A stretch of DNA of 64,000 nucleotides from Gammaproteobacteria bacterium (GTDB taxonomy: Bacteria > Pseudomonadota > Gammaproteobacteria > GCA-2400775): assembly GCA_015492075.1 (NCBI GenBank), contig WGFU01000037.1, forward strand, positions 100,119 to 164,118, given 5' to 3'. Both the position numbers and the translations under genes were made by a program. Below, in pieces: positions 1 to 64,000 of this stretch. Within the stretch, counting starts at the first letter, position 1. Each line of letters begins with the position of its first letter. Under the pieces are notes generated by a model, which made no database searches, was not told the origin of the DNA, and saw nothing but the letters and a program-made list of their open reading frames with translations.

Positions 1-2
1 AG

Positions 3-188
3 CTACTACAAACAATCAAACATTACTCAGAGACCATTCACCCTTATACAGATGGAAAGTCGAGCGAGCGGGTGCTCGATGCGGTAGATTGGTTTATAAA
101 TGACGGCTGTCGTGGCTTAAAGAAAAAACCACTGAATCTCATAAGACGTTATAAAATACGCAAAAAACTTGGCTACTATAAGTGGTAA
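3..188 (+). CDS. C-terminal fragment of a protein truncated by the window edge; possibly CDP-glycerol glycerophosphotransferase-like
   Basis: Open frame from the left edge, ...YTDGKSSERVLDAVDWFINDGCRGLKKKPLNLIRRYKIRKKLGYYKW*; the 'DGKSSERVLDAV' end resembles TagF-like transferase C-termini. Family call is weak. Confidence 0.35.
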   Translation, partial: LLQTIKHYSETIHPYTDGKSSERVLDAVDWFINDGCRGLKKKPLNLIRRYKIRKKLGYYKW

Positions 189-233
189 ATCACCAAGCTT
201 ATTGGCAAACCTAAAGGCCTACTTCGGCCAACC

Positions 234-2135
234 CTAGCGCTGAGAAACAAGCCTTTGAAAGTACTCAACAAACTGATCAACCGTTTTCTCTAACGATACG
301 TCTTTATTTATTTTTTCTTTACAACGCTGCGACATGGCGGCCACCAATCGGGGATTGTTATACAGTTTACGCACGCGATCAGCAATAGCATCTGCATCTT
401 TAACTGGGACCACATAGCCCGTCACTCCGTCCTCGACGACTTCTTTACCGCCACCAGTATCGGTGATTATCGGTGGTACCCCAGAACTCATCGCCTCCAT
501 CATCGCTCGCGGCAGACCCTCGCCACTGACTGATGGTTGCACCAACAAATTGCTTGCAGCGATAAGCTGCGGCGCATCATAACGATAGCCAGCAAGGTGT
601 ATTCTGTCTCGCATTGCATTGTTAGCAATTTTTTCGGTGTAAGGTTCTTTACAAATATTTTTCCCGACCAGAAGCAAATGCATATTAGAAATATCTGCCA
701 ATCTATTCGCCGCCTCCAGCATCACGTCAAGCCCTTTACTAGGCCGCGCATTGACGGCACAAATCACTGTAAAATCGTCAGCTTCAATACCAAATTCAGA
801 CAAATCTCCCGGTGGCTGATCATACCACTCAAGCTTATGACCCTTATGTATAGCCACGACATTGTGCTTGTTTTTCCATACCCGCTTTACGACATCCTGA
901 CGCACAGCATCTGATACACATATAACACCATCAACACGCGGGTGCAGATGGGTGAGGTAGGCGCTGGGGTCATGACGGTAAAGGCCACCCGTGGTACCAC
1001 GGTAAGTCACCAGCTTGACTTTCGCCCCCTTGGCAGCAAAGGCAGCATTGGGTATCGATTTTGAATTGGTCGCTAACAAAATATCATATGACTTTCTTGC
1101 TAATTCATTTTTCACCAAAGCAATTGAACTACGACATATTTTCTTCTTTGGCGTGCCATTTATAACTTTAATCCCTTGTTCCATATAGCGCCTGCCATAT
1201 TCAGTCTCTGAATTGGTAATGATCGTTACCTGATGTCCGCGCTTGGCTAATTCAATAAATATCTCCGCTTCCGGGCGCAAACTATTGAAAGAACTATCAG
1301 ACGAAGTGAATACCAATATATTCATTGTTTTATCAATGCCTATTGCAGGGGTGACACTGTTCTTCTCCTCCTCTCGCATTGCCCATGCTCCGGCATACTT
1401 GTTAAACGTGTATTGCGCATAGATCACTGCCATTAAAAAGCCATGACCACCATCAAGAACGCCTAAGCGCAATACATATATTTGGAAAAACACCCAGGCG
1501 GCCCTTAACAGCGCCACGAAAAGACCTCCACCATAACGACCGGCATGGTGGCGCTTTTCAGCGCCAAGAGAAGCATACAAACTTGTCTTATCAAGTAAAT
1601 GCTTAAAGTCACGATTTGAGTAATGCAACAAACGATGCCTTAGCTTAGACGTTTTACCTTGAGGTAAAAGTACTTTTTCGTGCACCAAGTCATCGCTGAA
1701 ACGCGCTTCTTCGCGTCGAAACAGTCGCTCAACATAACGTGCACTGCGGCCATGATCTAAACGCTTGCCGAATAACATCACTGCCCATTGCATCTTGAAT
1801 GATATTTCTTGCGGTGAACTAGCAAGAACCGCTTTAATTTCTTCAGCAAGCTGAGGACTTAAAGCCTCGTCTGCATCAAGCGACAAGACCCATTTATGGC
1901 TGGCGCACTCTAAAGCGCGTTGCTTTTGTGGCCCATAACCCGGCCAATCGGTAACATATACTTTATCTGTATATCTTTTTGCAATTGCCACCGTGTCGTC
2001 ATCACTGCCACTATCAAGCACAATAATTTCATCAGCAATACCAACCACCGAGTCCAAGCATCCTGGCAGCCTGTCTTGCTCATTTTTGGCAATGACAATA
2101 ACGGACAAATCAAGTGGCTTGTTTTTTTTTGGCAT
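234..2135 (-). CDS. Two-domain glycosyltransferase: N-terminal GT2 (WaaE/KdtX-like) fused to C-terminal GT4
   Basis: N-term LSVIVIAKNEQDRLPGCLDSV...VLDSGSDDDT...LSLDADEAL (GT2); C-term MNILVFTSSDSSFNSLRPEAEIF...GEGLPRAMMEAMSSGVPPIITDTGGGKEVVEDGVTGYVVP (GT4). Confidence 0.85.
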   Translation of the reverse strand: MPKKNKPLDLSVIVIAKNEQDRLPGCLDSVVGIADEIIVLDSGSDDDTVAIAKRYTDKVYVTDWPGYGPQKQRALECASHKWVLSLDADEALSPQLAEEIKAVLASSPQEISFKMQWAVMLFGKRLDHGRSARYVERLFRREEARFSDDLVHEKVLLPQGKTSKLRHRLLHYSNRDFKHLLDKTSLYASLGAEKRHHAGRYGGGLFVALLRAAWVFFQIYVLRLGVLDGGHGFLMAVIYAQYTFNKYAGAWAMREEEKNSVTPAIGIDKTMNILVFTSSDSSFNSLRPEAEIFIELAKRGHQVTIITNSETEYGRRYMEQGIKVINGTPKKKICRSSIALVKNELARKSYDILLATNSKSIPNAAFAAKGAKVKLVTYRGTTGGLYRHDPSAYLTHLHPRVDGVICVSDAVRQDVVKRVWKNKHNVVAIHKGHKLEWYDQPPGDLSEFGIEADDFTVICAVNARPSKGLDVMLEAANRLADISNMHLLLVGKNICKEPYTEKIANNAMRDRIHLAGYRYDAPQLIAASNLLVQPSVSGEGLPRAMMEAMSSGVPPIITDTGGGKEVVEDGVTGYVVPVKDADAIADRVRKLYNNPRLVAAMSQRCKEKINKDVSLEKTVDQFVEYFQRLVSQR

Positions 2136-2171
2136 TATGTCTCAGCAATCACTCTGAGCAACATGGCTTGT

Positions 2172-2993
2172 TTACGGTAAATATTTATCCAAGCCATTTG
2201 TACAGACCGGGTTGACTAGCGCCATCTTTTTCATGAATATTTGTTCGCTAATATTCCAGGAATCTTTTCTGCTGCCCGTATCGTGGTAAAGATGGTATTG
2301 CAATGCAGCAAAACGCGAACATTTTAATTTAACACCCGCCAACTTTAATCGCCTTTCTACATCTGTGTCTTCTCCGAAATACGGTTCACAAAAGTCTTCA
2401 TCAAAGCCGTTAATAGCGAGCAAGTCTGCCTTAGTCAAACAAAAACTATGGCCTCGCAAGCCATGGGTTTTCCGTGACTTCAGCAGCGGAAAACGAATAG
2501 ATTCTTCTTTATGGCGACTGCGAGAAAACAATATTCTCAACATACTTAACTTGACACCATTGCCAGCAGAAAGCAATCGTTTGCTTAGTTGTTGATCAAG
2601 CATGACACGGCGACCAAATACGCATATACCTTTTTTGACATGCCGTAGCATCGTTGCAATATAGTCTTTGTGCAGAATGCAGTCGCCGTCAATAAATAGC
2701 AAAACCTGCCCTTTGCTTGCACAAACGGCCTGGTTCAAAATCTTGTTTTTACGAAACCCATTGTCTTCCTGAGTCAGGTGCTTGACCGGTAACTTGCATT
2801 GCAAAGAGAACTCATTTATCACTCTTGCTACGGCATCGTGCTGGCTATCCTGAGCAACAATCAATTCAAAATCTTGATAAGATTGCTTTGCAATCGATTC
2901 AAGTACGAGGCGTAGAAAATCTTCCCGGTTATAGACCGAGATAATAAGCGACACCAATGGTCTATTGTTTTTTTCAATCTTTGGCTTTGTCAC
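2172..2993 (-). CDS. Glycosyltransferase family 2
   Basis: PLVSLIISVYNREDFLRLVLESIAKQSYQDFELIV...LLFIDGDCILHKDYI; GT2 fold and DxD-like motif. Confidence 0.85.
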   Translation of the reverse strand: MTKPKIEKNNRPLVSLIISVYNREDFLRLVLESIAKQSYQDFELIVAQDSQHDAVARVINEFSLQCKLPVKHLTQEDNGFRKNKILNQAVCASKGQVLLFIDGDCILHKDYIATMLRHVKKGICVFGRRVMLDQQLSKRLLSAGNGVKLSMLRILFSRSRHKEESIRFPLLKSRKTHGLRGHSFCLTKADLLAINGFDEDFCEPYFGEDTDVERRLKLAGVKLKCSRFAALQYHLYHDTGSRKDSWNISEQIFMKKMALVNPVCTNGLDKYLP

Positions 2994-4266
2994 GCAAGTC
3001 TCCCTTCACATTTCCGCTCGGCCAACGCCATGCTGTCAACCCGGCCGTGAGCAACAACAGATAGAGAGTTGTCCCATAAGAATATAACTCGCCATGGAAA
3101 AACTGTGTGGCCAGATATCCTGTCGATACAGCGATGGCTGCATGAACATAAGCCTTGTACTCAAGTGCCACTTTTGCCAAGGATTGATAGAGGTGGTAAA
3201 ACAGTAATGCCCCACAAACAACCAAAACCATAAACCATATCGCACCCCATTCTATCAATATCTGCAGATAACTATTGTGAAAGTCTCCTGGATAGAGCGT
3301 AGCCAAAGCATAGTTCTGCTGATATTCAGCGGGCTGGCCCTCCAAATAGCCAATAAATAACTGCTTCAGTGCTAAACGCCCAGTGCCTAACCAAAACTGA
3401 TTTTTCGAAAAGTCCCAACCAGACTGCCAAAGCTGTATGCGCGCGCTATTAGAATGATTGTTATTCATGTCAGAAATGGATCTGGCTTCATCCATTACTT
3501 TGCTTTCGTTAGCAAACAAAAAAACCGCTATTACAACAATGAAAACTACCAGCAAAAACTTACGGCAAAACACCAGGCCATAGGTCAGCGCGCCGATAAA
3601 ACAGCCCAGCCACGCCCCACGAATACCACTCATCAAAAGGCCATAACTGCATATCAAGATCGACGGTAGCAGTAACCAAACCCATTTTTTATACCGCGAC
3701 CGAAAATCCTTATCGAATAACAATATTGTCATCGTCAATATTACGATCAGCAACATATCGGCATTGCGCCCGATAAACATCATGCCATTAAATGCGCCCA
3801 GACTTCTCTGCTCAGCATGACTGACACCATAAATCGTAGCAACCAATGCGGACACCCACACGGCGACAAATAAGCCGAGAAAGGTCTTCTCGTTTCGCGC
3901 CACGATAATCATCGCAAGGGGTAGCAGGAAAAATTTAAATCTTGCCAAAAACTGGCCAATTTCTTCAACACCGGCTGACACCGTCAACGATGATGTCAAT
4001 ACCCCAAGCGCCAAGGGCAACACAAAAAAAATCCACCAGGGATGTGCTCGCAGCGTACCAAACCCATCACGCCATAAAAAGACGAGGGCGGCGAGATAAG
4101 CGACACCGCTAAAAACATTAATAGCCGCTTTTGATATAAAGCTACAGAGAAACACGGCAATCAGGGAAAAATAAATCGCTTTAGCCAAGCGCGGGAAGGT
4201 CACCGCAGGGCCATCACCAACAGAGACAGCCAAAGGGTCGAGCGCAACACGAGACTTGATTGACAT
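2974..4266 (-). CDS. O-antigen ligase family membrane protein (WaaL-like)
   Basis: Multi-TM protein with Wzy_C-like segment 'GSGIRGAWLGCFIG...LGTGRLALKQLF...DFHNSYLQILIEWG'; adjacent to GT genes. Confidence 0.75.
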   Translation of the reverse strand: MSIKSRVALDPLAVSVGDGPAVTFPRLAKAIYFSLIAVFLCSFISKAAINVFSGVAYLAALVFLWRDGFGTLRAHPWWIFFVLPLALGVLTSSLTVSAGVEEIGQFLARFKFFLLPLAMIIVARNEKTFLGLFVAVWVSALVATIYGVSHAEQRSLGAFNGMMFIGRNADMLLIVILTMTILLFDKDFRSRYKKWVWLLLPSILICSYGLLMSGIRGAWLGCFIGALTYGLVFCRKFLLVVFIVVIAVFLFANESKVMDEARSISDMNNNHSNSARIQLWQSGWDFSKNQFWLGTGRLALKQLFIGYLEGQPAEYQQNYALATLYPGDFHNSYLQILIEWGAIWFMVLVVCGALLFYHLYQSLAKVALEYKAYVHAAIAVSTGYLATQFFHGELYSYGTTLYLLLLTAGLTAWRWPSGNVKGDLRDKAKD

Positions 4267-4389
4267 AGCTATGCAATACACCAAGACAATGAATATCGCA
4301 AAATCAATATGTGCCGGTTTAATGGATGATGCGTATAGAACAAATCAGGCAACGGTTAATCCACAACCAAACAAACAATAAGGGATGAT

Positions 4390-4605
4390 TTAGCTTTGAT
4401 TTATCAGTACGTAGTCAGCACCACAGTACGGGCACTTCACTTTGCCGTGCGCTTCGATCTCCAGAAACACTCGCGGATGTGAGTTCCACAGACTCATACC
4501 CGGCATAGGGCAATGCAAGGGAAGATCTGCTTTGGTCACCTCATAGCGATTTTCCGCATTCGGCTCAATAAGATCCGTATTACCCGAAGTATTCATTTGC
4601 GCCAA
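4390..4605 (-). CDS. Zinc-finger (zf-CHCC-like) small protein
   Basis: LHCPMPGMSLWNSHPRVFLEIEAHGKVKCPYCGADYVL: conserved C..H..CxxC pattern; located next to ilvE. Confidence 0.7.
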   Translation of the reverse strand: MAQMNTSGNTDLIEPNAENRYEVTKADLPLHCPMPGMSLWNSHPRVFLEIEAHGKVKCPYCGADYVLINQS

Positions 4606-4646
4606 ATCACTCTCTCCAATCTATTTGCCCAATTGATAACACTAGG

Positions 4647-5570
4647 CTACTTGTGGACGTAACTCAACCAGTCATCATGTTCGGTACGACGACCATGAAC
4701 CTGATCAAAATACAGCGCTTGTAGCTGCTCCGTGACCGGGCCACGGCCACCGTTGCCAATAGCACGACCGTCGAGCTCACGAATCGGTGTCACTTCGGCC
4801 GCGCTGCCGGTAAAAAAGGCCTCATCAGCGATATAGACCTCGTCGCGAGTGATACGTTTTTCAACTATTTCATACCCTGCCTCACGCGCCAATGTAAACA
4901 TGGTATCGCGCGTGATACCAGCCAGGGCGGAGCCAAGATCCGGAGTATAGAGAATATTGTTTTTCACTATGAAAACATTCTCGCCACTGCCCTCGGCGAC
5001 AAAACCATCCACATCAAGCAACAAGGCTTCATCGCATCCGGCCGCTAATGCCTCGGTCAGCGCCATCATTGAATTAACATAATTGCCGTTTGTCTTAGCA
5101 CGGCACATGGTGATATTAGTGCGATGACGCGTGTACGAGGAAGTGCAAACGCGAATTCCGCGCGCCATGTTCTCTTCACCCATATACGAACCCCACTCCC
5201 AGGCCGCTACAATCACGTGTGTTTTCAGGTTGTCAGCGCGCAGACCCATGCCTTCCGAGCCGTAAAAACACATCGGCCGTATATAGCCAGAATCAAGATT
5301 ATTTTCGGCCACGGCCTGTATCGTCGCGGCGTTAATCTCCTCTTTGCTGTATGGCATAGTCATATTGAGTATATGCGCCGAATCAAACAAGCGATCGGTA
5401 TGCGCTTCTAGGCGAAAAACTGCCGCACCCTTTGCTGTTTTATAGGCGCGCAAGCCTTCAAATACACCCAAACCATAGTGCAGGGTATGAGTCAGTACAT
5501 GTACCTTGGCATCGCGCCAAGGTACCAGCTCGCCGTCAAACCAAATGACGCCGTCGCGGTCATCCATCAT
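4647..5570 (-). CDS. ilvE: Branched-chain amino-acid aminotransferase
   Basis: DRDGVIWFDGELVPWRDAKVHVLTHTLHYGLGVFEGLRAYKT...GSAAEVTPIRELDGRAIGNGGRGPVTEQLQ; start set at the MMDDRDG methionine. Confidence 0.93.
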   Translation of the reverse strand: MMDDRDGVIWFDGELVPWRDAKVHVLTHTLHYGLGVFEGLRAYKTAKGAAVFRLEAHTDRLFDSAHILNMTMPYSKEEINAATIQAVAENNLDSGYIRPMCFYGSEGMGLRADNLKTHVIVAAWEWGSYMGEENMARGIRVCTSSYTRHRTNITMCRAKTNGNYVNSMMALTEALAAGCDEALLLDVDGFVAEGSGENVFIVKNNILYTPDLGSALAGITRDTMFTLAREAGYEIVEKRITRDEVYIADEAFFTGSAAEVTPIRELDGRAIGNGGRGPVTEQLQALYFDQVHGRRTEHDDWLSYVHK

Positions 5571-5791
5571 CACGGATAAATCCTCGTATTCTGCTTGCAA
5601 AAACACAAGCTATTGATAAAAAAGCACTCTTTTGCACCCACTTTATGATGGACTTCAAGTTTTAGCGCTCAAATTCTGCCTATTCTACCTGTAAAACGTG
5701 CTTAATTTTAGTTTTTCCATATTAAAGCAAAGGTAAAATGGCGCCGATAACCTCGGTCACAAGCTTCAATACAATATTCGGTACCCAAAGC

Positions 5792-6964
5792 ATGGAATTT
5801 AAAGATTATCTTAAGATATTGGTCATCAAAGAGGGTTCCGACCTGTATTTAACTACAGGCGCCCATCCCAGCATTAAAACGCAGGGAGTGTTAACGCCTA
5901 TCGAGAGCTCACCACTACCACCTGGTCGTGTCAGAGCGATGGCGATGACCTTAATGGACGAGGAACAACAAACAGCCTTTGAGACCTCTCCAGAAATGAA
6001 CCTTGCTATATCAGAACACGGTATCGGCCGTTTTCGCGTCAACATCTTTCAGCAACGCCACGAAGTCGGCATGGTGGTACGCTCTATCAAGACTGAAATC
6101 CCCAGCCTTGACAGCCTGGGATTGCCACAAATACTTAAAAAACAAATTATGGAGAAACGTGGCCTAATTCTGTTTGTCGGCGGTACCGGCTCAGGTAAAT
6201 CCACCTCACTGGCTTCGTTAATCGATTACCGCAATACTCACAGCGGTGGTCATATCATTACCATTGAAGACCCGGTTGAATTCGTCCACAGCCATAAGAA
6301 ATCCATTGTCAATCAGCGCGAGGTCGGCTTTGATACTAATAGCTACGCTGAAGCACTAAAAAATACGCTACGACAAGCGCCGGATGTCATTCTGATTGGT
6401 GAAATTCGTGATCGGGAGACTATGGAGCACGCCATTGCCTTCGCCGAGACAGGTCATCTGGTGCTGTCGACCCTGCATGCCAATAGCGCCAACCAGGCCT
6501 TTGGCCGTATTATTAATTTCTTCCCCGAAGAGCGTCGCCAACAATTACTGTCAGACCTCTCGTTAAATATGCGCGCTTTTATCTCACAACGACTGGTCCA
6601 AACATTAGACGCTAAACGCGCTGCTGCCATTGAGATCCTGCTTGGCACGCCTATCGTCAAAGATCTCATTCTCAAAGGCGAAATCGAGCAAATCAAAGAC
6701 GTTATGACTAAGTCGGAAAACTTAGGCATGCAGACCTTTGATGCTGCGCTTTATAAACTTTATAAGGCTGGTAAAATTTCGTTGGAAGAAGCCTTGCGCA
6801 ATGCCGACTCGCAAAATAACCTGCGCCTGCGTATCAGCCTTGAAGAGACCGAAGCGGACACTCAAGAATCCGGGGGCAGCCGTTTGTCACTACAAGATCA
6901 CGATGAGGAACCTGCTCAAATGGGCTCTCTTGATGCACGTATGACCAGCCAACTCGCACGCTAA
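5792..6964 (+). CDS. pilU: PilT/PilU family type IV pilus retraction ATPase
   Basis: MEFKDYLKILVIKEGSDLYLTTGAHPSIK; Walker A GGTGSGKSTSLASLIDYRN; ITIEDPVEFVH; IGEIRDRETMEHAIAFAETGHLVLSTLHANS. Confidence 0.9.
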   Translation: MEFKDYLKILVIKEGSDLYLTTGAHPSIKTQGVLTPIESSPLPPGRVRAMAMTLMDEEQQTAFETSPEMNLAISEHGIGRFRVNIFQQRHEVGMVVRSIKTEIPSLDSLGLPQILKKQIMEKRGLILFVGGTGSGKSTSLASLIDYRNTHSGGHIITIEDPVEFVHSHKKSIVNQREVGFDTNSYAEALKNTLRQAPDVILIGEIRDRETMEHAIAFAETGHLVLSTLHANSANQAFGRIINFFPEERRQQLLSDLSLNMRAFISQRLVQTLDAKRAAAIEILLGTPIVKDLILKGEIEQIKDVMTKSENLGMQTFDAALYKLYKAGKISLEEALRNADSQNNLRLRISLEETEADTQESGGSRLSLQDHDEEPAQMGSLDARMTSQLAR

Positions 6965-7110
6965 AATAAAAAGGCGTGACGTCGACTAAAACCAAGCCAC
7001 ACCTCTAGATAAAACTACTGTCCGAATAAAAACCTAGTGATGCCTTAACCCATGATAATGCATGCCATCTCATGATGAATACATACCCCAAGAGTACTTC
7101 TTCGGCAACG

Positions 7111-7353
7111 CTATCGCACTCCCTCAGGGCGCATTTCCCAATTACCGCACTTGGGACAGCGGTGCGAATGAAACGTAAACAAATGCCATACCGTAACGAT
7201 CGGGCCTATTACCGCCAGATAAATATTGGCAGTAATCAGAGCCACAATCAGACCAAAACCCCACGCGAACACATCCAGCATGATACTGCTATATTCATCA
7301 TGTGAAGGTTTACCCACATAGCCACAATGACCACATTCTTTCGTGCGCATCAC
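7111..7353 (-). CDS. Small membrane protein with two CxxC zinc-ribbon halves
   Basis: MMRTKECGHCGYVGK...[TM]...HSHRCPKCGNWEMRPEGVR; two CxxC pairs flanking a hydrophobic segment. Confidence 0.5.
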   Translation of the reverse strand: MMRTKECGHCGYVGKPSHDEYSSIMLDVFAWGFGLIVALITANIYLAVIGPIVTVWHLFTFHSHRCPKCGNWEMRPEGVR

Positions 7354-7503
7354 ACACCTCCTCGCCTACACCGCCTTCAAGCCAAACCACCTTGTTTTAA
7401 TAAAGATAGCAACGGCTCCAATATAGTGCCGCTGGCCTGATCAGTCTGTGACATGATCACACCTGTCATCGCTGCGCACGGCGAAGAACTCACATAGCAC
7501 GGC

Positions 7504-7535
7504 AAAAAAAAGCCCTGCCGATTTCTCGGCAGGGC
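7504..7535 (-). terminator. Rho-independent terminator downstream of groEL
   Basis: Minus-strand GCCCTGCCGA-GAAA-TCGGCAGGGC (10-bp perfect stem) followed by T8. Confidence 0.92.
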
Positions 7536-7565
7536 CTCATGATAACCAGCGTTTAAGCGCTAGTA

Positions 7566-9212
<1,647 letters not shown>

Positions 9213-9271
9213 TTAAAATTCTGGTTTGTACCGCAAGGGTACGGTGGCATCAATTTGCTATTTAAACGGCC

Positions 9272-9562
9272 TTAGCCTTCGATCACACCCATGATGTCTT
9301 CTTCACGCATCACAAGCAGCTCTTCACCGTCAATCTTGACTTCGTTACCGGAATATTTGCCAAATATGATCTTGTCGCCAACCTTGACATCCATCGCACG
9401 GACATCGCCATTTTCCAAGATCTTACCGTTACCAACAGCCAGCACTTCACCTTGTGAAGGTTTTTCAGCTGCATTACCAGGAATGACGATTCCGCCAGCG
9501 CTTTTCAGCTCTTCTTCGGAACGACGAACCAAAACTCGGTCATGTAATGGGCGAATGTTCAT
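9272..9562 (-). CDS. groES: Co-chaperonin GroES
   Basis: [47 protein letters not shown]. Confidence 0.98.
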
Positions 9563-9642
9563 TTTTTTCTCCTAAAAATACCGTTAACAATCAAACAGTT
9601 AGGCCCCGCGCTAGAACAACCGCTATTTTTCACCAGCAATTG

Positions 9643-9669
9643 TTAGCACTCACCCTCTTTGAGTGCTAA
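9643..9669. promoter_or_regulatory. CIRCE operator (HrcA binding site) upstream of groESL
   Basis: Perfect TTAGCACTC-N9-GAGTGCTAA, extending to 12-bp arms (TTGTTAGCACTC / GAGTGCTAACAA), about 80 nt upstream of the groES start. Confidence 0.95.
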
Positions 9670-9745
9670 CAATCATAGGGGCGAAACAAGCAGAGTCAAG
9701 GCTTACGAGAAATTTTTTTTGATTTATTTTATGAAGGTCAAGCAA

Positions 9746-10207
9746 TTAAAGCTCGTCATCTTCCCGACGAAACTCGCCTTCAATAGTGGCCGGGCCAGAA
9801 TGATTCGCCTTAGCGCCCGCAGCAGCATTGGACACTGGTTTAATCGTAACGCCAAAATGGCGAATCAGTGCCATAATCAAACCACGCCGCAGCGGTGTAA
9901 TTAGACACAAGAAACCCAAGCTGTCGGTAAAAAACCCTGGGGTCAGTAGCAACGCACCGCAAAACAACAACACCACGCCTTCCATCATCTCCAAGGCTGG
10001 CAACCGTCCCGCCGCAAAACTTGACCGCACACGGCCCAATGTCGCCAAGCCCTGCGAGCGTAGCAATAGTGTGCCCAACACTGCAGTAAACACCACCAAC
10101 GCTATTGTTGGCAAAGCGCCAATCCAGCTGCCAACCTTGACTAACAGATAAATCTCGATCAGCGGAACGATAATGAAGAGACCCAGCAGGAATCTAAATG
10201 GAATCAT
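9746..10207 (-). CDS. fxsA: FxsA family membrane protein
   Basis: MIPFRFLLGLFIIVPLIEIYLLVKVGSWIGALPTIALVVFTAVLGTLLLRSQGL...LLTPGFFTDSLGFLCLITPLRR. Confidence 0.85.
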   Translation of the reverse strand: MIPFRFLLGLFIIVPLIEIYLLVKVGSWIGALPTIALVVFTAVLGTLLLRSQGLATLGRVRSSFAAGRLPALEMMEGVVLLFCGALLLTPGFFTDSLGFLCLITPLRRGLIMALIRHFGVTIKPVSNAAAGAKANHSGPATIEGEFRREDDEL

Positions 10208-10498
10208 ATTTAAGGCGGCTCAGAGTAATTTGCCTGATGATGAATCATACACAAAATCGCTTATTTAAGAGAATCTAATGTAATGTTGTAATAATTTCGG
10301 CCACTGCTTAATCAAGCCAGATTGGTCACGTCATTAATTCCATGCCTGTCATTCAAACACATTGCTTGGTATTGACCCCCGATGCTAACCTACGGCACCG
10401 ACTTTCACTGCAGACCGTTTAAGATTCTCTTAATCTCCAAACTGTAGACTTCTCTTGCCAAGATCAAAAAAAGTGACCCCACAGCTAATCGAGCAACA

Positions 10499-11725
10499 AT
10501 GATGATTAAAGAACTCTCGTATGCCATGCTCGTCCTATTCATGCTAGCAAGCACGGTAACGGTTGCTGAAACCGTGCTCACCACACCAACATTGCAAACG
10601 ATTATAGAAGCGACTTATCAGCGTTATCCCGACGCAGCCCTGCCGAACGCAATACGGCAACAGAGCAATGCCATTCGCCTGCAAGCATCCAGTCTGTTGG
10701 CGGGTAACCCGACGCTGGTTGCGCGCCACGAAAATGATGAATTGACGGACAACTTCGGCTTCAGAGACTGGGGCGGCAGTGTCCAAATGCCACTTTGGCT
10801 CCCCGGTCAGCGCAAACGCCGTTTCGATGTAGCCGATGCAACTGAGCAGGAAGCAGCCGCTCTGATCCCATTCTACAAATGGCGCGTCAGTGGCGAAGTA
10901 AGGGAATTGCTCTGGTCGATCAAACTTGCCGCAGCAGAAACCCGTCTAGCACAGACTGCCATCGACAGCGCCAATGCTCTGGCAACCGATATCAACAAGC
11001 GGGTACAAGCCGGTGAACTTGCGGTGACCGACCAAATACTGGCACACAAAGAAGCCTTGGCGCGAAAAATCGAACTGGCTACAGTCACCGCAAATCTTGC
11101 AGCGCTGCGCAGTAAATATCACATACTGACCGGCTTTAACACCATGCCACACACCATTCTGGAACCAGACATTCAGGACGACACCCTTCTCGCTCAACAT
11201 CCCGCACTTATCGCCGCCAGCCAAAGCACTGACCGCGCACGCACTGTACGTGATCGTGCCCAGCATGAAAAACGCGCCAACCCGACACTGGCAGTAGGAG
11301 CCAGAAATGAGCGCGCTGGTAGCGGCCAACCCTATGACACCATTCTGGCACTGGAATTGAATCTGCCACTGGGCCTGAAGAGTCATTCAGCACCGGTAAT
11401 CGCCAACGCACAAAGACAGCTGACGGAACAGCAAGTCAACTACGCCCGTGTTCAGCGTGAGCTCGAAAAACAACGGATTATTGCCAGCAACGAAAAGCAA
11501 CGCACAGCCCATGCCCTTAAGCTGACGCGGCAACAACAATTACTGGCGGCGGAAGGGCTGCGCCTGGCCCGCCGTGCTTTTGAACTGGGCGAAAGCGACT
11601 TATTTACGCTGCTACAGGCGCGCACACAAGCGCTGGCGGCCGAACGAGATTTACAGCTACGGCAACTCGAACAAGGACGTGCTATTGCGCGCTATAACCA
11701 GGCACTGGGAGTCATACCTGAATGA
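10499..11725 (+). CDS. TolC/CzcC-like outer-membrane efflux protein
   Basis: OEP-type coiled-coil protein, first gene of an RND tripartite operon. Confidence 0.8.
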   Translation: MMIKELSYAMLVLFMLASTVTVAETVLTTPTLQTIIEATYQRYPDAALPNAIRQQSNAIRLQASSLLAGNPTLVARHENDELTDNFGFRDWGGSVQMPLWLPGQRKRRFDVADATEQEAAALIPFYKWRVSGEVRELLWSIKLAAAETRLAQTAIDSANALATDINKRVQAGELAVTDQILAHKEALARKIELATVTANLAALRSKYHILTGFNTMPHTILEPDIQDDTLLAQHPALIAASQSTDRARTVRDRAQHEKRANPTLAVGARNERAGSGQPYDTILALELNLPLGLKSHSAPVIANAQRQLTEQQVNYARVQRELEKQRIIASNEKQRTAHALKLTRQQQLLAAEGLRLARRAFELGESDLFTLLQARTQALAAERDLQLRQLEQGRAIARYNQALGVIPE

Positions 11726-12801
11726 AAACACTTTGCTCGATTCTATTATTCACCTATACGCTGCCCGTTATAGCTGCTGAATTGATTCCCTTTACAACAA
11801 GCCAGCGTCAGGCTATGCAAATAGAGACCAAACCGCTGCAAGCGGCTAACAGCAGCACCAGCGGCCGACTACCCGGCAAGGTGAGCGTACCCAATGCGCA
11901 GTTGCATATTGTCACTGCGCCCCAGGAAGGCCTGGTTGAAACGCTGCTGGTGGCCGGAGGTGAAGCCGTCACACGGGGTCAGGCGCTAGCAAAGATTCAA
12001 AGCCCGGCATTGCTGGCACTACAAAGCGAGTACCTGGAAGCACAAACTCGCTATCAACTGGCAAAAAGTATCTATGACCGTGATCAGCAACTAAACGATG
12101 AGGGCATTATTGCCGAGCGCCGCCTGCTGGAGTCAAGGGCACAGTATCAGGGGTTACGCACCACCCTGGCTCGGATAAAGCGCATGCTCAAACTTGCCGG
12201 CATGGATGAGCAGTCTCTCACCACGCTAAGAGTCCAACGCAAACTCGACAGCACTCTGGTCATCACGGCGCCGTTTGACGGCGTCATACTCGAACAGATG
12301 ACCACTGCCGGCAACCGGATCAAAGCCGCCGACCCCTTGTACCAAATAGCCAAACTCAAACCACTGTGGCTGGAAATCCACATGCCACTCGAGCAGTTAG
12401 CAAATATAGAGCTGGGGCAAACCGTCATCGTGCCGGCCATGAACGTATCCGGCCGCATTATCACCATCGGCAAGATGGTGCATGGTGTAGACCAAAGCGT
12501 GCTGGTACGCGCCGAAATTCATGACGGTGCTGAAAAACTGCGCCCTGGCCAGTTCGTGCAAGTACAGCTCGCGCTTGTCTCTAAACAAAAAAATTACCGC
12601 GTCCCGCGCAATGCAGTGATCCACTCCGCAGGCCTGAGCTACGTCTTCGTGGCTCAGGCCGATGGCTTCATACCGGTAGCAGTCAAAAGGATCGGCGAGC
12701 AAACCAACGTGCTGATTATCGAGGCCGAATTGCCGCTCCAAACCGAGATTGCCGTTGCCGGCACCTCTGCTATTAAATCCGCCTGGCTCGGTGGCCAGTA
12801 A
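11722..12801 (+). CDS. RND efflux periplasmic adaptor (CzcB/CusB-like)
   Basis: GKVSVPNAQLHIVTAPQEGLVETLLVAGGEAVTRGQALAKIQSPALLALQSEYLEAQ...RLLESRAQYQGLRTTL; overlaps upstream stop. Confidence 0.88.
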   Translation: MKTLCSILLFTYTLPVIAAELIPFTTSQRQAMQIETKPLQAANSSTSGRLPGKVSVPNAQLHIVTAPQEGLVETLLVAGGEAVTRGQALAKIQSPALLALQSEYLEAQTRYQLAKSIYDRDQQLNDEGIIAERRLLESRAQYQGLRTTLARIKRMLKLAGMDEQSLTTLRVQRKLDSTLVITAPFDGVILEQMTTAGNRIKAADPLYQIAKLKPLWLEIHMPLEQLANIELGQTVIVPAMNVSGRIITIGKMVHGVDQSVLVRAEIHDGAEKLRPGQFVQVQLALVSKQKNYRVPRNAVIHSAGLSYVFVAQADGFIPVAVKRIGEQTNVLIIEAELPLQTEIAVAGTSAIKSAWLGGQ

Positions 12802-15800
12802 TGTTGGCACAGTTGATCCAGTTTGCGCTGACCCAGCGCATGTTAATGCTGCTAGCAGCTGTGTTGATTGTCGGCAGTGGTTGGTTTGCGTTTGAACATA
12901 CACCGATTGATGCCTTCCCCGATATATCCACTACCCAGGTAAAAATCATCGTCAAGGCGCCGGGCATGACCCCGGAAGAGGTCGAAACACGCATTACCGC
13001 GCAGATTGAAGTCGAAATGCTCGGCATTCCGCGCCAATCTATTTTGCGTTCGGTCACCAAGTATGCCTTGACCGACATCACCGTAGACTTTGAAGAAGGC
13101 ACGGATATTTACTGGGCCCGGCAGCAAGTTGCCGAACGCCTTAGTGCCGTCTGGGCCGACTTGCCGGCAGACATCTCCGGTGGCATCGCACCGATGACGA
13201 CGCCGCTGGGCGAGATGTTCATGTTTACCGTAGAAGGCGGCGGACTGAACAATATGGAGCACCGTGACCTGCTCGACTGGGTGATTCGCCCGGCCCTGCG
13301 CAGTGTCACCGGGGTCGCCGACGTCAACACTTTGGGCGGGCTGGTGCGCAGTTACGAGGTGATTCCTGACAACGCGCGCATGTATGCACTGGGTATTACG
13401 CTTGACGATATTCGCACTGCACTGCAAGAAAACAACCGCAATGATGGCGCCGGCCGACTTAACGACGGCGAAGAAGCCTTGCTCGTACGCACCGAAGGCA
13501 GCATAAAAACGTTGGATGACGTCCGCCGTATTGTGGTGCGTGCACATGCCCAGGAACCCATTCGTATTGCTGACGTGGCCAAAGTTCGCACCGGCGCGCT
13601 CACCCGCTATGGCGCGGTTACCCACAACGGCCAGGGTGAAGCAGTACAGGGACTAGTACTCGGCCTGCGTGGCGCTAATGCCCGCGAGGTGGTTGAAGGC
13701 GTGCGCAGCAAGCTCGACGAGCTTAAACCAGGCTTACCCGAAGGTGTCGAGATCAATGTATTTTATGACCGCGGGCAACTGGTTGACAAAGCCGTTGGCA
13801 CGGTCACCAAAGCACTGACCGAAGCCACCGTGTTGGTCGTTATTTTACTGGTATTGTTTCTTGGTAATATCCGAGCGGCATTGACGGTTGCCCTGATTCT
13901 ACCGTTGGCGGCGTTGGCGACCTTTATCCTGATGTATCAGTTCGGCATGTCTGCCAACCTGATGTCACTCGGCGGTCTGGCCATTGCCATCGGCATGCTG
14001 GTGGATGGCGCCGTCGTGGTGGTTGAAAATGTGGTCACCCATCTCGCTCATCGTAAAAACAAGCACCTGCCCAAATTGCATCTTATTTACCGCGCAGCTC
14101 GTGAAGTCGCCGCGCCGGTGACGTCTGGCATTCTTATTATTATTATTGTGTTTTTACCCTTGCTGACACTGCAAGGACTCGAAGGCAAGCTGTTTATACC
14201 TGTCGCCCTGACTATTGTCTTTGCCCTCAGTGCCTCGCTATTGCTCTCTTTGACAGTGATCCCGGTGTTGGCTTCTTTTCTGATTAGCAAGGTCTCACAC
14301 AAGGAACCGTTCGCAGTGAGACTGCTGCAAAGGCTTTACACACCGGCTTTGCGCTGGTCACTCAATCATTCGCGCACAGTGGTTCTGTGCGCACTGGCTT
14401 CGCTGGTACTGGCGGCTGTTATCTACACTCAAATTGGCAAATCCTTTATCCCGACCATGGATGAAGGCGACATCATCGTGCAACTGGAAAAACTGCCCTC
14501 CATTAACTTGCAAGAATCGATCAATATCGATATGCGGGTGCAGCGCGCTATTCTCGCCCAGGTACCGGATGTCATCGGCATCGTCGCACGTGCGGGTTCC
14601 GATGAACTCGGACTCGACCCGATGGGCTTAAACGAAACAGATAGTTTTCTTATTCTTAAACCACGTGATGCCTGGCAAAGCGAGAGCAAAGCAGCCTTGA
14701 TAGCTTCGATCCGCAATGTTTTAGCTGATTTTCCCGGCGTCGGTTATGCGTTTACCCAGCCAATAGAAATGCGCGTTTCTGAAATGCTTACCGGCGTGCG
14801 CGGCGATCTGGCGATAAAGATCTTCGGCGAAGACCAACAACAGCTTAGCGCCAGCGCAGAACTCATTGTCGCTATCCTCAAAAACGTCAGTGGCGCTGAA
14901 GACGTCTACACCCCACGTAATGAGGGCGCGCAATATTACCGACTCGCGGTCGACCGCCTGGAAGCGGGGCGTTTGGGCATTTCCATAGACACACTGGGCC
15001 GCAATTTGCGCACACAGGTAGAAGGAGTTCGTACCGGCACCATCTATCAAGGCTCACGTCGCATTCCTTTACTCTTACGCGGGCCGGAACAATTACGTGA
15101 TTCCGCTGCGGTATTTTCCGCTCAGCGTTTCTCATTACCGCAAGGTGAAACCACTGCACTTACCAACCTGGTGACGCTGGAACGCACAGAGGGGCCTGTT
15201 GCCATCAAGCGCGAAGGCGGTAATCGTATGGCAGTAGTGGTAGCCAATGTTTCGGGGCGCGATCTGGTTAGTTTTGTCGAAGAAGCCAAACAGGCAGTCG
15301 CCGACAAGGTGTCATTGCCTGCAGGCTATTATCTAAAATGGGGGGGGCAGTTCGAAAATCAGCAACGTGCCGCAAAACGACTGTCAGTGGTAGTGCCGGT
15401 GTCACTTGGCCTGATTTTTCTGACATTATTCTCTACCTTCCGCTCAGTGCGCCAATCGGTACTGGTACTGGCGAACATTCCCTTTGCCTTGATCGGTGGC
15501 GTAGTCGGTCTGTGGCTGACAGGTGAGTATCTGTCTGTGCCGGCGTCGGTTGGCTTTATCGCCCTGCTCGGTATCGCCGTCCTTAATGGTGTCGTCATGG
15601 TCACCTATTTTAATCAACTACATGCGCTCGGCAGACCAATCTACGAAGTAGTGACCGAAGGCGCATTACGGCGCTTGCGTCCCGTACTCATGACGGCATC
15701 GATTGCAGCGCTTGGCCTGGCGCCCTTGTTATTTGCAGAGGGTCCTGGTTCGGAAATCCAACGGCCACTGGCGATAGTGGTAATTGGCGGACTCACGTCA

Positions 15801-15872
15801 TCAACATTACTCACGCTGTTTCTATTACCCTTGCTCTATCGCCGCTTTGGCATAAAACCCACCGGAGCCTGA
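12801..15872 (+). CDS. CzcA/CusA family heavy-metal RND efflux pump
   Basis: FEHTPIDAFPDISTTQVKIIVKAPGMTPEEVETRITAQIEVEMLGIP...LAIAIGMLVDGAVVVVENV...TRNEGAQYYRLAVDR-type HME signatures. Confidence 0.93.
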   Translation: MLAQLIQFALTQRMLMLLAAVLIVGSGWFAFEHTPIDAFPDISTTQVKIIVKAPGMTPEEVETRITAQIEVEMLGIPRQSILRSVTKYALTDITVDFEEGTDIYWARQQVAERLSAVWADLPADISGGIAPMTTPLGEMFMFTVEGGGLNNMEHRDLLDWVIRPALRSVTGVADVNTLGGLVRSYEVIPDNARMYALGITLDDIRTALQENNRNDGAGRLNDGEEALLVRTEGSIKTLDDVRRIVVRAHAQEPIRIADVAKVRTGALTRYGAVTHNGQGEAVQGLVLGLRGANAREVVEGVRSKLDELKPGLPEGVEINVFYDRGQLVDKAVGTVTKALTEATVLVVILLVLFLGNIRAALTVALILPLAALATFILMYQFGMSANLMSLGGLAIAIGMLVDGAVVVVENVVTHLAHRKNKHLPKLHLIYRAAREVAAPVTSGILIIIIVFLPLLTLQGLEGKLFIPVALTIVFALSASLLLSLTVIPVLASFLISKVSHKEPFAVRLLQRLYTPALRWSLNHSRTVVLCALASLVLAAVIYTQIGKSFIPTMDEGDIIVQLEKLPSINLQESINIDMRVQRAILAQVPDVIGIVARAGSDELGLDPMGLNETDSFLILKPRDAWQSESKAALIASIRNVLADFPGVGYAFTQPIEMRVSEMLTGVRGDLAIKIFGEDQQQLSASAELIVAILKNVSGAEDVYTPRNEGAQYYRLAVDRLEAGRLGISIDTLGRNLRTQVEGVRTGTIYQGSRRIPLLLRGPEQLRDSAAVFSAQRFSLPQGETTALTNLVTLERTEGPVAIKREGGNRMAVVVANVSGRDLVSFVEEAKQAVADKVSLPAGYYLKWGGQFENQQRAAKRLSVVVPVSLGLIFLTLFSTFRSVRQSVLVLANIPFALIGGVVGLWLTGEYLSVPASVGFIALLGIAVLNGVVMVTYFNQLHALGRPIYEVVTEGALRRLRPVLMTASIAALGLAPLLFAEGPGSEIQRPLAIVVIGGLTSSTLLTLFLLPLLYRRFGIKPTGA

Positions 15873-15873
15873 T

Positions 15874-16176
15874 ATGCAACAATGTCTATTGGTATTGATC
15901 GTCACTCCAACTATCGAGAACGAGCTGATTGACTGGATACTTGATCGCGAAGACATTAGTGGTTTCAGCAGTCTGGTTATCAGCGGCCATGGTGTGTCCG
16001 CACACGCATTGACGGCGGCAGAACAGGTGGCGGGTAAACAAAAGCAACTCATGTTCCAGATGCTGTTACCCGAAGCGGCCGCACGCGATGTTCTTGCTGC
16101 CGCGCAACAATCATTTAGTGGCAGCGGCATGCACTATTGGCTGTTACCTGCCCTGGCTGGCGGCCATATCGAGTAG
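15874..16176 (+). CDS. DUF3240-family protein, distal gene of the efflux operon
   Basis: MQQCLLVLIVTPTIENELIDWILDREDISGFSSLVISGHG; 2 bp after the czcA-like stop. Confidence 0.65.
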   Translation: MQQCLLVLIVTPTIENELIDWILDREDISGFSSLVISGHGVSAHALTAAEQVAGKQKQLMFQMLLPEAAARDVLAAAQQSFSGSGMHYWLLPALAGGHIE

Positions 16177-16625
16177 CCCGCTCGACAAATGGCGGTAACG
16201 CCTTAAGGTACATCTGATTCTCTGCAACAGCAATAGTACATTGGTAAAATTATTCGGATTAAGGCGCGCATTGCCACGCAAGGGTTCTTCACGCGGGGCG
16301 TATAAAATAGTAGTCCTATTTGTTAACGAACAACGATAAGCTGAATAATTTTAATCTTCACAAGCTTTGTCATAAATTAATCAGGAGCTCCCTTAAACAA
16401 GGCACCCTTGCAACTACGTGCAATAGCAAACACATGGGTTCGGCCACATATGCCTGTGCGTTAGATAAAATGTAACAAAGTGGCTTTGGGCTGACACAAT
16501 GACGCACCAGCATGTGATGCTGCAGCAAGTTTTACACCGCAACCTTTGCAGTGGCCTCAGCTTTGTGTCATCTTGCCGGTCAATGAAAATCTGTAAAGAC
16601 GCCATTGCAACCAAGCGTGATAAAA

Positions 16626-16970
16626 ATGATAGGCACTGATAACCAATACATCATGGTTCATGTCACCTGTCCGGCCGAGCACGCTGTAGGGATGGCGCAG
16701 CTATTCGTCACCAAAAAAGCCGCCGCCTGTGTGAACATTATTGACAACGTGCACTCTATATATCGCTGGCAAGGCGAAATCCAAAATGACAATGAAAGTA
16801 TGATGGTGATTAAAACCACGGCTTCGGCACTGGACAAACTTAGCCAGTTAATCGAGCAGCATCATCCTTACAAACTGCCAGAGATCATTGCCACACCCAT
16901 CGTGGCTGGGCTGCCCGAATACCTGAACTGGGTGGGCACTTCAACTGACCAAAATGAATCCGAACCATAA
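16626..16970 (+). CDS. cutA: Divalent-cation tolerance protein CutA
   Basis: VHVTCPAEHAVGMAQLFVTKKAAACVNIIDNVHSIYRWQGEIQNDNESMMVIKT...YKLPEIIATPIVAGLPEYLNWV. Confidence 0.92.
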   Translation: MIGTDNQYIMVHVTCPAEHAVGMAQLFVTKKAAACVNIIDNVHSIYRWQGEIQNDNESMMVIKTTASALDKLSQLIEQHHPYKLPEIIATPIVAGLPEYLNWVGTSTDQNESEP

Positions 16971-16973
16971 GCA

Positions 16974-18866
16974 ATGAAGCCTTTATACCGAATCTGTCAT
17001 CTTATTTTAGTCCTGTTTTTCTGCGTCGTACCCATGCAGTACGCCGGCGCTGTCGCCGATTCCATCGACAGCGATCTTGCTGACCGTCTCAAAGCCCTCA
17101 GCAACGAGCTCGGCCTCAGCAAAGCCGAGCAAATCGTGCTGTCACCCGATGAGGCCTTTATTTTCGATGCCAAGGCCATCGACGCTAAAACCATCGAAGC
17201 CAGCTGGCAAATCGCAGATAACATCTATATGTACCGCGACAAATTTCGCTTTGAAGTAATCGAGGGCGATGTCAGCCTCGGCCAGCCGCTATCGCCACCG
17301 GGCAAGAAAAAGTTCGATGAAAGCTTTGGCGACTCTGAGGTTTACTTCCATGAGGTCGCTATCACCCTCCCGGTTATTCGCGATAGCGGACCAGCGCAGA
17401 CCATCCGCCTGCAAGCCTATTACCAAGGCTGCGTCGTAGACAGTTTCTGCTATCCACCTATAAAAAAAATCATCCGCGTCGACCTGCCAAAACTCAGCAC
17501 AGTAGCACTCAACAGCATTGACACCACAGCGAGTGCTGGCAGCGCCGGCAATGAATTCGTCTCAGAACAAGAGCAGTTCGCCGCCACCATTGCCGGCGGA
17601 AATCTCTGGTTAATTATTATTTCGTTCTTTGGTATCGGCCTGTTACTGGCTTTTACCCCCTGCGTCTTTCCGATGATTCCCATTCTGTCCGGCATTCTCA
17701 TCGGACAAGGCAAGCAACTCACCACCTCTCATGCCTTCCTCCTGTCGCTGGTCTACGTCCTCGCCATGGCGCTGACTTATACCGTCGCTGGCGTCCTCGC
17801 CGGTTTGTTTGGCGCCAACCTGCAAGCCGCCTTTCAAAACCCATGGGCCATCTCTGCTTTTGCTTTGATTTTTATTGCGTTATCACTCTCCATGTTCGGC
17901 TTTTACGAATTGCAAATGCCCAGCGCCATACAGAGTAAGCTAACAAAAATCAGTAACTCCAGAAAAGGTGGTAGTTTCGCCAGTGTCGCCATCATGGGGG
18001 TCTTGTCAGCATTAATTGTCGGCCCCTGTGTCGCTGCACCCTTGGCCGGCGCCTTGATATATATTGGTAGCAGTGGCGATGCCGTGCTCGGCGGCCTGGC
18101 CTTATTCGCCATGAGTCTCGGCATGGGCGCACCACTATTGGCCGTTGGCGCTTCCGCCGGAAAACTGCTACCCAAGGCTGGCGCCTGGATGGATGGAGTT
18201 AAAGCCGTGTTCGGCGTTATGTTGCTTGCCGTTGCAGTGTGGATGCTTGAACGCATCTTACCCGGCACTGTATCTATGCTGTTGTGGTCCTTGCTATTTA
18301 TATTCAGCGCCGTCTATCTCGGCGCATTCGACCGTGTCAGCGACATCGGTGGCTGGCAGCGCTTTCGCAAGGCCTGCGGTATCGCATTTTTCATCTACGG
18401 AATTTTTGTCATGCTAGGAGCTGTCAGTGGCGGCGGCGATGTGACGCGGCCACTGCACGGTACCAGCCTGCTTGTCACCAAGGCCCCGTCCAATCACGAG
18501 CTGACATTTAAACCGATTAAAAGCATTGCAGATCTACAACATGAAGTGTCTGTAGCCAGCCAAAATGGCACTCCTGTCATGCTCGACTTTTATGCCGACT
18601 GGTGTGTCTCTTGTAAAGAAATGGAAAAATATACCTTCGCTGATTCCGCAGTACGGCAAGCTCTCGACAACGTGGTGTTATTGCAGGCCGATGTCACTGC
18701 CAATGATGATGTCGACCAGGCATTATTAAAACACTTTAATATCTATGGTCCACCGTCCATCATATTTTACGATGCGCAGGGTAATGAACGTAAATCCTAT
18801 CGCGTGGTTGGCTTTATGAAACCCAACCGCTTTAAACAACACCTGGATCAGATCCTGCAATTATGA
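16974..18866 (+). CDS. dsbD: Thiol:disulfide interchange protein DsbD
   Basis: N-term DsbD domain, central 8-TM (TPCVFPMIPILSGIL...VGPCVAAPLAGALIYI), C-term thioredoxin-like DFYADWCVSCKEME. Confidence 0.94.
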   Translation: MKPLYRICHLILVLFFCVVPMQYAGAVADSIDSDLADRLKALSNELGLSKAEQIVLSPDEAFIFDAKAIDAKTIEASWQIADNIYMYRDKFRFEVIEGDVSLGQPLSPPGKKKFDESFGDSEVYFHEVAITLPVIRDSGPAQTIRLQAYYQGCVVDSFCYPPIKKIIRVDLPKLSTVALNSIDTTASAGSAGNEFVSEQEQFAATIAGGNLWLIIISFFGIGLLLAFTPCVFPMIPILSGILIGQGKQLTTSHAFLLSLVYVLAMALTYTVAGVLAGLFGANLQAAFQNPWAISAFALIFIALSLSMFGFYELQMPSAIQSKLTKISNSRKGGSFASVAIMGVLSALIVGPCVAAPLAGALIYIGSSGDAVLGGLALFAMSLGMGAPLLAVGASAGKLLPKAGAWMDGVKAVFGVMLLAVAVWMLERILPGTVSMLLWSLLFIFSAVYLGAFDRVSDIGGWQRFRKACGIAFFIYGIFVMLGAVSGGGDVTRPLHGTSLLVTKAPSNHELTFKPIKSIADLQHEVSVASQNGTPVMLDFYADWCVSCKEMEKYTFADSAVRQALDNVVLLQADVTANDDVDQALLKHFNIYGPPSIIFYDAQGNERKSYRVVGFMKPNRFKQHLDQILQL

Positions 18867-19456
18867 GCACTTCATCCTGGCGCAATCGCGCTATCAATAT
18901 TGCTATCGCCATTTTACTAATTGCCGGCGCGACAGCCGTCGCCATCAATCATTTTTACCGATCATCGCTTGAGCCGCGCCATCTCAGCAAGGTTTCCGGC
19001 GCCGAGACCAATGAAACAAGTGATCTTAGCGCAACCAAAGTTGTCAGACGTCCCGACTTCACCTTGGCAGACATTGATGGCATCAAGCGCACTGTCAGTA
19101 CTTGGGATGGCAAGGTCCTAGTGCTCAATTTTTGGGCCTCATGGTGCCAGCCATGCCTGCGCGAAATACCCGCCTTTGTCGACCTGCAAAGGACCTACGG
19201 CGAACAAGGCCTACAGTTCGTCGGCATCGCGGTCGATGACATTGAGCCCGTACGCCAATTCCTCGATGTTATTCCACTCAATTATCCTGTTCTCGTTCAT
19301 CCTAGAGACACTATTACTGTGGCAGAATCCTACGGCAATGAATATGGCATATTACCCTATACCGTGGTCATCAATCGTAACAGCGAAATCGTCCATACAC
19401 AGCTGGGGGAAATCAGCTTCGACGAGGCCGAGGCAATTATCAAGTCATTACTCTAA
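18863..19456 (+). CDS. TlpA/ResA-like thiol-disulfide oxidoreductase
   Basis: FTLADIDGIKRTVSTWDGKVLVLNFWASWCQPCLREIPAF; N-terminal TM anchor; start overlaps the dsbD stop. Confidence 0.88.
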   Translation: MSTSSWRNRAINIAIAILLIAGATAVAINHFYRSSLEPRHLSKVSGAETNETSDLSATKVVRRPDFTLADIDGIKRTVSTWDGKVLVLNFWASWCQPCLREIPAFVDLQRTYGEQGLQFVGIAVDDIEPVRQFLDVIPLNYPVLVHPRDTITVAESYGNEYGILPYTVVINRNSEIVHTQLGEISFDEAEAIIKSLL

Positions 19457-19669
19457 CCCGTCGTAGTTAGATAGCTGGCCTGTTTTACCGGCAATTCGCT
19501 TGTACCGCGCCGATCTTCGGCGAAATAAGCTTAATTTATCAAGAATATACTGGACAAGCCGATAAATAGAAGGCACACTCCGTCTCATTTAGCTAATTGC
19601 GAGATGACGGATTTTTAAAGCAATTAGCCTCCAGTTGGCGATAGTAATCAAAAACAAGCAGTAACGACT

Positions 19670-20140
19670 ATGGCACGCATTTTGGTCATCAATGGCCCTA
19701 ATCTCAACCTACTCGGTAATCGCGAGCCGGGAATCTATGGCCACAGGCCCCTGCCTGAAATTATTATCGAATTGCAGCTTAGCGCTGCTGACCTCGGTCA
19801 TCAGCTCGATGCCTGCCAAAGCAATGCGGAACATGAACTCATCGAGCGCATTCATCAAGCCAGTACTGAGAAGGTCGACTTTCTGATTATTAATCCGGCC
19901 GCGTTGACGCATACCAGTGTCGCCCTGGCCGATGCCATCAGCGCAGTCAACATACCGTTTATTGAAGTGCATATATCGAATATTTTTGCCCGCGAGCCAT
20001 TTCGCCATCACTCTTATTTCTCTGCCATTGCCCTTGGCACCATCTGCGGCCTTGGCGTACAAGGTTATGAGTTGGCCTTGCGTGCGGCGCACCACTATTT
20101 GGATACGGTGTCCACGGCACCTCCCACCCGACAGGCATAA
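19670..20140 (+). CDS. aroQ: Type II 3-dehydroquinate dehydratase
   Basis: [21 protein letters not shown]...[16 protein letters not shown]...[22 protein letters not shown]. Confidence 0.96.
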
Positions 20141-20145
20141 GCACT

Positions 20146-20613
20146 ATGGATATTAGAAAAGTAAAAAAACTCATCGAGTTGCTCGAGGACTCCGGGATCA
20201 ACGAGATCGAAATTCACGAAGGTGAAGAGTCCGTCCGCATCAGCCGTAGCAGCGCTGCTGCAAGTGCTGTTATGGCGGCGCCTAATATGCCGATACAGCA
20301 GCACTTTGCAGCCCCTGTAGCAGCTCCGCTGCCCGCGGCCGCACCCGTGCAGGACACCAATACTGAAACCACAATTAGTGGTCACATTATGCGCGCGCCC
20401 ATGGTTGGCACCTTTTATCGCTCGCCGTCACCCGGCGCCAAGGCCTTTTGTGATGTTGGCAGCCAGGTTAAAGCCGGTGACACCTTGTGTATTATCGAAG
20501 CCATGAAAATGCTTAACCAGATCGAAGCCGACGTCAGCGGCACCATTAAAGAAATTCTTGGCGAGAATGGACAACCGGTGGAATACGACCAGCCGCTGTT
20601 TATCATTGAATAG
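20146..20613 (+). CDS. accB: Acetyl-CoA carboxylase biotin carboxyl carrier protein
   Basis: [34 protein letters not shown]...[14 protein letters not shown] biotinylation motif. Confidence 0.97.
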
Positions 20614-20631
20614 GTTGCAGCGAAGACTGAT

Positions 20632-21975
20632 ATGTTTGACAAAGTCCTGATTGCCAACCGCGGCGAAATCGCGCTGCGCGTGCTACGCGCCTGCCGCGAA
20701 CTGGGTATTCGCACCGTTGCCGTTCATTCCACCGCTGACCGTGACCTGAAACACGTACGCCTGGCCGACGAGTCGGTCTGTATCGGTGGCCCAAATTCCA
20801 TTGACAGCTATCTCAATGTGCCTGCGCTCATTAGTGCAGCCGAAGTTACTGACGCCATAGCCATCCATCCCGGTTATGGCTTTTTGTCCGAGAACGCCGA
20901 CTTTGCCGAGAGGGTGGAACAAAGTGGTTTCACTTTTATCGGGCCACGCGCCGACACCATTCGCGCTATGGGTGACAAGGTATCTGCCATTCATTGCATG
21001 AGAAAAGCCGGTATCCCCTGTGTCCCGGGTTCGGATGGTCCGCTTGGGAGTCATGCCGAGACGAATTTACGCATTGCCCGCGAGATTGGCTACCCCGTCA
21101 TCATCAAAGCCGCCGGCGGTGGCGGTGGCCGTGGTATGCGTGCCGTCCATACTGAAGCCAGCCTGCTGACGGCCATTTCCTTGACCCGTACCGAAGCAGC
21201 CAGCGCCTTCGGCAATGACATGGTCTATATGGAAAAATATCTGGAGAATCCGCGTCATATCGAAATCCAGGTATTAGCGGATGAGCACGGTAACGCCATC
21301 CATCTAGGTGAACGCGACTGCTCTATGCAGCGCCGCCATCAAAAAGTCATGGAAGAAGCGCCGGCCCCAGGAATTAGCGCCAAAACACGCAAAAAAATCG
21401 GCGCACTGTGTTCTAAAGCATGCCGCGACATTGGCTATCGCGGCGTCGGCACCTTCGAATTTCTCTACGAAAACGACGAGTTCTACTTCATAGAAATGAA
21501 TACACGCCTGCAGGTAGAACATTGCGTAACCGAAATGGTTACCGGTATCGACCTGGTCAAACAGCAACTGCTGGTTGCGGCAGGAGAGAAACTGAGCCTG
21601 CGCCAGGACGATATCCACATCACCGGACACGCCATTGAATGCCGCCTTAACGCCGAAGACCCAGAAAATTTTATGCCCTCACCGGGAACCATAAAACGGT
21701 TTCATGTCCCAGGTGGCCCAGGCATACGTATCGATTCACATTTATATAGTGGCTATGTAGTGCCACCTTACTACGATTCCATGGTTGGCAAGCTGATTGC
21801 CCATGGCGAAGATCGGGCATCGGCCTTGGCACGCATGCGCACAGCGCTCAACGAGATTGTTATCGACGGCATCAAAACCAATGTTCCCTTACATCAAAGT
21901 CTGATTGATGACAGTAATTTCGCCGCCGGCGGCACCAGCATTCATTATCTCGAACGCAAACTGGGCCTGGCTTAA
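20632..21975 (+). CDS. accC: Acetyl-CoA carboxylase biotin carboxylase subunit
   Basis: [47 protein letters not shown]. Confidence 0.98.
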
Positions 21976-22006
21976 AACACGGCCGGGCTGAGCGGGCACC
22001 GCGTTA

Positions 22007-22897
22007 ATGCAAAACACCACCCAGTGGCTGCAGATTATCGTCAACACCAGCGCCGACAACAGCGACATCGTTTCCGGGCACCTAGAATCCCTGGGCGCTC
22101 TCGCCGTCACCTTGCAAGACGGCGCTGACGAAGCACTCTTCGAGACCGTGCCACACAGTGAAAGTCGGTGGCAAACTACTAAGGTCATCGGTTTGTTTGA
22201 TAATGACCGAACCCTAGAAACCCTAGGAGAGCAGTTCGCCCAGCAGTATGGTGGCAATTGTCCCAGCTTCGAAATCGAGCTGCTGGAGGATGATGCCTGG
22301 GAACGACGCTATCTCGAACACGTTAAACCGATGAAATTTGGCCAACGCCTGTGGATCTGCCCCAGCTGGATTGACGCCACACCCGCACCAGATGCGCGCA
22401 TCGTCAGTCTCGATCCCGGCCTGGCCTTCGGCACCGGTACCCATGCCACCACATCACTATGTCTGGAATGGATCGATCGCTGTGACTTTACCGATAAAAC
22501 CGTCATCGATTATGGTTGCGGCTCAGGCATTCTTGCCGTCGCAGCGATCAAATGCGGCGCCCGCCACGTCGATGCCGTTGACCATGACGAACAGGCATTG
22601 CTCGCCACCGCCAACAATGCCGAGAAAAACCGATGTCGAGATCAAATTGAAGTATTCCTGCCCGACCAGTTTAACGGTGATAGCGCTGACATTGTTTTCG
22701 CTAACATCCTTGCTGGTCCGTTAATTGACCTTGCCGAGACTCTGGCCGCTGTCTGCAACAGCGGCGCAAATCTGATATTGTCAGGACTGTTATCATACCA
22801 ATACCCTGCCTTGCACAATGCTTACTCGCCGTGGTTTGAGCTCGGGCCGGGGCAAGAGAAAGAGGGTTGGATTTTGATAGAATGTCAAAAGCGCTGA
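22007..22897 (+). CDS. prmA: Ribosomal protein L11 methyltransferase
   Basis: LDPGLAFGTGTHATTSLCLEWID...DYGCGSGILAVAAIKCGA...NILAGPLIDLAETL. Confidence 0.95.
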   Translation: MQNTTQWLQIIVNTSADNSDIVSGHLESLGALAVTLQDGADEALFETVPHSESRWQTTKVIGLFDNDRTLETLGEQFAQQYGGNCPSFEIELLEDDAWERRYLEHVKPMKFGQRLWICPSWIDATPAPDARIVSLDPGLAFGTGTHATTSLCLEWIDRCDFTDKTVIDYGCGSGILAVAAIKCGARHVDAVDHDEQALLATANNAEKNRCRDQIEVFLPDQFNGDSADIVFANILAGPLIDLAETLAAVCNSGANLILSGLLSYQYPALHNAYSPWFELGPGQEKEGWILIECQKR

Positions 22898-22900
22898 ACT

Positions 22901-23461
22901 ATGAACAAACCTGCTGAACCCAAACGCGGAGCTGAAGAGGCACTGCGCGAGCAGACGCTACACTATCAGAGCCAGCTTCATCTGCCACGGCGCTCCTTCT
23001 GGTGGCTGGTCATTATCCTGACACTCATTGTATTACTTGCTATACAGCTTAGCTTTTACTTTCAACAGCATCTACGCACCCATCCCATTGCCCAGCCCTG
23101 GCTGGGGCTGCTCTGTCAGTGGCTACCCTGTGAAGACAATGCCGGCAACCCATACCAGACGCTCCGCATTGTCAGCCGCGAAGTGATCGCCCATCCAACA
23201 GTCGCCAAGGCGGTACAGGTTAATGCCACGCTTATCAATCAAGGCGAGCAGGCCCTGGCTTTGCCAAGGCTGGGTTTGAGTTTTAAAAATATTGACGGTC
23301 AGATTATTGCCCAGCGCCGATTCAGCCCGGAAGAATATCTGGCCGACGATCTCGACATTGGCGCCGGCATGCCACCACAACAATTGGTACGCGTATCTCT
23401 CGACCTGGTCGACCCTGGCGACAGTGCCGTCGCTTTTGAATTTGAATTTCTCACCCCGTAG
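22901..23461 (+). CDS. DUF3426-like membrane protein
   Basis: Single TM followed by CQWLPCEDNAGNPYQTLRIVSREVIAHPTVAKAVQVNATLINQGEQALALPRLGLSF; accC-prmA-dusB context. Confidence 0.75.
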   Translation: MNKPAEPKRGAEEALREQTLHYQSQLHLPRRSFWWLVIILTLIVLLAIQLSFYFQQHLRTHPIAQPWLGLLCQWLPCEDNAGNPYQTLRIVSREVIAHPTVAKAVQVNATLINQGEQALALPRLGLSFKNIDGQIIAQRRFSPEEYLADDLDIGAGMPPQQLVRVSLDLVDPGDSAVAFEFEFLTP

Positions 23462-23561
23462 CCATAAACAATACTTCCATAAGCTGCATAAAGTTTAGTA
23501 TTATGCCTTCCCTTTTTTTGATTTAGCACGGTAGCGAATCAGCGCCACCAGCAGAAAACCC

Positions 23562-24551
23562 ATGTTCCAGATTGGCCCTTATACACTGCGCAACAATGTC
23601 GTGCTAGCCCCTATGGCTGGGGTCACAGATCGACCGTTTCGACAGTTGTGCAAAAAACTCGGCGCTGGCATGGCCGTATCCGAAATGGTGTCGTCGAACT
23701 CCCTGTTATGGGGCAGCGAAAAAACCAAACGTCGCGCCAATCACGATGGCGAAGTTGAACCACGTTCGATACAGATTGCCGGCACGGAACCGAAGTTGAT
23801 GGCTGCAGCCGCCAAGCATAATGTCGATAATGGCGCGCAAATTATTGATATCAACATGGGCTGCCCAGCAAAAAAAGTCTGCAATGTAATGGCGGGCTCA
23901 GCTTTATTGCAACACGAAGATAAAGTCGCCACCATTCTCAAGGCGGTAGTAAATGCAGTCAATGTACCGGTGACATTAAAAATTCGCACCGGCTGGGATA
24001 CTGATCATCGCAATGGCGTCAACATCGCGCGCATAGCCGAAGACTGCGGCGTGCAAGCACTGGCGGTTCATGGCCGTACACGTGCTTGCGCTTATAAGGG
24101 CGAAGCGGAATATGACACCATCGCCGCGATAAAAAATGCCATAAAAATTCCTGTCATCGCCAATGGCGATATCACCACACCACAAAAAGCACGTGCGGTG
24201 CTTGACTATACCAAAGCCGATGCCGTCATGATTGGCCGTGCAGCGCAAGGACGCCCATGGCTGTTAGGAATTATCGATCACTATCTGCGACACGATGAAT
24301 TATTAGATGACCCACCTGCGCATGAAATCCGTGATATCATGCTTGCGCACCTCGAAAATCTTTATGCTTTTTATGGCGAGTACAGCGGGGTGCGCATCGC
24401 GCGCAAACACATCTCTTGGTACAGTAGGGGTCAACGAGATGGCGCCGCTTTTCGACATGCAATGAGCCGCGTCGAAAGTTGTGACGCTCAACTGAATATG
24501 GCGCGTACGTTTTTTGATCAACTAGAAAACAAAATAGGTCAAGCTGCGTGA
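23562..24551 (+). CDS. dusB: tRNA-dihydrouridine synthase B
   Basis: IGPYTLRNNVVLAPMAGVTDRPFRQLCKKLGAGMAVSEM...DINMGCPAKKVCN; directly upstream of fis. Confidence 0.95.
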   Translation: MFQIGPYTLRNNVVLAPMAGVTDRPFRQLCKKLGAGMAVSEMVSSNSLLWGSEKTKRRANHDGEVEPRSIQIAGTEPKLMAAAAKHNVDNGAQIIDINMGCPAKKVCNVMAGSALLQHEDKVATILKAVVNAVNVPVTLKIRTGWDTDHRNGVNIARIAEDCGVQALAVHGRTRACAYKGEAEYDTIAAIKNAIKIPVIANGDITTPQKARAVLDYTKADAVMIGRAAQGRPWLLGIIDHYLRHDELLDDPPAHEIRDIMLAHLENLYAFYGEYSGVRIARKHISWYSRGQRDGAAFRHAMSRVESCDAQLNMARTFFDQLENKIGQAA

Positions 24552-24835
24552 GTGCATTACCTGAAAACGTAATAAAAATAAACGAATTTTCCAATAAAGA
24601 AACACCGTTACCCTTAAATGGCCACGTCAGGGCGGCGGTAGAACATTATTTTAGCGATCTTGACGGCCATATGCCGGAAGACCTTTACCGCATGGTATTA
24701 AGCGAAGTAGAGCGCCCACTGTTTGAAACTGTCTTACAACAGTGTGGCGGCAATCTTAGTCAGGCCGCGCGCCTGCTGGGTATAAATCGCGCCACTCTGC
24801 GTAAAAAACTGTGTCACTACGGCATCTCACACTAA
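24548..24835 (+). CDS. fis: DNA-binding protein Fis
   Basis: Q-C-GGNLSQAARLLGINRATLRKKLCHYGI HTH; dusB-fis operon order. Confidence 0.95.
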   Translation: MSALPENVIKINEFSNKETPLPLNGHVRAAVEHYFSDLDGHMPEDLYRMVLSEVERPLFETVLQQCGGNLSQAARLLGINRATLRKKLCHYGISH

Positions 24836-24874
24836 CCTATATTTTACCCTTACGGGGTCAAGCCCTTAACAACC

Positions 24875-26437
24875 ATGAATATTCGTCGCGCCCTAATCAG
24901 TGTTTCTGACAAACGTGGCGTCATCGAGTTTGCTCGTGAACTGAGCCGACTTGGTGTCAGCCTGTTATCCACCGGCGGTACCGCCAAACTGTTGCAAGAA
25001 AACGGCCTCGATGTTACCGAGGTGTCGGAGCATACTGGCTTCCCGGAAATCATGGGTGGGCGCGTCAAGACCCTGCACCCCAAAATCCACGGTGGCATCT
25101 TGGGGCGTCGCCAAATCGATGACAAGGTTGCACAAGAGCATGACATCGACTACATCGATTTGGTTTGCGTTAATCTCTATCCGTTTGCCGCGACGATCGC
25201 TAAAGAAAATTGCTCTTTCGACGATGCCATCGAGAATATCGATATCGGTGGCCCCACCATGGTGCGTGCGGCGGCAAAAAACCATACCTCGGTAGCTATT
25301 GTGACCGACCCTGATGACTATAGCGCCCTGCTCGAAGAGCTGAAAAACAACAGTGGTAATATTAGTAATGCGCGCCGACTGCAATTAGCGCAAAAGGCCT
25401 TTGCCCATACTGCAAACTATGATGGCGCCGTGTCAAACTATCTTGGCAGCCTCAATCAAAAGCCGGAAGACCCTTTCCCGGTCAGTTACAGCGTCCAGTT
25501 CAGAAAAGCCCAGTCGCTACGTTATGGTGAAAACCCGCATCAACGCGCGGCGTTTTACCAAGATCTTGGTGCCGCAACGGGTAATATTGCTCATGCCACG
25601 CAAATTCAAGGCAAGGCCTTGTCATTTAATAATATTGCCGATGCCGATGCCGCGCTCGAATGCGTTAAAGCAATGGGGGATGCGCCCGCATGCGTCATAG
25701 TCAAGCATGCCAACCCCTGCGGTGTCGCCCATGGCGCAGACCTGGCCAGCGCCTACCAGCGTGCCTTCAGCTGTGATCCGACATCGGCCTTTGGTGGCAT
25801 TATCGCCGTCAACCAAACACTTGATGAGCAAACTGCACGTGCCATCATTGAGCGCCAATTCGTCGAGGTCATCATCGCGCCAAGCATCAGCGATGGTGCT
25901 CGCACCGTATTGGCCGAAAAAAACAATGTCAGGGTGCTGGCCTGTGGCAAATGGCTGACCACTGTCAATTACCAATATGATTACAAGCGTATTAATGGCG
26001 GCTTGCTGGTGCAGGACAGTGATTGTGGCCTACTCAGCGATGACATGATTAAAATCGTCAGCCAGCGCGCGCCCAGTGATGATGAAATGCGCGATCTGCG
26101 TTTTGCCTGGTCGGTGGCCAAATACGTCAAGTCCAACGCCATTGTCTATGCCCGCGACCAATTGACAGTGGGTGTGGGCGCCGGCCAAATGAGCCGCATC
26201 GACAGCGCTCGTATCGCAGCCAGCAAAGCGCAGGACGCCGGCTTTGATGTCAGCGGCAGTGTAATGGCGTCAGATGCCTTTTTTCCTTTTCGTGATGGGC
26301 TTGATAGCGCCGCTAAAGTCGGGGTCAGCGCCGTCATTCAACCAGGCGGCTCTATTCGTGACGATGAAGTAATCGAAGCTGCCAACGAACACAATATCGC
26401 CATGGTATTTACCGGCATGCGTCACTTCCGTCACTAG
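24875..26437 (+). CDS. purH: Bifunctional AICAR formyltransferase/IMP cyclohydrolase
   Basis: [37 protein letters not shown]...[16 protein letters not shown]...[14 protein letters not shown]. Confidence 0.98.
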
Positions 26438-26445
26438 CGCTCATT

Positions 26446-27726
26446 ATGAAGGTACTTGTCATAGGCAGTGGTGGCCGCGAACACGCACTGGCCTGGAAAG
26501 CCGCACAATCGCCCAAAGTCGACATCGTCTATGTTGCCCCCGGCAATGCCGGCACGGCGATGGAACCTGGTTTGCAAAACCTCGATATCAGCGCTGACGA
26601 TTATCCAGCACTCTTGGCCTTTGCCCAAGACAATAATATTGAACTCACCATCGTTGGACCCGAAGCACCGTTGGTCGCAGGCATCGTCGATCTGTTTCAG
26701 GCGCAAGGACTGGCCTGTTTCGGCCCCTCACAAAAGGCCGCACAGCTGGAGGCATCCAAGGCCTACAGCAAAGATTTTTTACAGCGTCACAATATCCCCA
26801 GCGCATTTTATGCCAGTTTCAGCGACGCCGGTAACGCTATCGAGTATTTGCGCCAGCAAAGCCTGCCCGCTGTGATCAAGGCCGATGGCCTGGCCGCGGG
26901 CAAGGGCGTGGTAATTGTTGAAGACCTGCAGCACGGCATTGACACCATTGACAGCATGATGCAGGCCGGCAAATTTGGCCGCGCTGGTGAACGTATTGTG
27001 ATCGAAGAATTCCTCCACGGTGAAGAAGTCAGCTTCATCGCCATGGTCGACGGTGAACATATTCTGCCCCTGGCCACCTCGCAAGACCATAAGGCACGCG
27101 ATGAAGGGGATAAAGGCCCAAATACCGGCGGCATGGGCGCCTATTCACCAGCACCCATCGTTGATGCTGCTTTGCATCAACGCATCATGAGCGAGGTCAT
27201 GATTCCGACCGTTAAAGGAATGGCGGCTGAAGGTGCACCATACACCGGCTTTCTTTATGCCGGCATCATGGTCACTGCCGACGGCACGCCCAAAGTGCTG
27301 GAATTCAACTGCCGTTTCGGCGACCCCGAAACGCAACCGATAATGATGCGCTTACAAAGTGATCTGGTTGATCTTTGTCTCGCTGCGCTCAATAAAAACC
27401 TCGGCAGCGCGTCAACCAAGTGGGACCCTCGCGTTGCCCTTGGCGTGGTGCTCGCTGCTGGCGGCTATCCCGGTGATTACCGTAAAGGCGATGTCATCCA
27501 CGGCCTTGACGCGGTGCAAAACGCCAAGGTGTTTCATGCCGGCACGGCAAGCGACCATGGCAATATTGTCACCCATGGCGGTCGTGTCCTCTGTGTTTGC
27601 GCACTGGGTGATGATACGCTGCAGGCCCAGCAAGCCGCTTACTCCGCTGTTGCCTTCATTGATTGGCCGGATATGCAGTACCGCAAGGATATCGGCCACC
27701 GCGCCATAGCGCGCTTGTCAACATAG
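26446..27726 (+). CDS. purD: Phosphoribosylamine-glycine ligase
   Basis: MKVLVIGSGGREHALAWKAAQSPKVDIVYVAPGNAGTA...NTGGMGAYSPAPIV. Confidence 0.98.
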   Translation: MKVLVIGSGGREHALAWKAAQSPKVDIVYVAPGNAGTAMEPGLQNLDISADDYPALLAFAQDNNIELTIVGPEAPLVAGIVDLFQAQGLACFGPSQKAAQLEASKAYSKDFLQRHNIPSAFYASFSDAGNAIEYLRQQSLPAVIKADGLAAGKGVVIVEDLQHGIDTIDSMMQAGKFGRAGERIVIEEFLHGEEVSFIAMVDGEHILPLATSQDHKARDEGDKGPNTGGMGAYSPAPIVDAALHQRIMSEVMIPTVKGMAAEGAPYTGFLYAGIMVTADGTPKVLEFNCRFGDPETQPIMMRLQSDLVDLCLAALNKNLGSASTKWDPRVALGVVLAAGGYPGDYRKGDVIHGLDAVQNAKVFHAGTASDHGNIVTHGGRVLCVCALGDDTLQAQQAAYSAVAFIDWPDMQYRKDIGHRAIARLST

Positions 27727-27732
27727 TGCGCC

Positions 27733-29221
<1,489 letters not shown>

Positions 29222-29261
29222 AAGGCTGTTTGAAACCGGTACACTGCTGCATTATTTCTTA

Positions 29262-29402
29262 GAACCTGTTCATAATCTTGATCAAGGGATGCAGCGCAAG
29301 GCAAAAGTGATTGAGAAAACGCAGCATACACGAAGTATGTGAGTATTTTGAAAGCACTTTTAACACCGCGAAGCGCCCTTCAGCGAGATTATGAGCAGGT
29401 TC
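29262..29402. mobile_element. MITE-like non-autonomous palindromic element
   Basis: Terminal inverted repeats GAACCTG(T/C)TCATAATCT(T/C)G...; whole 141-bp unit forms an imperfect hairpin; flanked by TTA on both sides (29259-29261 and 29403-29405). Confidence 0.7.
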
Positions 29403-29447
29403 TTAACGGCTTTCTGGCCAAGCCGCCACTAAACTAGGTAAATAACA

Positions 29448-29948
29448 ATGGACAACGACATCAGCATCCAGAAAAATCGCGTTGCTTATTTCCAATTCAC
29501 ACTCAAAGACGACGACGATAATATTTTAATGGAAGTCACCGAGGACAGAAGCTATGTCCATGGTCATGGCACGCTGATAGCCGGGCTGGAAAAAGCCCTG
29601 GAAAACCGTAAAAATGGTGATGAATTTTCAGTATCCATACCACCTGCCGACGCCTACGGCGAACACAGCCCGGAGCTGCTGCGCGTATTCGGAATCGACA
29701 AATTCGATATGGGTGATGATGAGCCCGAGATCGGCATGACCTTTGATCTGCCCAGCAATACCGGTTTTCACCGTTTTCGCGTTGTCGGCATTGAAGGCGA
29801 CAACATCGCCGCCGACGGTAACCATCCTTGGGCTGGAATGACCTTGCATTACGATATCAAAGTCACCGGTGTGCGCGATGCCAAGGCCGAAGAGATCGAG
29901 AAAAAGTCACCCATCGAACTTGAAATACCCGGCATCATCGGCGCCTAG
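29448..29948 (+). CDS. SlyD-like FKBP-type peptidyl-prolyl isomerase
   Basis: QKNRVAYFQFTLKDDDDNILMEVTEDRSYVHGHGTLIAGLEKALENRKNGDEFSVSIPPADAYGEHSPELL. Confidence 0.88.
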   Translation: MDNDISIQKNRVAYFQFTLKDDDDNILMEVTEDRSYVHGHGTLIAGLEKALENRKNGDEFSVSIPPADAYGEHSPELLRVFGIDKFDMGDDEPEIGMTFDLPSNTGFHRFRVVGIEGDNIAADGNHPWAGMTLHYDIKVTGVRDAKAEEIEKKSPIELEIPGIIGA

Positions 29949-29983
29949 CACCCTACTGACAACTGGCACTTAAACCCCAAAGC

Positions 29984-30784
29984 TTAACTAGGGCGGCGCG
30001 GTCTCGAGATTTTTTTCAGCTGCGCGAGAATATCTCCATAGCTTCCGGTAATGACTTGTCGCAGGTCTTCGCGCGCAGATTCATGCGTGCGACCCGAAGT
30101 GGCCATTTGTGCCACCAGACGATCAAACTGCTCTCGGCATTCGCTGGCCAGGTCACTATTGCCTCGCCGGCTGTGAACCGGGCTCATGAGCGTTGATCCG
30201 CACTGGCAATGGCGGAACAGCTCGACAATAGCTTGCTCATCGTCGCTAAAACCCTGTTTGAGTCCAGTCCCTGCTGAAGTAGAAACGGTATCGCGAATGA
30301 ACTCCTCTAGCGTTTGATAGCTGCGCCCACAATTACGGCAAGTCTTGGGGAAGTCACCATCGACAACAGAGCGCAAACCAACTAGACTCATTTTCGGCCT
30401 CGCTCTTTCGGTATCAACACCTTCTTCAAGTAGTGTCCGAACCGCGTTCACCATCACAGACGATTTGCCCAGGTGCGCTGTCATCACAATCTCACTGCCG
30501 CTATGACGTTCACGCGCCGCTGCAATCAGTGCCGGAATATCTTCGTTGACATGCCGCCCGGCGCCAAGAAAATACGGCAATATAACAATTCGCGCAGCCC
30601 CGGCAGCGACAGCTTGATCAATAGCATCGGCAAGACTGGGCTGCGCCAACTCAAGAAAGGCCGCACTGACTGCTGCAAAGTTCACTGATCCTGTCAAACG
30701 CTGACACAGTTGCAATACTTCTTGGTTCGCTTGTTGGCGCCGGCTGCCGTGGGCAACAAGCAATAAATGAGAATGATCTAACAT
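29984..30784 (-). CDS. CbiX-type sirohydrochlorin chelatase domain with Cys-rich C-terminal extension
   Basis: N-term HLLLVAHGSRRQQANQEVLQL...VILPYFLGAGRHVNEDIP; C-term CRNCGRSYQTLEEFI...HCQCGSTLMSP. Confidence 0.8.
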   Translation of the reverse strand: MLDHSHLLLVAHGSRRQQANQEVLQLCQRLTGSVNFAAVSAAFLELAQPSLADAIDQAVAAGAARIVILPYFLGAGRHVNEDIPALIAAARERHSGSEIVMTAHLGKSSVMVNAVRTLLEEGVDTERARPKMSLVGLRSVVDGDFPKTCRNCGRSYQTLEEFIRDTVSTSAGTGLKQGFSDDEQAIVELFRHCQCGSTLMSPVHSRRGNSDLASECREQFDRLVAQMATSGRTHESAREDLRQVITGSYGDILAQLKKISRPRRPS

Positions 30785-30861
30785 GGGCTCCCCGCCAAAA
30801 ATGCGGCCATTGTGGATAACGACAGTGTCGCCTTATGCATGACTAGACGTATCAGCACACA

Positions 30862-31326
30862 CTACGGCTCGAAACAAATTTCCACGAAAAACTCACCGGC
30901 ATCGGTAGAAAACGGCAAAATCAGTTTCGGCCCACTCGATTTATGGACAATGCAATGATTCTTGCCAGCTACCACTGTCGGAATTGCCATATCAAAATCA
31001 TAGCCTTTTTGCTCAAACAATGCCTTGGCGCCGCCTGTGGCCATATTAGTGATCTCGCCCACCAGATCCGTCACCGACTCATCCACCTCGGTCGGATGAT
31101 CACCCAGCATCTTGCTGGCAATATTAAAAATCGCTCGCTCGGTAAAGGTGATAGCAAAGGAGCCCTTGGTTTGCTGGCCGGTCATACCAATCAAACCGGT
31201 GACATCGCCTTTTGCGACGTCATCTGTCTTCAATGATGGCGTGCCCGCCGTCACTGTCATAGAAGCCATGGTCGATAACACATTGACTACTGATTCCAGG
31301 AACGGATTGACAAAATCTGCCTTCAC
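30862..31326 (-). CDS. cheX: CheX-like chemotaxis phosphatase
   Basis: VNPFLESVVNVLSTMASMTVTAGTPSLKTDDVAKGDVTGLIGMTGQQTKGSFAITF...EITNMATGGAKALFEQKGYDFDMAIPTVV. Confidence 0.8.
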   Translation of the reverse strand: MKADFVNPFLESVVNVLSTMASMTVTAGTPSLKTDDVAKGDVTGLIGMTGQQTKGSFAITFTERAIFNIASKMLGDHPTEVDESVTDLVGEITNMATGGAKALFEQKGYDFDMAIPTVVAGKNHCIVHKSSGPKLILPFSTDAGEFFVEICFEP

Positions 31327-31453
31327 TCAGGCCTCCTTGCATATTACACACCGAAACTGAGGGCCACGGCGTAACTTAACACTCGCGCTATTACTAAAGA
31401 TCGGCAATAAAGTGAATAACTTGACGCAAGAACCCGGGGCAAGGCTGACCATT

Positions 31454-32035
31454 CTATTTCAGCACAGACTGCAAACTTTTTCGTAGCTCGGGCACCACAT
31501 CACGTTCAAACCAAGGGTTCTTTTTCATCCACAAGCGATTGCGTGGCGAAGGGTGCGGCAAGGGCCAGTAATACGGTGCGTATTGCTGCCATTTCTTGAC
31601 AGTATCTGCCAATGTTTGGCCTTTGACATCGAGATAATGCCGTTGCGCATACTGGCCAATCAGCAAAACAGATTGAAGATTCGGCAATTGCTTTAAAACT
31701 CGCTGATGCCATTGCTCCGCGCATTCTTTGCGCGGCGGCAAATCACCCGAGCTGCCGGTGCCAGGATAGCAAAAACCCATCGGCATAATGGCTATCGCCG
31801 GGTGAGAATAAAAGAGTTGGCGCTCAACAGCCAGCCACTGGCGCAAACGGTCACCGCTGGGGTCGTTCCAGGGAATGCCAGTTGCGTGCACCTTACGTCC
31901 CGGCGCCTGACCAATAATAAGCAAGCGCGCTGTTTTACGTGCAACCAGCACCGGTCGCGGCGCATTCGGCAAATGTGCGGCACATATCTGGCAGGCCTGC
32001 ACTTCGCGCAATAGCTGTTGTAATGTTTGCTTCAT
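31454..32035 (-). CDS. Uracil-DNA glycosylase superfamily protein
   Basis: ARLLIIGQAPGRKVHATGIPWNDPSGDRLRQWL...VLLIGQYAQRHYL...PLPHPSPRNRLW. Confidence 0.85.
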   Translation of the reverse strand: MKQTLQQLLREVQACQICAAHLPNAPRPVLVARKTARLLIIGQAPGRKVHATGIPWNDPSGDRLRQWLAVERQLFYSHPAIAIMPMGFCYPGTGSSGDLPPRKECAEQWHQRVLKQLPNLQSVLLIGQYAQRHYLDVKGQTLADTVKKWQQYAPYYWPLPHPSPRNRLWMKKNPWFERDVVPELRKSLQSVLK

Positions 32036-32165
32036 GAAAAGCGATTTAAGAGACTGTATGCTAAATCTGGTAGTTTAGCCCCTCTTTATCAAGTATGGGA
32101 AAAATGCCCAGCCTCCTGTCATGACGCGCAGCAGCCAAGGCACCGTTCGCTCAAGGCCCCCATCG

Positions 32166-33218
32166 CTATATCGTTTTTTGCCAGCCTATGTGAAACACAC
32201 TATCCACCTCCAATTGCGGACCCTCCAGATTTTGCTGAATCGGGCGCGAATACTCGACAGCGAGTCGATGCCCTTTAAAATAACCGCTACGCACCAGGTA
32301 ATTGATAGCAATCCCCAAATCGGTGCGGCGCCCCGCACGTAGATCTGCTCTCGCCGTCGGCACAACACCAATGCCATTCATTGGATTGGTCACTAATAAA
32401 TCTGGGTCAGCGCCATCAATATTGGCCCATTTTGACCAAGCCAAACGGGCACTGACGCTGAAGCTGGAATTGATGCGTTGCGCCAGCCAAGCCGTCGCCT
32501 GATATTGATCACCCAGCGTATAGTCCCGGCTGTTCTCGCCCAGGCGCAGGGTGGCCATGCCCTGCGCACCCCATGACCAGACGCCTGAGGACTGGCCCAA
32601 ATAAGTGATCCCCGGCATGATGTCATAAGTACCCGAACCCAAACGCATGGGGTAGGGCAGCAAACTGTTCGCGCCCATCGGGGTCGCGTCCCTGGTATCG
32701 ATATCCCCGGTCGGTACACTGAGGCCAAAATTGGCGTGCCAGCGCTGGCCGTCACGATCAAAAAACTTGTACATGCCACCGACGCGAATATCACCAATGC
32801 CTTCTGATTCGGTGGTAAAACTAACGCCCGTACGGGTCACATGATCCATGCTTAGCTTGATGTAAGGCAGCATGCCCATTAAGGTCAATTTGTCATTAAC
32901 CGCATACATGGCGCCAAACATATGCATTTCCATGGTCATACTCAGTGGCGTCACAAGAAAACCATCTGTGCCCGCAGACGAGCCATCAGGGCCGTTCAAT
33001 ACCTGCTCGGCGCTGAGGCGATTACTACCATCGCGGTTGCCTTCCATATCCATGTTCATGTAGCGGTATGACAGCATGAGTTCGCCGGTTTTATGGGTAT
33101 GATCCCCCATCACGCCGATCGGTGCATGGCTGTCCGGCGCGGCCAGATCCCAATCATGCGCCTGCGCCAGCGATGATAGGCTGAGCAAGGAAATAAGCAG
33201 CAGTTTTGCTCTTAGCAT
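32166..33218 (-). CDS. Putative outer-membrane beta-barrel protein, Met/His-rich N-terminus
   Basis: Signal peptide ending ...LAQAHDWDL; alternating amphipathic strands; MGDHTHKTGELMLSYRYMNMDMEGN, MTMEMHMFGAMY. Confidence 0.6.
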   Translation of the reverse strand: MLRAKLLLISLLSLSSLAQAHDWDLAAPDSHAPIGVMGDHTHKTGELMLSYRYMNMDMEGNRDGSNRLSAEQVLNGPDGSSAGTDGFLVTPLSMTMEMHMFGAMYAVNDKLTLMGMLPYIKLSMDHVTRTGVSFTTESEGIGDIRVGGMYKFFDRDGQRWHANFGLSVPTGDIDTRDATPMGANSLLPYPMRLGSGTYDIMPGITYLGQSSGVWSWGAQGMATLRLGENSRDYTLGDQYQATAWLAQRINSSFSVSARLAWSKWANIDGADPDLLVTNPMNGIGVVPTARADLRAGRRTDLGIAINYLVRSGYFKGHRLAVEYSRPIQQNLEGPQLEVDSVFHIGWQKTI

Positions 33219-33354
33219 TGAAGTCCCCTAAGGTCTGTTTAACGTTGGCGCATTTTAGGAGCGAGCATGCAAGACAAGTGAAAACTGCGACAATTTGCCG
33301 CAGCGCGTCAACCATCGTTTGGTAGCGGCCGCGACCGGTCTGGCCGCCCGAGTA

Positions 33355-34164
33355 TTACAGGCCTTCGACGCTGATCAGGCGATTCGTACCATCAAGCGGC
33401 AACGCACTGAGCTTGCCACCCCAGACACAACCCGTATCCAGGGCAACCACGCCGTTGCCTATATAACCGCCAATGGTCGACCAATGACCAAAGACGATGG
33501 ACAGATCGCGGCTGGCTCGATCGGCCAGCGCAAACCAGGGCTGGAGTCCTGGCGCCTGGCTGCCAAAGGTGCCCTTTTCCTCCAGCGCCAATGCGCCGTC
33601 TTTGTCACAATAACGCAGGCGCGTAAAACAATTGATAATGAAACGGCGGCGCGCTGTCGCCGTCATGGCGCTATCCCAGCGATTAGGCTCATTGCCGTAC
33701 ATGGTGCCCAGGAAACGGCCATAATCGTCGGCCTGCAAACAGGCCTCGACCTCGCGCGCGCAGCGTTGCGCCAGCGCTAGATCCCACTGCGGTGGCAACC
33801 CGGCGTGGAGCATGGTGACACCAAGCGCTGCATCATGATGCAGCAGGGGCCGGCAGCGCAGCCAGTCAATCAACTCATCACGATCATGCGCCTCAAGCAC
33901 ATCATGAAAGGTATCTTTTTTGTGATAACGTAAATGACCATTGGCAACCGCCAGCAGATGCAGGTCATGATTGCCCAGGACACAAATCGCCTGCTCACCC
34001 AGGCCTTTGATAAAACGTAGTACGGCCAAAGAGTCAGGCCCGCGATTGACCAGGTCTCCCGCAAACCAAAGCATGTCCTGTCCAGGGCTAAATGCAATTC
34101 GCTCAAGCAGGCGCTGCAAAGGCTCGTAGCAGCCCTGTATGTCACCGATCGCATATGTTGTCAT
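33355..34164 (-). CDS. apaH: Symmetrical bis(5'-nucleosyl)-tetraphosphatase
   Basis: MTTYAIGDIQGCYEPLQRLLERIAFSPGQDMLWFAGDLVNRGPDSLAVLRFIKGLG...VLGNHDLHLLAV. Confidence 0.96.
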   Translation of the reverse strand: MTTYAIGDIQGCYEPLQRLLERIAFSPGQDMLWFAGDLVNRGPDSLAVLRFIKGLGEQAICVLGNHDLHLLAVANGHLRYHKKDTFHDVLEAHDRDELIDWLRCRPLLHHDAALGVTMLHAGLPPQWDLALAQRCAREVEACLQADDYGRFLGTMYGNEPNRWDSAMTATARRRFIINCFTRLRYCDKDGALALEEKGTFGSQAPGLQPWFALADRASRDLSIVFGHWSTIGGYIGNGVVALDTGCVWGGKLSALPLDGTNRLISVEGL

Positions 34165-34254
34165 AGAATATTTTATTGCATCCTGATGCTTGCACCTGAC
34201 TCAGGCAACGGTGATAATAGCTTGCTTATACAGCTGATAAAAAGTGTTAATCCT

Positions 34255-34866
34255 GTGAAAATATTTTTGCTAGCTCGTCCCCGTTCTGCTTGCCTGGTAT
34301 TATTGTTTAGCACCCTGCTGGCGCTGACCGGCTGTTCTACGATCAATAAATTAAACCCGTTCTCTAAAGATGGCGATGAAGCAGCAGCGCCGGTTGCCAG
34401 TGGCGAATTTACCGGGCGTGGCCCGGTGGCACTGGAAACCAACCCGCCTGGCGCTAGCGTTATTACCTTGGGGCGCATTCTGGGCAAAACCCCGTTGCGA
34501 GTAGAAGAAAGAGATATTTTCCCCCTGATTTATGCCAACGAGCTAAAACCCATTTACGGTAAGGTACGTTTTAAGCTCAAAGGGTGTAAAACTGTCACGC
34601 GCCAGATCACACCGGAAGATATCGCCGCTGGCGTTAAGGTTGATCTGGAATGCGGTGCAGCGGCTACACGCAAACAGGCTGCTTCTGACAACAATCGCAC
34701 TAGCAGCGATAGCTTTGATACCTCCATTAATGCGCCACTATATAGCGGCGACAATAACATTAAGGTACGCTTGCTACGCGTCAAGAACTTACTTGAAGAA
34801 GGCTTGATCACGCAGGATGAAGCCGATGCTATTCGCAAACGTATTTTGCAAGACCCCAGCCTTTAA
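34255..34866 (+). CDS. Putative lipoprotein with PEGA-like segment and C-terminal SHOCT-like motif
   Basis: GTG start; lipobox LLALTGCS; LETNPPGASVITLGRILGKTPLRVE; C-term RLLRVKNLLEEGLITQDEADAIRKRIL. Confidence 0.65.
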   Translation: MKIFLLARPRSACLVLLFSTLLALTGCSTINKLNPFSKDGDEAAAPVASGEFTGRGPVALETNPPGASVITLGRILGKTPLRVEERDIFPLIYANELKPIYGKVRFKLKGCKTVTRQITPEDIAAGVKVDLECGAAATRKQAASDNNRTSSDSFDTSINAPLYSGDNNIKVRLLRVKNLLEEGLITQDEADAIRKRILQDPSL

Positions 34867-35303
34867 GTCGTACGCAAATAAAAGGTAGCAGGCCCATCGT
34901 TAACCAGATGGACCTGCATATCTGCGCCAAAAACACCACTTTCAACACACTCATGCTTACGCTGCGCATAAGCGAGCGCATGTTGAAGCAATTCTCTGCC
35001 TAGCTCAGGGCTCGCAGCCTGAGTAAAACTAGGACGCAAACCCTTGTTGGTATCCGCAGCCAAGGTAAATTGCGGCACCAGCAATAAACCACCATCGGTC
35101 TCTATTAGGCTGCAATTCATGCGCCCGTTATTATCGGAAAATAAGCGGTATGCCAAAACACGATCAATCATCCACTCAACACGAGCTTGTGTGTCATCAC
35201 GCTCTACAGCGGCGAATACGAGCAGCCCACTCTCGATCTGCGCCACACGCTTATTGTCTATTTCAACGGCTGCCGACCTAACGCGCTGTAATAAAGTGAT
35301 CAT
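34863..35303 (-). CDS. dtd: D-aminoacyl-tRNA deacylase
   Basis: MITLLQRVRSAAVEIDNKRVAQIESGLLVFAAVERDD...LLVPQFTLAADTNKGLRPSFTQAA. Confidence 0.95.
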   Translation of the reverse strand: MITLLQRVRSAAVEIDNKRVAQIESGLLVFAAVERDDTQARVEWMIDRVLAYRLFSDNNGRMNCSLIETDGGLLLVPQFTLAADTNKGLRPSFTQAASPELGRELLQHALAYAQRKHECVESGVFGADMQVHLVNDGPATFYLRTT

Positions 35304-35827
35304 CTATAGCCACCCCTCCTAAATAGGCCAACAAAGACATCTGACCCGCGCACCAGAGCACTGGCGATGTCTTTCTCGATGCTAGCCGGCCTGATTACTG
35401 CCCGCCAAGACATAACATCATAACGGCGAAACAGCTCAATCACAGCAAAATACCCTGCAAAACATGCCCAAAATATACGGGAAAATCGTGACGCTTACAG
35501 CCATGGCACGGAATACGCGCCTGGTTACAACAAGATCGTTATTCCATAAAGAGCGCGCTATCGATTGCCTACGCTTATATGACGGCGAATCCGCTCAATA
35601 TCCTGTACCAGTAACCACATTGTGTTGTTTTTAATACAGACATATAGTGTCCAGCGGACACAGTCACGTTGATCAAATCAAGCAATGCGGGTCACCTTGC
35701 GAATAATATAAAGTGCTTCTCATGCACAGCCTCAAGGCTCACATGTGGTCAAACACCTACAAGAAATACTTCCTTAAGCGGACAGACTTTATAATCTGAT
35801 CCGCCGATACTACAATCACTGGATGTC

Positions 35828-36430
35828 ATGCAGGGTTCAGGGATGAGCCCAATCTCCATATCACGCATCATCAAGCCCACCTTCAACTTTTCGCAGAATC
35901 AGCTGTTATGAAATCACGTACCAACAATGGCTGGCCAGATTGCTCCTCTGGCAAACCTTGCCCAACTAGTGTTGAAATATTTTGTGTAGGTAATTTACCT
36001 ACACAAAATACTGATCTACGCCGACATCAGCTTCAATGGCTACTGTCGATACAATGAGTCAGGAGTATGGCACTCGGTTCATGGACGAACCTTACTATCG
36101 GATCAGCCAAATCTGGTTTGAACAGGAAAAAATCCGCTCAGGAGAGCTATTTTATGGATTTTCTTACAAACGTGTCGGCAATATCCTACATAAAATTGAT
36201 TGGAAATCTGCGATAGTAGTCTTCGCTGATCGGAATCGGCCCAGGACGGTGGTTCACGGATGAACCCTTCACTCTTTCCACCCCTCGCTGTCTTTTATAA
36301 AATCCCAAGATATATCTTCGATGCGGTCACGTACGCAAACTGTCTACTTTGTCCTACAGCCAAATCAATCTGAATTTGGCATGATGGTGTTCCGACGGAG
36401 CGGAAGATTATTCGTTCAAGGATGAACGAC
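35828..36430 (+). other. Cluster of short hairpins with GGA in the loop (possible sRNA or repeat family)
   Basis: GGGTTCA-GGGA-TGAGCCC (about 35833), GGTTC-ATGGAC-GAACC (about 36076), GCTC-AGGA-GAGC (about 36136), GGTTCA-CGGA-TGAACC (about 36250), TTCCG-ACGGAG-CGGAA (about 36390), CGTTCA-AGGA-TGAACG (about 36412). Confidence 0.4.
35978..36010. repeat. Perfect 33-nt palindrome (16-bp arms, 1-nt centre)
   Basis: TATTTTGTGTAGGTAA-T-TTACCTACACAAAATA, read directly. Confidence 0.95.
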
Positions 36431-36607
36431 TTCTCTTCCCTCCCCCGGCCATAACTGACAAACATTCGCTTAGCAATGAACCAAGGGGATACAAAACGGC
36501 GCCGCATAGTGTAATAAAACACCCAAAATACGCTCCGCCCCCATCTAACCTGCACTTCTCTTTTTTGTCTTGTCATCCTCCACTTAGCGCATGGATGCAG
36601 CAGCGTC

Positions 36608-39600
36608 CTAGTCGGGTTCGTAGCCAAGGTTTGGCGCCAACCAGCGCTCCGCCGCTGCCATCGTCATGCCTTTGCGTTGCGCATAGTCTTCAACCTGGTC
36701 GCGGTTAATCACCCCCAAGCCAAAATAACGTGCATCGGGATGACTGATATACCAGCCGCTGACCGCTGCTGTCGGCACCATGGCAAAGCTTTCCGTAATC
36801 TCGATACCAGCATGCGTCAGAGGATCAATCAACTGCCATAGTAAGGTCTTTTCGGTATGGTCGGGGCAGGCAGGATAACCGGGGGCCGGCCGAATACCTT
36901 GATAGTGCTCCGCAATCAGTTGTTCATTGTCCAAGCGCTCATCACTGGCATAGCCCCAGTACTCCTTACGCACACGCTCATGCAGGTATTCCGCATAGGC
37001 TTCTGCCAAGCGGTCAGCCAGTGCCTTAAGCAAAATATCGGAATAATCATCGTGTGCGGCGGCAAAACGTTGTAATTGTTGCTCGATACCCGTACCTGCG
37101 GTAACAGCAAAGCCTCCAATATAGTCGGCCACGCCCGTTTCCTTGGGTGCGATATAGTCCGCCAGACATTGATTCGGTCGCCCAGGTGGCTTTTGCAATT
37201 GCTGACGCAGCTGATGCAGGGTCAGCAACACCTCGGTGCGAGATTCATCGGTGTAAACTTCAATGTCATCGTCATTGACTGAATTGGCAGGGAATAAGCC
37301 AAATACTGCCCGTGCATGCAGCCATTTCTCATCAATAAGTTTATCAAGCATGGCCTGTGCATCAGCAAACAAAGCACGAGCCGTCTCTCCGACTAGCTCA
37401 TCATCAAGTAGCTTCGGGTAACTGCCCGCCAGCTCCCACGCCTTAAAGAAGGGTGTCCAATCGATATAATCGCGTAATAGCGACAGATCTTGGTCTTCAA
37501 TCACCGTCAAACCCTGTCGCTTCGGGATCGCCGGCTTGTAAGTCGACCAATCGATCTTTACCTTATTCGCACGCGCATCAGCCAGACTGAGCCAGTTCGT
37601 TTTTGCTTGCTTGCCCGTATGTCGCTCGCGTACCTGCCCGTATTCCTTATCTATTTGTTTTAAATATGGTGCACGCAAATCTTCGCTGACAAGGTTTTGG
37701 GCAACGCCCACGGCACGCGAAGCATCCTTGACGTAGATCGTTGCTCCCTCGTAGCCAGGGGCAATTTTAACCGCAGTATGCACGCGTGACGTGGTCGCGC
37801 CACCAATCAATAGGGGGACATTCAGACCAAGACGTTGCATCTCTTTAGCCACATGGCTCATCTCTTCTAGAGATGGTGTAATCAGGCCGGACAAGCCAAT
37901 AATATCGACTTGCTCTTTCACCGCAGTATCAAGAATTTTTGCGGCAGGGACCATCACCCCAAGATCAATAATCTCAAAGTTATTGCACTGCAATACGACA
38001 CTAACAATATTCTTGCCAATATCATGAACATCACCTTTAACGGTCGCCATTAAAATCTTGCCGTTACTGCTTACTTCAGTCTTGCCTGCTTCTATAAAGG
38101 GTAACAAATAAGCCACCGCCTGCTTCATGACGCGCGCGCTTTTCACCACCTGGGGCAAAAACATTTTGCCCTCACCAAAAAGGTCGCCAACGATATTCAT
38201 GCCATCCATCAGCGGCCCTTCAATTACTTCAATAGGGCGTTCAAAACCTTGTCTGGCTTCTTCGGTATCCTCGTCAATAAAGGTATTGATACCTTTTACC
38301 AGGGCATGCGCCAAACGTTCTCTGACCGCAAGCTTGCGCCATTCCATATCATTAGCATTGGCCTTTTTGGCACCATCACCGCGATAATCATCGGCGATTT
38401 CCAGCAAACGTTCAGTCGCGTCATCACGACGATTCAGAATGACGTCTTCTACGCGTTTGCGTAGCTCCTCTGGCAGATCATCGTAGACGGCGAGCTGGCC
38501 GGCGTTGACAATGCCCATATCCATGCCAGCTTTGATCGCATGATAGAGAAATACGGAGTGGATCGCTTCGCGCACCAAATTATTGCCGCGAAACGAAAAC
38601 GACACATTACTGACACCGCCGGATATTTTTGCATACGGCAAAGTGTTTTTTATTTCTCGTGTTGCCTCAATAAAATCAACCGCGTAGTTATTGTGTTCTT
38701 GAATACCAGTAGCAACTGCAAAAATATTGGGGTCAAAAATAATGTCTTCGGGCGGGAACCCTATTTCGTCGACTAATATTCGATAGGCACGGGTACAAAT
38801 TTCAACCTTTCGCGCCCTGGTATCCGCCTGCCCAACCTCATCAAAAGCCATGACAATGACTGCCGCACCGTAGCGCAATACCATCTGCGCTTGCTCTCTG
38901 AAACTCTCCTCACCTTCTTTCATGCTAATAGAGTTGACAACACATTTTCCTTGCAAACATTTCAGTCCGGCCTCGATAACACTCCATTTGGAAGAGTCGA
39001 TCATAATCGGCACGCGTGAAATGTCTGGCTCAGAGACAATCAGATTGAGAAACGTCTGCATGGCCTGCTCACCGTCAAGCAGGCCTTCGTCCATATTAAT
39101 ATCGATAATCTGCGCACCGTTCTCAACCTGCTGACGTGCGACATTAAGCGCCTCGTCGTAGTCGCCGTTGAGAATCAGTTTTTTAAAACGCGCAGAACCC
39201 GTCACATTGGTGCGTTCGCCGACGTTGACGAACAGGCTATCCGCGTCGATGTTCTGTGCCTCCAGACCACTGAGGCGTAGTGCATGCCTGTTATCAGAAG
39301 GCTTACGTGGCGAATACTGGCTGACGACTTCCGCTATCGCTTGAATATGCGCAGGTGTAGTACCACAGCAACCGCCAATGATGTTAAGAAAACCGCTGGC
39401 CGCCCATTCGCCGATTTCTTTGGCCATGGCTTGCGGGCTTTCATCATACTCACCAAATTCATTTGGCAAACCGGCGTTAGGATGCGCACTAACATAACAA
39501 TCAGCATAACCTGACAACGATTCAATATACTGACGCAATTCTTTTGCGCCCAGAGCGCAGTTAAAACCGATGCTGAGTGGTTTGATATGGCGCAAAGAAT

Positions 39601-40345
39601 TGTAAAACGCTTCGTCGGTTTGACCAGATAAGGTGCGGCCGCTGGCATCAGTGATGGTTCCCGATATCATGACCGGCAAAAACCGTTTGTACGCATCAAA
39701 ATATTGCTTGATCGCGAACACCGCAGCCTTGGCATTCAGAGTATCAAAGATGGTTTCCACCAAAATGACGTCGGCCCCGCCATCGACCAAGCCACTGATG
39801 GCTTCGAGATAGGCAGTGACCAGCTCATCAAAATTGACATTGCGAAAACCCGGGTTGTTGACATCGGGTGAAATAGACGCGGTACGATTAGTGGGGCCCA
39901 ACACGCCGGCGACAAAACGCGCCTGACCGGTTTTATCTGCCACCGCATCGGCCGCCTCGCGCGCGACCTTGGCACTGGCAAAGTTAAGCTCATAGGCCAC
40001 CGACTCCAGCTGATAATCGGCCTGTGCAATCGTCGTCGAGTTAAAGGTATTAGTTTCAATAATATCCGCGCCCGCCTCAAGGTAGGCAGTATGAATATCC
40101 CGTATAATCTTCGGCTGGGTGATAGATAACAGGTCGTTATTGCCTTTTAGGTCACAAGGATGACCGGCAAAACGCTGGCCGCGGTAGTCCGCTTCTTGCA
40201 AACTGTAGTCCTGAATCATCGTGCCCATGGCACCATCAAGAATGGCTATGCGATTAGCTAACAACTGCGCTAGCCCGCTTTTCTCTCCGGCTTGTTGCGG
40301 TGAAATACGGGACGGCGTTTCAGGCTGATTGGGTTGCAATGACAT
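36608..40345 (-). CDS. metH: Cobalamin-dependent methionine synthase
   Basis: [25 protein letters not shown]...[16 protein letters not shown]...[12 protein letters not shown] (B12-binding DxHxxG)...; full-length MetH architecture. Confidence 0.97.
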
Positions 40346-40497
40346 CTTTTGACTCGTTGGGACTCGCAGCACTAAAGTACAGAAAAAATATAATATGGGG
40401 ATATTCAGTTTAATATCGCCAGCGAAACAGCTTATTTTAGCATTAACTTAGCCAAGCTACTGAATGGATTAAAAACTCTCTTGTCAAAAATATCCTA

Positions 40498-41385
40498 ATG
40501 CGCAGCCTTCTCATTAAGACATGTGTTCGCCTTATCGCGCTGATGCCGCTGCGTGCAGCCCACAGTGCAGGTAAATTCGTCGGTCTTTGTTTCTATTGGT
40601 TACCCACCCAGCTGCGTCATAACACACTAGTCAATATTGATTTGTGTTGGCCCACGCTCGAACCTGCGGAAAAAACAAAGCTGACAAAGCAAAGCCTGAT
40701 TCATACCGGCATGTCGATAATGGAAGTCGGCGCAATGTTATGCTGGTCAAAACAACGCCTATTATCGCTCATCCACTCGATAGAAGGGGAGGAGCAGCTA
40801 CAACAAGCCATCAAACAGGAACGTGGAGCGATATTGCTCACCCCTCATCTTGGTTGCTGGGAGATAGCGGGACTTTATATCGGCAGTCGTTATCCAGCGA
40901 CTTTTTTGTATAAACCACCGAAAGTAAAAGCACTCGCCGGTTGGCTCACCGCAGCCCGACAGCGTACCGGCGCCACATTGGTTGCCACCGACGAACTCGG
41001 TGCGCGTCAGCTCTATAAATCGTTAAAGCATCAACACGAAATTATCGGGCTATTGCCTGATCAAGAACCGCCTGCTGGCAATGGTATCTTCGCACCCTTT
41101 TTTGGCATCGAAGCCAACACCATGACCTTGGCCGCCAGACTGGCAAAAAAAACCGGGGCACCTATTATTTTTGGTTTTGCCGAGCGCTTGGCCCATAGCC
41201 GAGGGTATAAACTATTTGCCATTGCCGCCGATGAGGATATCTACAGTGACGATATCAACATTGCCGTCACATCAATGAATCGCACTATTGAGCAATGCAT
41301 TCGCAGAATTCCTCAACAATATCAATGGAGCTATAAGCGCTTTCGGCAACGACCCAATGGTGGCACTAATCCTTATGATTTCTGA
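40498..41385 (+). CDS. Lysophospholipid/lipid A acyltransferase (LpxL/HtrB family)
   Basis: LLTPHLGCWEIAGLYIGSRYPATFLYKPPK...GLLPDQEPPAGNGIFAPFFGIEANTMTLAARLAKKTGAPIIFGFAER. Confidence 0.87.
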   Translation: MRSLLIKTCVRLIALMPLRAAHSAGKFVGLCFYWLPTQLRHNTLVNIDLCWPTLEPAEKTKLTKQSLIHTGMSIMEVGAMLCWSKQRLLSLIHSIEGEEQLQQAIKQERGAILLTPHLGCWEIAGLYIGSRYPATFLYKPPKVKALAGWLTAARQRTGATLVATDELGARQLYKSLKHQHEIIGLLPDQEPPAGNGIFAPFFGIEANTMTLAARLAKKTGAPIIFGFAERLAHSRGYKLFAIAADEDIYSDDINIAVTSMNRTIEQCIRRIPQQYQWSYKRFRQRPNGGTNPYDF

Positions 41386-41410
41386 TAAATTGGCACAAAT
41401 AAACAGCGCA

Positions 41411-42862
41411 TTATGCACGCCAAAAAGCAGGGGTGAGCAATACCAACAATGTGAAAATTTCCAGCCGACCTAACAACATTGCAAAACAGAGAATACCTTT
41501 GCCAACGGGCGATACTGATGCATAATTCGACCCGACCTCACCTAAGCCCGGGCCGAGATTATTCATACACGCCGCCACGGCGGAAAATGCTGAGACAAGA
41601 TCCAGTCCTGTTGCCGCTAGCAGCAAAGACATAAAACAAAAAGCCAGCACATAGAAGGCAAAAAACCCCCATACAGATCCTATGACACGTGGCGACAAGC
41701 TGACTCCGCCAACCTTGACCGGAATCTCGGCATTGGGATGAATAAGTCGTAAAATTTCGCGCGAACCCTGTTTAATCAACAATAAAACACGAATCACTTT
41801 CATGCCGCCACCGGTCGAACCGGCACAACCACCAACGAAACTTAGCAACAATAATAATGCGGGTAAAAAACCCGGCCAGGTATGATAATCCGCTGTAGTA
41901 AAACCAGCGGTGGTGCCGATCGATACTACCTGAAACAAACCATGGTGAAGCACGCCACCCACGCTATCAAAAGTGTGATTAAAATAAAGGTAAAGACAGG
42001 TAATTACCGCCACGATCAAAAGCACAGAAATATAAGCACGAAACTCGGCATCGGCCCAATAAACGGTGACACGCATGCTTCTCACCGCAATAAAATGCAA
42101 GGCAAAGTTCACCCCTGCTAGCAACATAAATATGATGGCGACACCTTCAATGGCTGCACTGGTAAAGTAACCAATACTGGCGTCATGCGTTGAGAAACCG
42201 CCTATGGCGACGGTGGAAAAACTATGACTGATGGCGTCGAACCCCGACATGCCAAAGGCCCAATAGGCAATGGCACAACTGACCGTCAGACCCAAATAGA
42301 TATACCATAATGCCTTGGCCGTCTCGGTAATACGCGGTGTTAATTTATTGTCCTTCATAGGACCTGGGGTTTCGGCGCGATAAAGCTGCATGCCTCCGAT
42401 ACCGAACATGGGCAATATGGCCACAGCAAGGACGATAATCCCCATGCCGCCTAACCACTGCAGCTCTTGCCGATAAAACAATAAGGCCTTGGGTAAAGAA
42501 TCAAGCCCTACAATGACGGTAGCGCCTGTCGTGGTCAAACCGGACATCGATTCAAACATGGCATCTGTAAATGACATATTCAGTTCAGCCACCAACATAA
42601 ACGGTAGGGAACCGAACAAGGCCAGCACGCTCCAGAACATCACCACAACGATAAAACCATCGCGCAAATGCAGTTCTCTGACAAAGCGACGCACCGGAAA
42701 CCACAATATAAAACCAACGGTCAAAGTCACCAAAAAACCGATAACGAATGCGCTAATGGCGCCATCGCCATAGATCAGACCAATAAAAGCCGGTGGCAAC
42801 ATGGTCACACTAAAGACCATTAATAATAGACCAAGGATGCGTTGAATGACGCGCAGCTGCAT
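41411..42862 (-). CDS. trkH: Trk potassium uptake membrane protein
   Basis: FESMSGLTTTGATVIVGLDSLPKALLFYRQELQWLGGMGIIVLAVAILP...GGCAGSTGGGMKVIR. Confidence 0.95.
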   Translation of the reverse strand: MQLRVIQRILGLLLMVFSVTMLPPAFIGLIYGDGAISAFVIGFLVTLTVGFILWFPVRRFVRELHLRDGFIVVVMFWSVLALFGSLPFMLVAELNMSFTDAMFESMSGLTTTGATVIVGLDSLPKALLFYRQELQWLGGMGIIVLAVAILPMFGIGGMQLYRAETPGPMKDNKLTPRITETAKALWYIYLGLTVSCAIAYWAFGMSGFDAISHSFSTVAIGGFSTHDASIGYFTSAAIEGVAIIFMLLAGVNFALHFIAVRSMRVTVYWADAEFRAYISVLLIVAVITCLYLYFNHTFDSVGGVLHHGLFQVVSIGTTAGFTTADYHTWPGFLPALLLLLSFVGGCAGSTGGGMKVIRVLLLIKQGSREILRLIHPNAEIPVKVGGVSLSPRVIGSVWGFFAFYVLAFCFMSLLLAATGLDLVSAFSAVAACMNNLGPGLGEVGSNYASVSPVGKGILCFAMLLGRLEIFTLLVLLTPAFWRA

Positions 42863-42873
42863 AATGTGGCTCG

Positions 42874-44247
42874 CTAGAGAAAGGTAATCCCCACCTGGAA
42901 TAAACGTTCGACTTCATGGATCCGGCGTTTATCGGCCATAAATAAAATCACGTGATCTTCGGCCTCAATCGCCACGTCGTGATGTGCGATAATGACTTCC
43001 TCGCCACGCACAATAGCGCCTATGGTGGTGCCTGGAGGCAATTTAATTTGCTCCAACCGTCGGCCAACCACCTTGGAAGATGATGGATCGCCGTGTGCGA
43101 CCGCCTCGATCGCTTCCGCCGCGCCGCGGCGCAATGAATGCACCACGACAACATCACCACGACGCACATGGGTTAGCAAACCGCCAATGGTCGCCTGCTG
43201 TGGTGAAATCGCAATATCTATTTCGCCGCCTTGAATCAAATCGACATAGGCGGCTCGGTTAATCAACACCATCACCTTGTTGGCACCGAGTCGCTTGGCC
43301 AGCAATGATGACAGTATATTCGCTTCGTCATCGTTGGTGACCGCACAAAACACATCGGTATTAGCGATATTCTCTTCTTGCAATAACTCCTGGTCAGCCG
43401 CATCGCCGACGAGGACTATGGTCTTATCCAATCGTTCGCTAATTTTACGCGCGTAACCAGGGTTACGTTCGATCACTTTGACCTGGTATTCACCTTCGAG
43501 CGCTTCGGCCAGATGCAAGCCGATATTGCCACCACCAGCAATAATAATACGCTTATTAGAGCGATCAACACCACGCAATAGGTTAATGATGGGACGAATA
43601 TTCTTTACCGCTGCAATAAAAAACACTTCGTCATCAACCTCGATAACGGTATCGCCTTCAGGCAAGATGGGCTTGCTCTGTCGGAAAATTGCTGCCACGC
43701 GCAGATCGATCTTCGGCATCTGCTCACGCATATCACGCAACGGATGTCCAACAAGCGTGCTGCCCTGATGCGCCCTGACCGCCACTAACTGCACTTTGCC
43801 ATCGGCAAAATCAAGCACCTGTAATGCGCCCGGATATTCAATCAGCTTGCGCACGTAATCCGTTAGCACCTGCTCCGGGCTAATCAGAACATCGATAGGC
43901 AAAGCCTCTTGTACAAACAACTGCGGATAAGAAAGATACTCCGGGGCGCGAATACGGGCAATCTTGGTTGGCGTATGAAACATGGTATAGGCGATCTGGC
44001 AGGCGACCATATTGCTTTCATCACTATTGGTAACGGCTAAAATAATATCAGCGTCCGCTGCACCTGCCCTTTCCAATACGTGCGGATGCGAGGCACAGCC
44101 GATAACGGTGCGAATATCCAGGCGATCCTGTAAAGCCGCCAATTTATTCGAATCAACATCAACAACGGTGATATCGTTGGCCTCACCTGCCAGATTAGCC
44201 GCAACTGATGAGCCAACCTGGCCTGCACCAAGAATGATTATTTTCAT
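42874..44247 (-). CDS. trkA: Trk system potassium transporter regulatory subunit TrkA
   Basis: [32 protein letters not shown]; two RCK domains. Confidence 0.95.
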
Positions 44248-44349
44248 CTATTTGTCCGCTATATGCTGTAGCACACCACACCAAAGTCACAGTCAAGTCT
44301 GGCTAGGCGCTCTAACGCTTTATTTCGGCAGTCTACTAGCATGGCTTAA

Positions 44350-45723
44350 TTAAGTTTCACCCATCGAATCACGCTTGATATTAATCCCCAGCGCGCGCAT
44401 TTTCCGGTATAAATGTGTGCGCTCCATACCCGTGCGCTGCGCCACCTTACCAACATTACCTTCGGTTAGCTGCAACTGATGCTCAAGATACGCCTTTTCA
44501 AAACGCTCGCGCGCCTCGCGCAAAGGTAGATTAAAATCGACCGGCGATGCCGCTTCATGTTTCGTGCTCACTGCGCCCAACGCCTGGTCAACCTCTTGTA
44601 ATTCAACGTCGCCTTTGCCGCCGAGTATCAACAAGCGCTGCACGAGATTTTTTAACTCTCGCACATTGCCCGGCCAACCATAGTTACGTAAGCGATTCTG
44701 CGCGGCTGTGGTAAACCCGCGATAAGGCAGCCCCTCTGTCATCACAAAGTGTTCGACATAATAGTCCAACAATTCCGGCACATCTTCCGGGTGTTCACGC
44801 AGCGGTGGAATATGCAAGGGCAACACATTGAGCTGGTAATATAGATCTTCGCGAAACTGCTGGCGGGCGACCGCTTCACCAAGATCTCCCAGGTTCGCAG
44901 CAATAATTCGCACATCAAAACGCACCGGTTCAGAACCTCCGACACGCAATAGGGATTGGCTTTCAATGGCACCGATCAATTTTGCCTGCATCGACAGGTC
45001 CATCTCGGCAATCTCGGTCAATAACAGGGTGCCACCATTAGCCTGCTCAAGCAGGCCATAATAAACTCTGTCTCCCTCTTCGCTGCCGAATAATTCAACG
45101 GCCGCATTTTCACTCGCTATAGAGGTCACTCCAACATCGATAAAGGGGCTGTTACTACGGCTGCTATGTTGATGGATATAGCGTGCGAAGATCTCCTTGC
45201 CGGTACCAGGCTCTCCGGTAATCAGTACTCGGGCATCGGTCTGGCCTATACGCTTGGCCTGTTCACGCAATGAACGTAGCGTTTCACTACGCCCCGTTGG
45301 CTCAACAACCAATTCGGCTTGGCGCCGCAAGCTAAGATTTTCGCGTCGCAACTTGGCCGAATCCAGCGCGCGCTGCACAGTCAACAATAACTTCGCCATC
45401 GATAACGGCTTCTCAAGAAAATCATAGGCGCCCAAGCGCGTTGCCTCAACGGCTGTCTCAATATTACCGTGACCGGAAATCATGATGACAGGAAAACTCA
45501 GCTCACCTTCATCGCTCCACTGTTTAAGCAAACTAATACCGTCAAGATCAGGCATCCAGATATCCAGTAACACCAAATCAGGGCGCCAGTTACGCCGCTC
45601 TTCATTGGCTTTGTTGGCACAGTCGGCAACACTGACTTCAAAACCCTCGTCAACGAGGATGTCGCGGATCAACTCACGGATATCGGGCTCGTCATCAACA
45701 ACGAGAATATGTTGTTTACTCAT
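44350..45723 (-). CDS. ntrX: NtrX-like response regulator with AAA+ and Fis-type HTH domains
   Basis: REC HILVVDDEPDIRELIRDILVDEGF; GEPGTGKEIFARYIH; C-term GNVGKVAQRTGMERTHLYRKMRALGI; adjacent to NtrY-like kinase. Confidence 0.88.
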   Translation of the reverse strand: MSKQHILVVDDEPDIRELIRDILVDEGFEVSVADCANKANEERRNWRPDLVLLDIWMPDLDGISLLKQWSDEGELSFPVIMISGHGNIETAVEATRLGAYDFLEKPLSMAKLLLTVQRALDSAKLRRENLSLRRQAELVVEPTGRSETLRSLREQAKRIGQTDARVLITGEPGTGKEIFARYIHQHSSRSNSPFIDVGVTSIASENAAVELFGSEEGDRVYYGLLEQANGGTLLLTEIAEMDLSMQAKLIGAIESQSLLRVGGSEPVRFDVRIIAANLGDLGEAVARQQFREDLYYQLNVLPLHIPPLREHPEDVPELLDYYVEHFVMTEGLPYRGFTTAAQNRLRNYGWPGNVRELKNLVQRLLILGGKGDVELQEVDQALGAVSTKHEAASPVDFNLPLREARERFEKAYLEHQLQLTEGNVGKVAQRTGMERTHLYRKMRALGINIKRDSMGET

Positions 45724-45845
45724 TTAGGAATACTGTTGGTCGTTCATCTGGAATAAGCAAAGCTCTGCATCACGCACGACACCCACCAAGGACGCACTGT
45801 CGGGGGCTCGCGCGAACATCACGGTTTTATTAATCGGGAACGCCT

Positions 45846-48089
45846 TTAGGCCTCAAATTGCTCGGGGCGCCCTGCCTCGGTCTCTATTACCGCATCACGC
45901 GGCCGCTCGCTTGCCACTAATGCCGGGAACCTTATCATGACCGCCGCTCCACCGGCGGCAAGGTTTTGTGCGCGGACAATACCGCCATGCTCCTCAACAA
46001 TTTTTTTCACTATAGCCAGCCCTAGCCCGGTGCCTTTGGGCTTGGTCGTGACATAGGGCTCAAACAACTCGCCAATAATATCATCAGGGAAGCCCTTACC
46101 GTTATCAATTACATCCATTTCGACCCAATCTGTCACCTGGCCACGCACCAAACGCGTCATCACGGTAACTTGTGGTTGCGCTGTATCATGTGACGCTTCT
46201 ATTGCATTCTTGATGAGGTTATTCAGCAATTGCCGAATACGGCCACGGTCGGCCTCGATCTTGGGCAAATCAGTGGCCAGGTCAGCGATAAATGTGGCGT
46301 GATCACTGCCATAAAGATCAAGCGCTTCGCCGATCAAACGATTAATATCCAGAGCTACGGTATCCAAACGCGGCGCACGCGCATATTCGGAAAAAGCCTT
46401 GACCATTTCCTTCATTACCTCAACCTGCTGCACAATCGTATTGGTCGAGCGATCCAGCAGATCGGCCTCGCCAGGCTCCAACTTCGGCAAATAACGATGC
46501 CGCATACGCTCTGCGGACAACTGAATAGGCGTCAACGGGTTTTTGATTTCGTGCGCCAAGCGTCGCGCCACTTCGCCCCAGGCGGCATCGCGCTGGGCCC
46601 GGATCAGGGCCGTAAAGTCATCAAAAACGATCACATTACCGGCGCCCATATTCCCCACACCGGGCAGTGTCGCACCACGGCACATTAGCACCTGGCGACC
46701 GTGCGAATTAAATCGCGTCACCTCTTCCACCCATTCGGCCTGACCTTGCTGTAATCTTTCATCGACACTGTCCAAAAAGATGCCTAACTTGGGATTATCC
46801 TCCCGTATTTCGCTGAGCGAGCAGCCGATATAGGCATCGAGCTTGGTCTCCAGTATGTCGCATGCGGCATCATTAACGGTACGCAACACCTGATCTCGCG
46901 ACAAGGTCAGCACGCCCGATGATAATCTGCGCAATACAGCTTCAAGATAAGCGCGCTGGCTTTCCGCCTGCTGCTGGCTGTGCTGGGCATCAGATTGTGC
47001 CAAACCAATGCGCCGTGTCATGTCATTGAATGACTGCACCAGAAAGCCCATCTCATCGTTGTTACCAGGCAAGGGTAAACGCTGCTCATAGTTACCAGAT
47101 GCCACGGCGCGCGTGCCGGTAGCTAGAACTTGTATCGGATAAACCAAGCGCCGCGCCGAAAGAAATGCCGCCCACGCTGCGACCAAAATCGTTAGCAACA
47201 ATACTAGCGAAAGCGTCAAGGTAAAACTGAATTTAAGCGGCTCGCGCAAATATACCAGACGCTCATACTGAGCATGGGCATCTTGCACGCTGTCGGTTAA
47301 TTTACTGATCCGTTCCGATATTGGGAACAACGCCTGAAAGATACGTGGCCCTGTAATCGGGTCGCCGCTCGACACTTCCATCAACACTCTGACATGCAAA
47401 CCCAAATCGGCGATTGTATCGAGACCAAAATAACGGCCATTGCTCCGCATCTGCGAAAGCATAACTGCGGCCGGCTTATTCGGCACAATAATAATCGGAT
47501 CAATATTACTCGATGCAATGATGCGCCCGTTTGACGCCATCAGCATCAATTCCGTGGCGTCGCTCTGATCACGCAAATCGTTCAGACTCAAAGTTGCCTG
47601 CGTCTCGGAAATATCGGCCAGAGTGATCGCCATCGTTTCAGTTTGCGCCACCACATTACGCATACGCGAATCCAAAGCGGTACGACTCAGCGATAGAGAG
47701 TCATTAAGCGCCTGCTCAACACGGACATCAAACCAGCTATCAATACTGCGATGCAAAAACTGCAAGGAAAAATAGAAGACTATCGATACCGGAGCTAAGG
47801 CCAGTACGACAAATATAACAATCAGACGAACAGTCATGCGCGTGCCGACCACGCGCGCCCTGTATTGACGACGCAGGCGCTGGAAATTGACACCAAGCAA
47901 TACCAACAAGATCACCAAGCCGGCCACGTTGACCAATACCAGCAAGGAATAAATGCGATCAAACTGCGCAGAGTTTTCGGTTGCCGCGCCCATCATATAG
48001 AGTGAACCCAGCAGCAGCAGGCCGACAATCGCGACCAAAACTGCCTCCACACCAAAATTGGCTACGGGTTTGCTCGCCACCGATACCAA
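45846..48089 (-). CDS. ntrY: NtrY-like membrane sensor histidine kinase
   Basis: TM segments, HAMP, PAS, RRLAHEIKNPLTPIQLSAERMRHRYLPKL H-box; GTGLGLAIVKKIVEEHGG. Confidence 0.92.
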   Translation of the reverse strand: MVSVASKPVANFGVEAVLVAIVGLLLLGSLYMMGAATENSAQFDRIYSLLVLVNVAGLVILLVLLGVNFQRLRRQYRARVVGTRMTVRLIVIFVVLALAPVSIVFYFSLQFLHRSIDSWFDVRVEQALNDSLSLSRTALDSRMRNVVAQTETMAITLADISETQATLSLNDLRDQSDATELMLMASNGRIIASSNIDPIIIVPNKPAAVMLSQMRSNGRYFGLDTIADLGLHVRVLMEVSSGDPITGPRIFQALFPISERISKLTDSVQDAHAQYERLVYLREPLKFSFTLTLSLVLLLTILVAAWAAFLSARRLVYPIQVLATGTRAVASGNYEQRLPLPGNNDEMGFLVQSFNDMTRRIGLAQSDAQHSQQQAESQRAYLEAVLRRLSSGVLTLSRDQVLRTVNDAACDILETKLDAYIGCSLSEIREDNPKLGIFLDSVDERLQQGQAEWVEEVTRFNSHGRQVLMCRGATLPGVGNMGAGNVIVFDDFTALIRAQRDAAWGEVARRLAHEIKNPLTPIQLSAERMRHRYLPKLEPGEADLLDRSTNTIVQQVEVMKEMVKAFSEYARAPRLDTVALDINRLIGEALDLYGSDHATFIADLATDLPKIEADRGRIRQLLNNLIKNAIEASHDTAQPQVTVMTRLVRGQVTDWVEMDVIDNGKGFPDDIIGELFEPYVTTKPKGTGLGLAIVKKIVEEHGGIVRAQNLAAGGAAVMIRFPALVASERPRDAVIETEAGRPEQFEA

Positions 48090-48622
48090 CCGCTGTTATG
48101 GCGCCAATCAGGCCAAATATAGGAACGCAAACGCATCGGCACAGGCAACGACTCAATATCCAGCCAAGCCCTGACCCCGACGTACTCATCATTTTCACGC
48201 ACACCGCGATCAAACAAGGGCACAGCAATGTCACGCACCGTACCGATTGCCGCCAACGCCGACTCTAAATTAGGGAAATTTTGTATCAGCGCGCTGTCAT
48301 CGATATTCAGGCGGTACTGGTCCGTTAAAGCCTGATAACTGAGGTAGTAACGACGTTGTTTTTTAATGATGACTTGATCCCATATCAGCGGCCGCGGCCG
48401 CAATACAGCGATGGCTAACTTCAAAGTCAGGCCTACCCCTTTATGCAGCGCCTCGCGTGCGACTCCACTCAAGCTATACGTGATGTCTGCATCAAGCACA
48501 TAGCGCCCGTTGTCATGCCTGATATCGACTCGCTCGATGACGATGTCTTTAGTGCCGGCCTCGACAATAAAGCACCAGCACAGCAAGCAAAAACAAGCCG
48601 TCGTTTTTAATGTTAATGACAT
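48062..48622 (-). CDS. DUF4390-like secreted protein
   Basis: Signal peptide; VLDADITYSLSGVAREALHKGVGLTLKLAIAVLRPRPLIWDQVIIKKQRRYYLSYQALTDQYRL; between rsmB and ntrY. Confidence 0.75.
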   Translation of the reverse strand: MSLTLKTTACFCLLCWCFIVEAGTKDIVIERVDIRHDNGRYVLDADITYSLSGVAREALHKGVGLTLKLAIAVLRPRPLIWDQVIIKKQRRYYLSYQALTDQYRLNIDDSALIQNFPNLESALAAIGTVRDIAVPLFDRGVRENDEYVGVRAWLDIESLPVPMRLRSYIWPDWRHNSGWYRWRANP

Positions 48623-48632
48623 CGGTATTTAT

Positions 48633-49958
48633 TCACTTTTTACGCAAACGCGCATAATAAAACCCATCCATTCCCTTTTCACCGGGTAGAATAGTACGTC
48701 CGTGTCTCATTGGGCACCCCCAATCAGCTGCTATAGGGAATTCTTCGGCATTGTCGACCGCAGCCAAAAACTGTGCGATCTGCTCCTGATTTTCATTAGC
48801 GAATACAGAACACGTCGCGTACAGCAGTGTGCCACCGGGTTTCAGCGTCTGCCATAAGGCATGCAATAATTGTCGCTGTGTGGCCAGCAACTGTGCAATC
48901 TCGACATCCTGACGTAGCCATTTTATATCAGGGTGACGCCGTATCACGCCGCTACCGGAACAGGGTGCATCGAGCAAAATACGATCAAGTGGACGGCCAT
49001 CCCACCAGCTGGCCGTGTCGCTGGCATCCGCGACAATCGTCTGGCAGCCTAGATTCAAGCGTTGCAGGTTTTCCTCCAACCGCCGCAAACGCCAGGCTTT
49101 ATTATCAATTGCCATCAACTCTATAGTAGGCTCGATCTCCAACAGGTGGCAGGTCTTGCCTCCGGGGGCCGCACAGGCATCGACGATATGCTCACCTGCC
49201 TGCGGCGCCAGTAAGCGTGCTGCCAATTGCGCCGCCGGATCCTGCACAGAGATCAGCCCCTGAGCAAAACCAGGCAAATCCTCGACGGCACAGGCTCCAT
49301 CCAAAACCAAGGCCGAATCAACATACTCGGCAGCAGTCGCACCAATATCTGCTTGCTGCAAGCGTAAGAGATAATCATCACGCCTTATCAAACCTTGATT
49401 AACACGCAGAGACATTGGTGCGCGGGCATTATTTTGCGCCACAATACAGGGCCAATCATCAGGCCAATCCTGCTGTAATTGCCGCAGCAAGCGCCTTGGA
49501 TGCACCGTCGTCGCAACAAGATCGGTTTCAAGTGAGCGCATCACTTGCTCCCGCTCACGCTGGAATCGCCGCAACACGGCGTTGAGCAATCCCTTGGCCC
49601 ATGGCTTTTTAATCGCTTGCGCGCAAGCCACCGTTTCTGAAATGGCCGCATGATCTGCTGTGCGCAGATATTCCAGCTGGTACAGGCCTAACCATATCAG
49701 TACACGCAAATCTTGGTGTTTGGAGGCCAAAGGTTTATCCAATAAGGTTTGCTCGATGGCCATCAAACGTGGCCACCAGCGCAGCACGCCATAACATAGC
49801 TCTTTTAGCAAGCCGCTACGCATGCCATCCTGCGCTGCTTTTTTTTGTGATGACGGCTTGAGCGCCTTGTCCAGCGCACCATCCAGCGAATGATGAGACA
49901 AGACCACTTGCAGTAAAATATTAAGTGCCTGCAAACGTACATTCATAGACGAAGACAA
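48633..49958 (-). CDS. rsmB: 16S rRNA (cytosine967-C5)-methyltransferase
   Basis: VDACAAPGGKTCHLLEI...LDAPCSGSGVIRRHPDIKWLR...LLYATCSVFANENQEQI. Confidence 0.95.
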   Translation of the reverse strand: MSSSMNVRLQALNILLQVVLSHHSLDGALDKALKPSSQKKAAQDGMRSGLLKELCYGVLRWWPRLMAIEQTLLDKPLASKHQDLRVLIWLGLYQLEYLRTADHAAISETVACAQAIKKPWAKGLLNAVLRRFQREREQVMRSLETDLVATTVHPRRLLRQLQQDWPDDWPCIVAQNNARAPMSLRVNQGLIRRDDYLLRLQQADIGATAAEYVDSALVLDGACAVEDLPGFAQGLISVQDPAAQLAARLLAPQAGEHIVDACAAPGGKTCHLLEIEPTIELMAIDNKAWRLRRLEENLQRLNLGCQTIVADASDTASWWDGRPLDRILLDAPCSGSGVIRRHPDIKWLRQDVEIAQLLATQRQLLHALWQTLKPGGTLLYATCSVFANENQEQIAQFLAAVDNAEEFPIAADWGCPMRHGRTILPGEKGMDGFYYARLRKK

Positions 49959-49970
49959 GACTAGCCAGCG

Positions 49971-50933
49971 CTAAGCGGGCAAATGATCGAAGGACTGTCC
50001 CACCGCCAGGGCAGGATTACCATTGATATAATCGCCCGCCGCCAGCACACGCTTACCCGGCGCCTGCAAGGTTTGAATTCGCAATACACCGTCTGCGGTC
50101 TGAACGTCGATGCCGTCTTTGCTCATTGCGACAATCCTCCCTGCGGGATACCTCGTGGTATCCGCCATGGTAATAGCCCGCCAAACCTTATAACGTTCGC
50201 CTTGATAAAAACCATGCGCCACTGGCACCGGATTGAAGGCGCGCACGCGCAGGGCCAATTCAGCCGCACTCAATGACCAGTCCAGCGCCGCCTCAGCGAC
50301 GGTTATTTTTTTTGCGTAGCAGGCCAGCGCATCGTCTTGTTTCTGTGGCCGCAGCGCTTTGGCGCACAAGGCATCCAGGGTATCCAGCAGTGTTTGTGCG
50401 CCCAGCTCGCCCAGTCTATCATGCAGATCGGCCGCGCTGTCGGTCGCCAAAATCGGGCACGCTCGGCGTAGCAGTATGGCTCCGGTATCCAGACCTTTGT
50501 CCATCTGCATGGTCGTAATACCGGTCTCCTCATCGCCGGCCAGTATGGCGCGTTGTATCGGCGCCGCACCACGCCAGCGCGGCAATAGCGAAGCATGGAC
50601 ATTAATCGCGCCATAAGTCGGAACATCGAGCACGGCTGGTGGCAAAATCAAGCCGTAGGCAACGACAATCAAGATGTCCGGCTTTAACGCCGCCAAGGTA
50701 TCAATACTGGCCTGCGACCTGAAGTCGGGTGGCTGATAAATATCGATGCTGTGATCAAGGGCCACTTGCTTGACCGGACCAATGCGCAATTTCCGACCTC
50801 GCCCCGCCGGACGATCAGGCTGGCAATAAACCGCTATAGGCCTATATGGCGATTCGCTCAGCGCCCTTAGAGAACAGGCTGCAAATTCCGGCGTACCCGC
50901 AAAAACGACGCGAAGCGTAGGTGCTGTTGTCAT
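49971..50933 (-). CDS. fmt: Methionyl-tRNA formyltransferase
   Basis: LRVVFAGTPEFAACSLRALSESPYRPIAVYCQPDRPAGRGRKL...NVHASLLPRWRGAAPIQRAI. Confidence 0.97.
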   Translation of the reverse strand: MTTAPTLRVVFAGTPEFAACSLRALSESPYRPIAVYCQPDRPAGRGRKLRIGPVKQVALDHSIDIYQPPDFRSQASIDTLAALKPDILIVVAYGLILPPAVLDVPTYGAINVHASLLPRWRGAAPIQRAILAGDEETGITTMQMDKGLDTGAILLRRACPILATDSAADLHDRLGELGAQTLLDTLDALCAKALRPQKQDDALACYAKKITVAEAALDWSLSAAELALRVRAFNPVPVAHGFYQGERYKVWRAITMADTTRYPAGRIVAMSKDGIDVQTADGVLRIQTLQAPGKRVLAAGDYINGNPALAVGQSFDHLPA

Positions 50934-50966
50934 AGGTTTAGCTGCACCGGCAGCGAGGCGGGTAAA

Positions 50967-51470
50967 TCAAGAGGCTTGACGTTGTTGTTTGAGCAACTTC
51001 TTACGAATACGGCCACGTTTAAGCTCAGAAATATAATCAACAAAGAGCTTGCCATCGAGATGATCAATCTCGTGCTGAATACAAACAGCCATGAGACCCT
51101 CTGCCTCAAGGGTAAATGGCTGGCCATCTCCATCCTGCGCCACGACTGTAATATGGCTTTCACGCTCAACTTGTTCATAGATACCTGGAAATGACAAACA
51201 ACCCTCATCATGCACAGATACACCACCACGTGTCACGATACGCGGGTTAACAAAGGCGTGCGGGGCATCCTGGTCCTCGGATACGTCTACCACCAACAAT
51301 CGTTTGTGGATATCAACCTGCGTCGCGGCCAGGCCCACGCCCGGGGCGGCATACATAGTCTCGAACATATCATCGATCAAGGTGCGCAAGGCAGCATCGA
51401 AAATTTCGACCGGCTTGGCCTTAATTCGCAACCTGGGATCGGGAAAATGTAAGATATTTAAAGTGGACAT
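50967..51470 (-). CDS. def: Peptide deformylase
   Basis: [17 protein letters not shown]...[17 protein letters not shown]...[11 protein letters not shown]...[16 protein letters not shown]. Confidence 0.97.
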
Positions 51471-51597
51471 TGTGAATTTTGTCAAAGTACTGCCGCTATT
51501 CTACCTGTTAGAGTATGCTAACTGTAAAGGTTCCAGTTAAAATCTCATGCTGAAGTTTAATATAGATATTGTATCCGGGAAACGGGGAGGGGGAGTA

Positions 51598-52650
51598 ATG
51601 CACCTTAAGTACATTGCATGCAGCCTATTGCTATATGTCGCAAGCGCAGGGCTCATGCTGGCTCAAGCTGTTGAGCTTAATCCAGACCATCCCGAGAGCT
51701 ATGAAGTCATCAAAGGCGATACGCTTTGGGATATTTCCAGCAAATTCCTCAGTGACCCCTGGTTGTGGCCCGAGATCTGGCATGTTAATCCCGCCATTGA
51801 AAATCCACACCTGATATACCCTGGCGATATCATCCACCTGGGTTTAGTCGACGGCAAACCCGTATTGTCTCTTGAGCGCGGTCGACCAACCATCAAATTA
51901 TCGCCAAACAAGCGTGCCACCCCCATTAATCAGGCTATCCCCACTATCGCTGTAGGCGCTATTGAGCAGTTTCTTATTCGCCCGCGTGTGCTAAGTCAGG
52001 AAGAGATTGATAGTGCCGCCTATATCGTTGCCAGCGAAAATAATCGCCTGGTCAGTGGCGCGGGCTCAAAGCTTTATGCGCGAGAGCTTGATACTAGCGA
52101 AAGCGATTTATTTAGCCTCTACCATATCGGCGACCCTTACATCGACCCCTCTGCCAAATCAAAGCAAGACGCTATTCTCGGCTATGAGGCGATTCACGTT
52201 GCCGACCTGAAACTGGAAAGAGAAGGTGATCCCAGCACTTTGCTGATTACTCATTCAAAACGTGAGGCTTTAAAAGGTGACCGTGTCTTGCCACGCGAGG
52301 ACAGTAGTTTCGAGCAAAACTTCATTCCGCGCGCACCCGACACTGTGGTCGAAGGCCAGATTATTCACGTAGTCGATGGCGTTTCACGTATTGGCCAGCA
52401 CCAGGTTGTGGTGCTTAATGTCGGCGCAGAAGATGGCATTGAGGCCGGACACGTCATGACAATTTCACAGAGCGGTGCTGTCGTGCGCGACGTATTCAAA
52501 GGCAATGGCAATGAAACCGTGACCTTGCCCGACGAAGAGGTTGGCACCTTAATGATTTTTCGCCCTTACCAAAAAGTAAGCTATGCGCTGATCATGAAGG
52601 CATTACGCGATATTCGTCTGTACGATGCCGTCAAAACACCACAGCCTTAA
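51598..52650 (+). CDS. LysM peptidoglycan-binding protein
   Basis: Signal peptide; HPESYEVIKGDTLWDISSKFLSDPWLWPEIWHVNPAIENPHLIYPGDIIHL; purine-rich RBS upstream of ATG 51598. Confidence 0.88.
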   Translation: MHLKYIACSLLLYVASAGLMLAQAVELNPDHPESYEVIKGDTLWDISSKFLSDPWLWPEIWHVNPAIENPHLIYPGDIIHLGLVDGKPVLSLERGRPTIKLSPNKRATPINQAIPTIAVGAIEQFLIRPRVLSQEEIDSAAYIVASENNRLVSGAGSKLYARELDTSESDLFSLYHIGDPYIDPSAKSKQDAILGYEAIHVADLKLEREGDPSTLLITHSKREALKGDRVLPREDSSFEQNFIPRAPDTVVEGQIIHVVDGVSRIGQHQVVVLNVGAEDGIEAGHVMTISQSGAVVRDVFKGNGNETVTLPDEEVGTLMIFRPYQKVSYALIMKALRDIRLYDAVKTPQP

Positions 52651-52721
52651 ACGAGTTCAGAAGACAAGACTAACAAACCGGCTGCAAGACTCTCGCGCAA
52701 GCGCGGGATCGCCTGAAACTA

Positions 52722-53888
52722 TTGAGCAAGACGATTGGCAAGGATGCCATCATGAGCGCAAACAACACAACCCAAAGTAGCGGTCTCAGTGCCAATGAGT
52801 TCGCTCATTGGCTTGCCCTGAACCAAACCGCGGGAATTGGCGCCATCGGATTCCAGCGCTTGCTGCAACATTTTGGCCGCGCCAGCGAGGTATTTTGTGC
52901 CGACGCCGGCACACTGCGCCAACTTGGCCTGCGCACCAATACACTGAAAGACCTGCTCAAACCTGACTGGCACGCAGTGCAGGAACAACAAAACTGGGCT
53001 TTACAAGCCGATAACGCCATCATTACGTCGGCTTGCCCAAGTTATCCGGGTTTGCTTTTACAACTCAGCGATCCACCCCCAGTACTATTTGTCAGCGGCA
53101 GAATTGATCTTCTGGGTAGCCCGCAAATCGCCATTGTCGGCAGCCGTAAACCCAGTCCAGGCGGCGCAAAAAATGCTAGCCAGCTTGGCCAGGCCCTCAG
53201 TCAGCACGGCCTGGTTGTTACCAGCGGTCTCGCTTACGGTATTGATGCAGCCGCCCACCAGGGAGCGCTTTGTGCCAATGGCCCCACCATCGCGGTACTG
53301 GGATCAGGCCTGGAGAATATTTACCCGCGTCGACACCAACACCTGGCGCAACGCATTCGCGAAAATGGTGCACTGTTGTCTGAGTGGGCGCCGACAACAG
53401 CGCCGTTAAGTCATCATTTTCCGCGCCGCAACCGTATTATTAGTGGCCTTAGCCTGGCGACACTGGTTATCGAAGCCAGTGAGAAAAGCGGTTCACTAAT
53501 TACCGCCAAGCTTGCGCTTGAGCAGGGACGCGAGGTCATGGCAGTACCCGGAGCCATACAAAATCCGATGGCAGCAGGCTGTAACCGCCTGATTCAGGAT
53601 GGCGCCACACTGATCACTAGCCATCAGGATGTGCTCAACAACCTCAACGGTTTTTTGCTTTTAAACCCTGTGCAGACGCACCATTTGCCGTCGCCTGTAA
53701 AACCGAAACTCGACCCTTCTCAACATAAAATCCTTTATTCTGTCGATTACAACCCCACATCCATCGACAACATCGTCGTACAAAGTGGATTGACGATCGA
53801 GCAGGTTTCCTCCATTCTGTTGGCATTGGAATTGCTTGGGCAGGTATCATCTGCGCCAGGAGGCATGTATTATCGCCTCACGAACTAA
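52722..53888 (+). CDS. dprA: DNA-processing protein DprA
   Basis: IAIVGSRKPSPGGAKNASQLGQALSQHGLVVTSGLAYGIDAAAHQGAL...YPRRHQHLAQRI...RRNRIISGLS; true start may be ATG 52752. Confidence 0.94.
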   Translation: MSKTIGKDAIMSANNTTQSSGLSANEFAHWLALNQTAGIGAIGFQRLLQHFGRASEVFCADAGTLRQLGLRTNTLKDLLKPDWHAVQEQQNWALQADNAIITSACPSYPGLLLQLSDPPPVLFVSGRIDLLGSPQIAIVGSRKPSPGGAKNASQLGQALSQHGLVVTSGLAYGIDAAAHQGALCANGPTIAVLGSGLENIYPRRHQHLAQRIRENGALLSEWAPTTAPLSHHFPRRNRIISGLSLATLVIEASEKSGSLITAKLALEQGREVMAVPGAIQNPMAAGCNRLIQDGATLITSHQDVLNNLNGFLLLNPVQTHHLPSPVKPKLDPSQHKILYSVDYNPTSIDNIVVQSGLTIEQVSSILLALELLGQVSSAPGGMYYRLTN

Positions 53889-53897
53889 GGCCCTACT

Positions 53898-54374
53898 ATG
53901 AAAGAAACCGTACTCGATGTACTGATTTATTTATTCCAGAACTATATGGATGGCGACAGTGAAATCACGTCAGATCAGGAATCATTGACCGAGGAACTAA
54001 TGGAAGCCGGCTTTGCTGAAGGCGAAGTAGACAAGGCCTTTGATTGGCTTGAAGGGCTGACTACCTTGCCTGAACACAAATTGATTCGCGAGACGGGCCA
54101 ACCTGCTTCCATGCGTATTTTTGCTCGCTCCGAGCAGGCACGGCTCAATGTTGAATGCCGTGGCTTTCTGATCTTTCTGGAGCAGACCGGCATCCTCGAT
54201 AGTGTCAGCCGTGAGCTGGTCATAGACCGTATCATGGCGCTGGAAACAGGTGATATAGATCTCGACCATCTTAAGTGGGTCATCCTGATGGTTTTGTTCA
54301 ATCAACCAGGTCAAGATACCAACACTTGGATAGAAGATCTGGTGCTGGAATCAGCACCCATGCATCTGCATTAA
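53898..54374 (+). CDS. smg: DUF494 family protein Smg
   Basis: ETVLDVLIYLFQNYMDGDSEITSDQESLTEELMEAGFAEGEVDKAFDWLEGL. Confidence 0.92.
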   Translation: MKETVLDVLIYLFQNYMDGDSEITSDQESLTEELMEAGFAEGEVDKAFDWLEGLTTLPEHKLIRETGQPASMRIFARSEQARLNVECRGFLIFLEQTGILDSVSRELVIDRIMALETGDIDLDHLKWVILMVLFNQPGQDTNTWIEDLVLESAPMHLH

Positions 54375-54404
54375 AACCCGCAACAAATAGTAGTAATCTA
54401 AACC

Positions 54405-56693
54405 ATGGGTCAAAACGTCGTCATCGTTGAATCACCAGCAAAATCCAAAACGCTGAAAAAATACCTAGGCAAGGGTTTTGAAATTTTCGCTTCTTACGGT
54501 CACGTACGCGACCTCAAGCCAAAAGAAGGCGCAGTAGACCCGGACCATGATTTCAAAATGACCTTTGAGGTCATCGATCGCAATAAAAAACACTTCGACG
54601 CCATCGCCAAGGCAGTGAAAAAGGCTGACGCTTTATATCTCGCCACTGATCCGGATCGTGAAGGTGAAGCAATTTCGTGGCATATCTACGAAATGCTGAA
54701 CGATAAAAAACTGCTTAAAGACAAAGCCGTTCACCGTGTTTCATTTAACCAAATCACTAAAAAGGCCGTCACTGAAGCGATGGAGCATCCGCGCGAGCTC
54801 TCCATCGACATGATCAATGCACAACAAGCGCGACGCGCTCTCGATTATTTGGTCGGTTTTAATCTGTCACCACTATTATGGAAAAAAATTCGCGCCGGGC
54901 TCTCTGCCGGTCGCGTACAAAGTCCGGCTTTACGTATGATTGTCGAGCGCGAAGAAGCTATCGAAGCCTTCGTGCCACAGGAATTTTGGAGCATCGAAGC
55001 CGACGTCAATAAAAGTAACACCGACTTTGTTGCCAAACTCAACGAATACAAAGGTGAAAAACTCAAACAGTTTTCCATTAATAACGCTGACGCCGCCGCC
55101 TCTGCCCGCCAAGCCTTGCTCGACGCTGCCGGTAAAACACTCACCGTCACCAAGGTAGAAAAAAAACAACGCAAACGTAATCCACAGCCGCCCTTTACGA
55201 CGTCGACACTGCAACAAGAAGCCTCGAGAAAGTTAGGGTTTTCGGCGCAACGCACCATGCGCGTCGCACAACAGCTTTATGAAGGTGTTGATATTGGCGG
55301 TGGTGATGGCCCGACCGGACTGATCAGCTACATGCGTACCGACTCGGTTAACCTGGCGACTGAAGCCATCGAAGAAATTCGCGAATTAATCGCCAAACGC
55401 TATGGCGCCAGCGAAGTGCCTAAAGTACCAAACAGTTTCAAGACCAAAGCGAAGAACGCACAAGAAGCGCATGAGGCCATTCGCCCAACTGGCGCCAACA
55501 CCGTGCCCAGCGACATAAAAACGCATTTAACCAGCGATCAGTTCAAACTCTATGAACTCATATGGAAGCGCACCATCGCTTGTCAAATGATCCACGCCAC
55601 GCTGGATATGGTCGGCATCAATCTCCAAGCTGGCGATGTCGGTGTCTTCCGTGCCAGTGGCTCGACGGTGCGCAAACCCGGTTTTATGGCGGTCTACCAA
55701 GAAGGCCAGGACGATAGCAAAGGTGATAAGGACGAGCGCATACTACCACCGATGAAAGAAGGTGACGTGGTTTCGCTAAAAGCCATTCGTAGCGAGCAAC
55801 ACTTTACCGAGCCACCGCCACGCTTCACAGAAGCGAGCCTGGTCAAGACACTAGAAGAGCACGGCATTGGCCGACCATCGACCTATGCCTCTATTATTTC
55901 GACCCTGGTCTCACGTGAATATGTCGAACTGGAAAAACGTCGCTTCACACCCACCGATGTCGGCCGTGTCGTCAACAAATTCCTGACCAATTATTTCTCA
56001 CAGTATGTCGATTACGAGTTCACCGCCAAGCTCGAAGATCAACTCGATGCCGTATCACGTGGCGAACAACAATGGCTGCCTGTTATGGAGCAGTTTTGGT
56101 CACCGTTCAAAGAACGCATTGATGACACCGATGCCAACGTACAACGTAAGGATGTAACGCAGGAAGCCATCGATGAAAAATGTCCGAAGTGCGAAAGCCA
56201 GCTATCGATTCGCCTCGGCCGACGCGGCCGCTTTATTGGTTGCACCAACTATCCCGAGTGTGACTATACACGTGATATGGATGGCAACAGTAAAGACGAA
56301 CCGGAGATAGTCGAAGGTCGCAAGTGCCCTGAGTGCCAATCCGACCTCATCATCCGCAGCGGGCGCTACGGCAAGTTCATAGGTTGCAGCAGCTATCCTA
56401 GCTGTAAACATATGGAACCCTTGGAAAAACCGGCAGATACCGATGTCGAATGCCCGAAGTGCAAGCAAGGCACGATACTGCAACGCAAATCGCGCCGTGG
56501 CAAAATTTTCTATTCCTGCTCACGCTATCCCGATTGTGATTATGCCTTGTGGAATGAACCCATCAAGGAAAGCTGTCCTGAATGTCAGTGGCCAATTCTC
56601 ACCATAAAAGTCACTAAGCGTTCGGGCAAGCAAAAACTTTGTCCGCAAGACGATTGCAGCTTTATAGAGTCAATGGAAGAAACTGAAGAATAG
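54405..56693 (+). CDS. topA: DNA topoisomerase I
   Basis: NVVIVESPAKSKTLKKYLGKGFEIFASYGHVRDL...YLATDPDREGEAISWH; C-terminal CxxC zinc ribbons. Confidence 0.97.
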   Translation: MGQNVVIVESPAKSKTLKKYLGKGFEIFASYGHVRDLKPKEGAVDPDHDFKMTFEVIDRNKKHFDAIAKAVKKADALYLATDPDREGEAISWHIYEMLNDKKLLKDKAVHRVSFNQITKKAVTEAMEHPRELSIDMINAQQARRALDYLVGFNLSPLLWKKIRAGLSAGRVQSPALRMIVEREEAIEAFVPQEFWSIEADVNKSNTDFVAKLNEYKGEKLKQFSINNADAAASARQALLDAAGKTLTVTKVEKKQRKRNPQPPFTTSTLQQEASRKLGFSAQRTMRVAQQLYEGVDIGGGDGPTGLISYMRTDSVNLATEAIEEIRELIAKRYGASEVPKVPNSFKTKAKNAQEAHEAIRPTGANTVPSDIKTHLTSDQFKLYELIWKRTIACQMIHATLDMVGINLQAGDVGVFRASGSTVRKPGFMAVYQEGQDDSKGDKDERILPPMKEGDVVSLKAIRSEQHFTEPPPRFTEASLVKTLEEHGIGRPSTYASIISTLVSREYVELEKRRFTPTDVGRVVNKFLTNYFSQYVDYEFTAKLEDQLDAVSRGEQQWLPVMEQFWSPFKERIDDTDANVQRKDVTQEAIDEKCPKCESQLSIRLGRRGRFIGCTNYPECDYTRDMDGNSKDEPEIVEGRKCPECQSDLIIRSGRYGKFIGCSSYPSCKHMEPLEKPADTDVECPKCKQGTILQRKSRRGKIFYSCSRYPDCDYALWNEPIKESCPECQWPILTIKVTKRSGKQKLCPQDDCSFIESMEETEE

Positions 56694-56728
56694 TGCGCTG
56701 AACCCGTTAAGCGCAGCGCGCACTGTTT
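56692..56728. terminator. Probable terminator between convergent topA and cysB
   Basis: AGTGCGC...GCGCACT stem followed by GTTTTA at the topA stop. Confidence 0.4.
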
Positions 56729-57648
56729 TAACCTGCCATCACTTCGTCAACCCGCTCGCGCGTCAAATGTGGCGCGAAAAACCGGATAAAGTCATAAATA
56801 TAACTGCGTAGATAGCTGCCACGGCGAATGCCAATGCGCACCGTACTCGACTCAAAAAGATGGCTTGCATCAACAGCACCTAAAGCTGCATCGCGTTCTT
56901 TTGAAAAAGCCACCGATGCCAGTATGCCAATGCCCAAACCCAGCTCGACATAGGTTTTGATGACGTCTGAATCTATCGCCGTAAGCACGATATCAGGGCT
57001 TAAACCGCGATCGGCAAAGGCCTTGTTGATTTTAGAGCGGCCGGCAAAGGCGTAGTCGTAGGTAATAATCGGATATTGCGCCAAATGCTCAAGACTGAGT
57101 GGCTCAACAGCCAACAACGGATGCCCAGGCGGCGCTATGACACAACGGTTCCAATCGTAACAAGGCATCGTCGCCAACTCGTCGTAGGTGGCAATGGCCT
57201 CCGTTGCAATCGCGATATCGGCCTCGCCCGATAATACATACTCACATATTTGGGTAGGATTACCCTGGTGAATATTAAGACTTACATCAGGGTATTGCTC
57301 GGTAAAACGTTTAATCGCGGGCGGCAGAGAATAACGCGCTTGCGTATGCGTTGTCGCAATCGAGAGACTACCGCTGGCTTGCTGCGAAAACTCTTCTGCC
57401 ACGCGCTTTATACTATGCGCATCTTGCAACACCCGTTCAATCATTGCCACAACTTGGTAGCCAGGCTCCGTGAGTCCAGTAAACCGTTTACCATGTCGCA
57501 CGAAGATGTCGATCCCCAACTCCTGTTCGAGTTGACGAATCTGACTACTGACGCCTGGCTGCGCGGTATTAAGGCTCTGCGCGGCAGCAGAGACGCTCAG
57601 CCCGTTACGCGCCACCTCACGCACAAAACGCAGTTGCTGCAATTTCAT
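56728..57648 (-). CDS. cysB: LysR-family regulator CysB
   Basis: MKLQQLRFVREVARNGLSVSAAAQSLNTAQPGVSSQIRQLEQELGIDIFVRHGKRFTGLTEPG; divergent from sulfur-assimilation genes. Confidence 0.92.
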   Translation of the reverse strand: MKLQQLRFVREVARNGLSVSAAAQSLNTAQPGVSSQIRQLEQELGIDIFVRHGKRFTGLTEPGYQVVAMIERVLQDAHSIKRVAEEFSQQASGSLSIATTHTQARYSLPPAIKRFTEQYPDVSLNIHQGNPTQICEYVLSGEADIAIATEAIATYDELATMPCYDWNRCVIAPPGHPLLAVEPLSLEHLAQYPIITYDYAFAGRSKINKAFADRGLSPDIVLTAIDSDVIKTYVELGLGIGILASVAFSKERDAALGAVDASHLFESSTVRIGIRRGSYLRSYIYDFIRFFAPHLTRERVDEVMAG

Positions 57649-57671
57649 TGTCCGCACTCCTTATATCAGAA

Positions 57672-57689
57672 TATGCTATGTATAGCATA
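57672..57689. promoter_or_regulatory. Dyad symmetry in the cysB/tauE divergent intergenic region, candidate CysB site
   Basis: TATGCTA-TGTA-TAGCATA; also CCTTATA (57659-57665) / TATAAGG (57708-57714). Confidence 0.4.
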
Positions 57690-57809
57690 ACTTATTATTA
57701 TTTTTACTATAAGGCCTTTGATATAGTCACAATCCGCATTTTTTGCCGATTGAGAAACTGTTAGCCTATTGATTTTTATGAATATTTTTATCTTAGCCAA
57801 GCAACAGCT

Positions 57810-58598
57810 ATGGCCGTAGACTGGATGCTGACCGCTGCCGGCTTTGGAGTCGGGGTCTTAATTGGTCTTACCGGTGTCGGTGGCGGCTCCCTGATGACAC
57901 CGTTATTGATCTTCCTGTTCAAGGTTGAACCTGCTGTCGCCGTCGGTACCGACCTGCTATTCGCGGCGATCACCAAAACCGGCGGTATCTGGGCCCATGC
58001 CCGCCGCCGCACGGTTGAATGGCGCATTGCCGGCTTGCTCGCACTAGGCAGCGTCCCAACGGCGCTGCTGACAGTGTATGCCATAGGCCAGGTTGGCACT
58101 GGCGATGCGATCATCGAGAAGTTCATTACTCATGGCTTGGGTATCGCCTTGATTCTAACAGCGGCATCGATACTGTTTAAATCACAGATGCACTTATTAG
58201 GTGATGGTCTCAGGCAGCGTTACCCTGCGCTACGCGCCTATCGCGACCGTATTACCGTACTCGCTGGCGTGCTTTTAGGGGTATTAGTACCAATATCCTC
58301 AGTTGGGGCGGGGGCTTTAGGTGCAGCGATCCTCATGTTCCTGTATCCTCGCATCCCCACGATTCGAATTGTGGGAACAGATATCGCCCACGCGGTGCCC
58401 CTGACCGCTGTTGCCGGCCTGGGGCATTTGCAACTAGGCACCGTAAACACCGGCCTTTTAGCCGCATTATTACTCGGCTCACTGCCTGGTATATATATAG
58501 GTAGTCATTTAGGCACTGTCGTACCAGACCGAATCATGCGACCACTATTGGCCAGTGTTCTGGTCATTATCGGCATCAAATTTACGCTGGTATATTGA
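57810..58598 (+). CDS. TauE/SafE-family sulfite exporter-like permease
   Basis: GFGVGVLIGLTGVGGGSLMTPLLIFLFKVEPAVAVGTDLLFAAITKTGG; multi-TM. Confidence 0.85.
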   Translation: MAVDWMLTAAGFGVGVLIGLTGVGGGSLMTPLLIFLFKVEPAVAVGTDLLFAAITKTGGIWAHARRRTVEWRIAGLLALGSVPTALLTVYAIGQVGTGDAIIEKFITHGLGIALILTAASILFKSQMHLLGDGLRQRYPALRAYRDRITVLAGVLLGVLVPISSVGAGALGAAILMFLYPRIPTIRIVGTDIAHAVPLTAVAGLGHLQLGTVNTGLLAALLLGSLPGIYIGSHLGTVVPDRIMRPLLASVLVIIGIKFTLVY

Positions 58599-58644
58599 TA
58601 TTACAAACATTTGAATTTACTTTTAAAGTATAGAGGAATAACAC

Positions 58645-60684
58645 ATGTCGTTGGCTGATTTTGCAGAAATTGATCGTTATGAAGAAAGTGTCAATGCCTT
58701 TCTCAATGACGAGATGGATGCCGCTCGTTTCATGGCCTACCGTCTGCAACATGGCTGTTATGGCCAACGTCAAGACGGCGTGCATATGCTGCGTATCAAG
58801 CTACCCGGCGGCAACATCAATGCCGAACAAATCGAGGCCGTAGCCGACATTCTTGAAAATCAGTCGCAACACAATCTTGCCCATATCTCAACACGTCAGG
58901 ACTTCCAGGTTCACTATATTCCGTTAAAGGATACGCCAGCTGCGATGCGGCGCTTGGCTGAAAGCGGGCTCACCACTCGTGAGGCCTGTGGTAACACAGT
59001 GCGTAATATTACCGCCTGCCCACTGGCAGGGGTTTGCGCACACGAACACACTGACATTAACCCCGTATTGGATGGCGCGGTTAAGCGCTTTTTACGCCAT
59101 CCCCTGACACAGCATTTACCGCGTAAATTCAAGATCAGTTTTTCCGGCTGCGAAACAGACTGTGCACAAGCCATGATTCACGACCTGGGCGTTGTCGCCG
59201 TCCATCGCGATGGAAAATTCGGCTTTAAAATCTTAGCGGGTGGTGGTCTTGGTCATAAGCCACATGAAGCCATAGTAGTGGAAGAGTTCCTTGAAGAAAA
59301 ATATTTGCTCGCTTCGATGGAAGCATTAATCTCAATGCACCATAAATATTCTGATCGCAAACGTCGCGCTAAAGCCCGCATTAAATTCCTGGTCGGCACC
59401 TTCGGTGTCGATGGCTTTTTAAAAAAATATACCGAGGAGTTTGAGCGCACCAAGGTAGCTTATGCCGATTACAAAGTTGACCCTATCGAATGGAAGGCAG
59501 GCGCCGATAATTCCAGTATGTCTGCTGGCGCACCACGCTCGGTAATCAAACAAAAACAAAGCGGGTATCACGTCTTTCCCATCAGCTTGACCTTGGGTGA
59601 TATGACGGTAGAACAATTGCGTGGCGTCAGTACCATTATGCGCGACGAAAAGATCAGCGGCGCACGTGCAACACAGGACCAAAACCTGATCCTGTTAAAC
59701 GTTCCTGCCGACCGTATCGAATCAGTACGTACCGCCATCGCCAATATTGGCTTATCCGAACCCGAAGCTGGCGATGACATTGTTGCCTGCCCTGGCACTT
59801 CTACCTGTCGTCTAGGTATTACCTCATCACGCATTGCAGCCGGCATCATTAGCGGCGGCAAAAATGATCTGCGCCTGCGTGTGAGCGGTTGCCATAATGG
59901 CTGTGCGCAACCAGAAACTGGCGATATCGGTATCTATGGGGAAGGCAAACGTCGGCATGGTAAATTGATCCCCCATTACCAGATGTATATCGGTGGCGAT
60001 GGCCGCAGCACCGGCGGTCTGGCTCTTAAAGGCCCTTCCGTCCCCTCTGCGCGCATCAATACCGCCATTCAAAGACTGCAAGATAGCTATGCTGACGAGG
60101 CCACAGCCAATGAAAGTTTTTATGACTGGGCACGCCGCCGTGGTATAGACAGCATCAAGGAGACATTAGCCGATCTGACCGAAATCAATGAAGAAGATGT
60201 AGCAGACATTCTTGCTGACCATGGCGAATCCTCTGACTTTAAAGTCTTGCAATTAGGTGGCGGCGAATGCGCAGGTGCTTCGCAAGATTTTATTGCATCA
60301 CGCTTTGCCGAAACTGCTTATGAACGTGACTGCCGTAATTCCTTTGCCGCACAAAACCTGGCTAATGAAGCCGTCGAATGTGTCGAGCAAATCGGCCTGA
60401 TGGTTGGTCAATCGCTACAGTTTGTAGCAGGCAAAAAACATAGCGATGAACTCGATGCAGTTTTAAACAGCCTTAGTGAAGGCCCGCAGATCTGCACCGA
60501 TCTGGCGACAGAATTTAAGCACCTCGTTAAGCAGGCCCAAGCTTTTCGCAATGATTTCGACAGTATGAAATTCAACGAAGAAATTGCCGGCAAAGTAGAT
60601 GAGTGGGTACGCAATGCTGCCGAGGCATGCCAAAGCATTGACTCGCAACTTGACCTTACTGTGTCATTGGTAAAAAAAAAATAG
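58645..60684 (+). CDS. cysI: Siroheme nitrite/sulfite reductase (CysI-like) with C-terminal extension
   Basis: HISTRQDFQVHYIPL...ACGNTVRNITACPLAGVC...SFSGCETDC...ACPGTSTCRLGITSS...VSGCHNGCAQPETGDIG; roughly 140-aa extra C-terminal region. Confidence 0.88.
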   Translation: MSLADFAEIDRYEESVNAFLNDEMDAARFMAYRLQHGCYGQRQDGVHMLRIKLPGGNINAEQIEAVADILENQSQHNLAHISTRQDFQVHYIPLKDTPAAMRRLAESGLTTREACGNTVRNITACPLAGVCAHEHTDINPVLDGAVKRFLRHPLTQHLPRKFKISFSGCETDCAQAMIHDLGVVAVHRDGKFGFKILAGGGLGHKPHEAIVVEEFLEEKYLLASMEALISMHHKYSDRKRRAKARIKFLVGTFGVDGFLKKYTEEFERTKVAYADYKVDPIEWKAGADNSSMSAGAPRSVIKQKQSGYHVFPISLTLGDMTVEQLRGVSTIMRDEKISGARATQDQNLILLNVPADRIESVRTAIANIGLSEPEAGDDIVACPGTSTCRLGITSSRIAAGIISGGKNDLRLRVSGCHNGCAQPETGDIGIYGEGKRRHGKLIPHYQMYIGGDGRSTGGLALKGPSVPSARINTAIQRLQDSYADEATANESFYDWARRRGIDSIKETLADLTEINEEDVADILADHGESSDFKVLQLGGGECAGASQDFIASRFAETAYERDCRNSFAAQNLANEAVECVEQIGLMVGQSLQFVAGKKHSDELDAVLNSLSEGPQICTDLATEFKHLVKQAQAFRNDFDSMKFNEEIAGKVDEWVRNAAEACQSIDSQLDLTVSLVKKK

Positions 60685-60908
60685 CTGATGATATTGTCAT
60701 TGATATCAGCGAATATAGTTGCCCGTTGCATTACATTAAAGCACGTAATGCACTAAAAGAATTTGCTGGCGGCAGCCGCATCAGCTTTATTGTCGACTCA
60801 CCAGAGTCGCAGAGAAAACTATGTGACAGCCTTAAAGCCGACGGCCATCGAGCGGCTGCACAGAATAACCATAAAGAGCTAAGAGTAGCCGTTGTCACAG
60901 CAGCGTAA
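60672..60908 (+). CDS. TusA-like sulfurtransferase domain, -1 frame relative to cysI and lacking its own canonical start before the Cys-Pro motif
   Basis: Frame after A10 reads KKKIADDIVIDISEYSCPLHYIKARNALKEFAGGSRISFIVDSPESQRKLCDSLKADGHRAAAQNNHKELRVAVVTAA*; the ORF track begins only at TTG 60726, after the Cys. Confidence 0.7.
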   Translation, partial: KKKIADDIVIDISEYSCPLHYIKARNALKEFAGGSRISFIVDSPESQRKLCDSLKADGHRAAAQNNHKELRVAVVTAA

Positions 60909-60945
60909 ATGGTTGAAGATATTAGAGAGTAAACAGGAGATATAC

Positions 60946-61647
60946 ATGAGCCTTTCAGCTGCATTGCAAGCTAAACTCGACAATACCATCACGGTATTAA
61001 AAAGTATTACCGACGATTATTCGCCCGCGACTTTCGCCAATAGTTTTGGCGCGGAAGACATGGTACTCACTGATTTAATTAATCAATATGATGTCGATAT
61101 CGAGATTTTCAGCCTCGATACTGGCCGCTTGCCGGCGGAGACCTATCAACTCATGCAGGAGGTCAGCAGGCGTTATAGCAAACCGGTTATCACCTATTTC
61201 CCTAACACCGAATCAGTCGAGAACTACATTAGAAGCAATGGGCCTAATGCCTTTTATGATAGTGTTGAGCTACGTAAAGGCTGCTGCTTTGTTCGCAAAA
61301 TCGAACCTCTGCGTCGCGCCATCGCCAACAAAAAAGCCTGGGTCACCGGCTTGCGTCGCGAACAGGCTGTCACCCGCGCAGACTTGCCTATTTCAGAGTG
61401 GGATGCCGATAACGGCCTACAAAAATTCAGTCCGCTGGTCGAATGGTCTGAGGACGATGTCTGGGAATATTTACGCGAACAAAAAGTACCGTATAACGAA
61501 CTGCATGACAAACACTATCCAAGTATTGGTTGTGCTCCCTGCACCCGCGCCGTCAGTGCTGGTGAAGATGTTCGTGCCGGCCGTTGGTGGTGGGAAAACC
61601 CTGAAAGCAAAGAATGTGGCCTGCATTCAAAAACGCCTAGCAGCTAA
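60946..61647 (+). CDS. cysH: Phosphoadenylyl/adenylyl-sulfate reductase, Fe-S (APS reductase) type
   Basis: FSLDTGRLPAETYQLM...ELRKGCCFVRKIEPL...GCAPCTRAVSAGEDVRAGRWWWEN...KECGLH: CC and CxxC cysteines of Fe-S type enzymes. Confidence 0.93.
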   Translation: MSLSAALQAKLDNTITVLKSITDDYSPATFANSFGAEDMVLTDLINQYDVDIEIFSLDTGRLPAETYQLMQEVSRRYSKPVITYFPNTESVENYIRSNGPNAFYDSVELRKGCCFVRKIEPLRRAIANKKAWVTGLRREQAVTRADLPISEWDADNGLQKFSPLVEWSEDDVWEYLREQKVPYNELHDKHYPSIGCAPCTRAVSAGEDVRAGRWWWENPESKECGLHSKTPSS

Positions 61648-61667
61648 ACAACCACAACCACAACCAC

Positions 61668-61708
61668 AAAAAAGCGGTGTCAGTCTTTTAGGCCAATGCC
61701 GCTTTTTT
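61668..61708. terminator. Bidirectional terminator between convergent cysH and rpiA
   Basis: AAAAAAGCGG...CCGCTTTTTT. Confidence 0.7.
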
Positions 61709-61732
61709 ATGTTTCCGAATCAAGTGACGGTT

Positions 61733-62413
61733 TTAATGTTCGTAGGGCTTAAGCACTTTTAGACCATCAGTACTACCAAATAAGCCCACCTCCGCGCGCT
61801 GCTTGGAGAAAATACCATTTGTTACAATGCCAGGGATGTTATTCAGGGTTCCCTCCAGCACATCAGGCTGGTTAATGTGTAAGCCATGGACATCGAGGAT
61901 CAAATTGCCATTGTCCGTAGTAAACCCTTCGCGTAAATAGGGATCGCCACCCAGCTTCACTATCTCGCGTGCAATAAAACTACGGGCCATAGGAATCACT
62001 TCAATGGGCAAAGGAAACGTACCTAATACATCGACCAGCTTCGTATCATCAGCGATACAGATAAAACGCTTACTCGCTGCGGCGACGATCTTTTCGCGGG
62101 TCAGCGCACCACCGCCGCCTTTAATAAGCTGAAGATTTGGATTGGCTTCATCTGCCCCATCAACATACACCGACAAGCCATCCACTTCGTTAAGCTCGAA
62201 CACCGGTATACCATGGCTTTTTAAACGCTCAGCGGTTGCAACGGAGCTGGCTACCGTGCCTTCAATTTTTCCCTTGACCGTCGCCAGGGCATCAATAAAC
62301 AGATTGGCGGTTGAACCGGTACCCACCCCAATATAGGTGCCGACCTCAACATATTCCAGCGCCGCTTCAGCAGCCTGGCGTTTCATTTCGTTTTGATCCA
62401 TCGTTAGCTCCAT
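61733..62413 (-). CDS. rpiA: Ribose-5-phosphate isomerase A
   Basis: [23 protein letters not shown]...[30 protein letters not shown]. Confidence 0.97.
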
Positions 62414-62531
62414 TGCTCTAAGTCATTGCTGACATCATACCGTTGCCGTTGCACACAGAAAAGCATTGTAATATGGCAACAACCGATAATTGGCCATGAC
62501 CTCGGAGCAGTAATAGTGATAGATTACCCTG

Positions 62532-64000
62532 ATGTCGATCAATTACCCTGAAAAAATCAAACAAGCGCCCGTCTACGATGTGGCACGGCGCACGCCATTG
62601 GAAAAGGCGGCCAAGCTGTCGCATACGCTAAATAATAACGTGCTATTAAAACGTGAAGACCTGCAGCCTGTGTTTTCATTTAAGTTACGCGGCGCTTACA
62701 ACAAAATGGTGTGTCTGACAGAAGCCGAACGAGAATGCGGCGTCATTGCCGCGTCGGCAGGCAACCATGCTCAAGGTGTTGCGCTCGCCGCGCAGCGGCT
62801 ACAAGTTCCAGCAACGATAGTCATGCCGCGAACAACACCGGCAATCAAAGTCAATGCAGTCAGCCAACTCGGCGCCAAAGTCGTTCTCCACGGTGATATC
62901 TACGATGAGGCCTACCAATACGCCAAAACGCTAGGGCAATCAGAGGGGCTGACTTTTATTCACCCCTATGATGACCCAGATATCATTGCCGGTCAGGGCA
63001 CGGTAGGACTAGAAATACTCGAACAGCACACAGCACCTATATCAGCGATCTTTGTTCCCGTTGGCGGTGGTGGGCTTATCGCAGGTATTGCCGTCTATGT
63101 TAAAAACACGCGACCAGATATAAAAATTATCGGTGTGGAACCCGGTGATGCTGCCTCTATGCAGCAAGCATTACTGCATAAGAAACGCGTTGTACTTGAT
63201 GAAGTCGGCATTTTTGCCGATGGTGTTGCTGTGCGGCAAGTTGGAGCCGAACCCTATCGCCTTGCGTGCGATCATGTCGATACTGTCATTACCGTTAATA
63301 GCGACGAAATTTGTGCGGCCATCATGGATATTTTTGATGACACGCGCTCCATTACAGAACCTGCAGGCGCGTTATCCATCGCCGGCTTAAAAAAATACCT
63401 TGCAATGGAAAACTATCGAAACGAAACATTCATCGCGATCGCCAGCGGCGCTAATATGAACTTTGACCGACTGCGCTATGTCGCCGAGCGTGCCGAACTG
63501 GGTGAACAGCGCGAATCTCTGTTTGGCGTCACCATTGACGAAAAACCCGGTAGCTTCCATCGTTTTTGCCGTACTATTGGCGATAGAGGGATTACCGAGT
63601 TTAATTATCGCTTTGGTGATAGCAACCGAGCCCAAGTTTTTGTTGGGGTGCAACTCAGCAAAGGCAAAGTGGAAAAAGAAGCCCTATTCCAGCGGCTGCG
63701 GAACAGCGGTTATCACATCACTGACATGTCGGACAATGAAATGGCCAAATTACATATTCGCTATATGATAGGTGGCCCGGCAGAACTCGACAATGAACGC
63801 CTCTACCGCTTTGAATTTCCTGAGCGCCCAGGCGCCTTATCGCAATTTTTAAGCACTATCGGCGACCAATGGAATATTAGTTTATTTCACTACCGTAATC
63901 ATGGTGCCGCCTACGGCCGGGTGTTGATGGGCATACAAGTAGAACAAAACGAAGTGGAAAAACTGCACAAATTCATGACGAAACTCAACTACCCTTATAA
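62532..64000 (+). CDS. ilvA: Threonine ammonia-lyase (threonine deaminase), 3' end beyond the window
   Basis: ATG 62532: MSINYPEKIKQAPVYDVARRTPLEKAAKLSHTLNNNVLLKREDLQPVFSFKLRGAYNKMV...; open to the edge, hence absent from the ORF track. Confidence 0.93.
   Translation, partial: MSINYPEKIKQAPVYDVARRTPLEKAAKLSHTLNNNVLLKREDLQPVFSFKLRGAYNKMVCLTEAERECGVIAASAGNHAQGVALAAQRLQVPATIVMPRTTPAIKVNAVSQLGAKVVLHGDIYDEAYQYAKTLGQSEGLTFIHPYDDPDIIAGQGTVGLEILEQHTAPISAIFVPVGGGGLIAGIAVYVKNTRPDIKIIGVEPGDAASMQQALLHKKRVVLDEVGIFADGVAVRQVGAEPYRLACDHVDTVITVNSDEICAAIMDIFDDTRSITEPAGALSIAGLKKYLAMENYRNETFIAIASGANMNFDRLRYVAERAELGEQRESLFGVTIDEKPGSFHRFCRTIGDRGITEFNYRFGDSNRAQVFVGVQLSKGKVEKEALFQRLRNSGYHITDMSDNEMAKLHIRYMIGGPAELDNERLYRFEFPERPGALSQFLSTIGDQWNISLFHYRNHGAAYGRVLMGIQVEQNEVEKLHKFMTKLNYPY

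Follow-up and report, generated by a model that had tools for sequence, protein, structure and literature searches.

How can a sulfur-carrier domain be produced when it lies behind the stop codon of a reductase gene and in another reading frame? The question is raised by a locus in the window, a stretch of 64,000 nucleotides on contig C37 of a gammaproteobacterial assembly (1.65 Mb, 80% complete). A sequence-only reading had described a sulfite reductase gene ending in GGT-A10-TAG, followed in the -1 frame by a TusA-like domain, and had proposed that slippage or frameshifting on the run fuses the two. The sequence was re-read and the description holds: the run and the stop codon are where they had been placed, the -1 frame is open between TGA 60651-60653 and TAA 60906-60908 and yields the peptide as claimed, and the first ATG, GTG or TTG in that frame is the TTG at 60726, past the Cys-Pro codons. 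The inverted repeat noted downstream of the run was found as well (Table 1).

The reductase-TusA junction

Table 1. Features of the reductase-TusA locus (positions in the window)
Feature	Position	Strand	Remarks
CysB-family LysR regulator	56728..57657	-	divergent; context
TauE/SafE-type sulfite exporter	57810..58598	+	upstream of reductase; Pfam; context
NirA/SIR-type siroheme [4Fe-4S] reductase ORF, 'cysI-like', 679 aa	58645..60684	+	C-terminal helical domain; zero-frame end ...TVSLVKKK-stop
-1 open frame, 84 codons + TAA	60654..60908	+	TusA-like domain; no ATG/GTG/TTG ahead of catalytic Cys
A10 run, proposed slippery site	60672..60681	+	reductase/TusA linker, disordered
TAG stop, zero frame	60682..60684	+	directly after A10
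Possible stem GCTGAT/ATCAGC, 3' of run	60684..60710 (arms 60684-60689/60705-60710)	+	6-bp inverted repeat
TusA/SirA-like sulfur-carrier domain (DIVIDISEYSCPLHYIKAR...)	60690..60905	+	Pfam TusA E=1.2e-9; AlphaFold; Foldseek
Cys-Pro motif, TGC CCG	60720..60725	+	invariant among 33 aligned domains
cysH, (P)APS reductase	60946..61647	+	next gene; own AGGAG and ATG

The exporter, the reductase, cysH and the CysB-type regulator together form an assimilatory sulfate-reduction context. The reductase contains two NIR_SIR and two ferredoxin-like half domains with conserved cluster cysteines, as siroheme [4Fe-4S] enzymes of the NirA/SIR type do. It stays far below the equivalog cut-off of NADPH CysI (TIGR02041; 119.9 vs 756.6 bits) and is closer to NirA, so that the name 'cysI' is owed to genomic context only. 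A helical region without a Pfam match (residues about 515-665 of window 58645-60681) separates the reductase from the TusA linker. It is predicted to form a helical bundle and is kept in homologues, TusA-less ones included.

The -1 peptide indeed belongs to the TusA/SirA fold, as had been suggested. It exceeds the curated Pfam cut-off for TusA (PF01206; 38.3 vs 28.6 bits), its AlphaFold model (pLDDT 88) shows the beta-alpha-beta-alpha-beta-beta arrangement typical of that family, and its best PDB folds in Foldseek are the SirA-like 3hz7 and E. coli TusA 3lvj (TM 0.82-0.84). In a modelled in-frame relative, linker residues 678-682, where the A-run falls, have pLDDT < 50; a variable number of Lys residues should therefore be tolerated at this low-confidence position.

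Reading frame and A-run among homologues

Related genomes were searched initially (four others from the window's genus and more distant members of the class), and 78 loci were then obtained by scanning 84,980 species genomes. Each junction was examined in all three frames and again with a TusA HMM made from in-frame fusions, near-identical pairs being counted once, by one representative each, in the locus classes. At 31 loci the reductase and TusA are in frame without an A-run of at least 8. TusA is out of frame at eight loci, from eight species; all eight are in the -1 register, which requires one extra nucleotide, and all carry A9-A10 in the linker. Three further loci possess the run and are still in frame (A9, A9, A11). 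None of the 25 TusA-less homologues has the run, and not a single locus with out-of-frame TusA lacks it. In all, 11 homologous loci thus have an A-run of nine or more (A9-A11) at this linker.

The out-of-frame arrangement occurs in three of four lineages of the window's genus and in five of 20 examined genomes of another order. In the genus the junctions read A10-TAG (the window), A9-G-TAA (G004) and G-A10-G-TAA (G002), and two genomes with a near-identical locus, G001 and G003, have A11 in both, one genome per species having been sampled. In the second order the run is A9 in L046, L048, L057 and L061 and A10 in L051. Variation of the run length, which the sequence-only reading had wished to see checked, thus exists within the genus (A9+G, A10, A10, A11) and goes with the frames -1, -1, -1 and in frame. 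Its other check, whether relatives carry the fusion in frame, was answered as well: they do so outside the genus, and without the run. The roughly 31 in-frame, run-free homologues make the reductase-TusA fusion a real and common protein. The in-frame loci with a run (G001/G003, L052 with A9 and L060 with A9) would reach a stop within a few codons after a one-base slip in either direction. A natural control is L103, which neighbours L057 and L046 on the tree and combines an in-frame TusA with the lack of a run.

On the tree, the run is confined to two well-supported, deeply separated lineages and requires at least four changes of state (two gains plus two losses, or equivalent); the reading frame of TusA needs six changes. 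Because the run occurs in only two lineages, the uniform -1 pattern does not amount to many independent events. Out-of-frame TusA is tied to the run (Fisher p 1e-6) and the run is absent from TusA-less homologues (Fisher p 0.005), both values ignoring relatedness; an independent-pairs test on the tree, underpowered with two run-bearing lineages only, gave p 0.25.

Long A-runs are rare in these genomes, as counted by pattern searches. The 1.65 Mb source genome has 14 sites of A9 or longer on both strands, two of them A10, and across the genomes surveyed the density is 1-20 per ~2 Mb. Members of the second order mostly have 1-8 such sites per about 2.4 Mb. The other genomes thus match the source genome in density or fall below it, the lowest value being 1 per 2.5 Mb (G377). 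Any one sense stretch of 100 nt would contain an A9 or longer run with a probability of about 1e-4 to 5e-4. Run-bearing loci have 44-66% GC, and the reductase Lys codons of GC-rich carriers favour AAG (22:4 in L051, 21:5 in L052, 20:5 in L060); the linker run is nonetheless pure A. The TusA profile and fold, the rarity of A9+ sites and the recurrence at the same linker confirm that the junction is not a product of chance.

Across the genus the TusA frame has a dN/dS of 0.06-0.20 at dS 1-1.8 (near saturation), though it is out of frame in three of four lineages; these ratios show that purifying selection acts on the out-of-frame TusA. A PF01206 search of four genus genomes returned the reductase-linked TusA as the only match. 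In the second order, a separate tusA is also present in most genomes.

Some 25 run-free homologues without TusA (L058, L062-L068, L071-L073, L076-L092 and others) keep the reductase and the helical domain, and the distribution suggests that TusA may have been gained or lost several times among the reductase homologues. In L056 and L069 a domain at the TusA position apparently lacks the catalytic Cys-Pro and is possibly a degenerate TusA.

Proposed slippage on the A-run and competing explanations

We propose that the run is a conserved programmed recoding site, from which one gene would give both the reductase and a minor reductase-TusA fusion; on comparative sequence grounds we put the probability of this reading at about 0.75. 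Most transcripts would match the template in their number of A's; their translation would end at or just past the run and leave a short-tailed siroheme sulfite(-type) reductase. RNA polymerase would slip on the run in a minority of cases and add one A (or the ribosome would shift by -1), and the shifted frame would join the TusA carrier domain to the reductase by a flexible Lys linker, with KKKIADDIVIDISEYSCPLHYIK as an example of the predicted fusion peptide. Relatives that are in frame in DNA (A9 or A11) would show the opposite polarity, producing mostly fusion and some truncated reductase. The original idea of a fusion by slippage or frameshift is supported by the in-frame, run-free relatives, by the run kept within the genus and by its recurrence in another order. 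The locus shows the features by which transcriptional-slippage genes are recognized, namely an A/T run of about nine or more and conserved shifted-frame coding under selection; the run is conserved in two lineages, not in every homologue.

The fusion could also arise from uniform transcripts by programmed -1 ribosomal frameshifting on A_AAA_AAA/G. The slippery heptamer X_XXY_YYZ is present in the zero frame at all run loci, every run containing A_AAA_AAA or A_AAA_AAG (trivially so in A9+), the -1 frame is needed in eight of eight cases, and in the window's genus a stop codon directly follows the site; ribosomes are moreover prone to slide on poly(A) Lys stretches. Yet A7 would be enough for the ribosome, and all cases have at least nine; in many bacteria, selection against slippage starts to show at this length (PMC1088944). 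An SD-like element at the right distance was found in none of the eight out-of-frame loci, and neither it nor a downstream structure is conserved among them as a stimulator. As for the latter, folding with shuffles and consensus folding returned a weak stem limited to the genus, significant among the out-of-frame loci in G002 only (z -4.3), and not kept in the second order. Being weak here and absent outside the genus, the stem is probably not essential, and it was discarded as a stimulator. Since every run reaches nine whereas a heptamer suffices for ribosomes, and since the out-of-frame loci have no SD-like element and no shared downstream stem, we clearly prefer transcriptional slippage and hold ribosomal shifting to be unlikely. 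The earlier leaning towards RNA polymerase thus remains the favoured option, as a preference drawn from run lengths and the lack of a conserved stimulator.

Long homopolymers are hypermutable, and run length and frame do vary between species (A9+G, A10, A10, A11), so replication slippage might toggle the TusA extension within a population as in phase variation. We consider this improbable: none of the 11 loci with a run is in the third frame (for a random register, and with relatedness left aside, P would be about 0.012), the same -1 register is maintained across very divergent species, and phase variation usually targets surface or restriction genes, not sulfate assimilation. A homopolymer sequencing or assembly error, or a recent inactivating indel making a pseudogene, had been regarded as a serious alternative, and it is true that the run-bearing genomes all appear to be metagenome-derived assemblies and that a single base sets the frame. 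This alternative did not survive and is rejected as very improbable. The same arrangement recurs in eight genomes from different projects, each time in the -1 register; at least six other A9 runs well within long ORFs of the source genome leave the frame intact; and TusA, the sole one of the genus, is intact and constrained at dS > 1. Separate translation of TusA, by reinitiation or from a non-standard start past the zero-frame stop, is barely credible. Stop and coding sequence overlap tightly and ATT/ATC codons precede the Cys, but in seven of eight loci the stretch from the upstream stop to the Cys is devoid of ATG, GTG and TTG (the exception, L046, has a single GTG well ahead of the run), no SD is conserved, and the A-run would be left unexplained. 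It was rejected for want of a conserved start codon.

Known systems and possible function

Most known examples of functional transcriptional slippage in the chromosomes of bacteria come from IS elements, secretion systems, dnaX and reduced symbionts. The class of mechanism is thus already known, and what is new here is a recurrent case in core metabolism; our literature search found no paper tying sulfite reductase or TusA to slippage. With less assurance than for the recoding site itself, we still think it probable, from the comparison of genomes, that RNA-polymerase slippage governs how much of a core assimilatory enzyme is plain reductase and how much is carrier-tethered, that this arose or was retained two or more times in Gammaproteobacteria, and that the genus's only TusA would be reachable solely via slipped transcripts in most of its species.

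The closest likeness is Citrobacter rodentium tssM1, where A11 is followed by a stop, slippage is proven at a rate of 20-25%, transcripts carry 10-15 A's, and neither product is dispensable; there, too, the run stands right before the stop and a required C-terminal domain is encoded beyond it in another frame (PMC4256274). Yersinia pseudotuberculosis tssM3 has the reverse polarity, being in frame in DNA and truncated by the slip, like the A9/A11 in-frame relatives described here (PMC4256274). The tssM genes belong to a secretion system, have poly-A runs in only two bacteria and slip by proven slippage (PMC4256274), whereas our case concerns a biosynthetic enzyme, a recurrent run in two lineages and predicted slippage. 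Thermus thermophilus dnaX resembles it in having A9 on the sense strand and a shorter and a longer product from one gene, but dnaX is in frame in DNA and encodes a DNA polymerase subunit (reviewed in PMC5009743), while most loci here need the slip to reach the extension. In Thermotoga maritima pgk-tim (cited in PMC4256274), a metabolic enzyme gene likewise ends in a frameshift that fuses a second enzyme domain; those are two separate glycolytic enzymes, whereas the partner here is a sulfur-carrier domain, fused directly in relatives. The poly(A) frameshifts of Buchnera and Blochmannia (Tamas 2008, Wernegreen 2010; cited in PMC4256274 and PMC3711429) are similarly ancient, selected and located in A tracts, but belong to AT-rich reduced symbionts with many runs, in contrast to the very few runs and 44-66% GC loci of our genomes.

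E. coli TusA and the SirA-like UPF0033 proteins share the fold and the Cys-Pro motif. Unlike E. coli TusA, the domain described here is fused to a reductase, in genomes without recognizable TusE/DsrC (no match over cut-off in 12 genomes) and with DsrE/TusBCD-type proteins in one of 12. The classical Tus relay is therefore not apparent, and a link to a Dsr/TusBCDE relay was dropped. In the simplest role that we can infer, the TusA Cys would accept or deliver sulfane sulfur near the reductase. A mixture of plain and TusA-tethered reductase would serve to load part of the handled sulfur on the carrier Cys, and such a mixture of free and tethered enzyme makes sense, because both forms are natural (25 TusA-less homologues and 31 constitutive fusions). 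The arrangement suggests that siroheme reductases and a TusA carrier are functionally linked. Its natural -1, in-frame and run-free versions offer a ready comparative system for the origin, persistence and polarity reversal of slippage sites. Gene callers will overlook the TusA domain or label such genes as frameshifted.

In the genus genomes G000-G004, the source genome being 80% complete, we detected no other TusA, no DsrC/TusE over cut-off and no DsrE/TusBCD; the missing Tus partners bear on the supply of sulfur for tRNA 2-thiouridine and Moco. Standalone tusA-like ORFs (G153/G264) were considered as a split version and rejected, as they occupy an unrelated locus between other genes, and a phylum-wide search round G371 found distant TusA proteins only. 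The standalone gene of G264 (L131, 1456-1731; the same in G153) is flanked by an SDR gene and a metallo-beta-lactamase-like ORF, with no reductase adjacent, and bears the CPLHYVKAR signature of the reductase-fused type.
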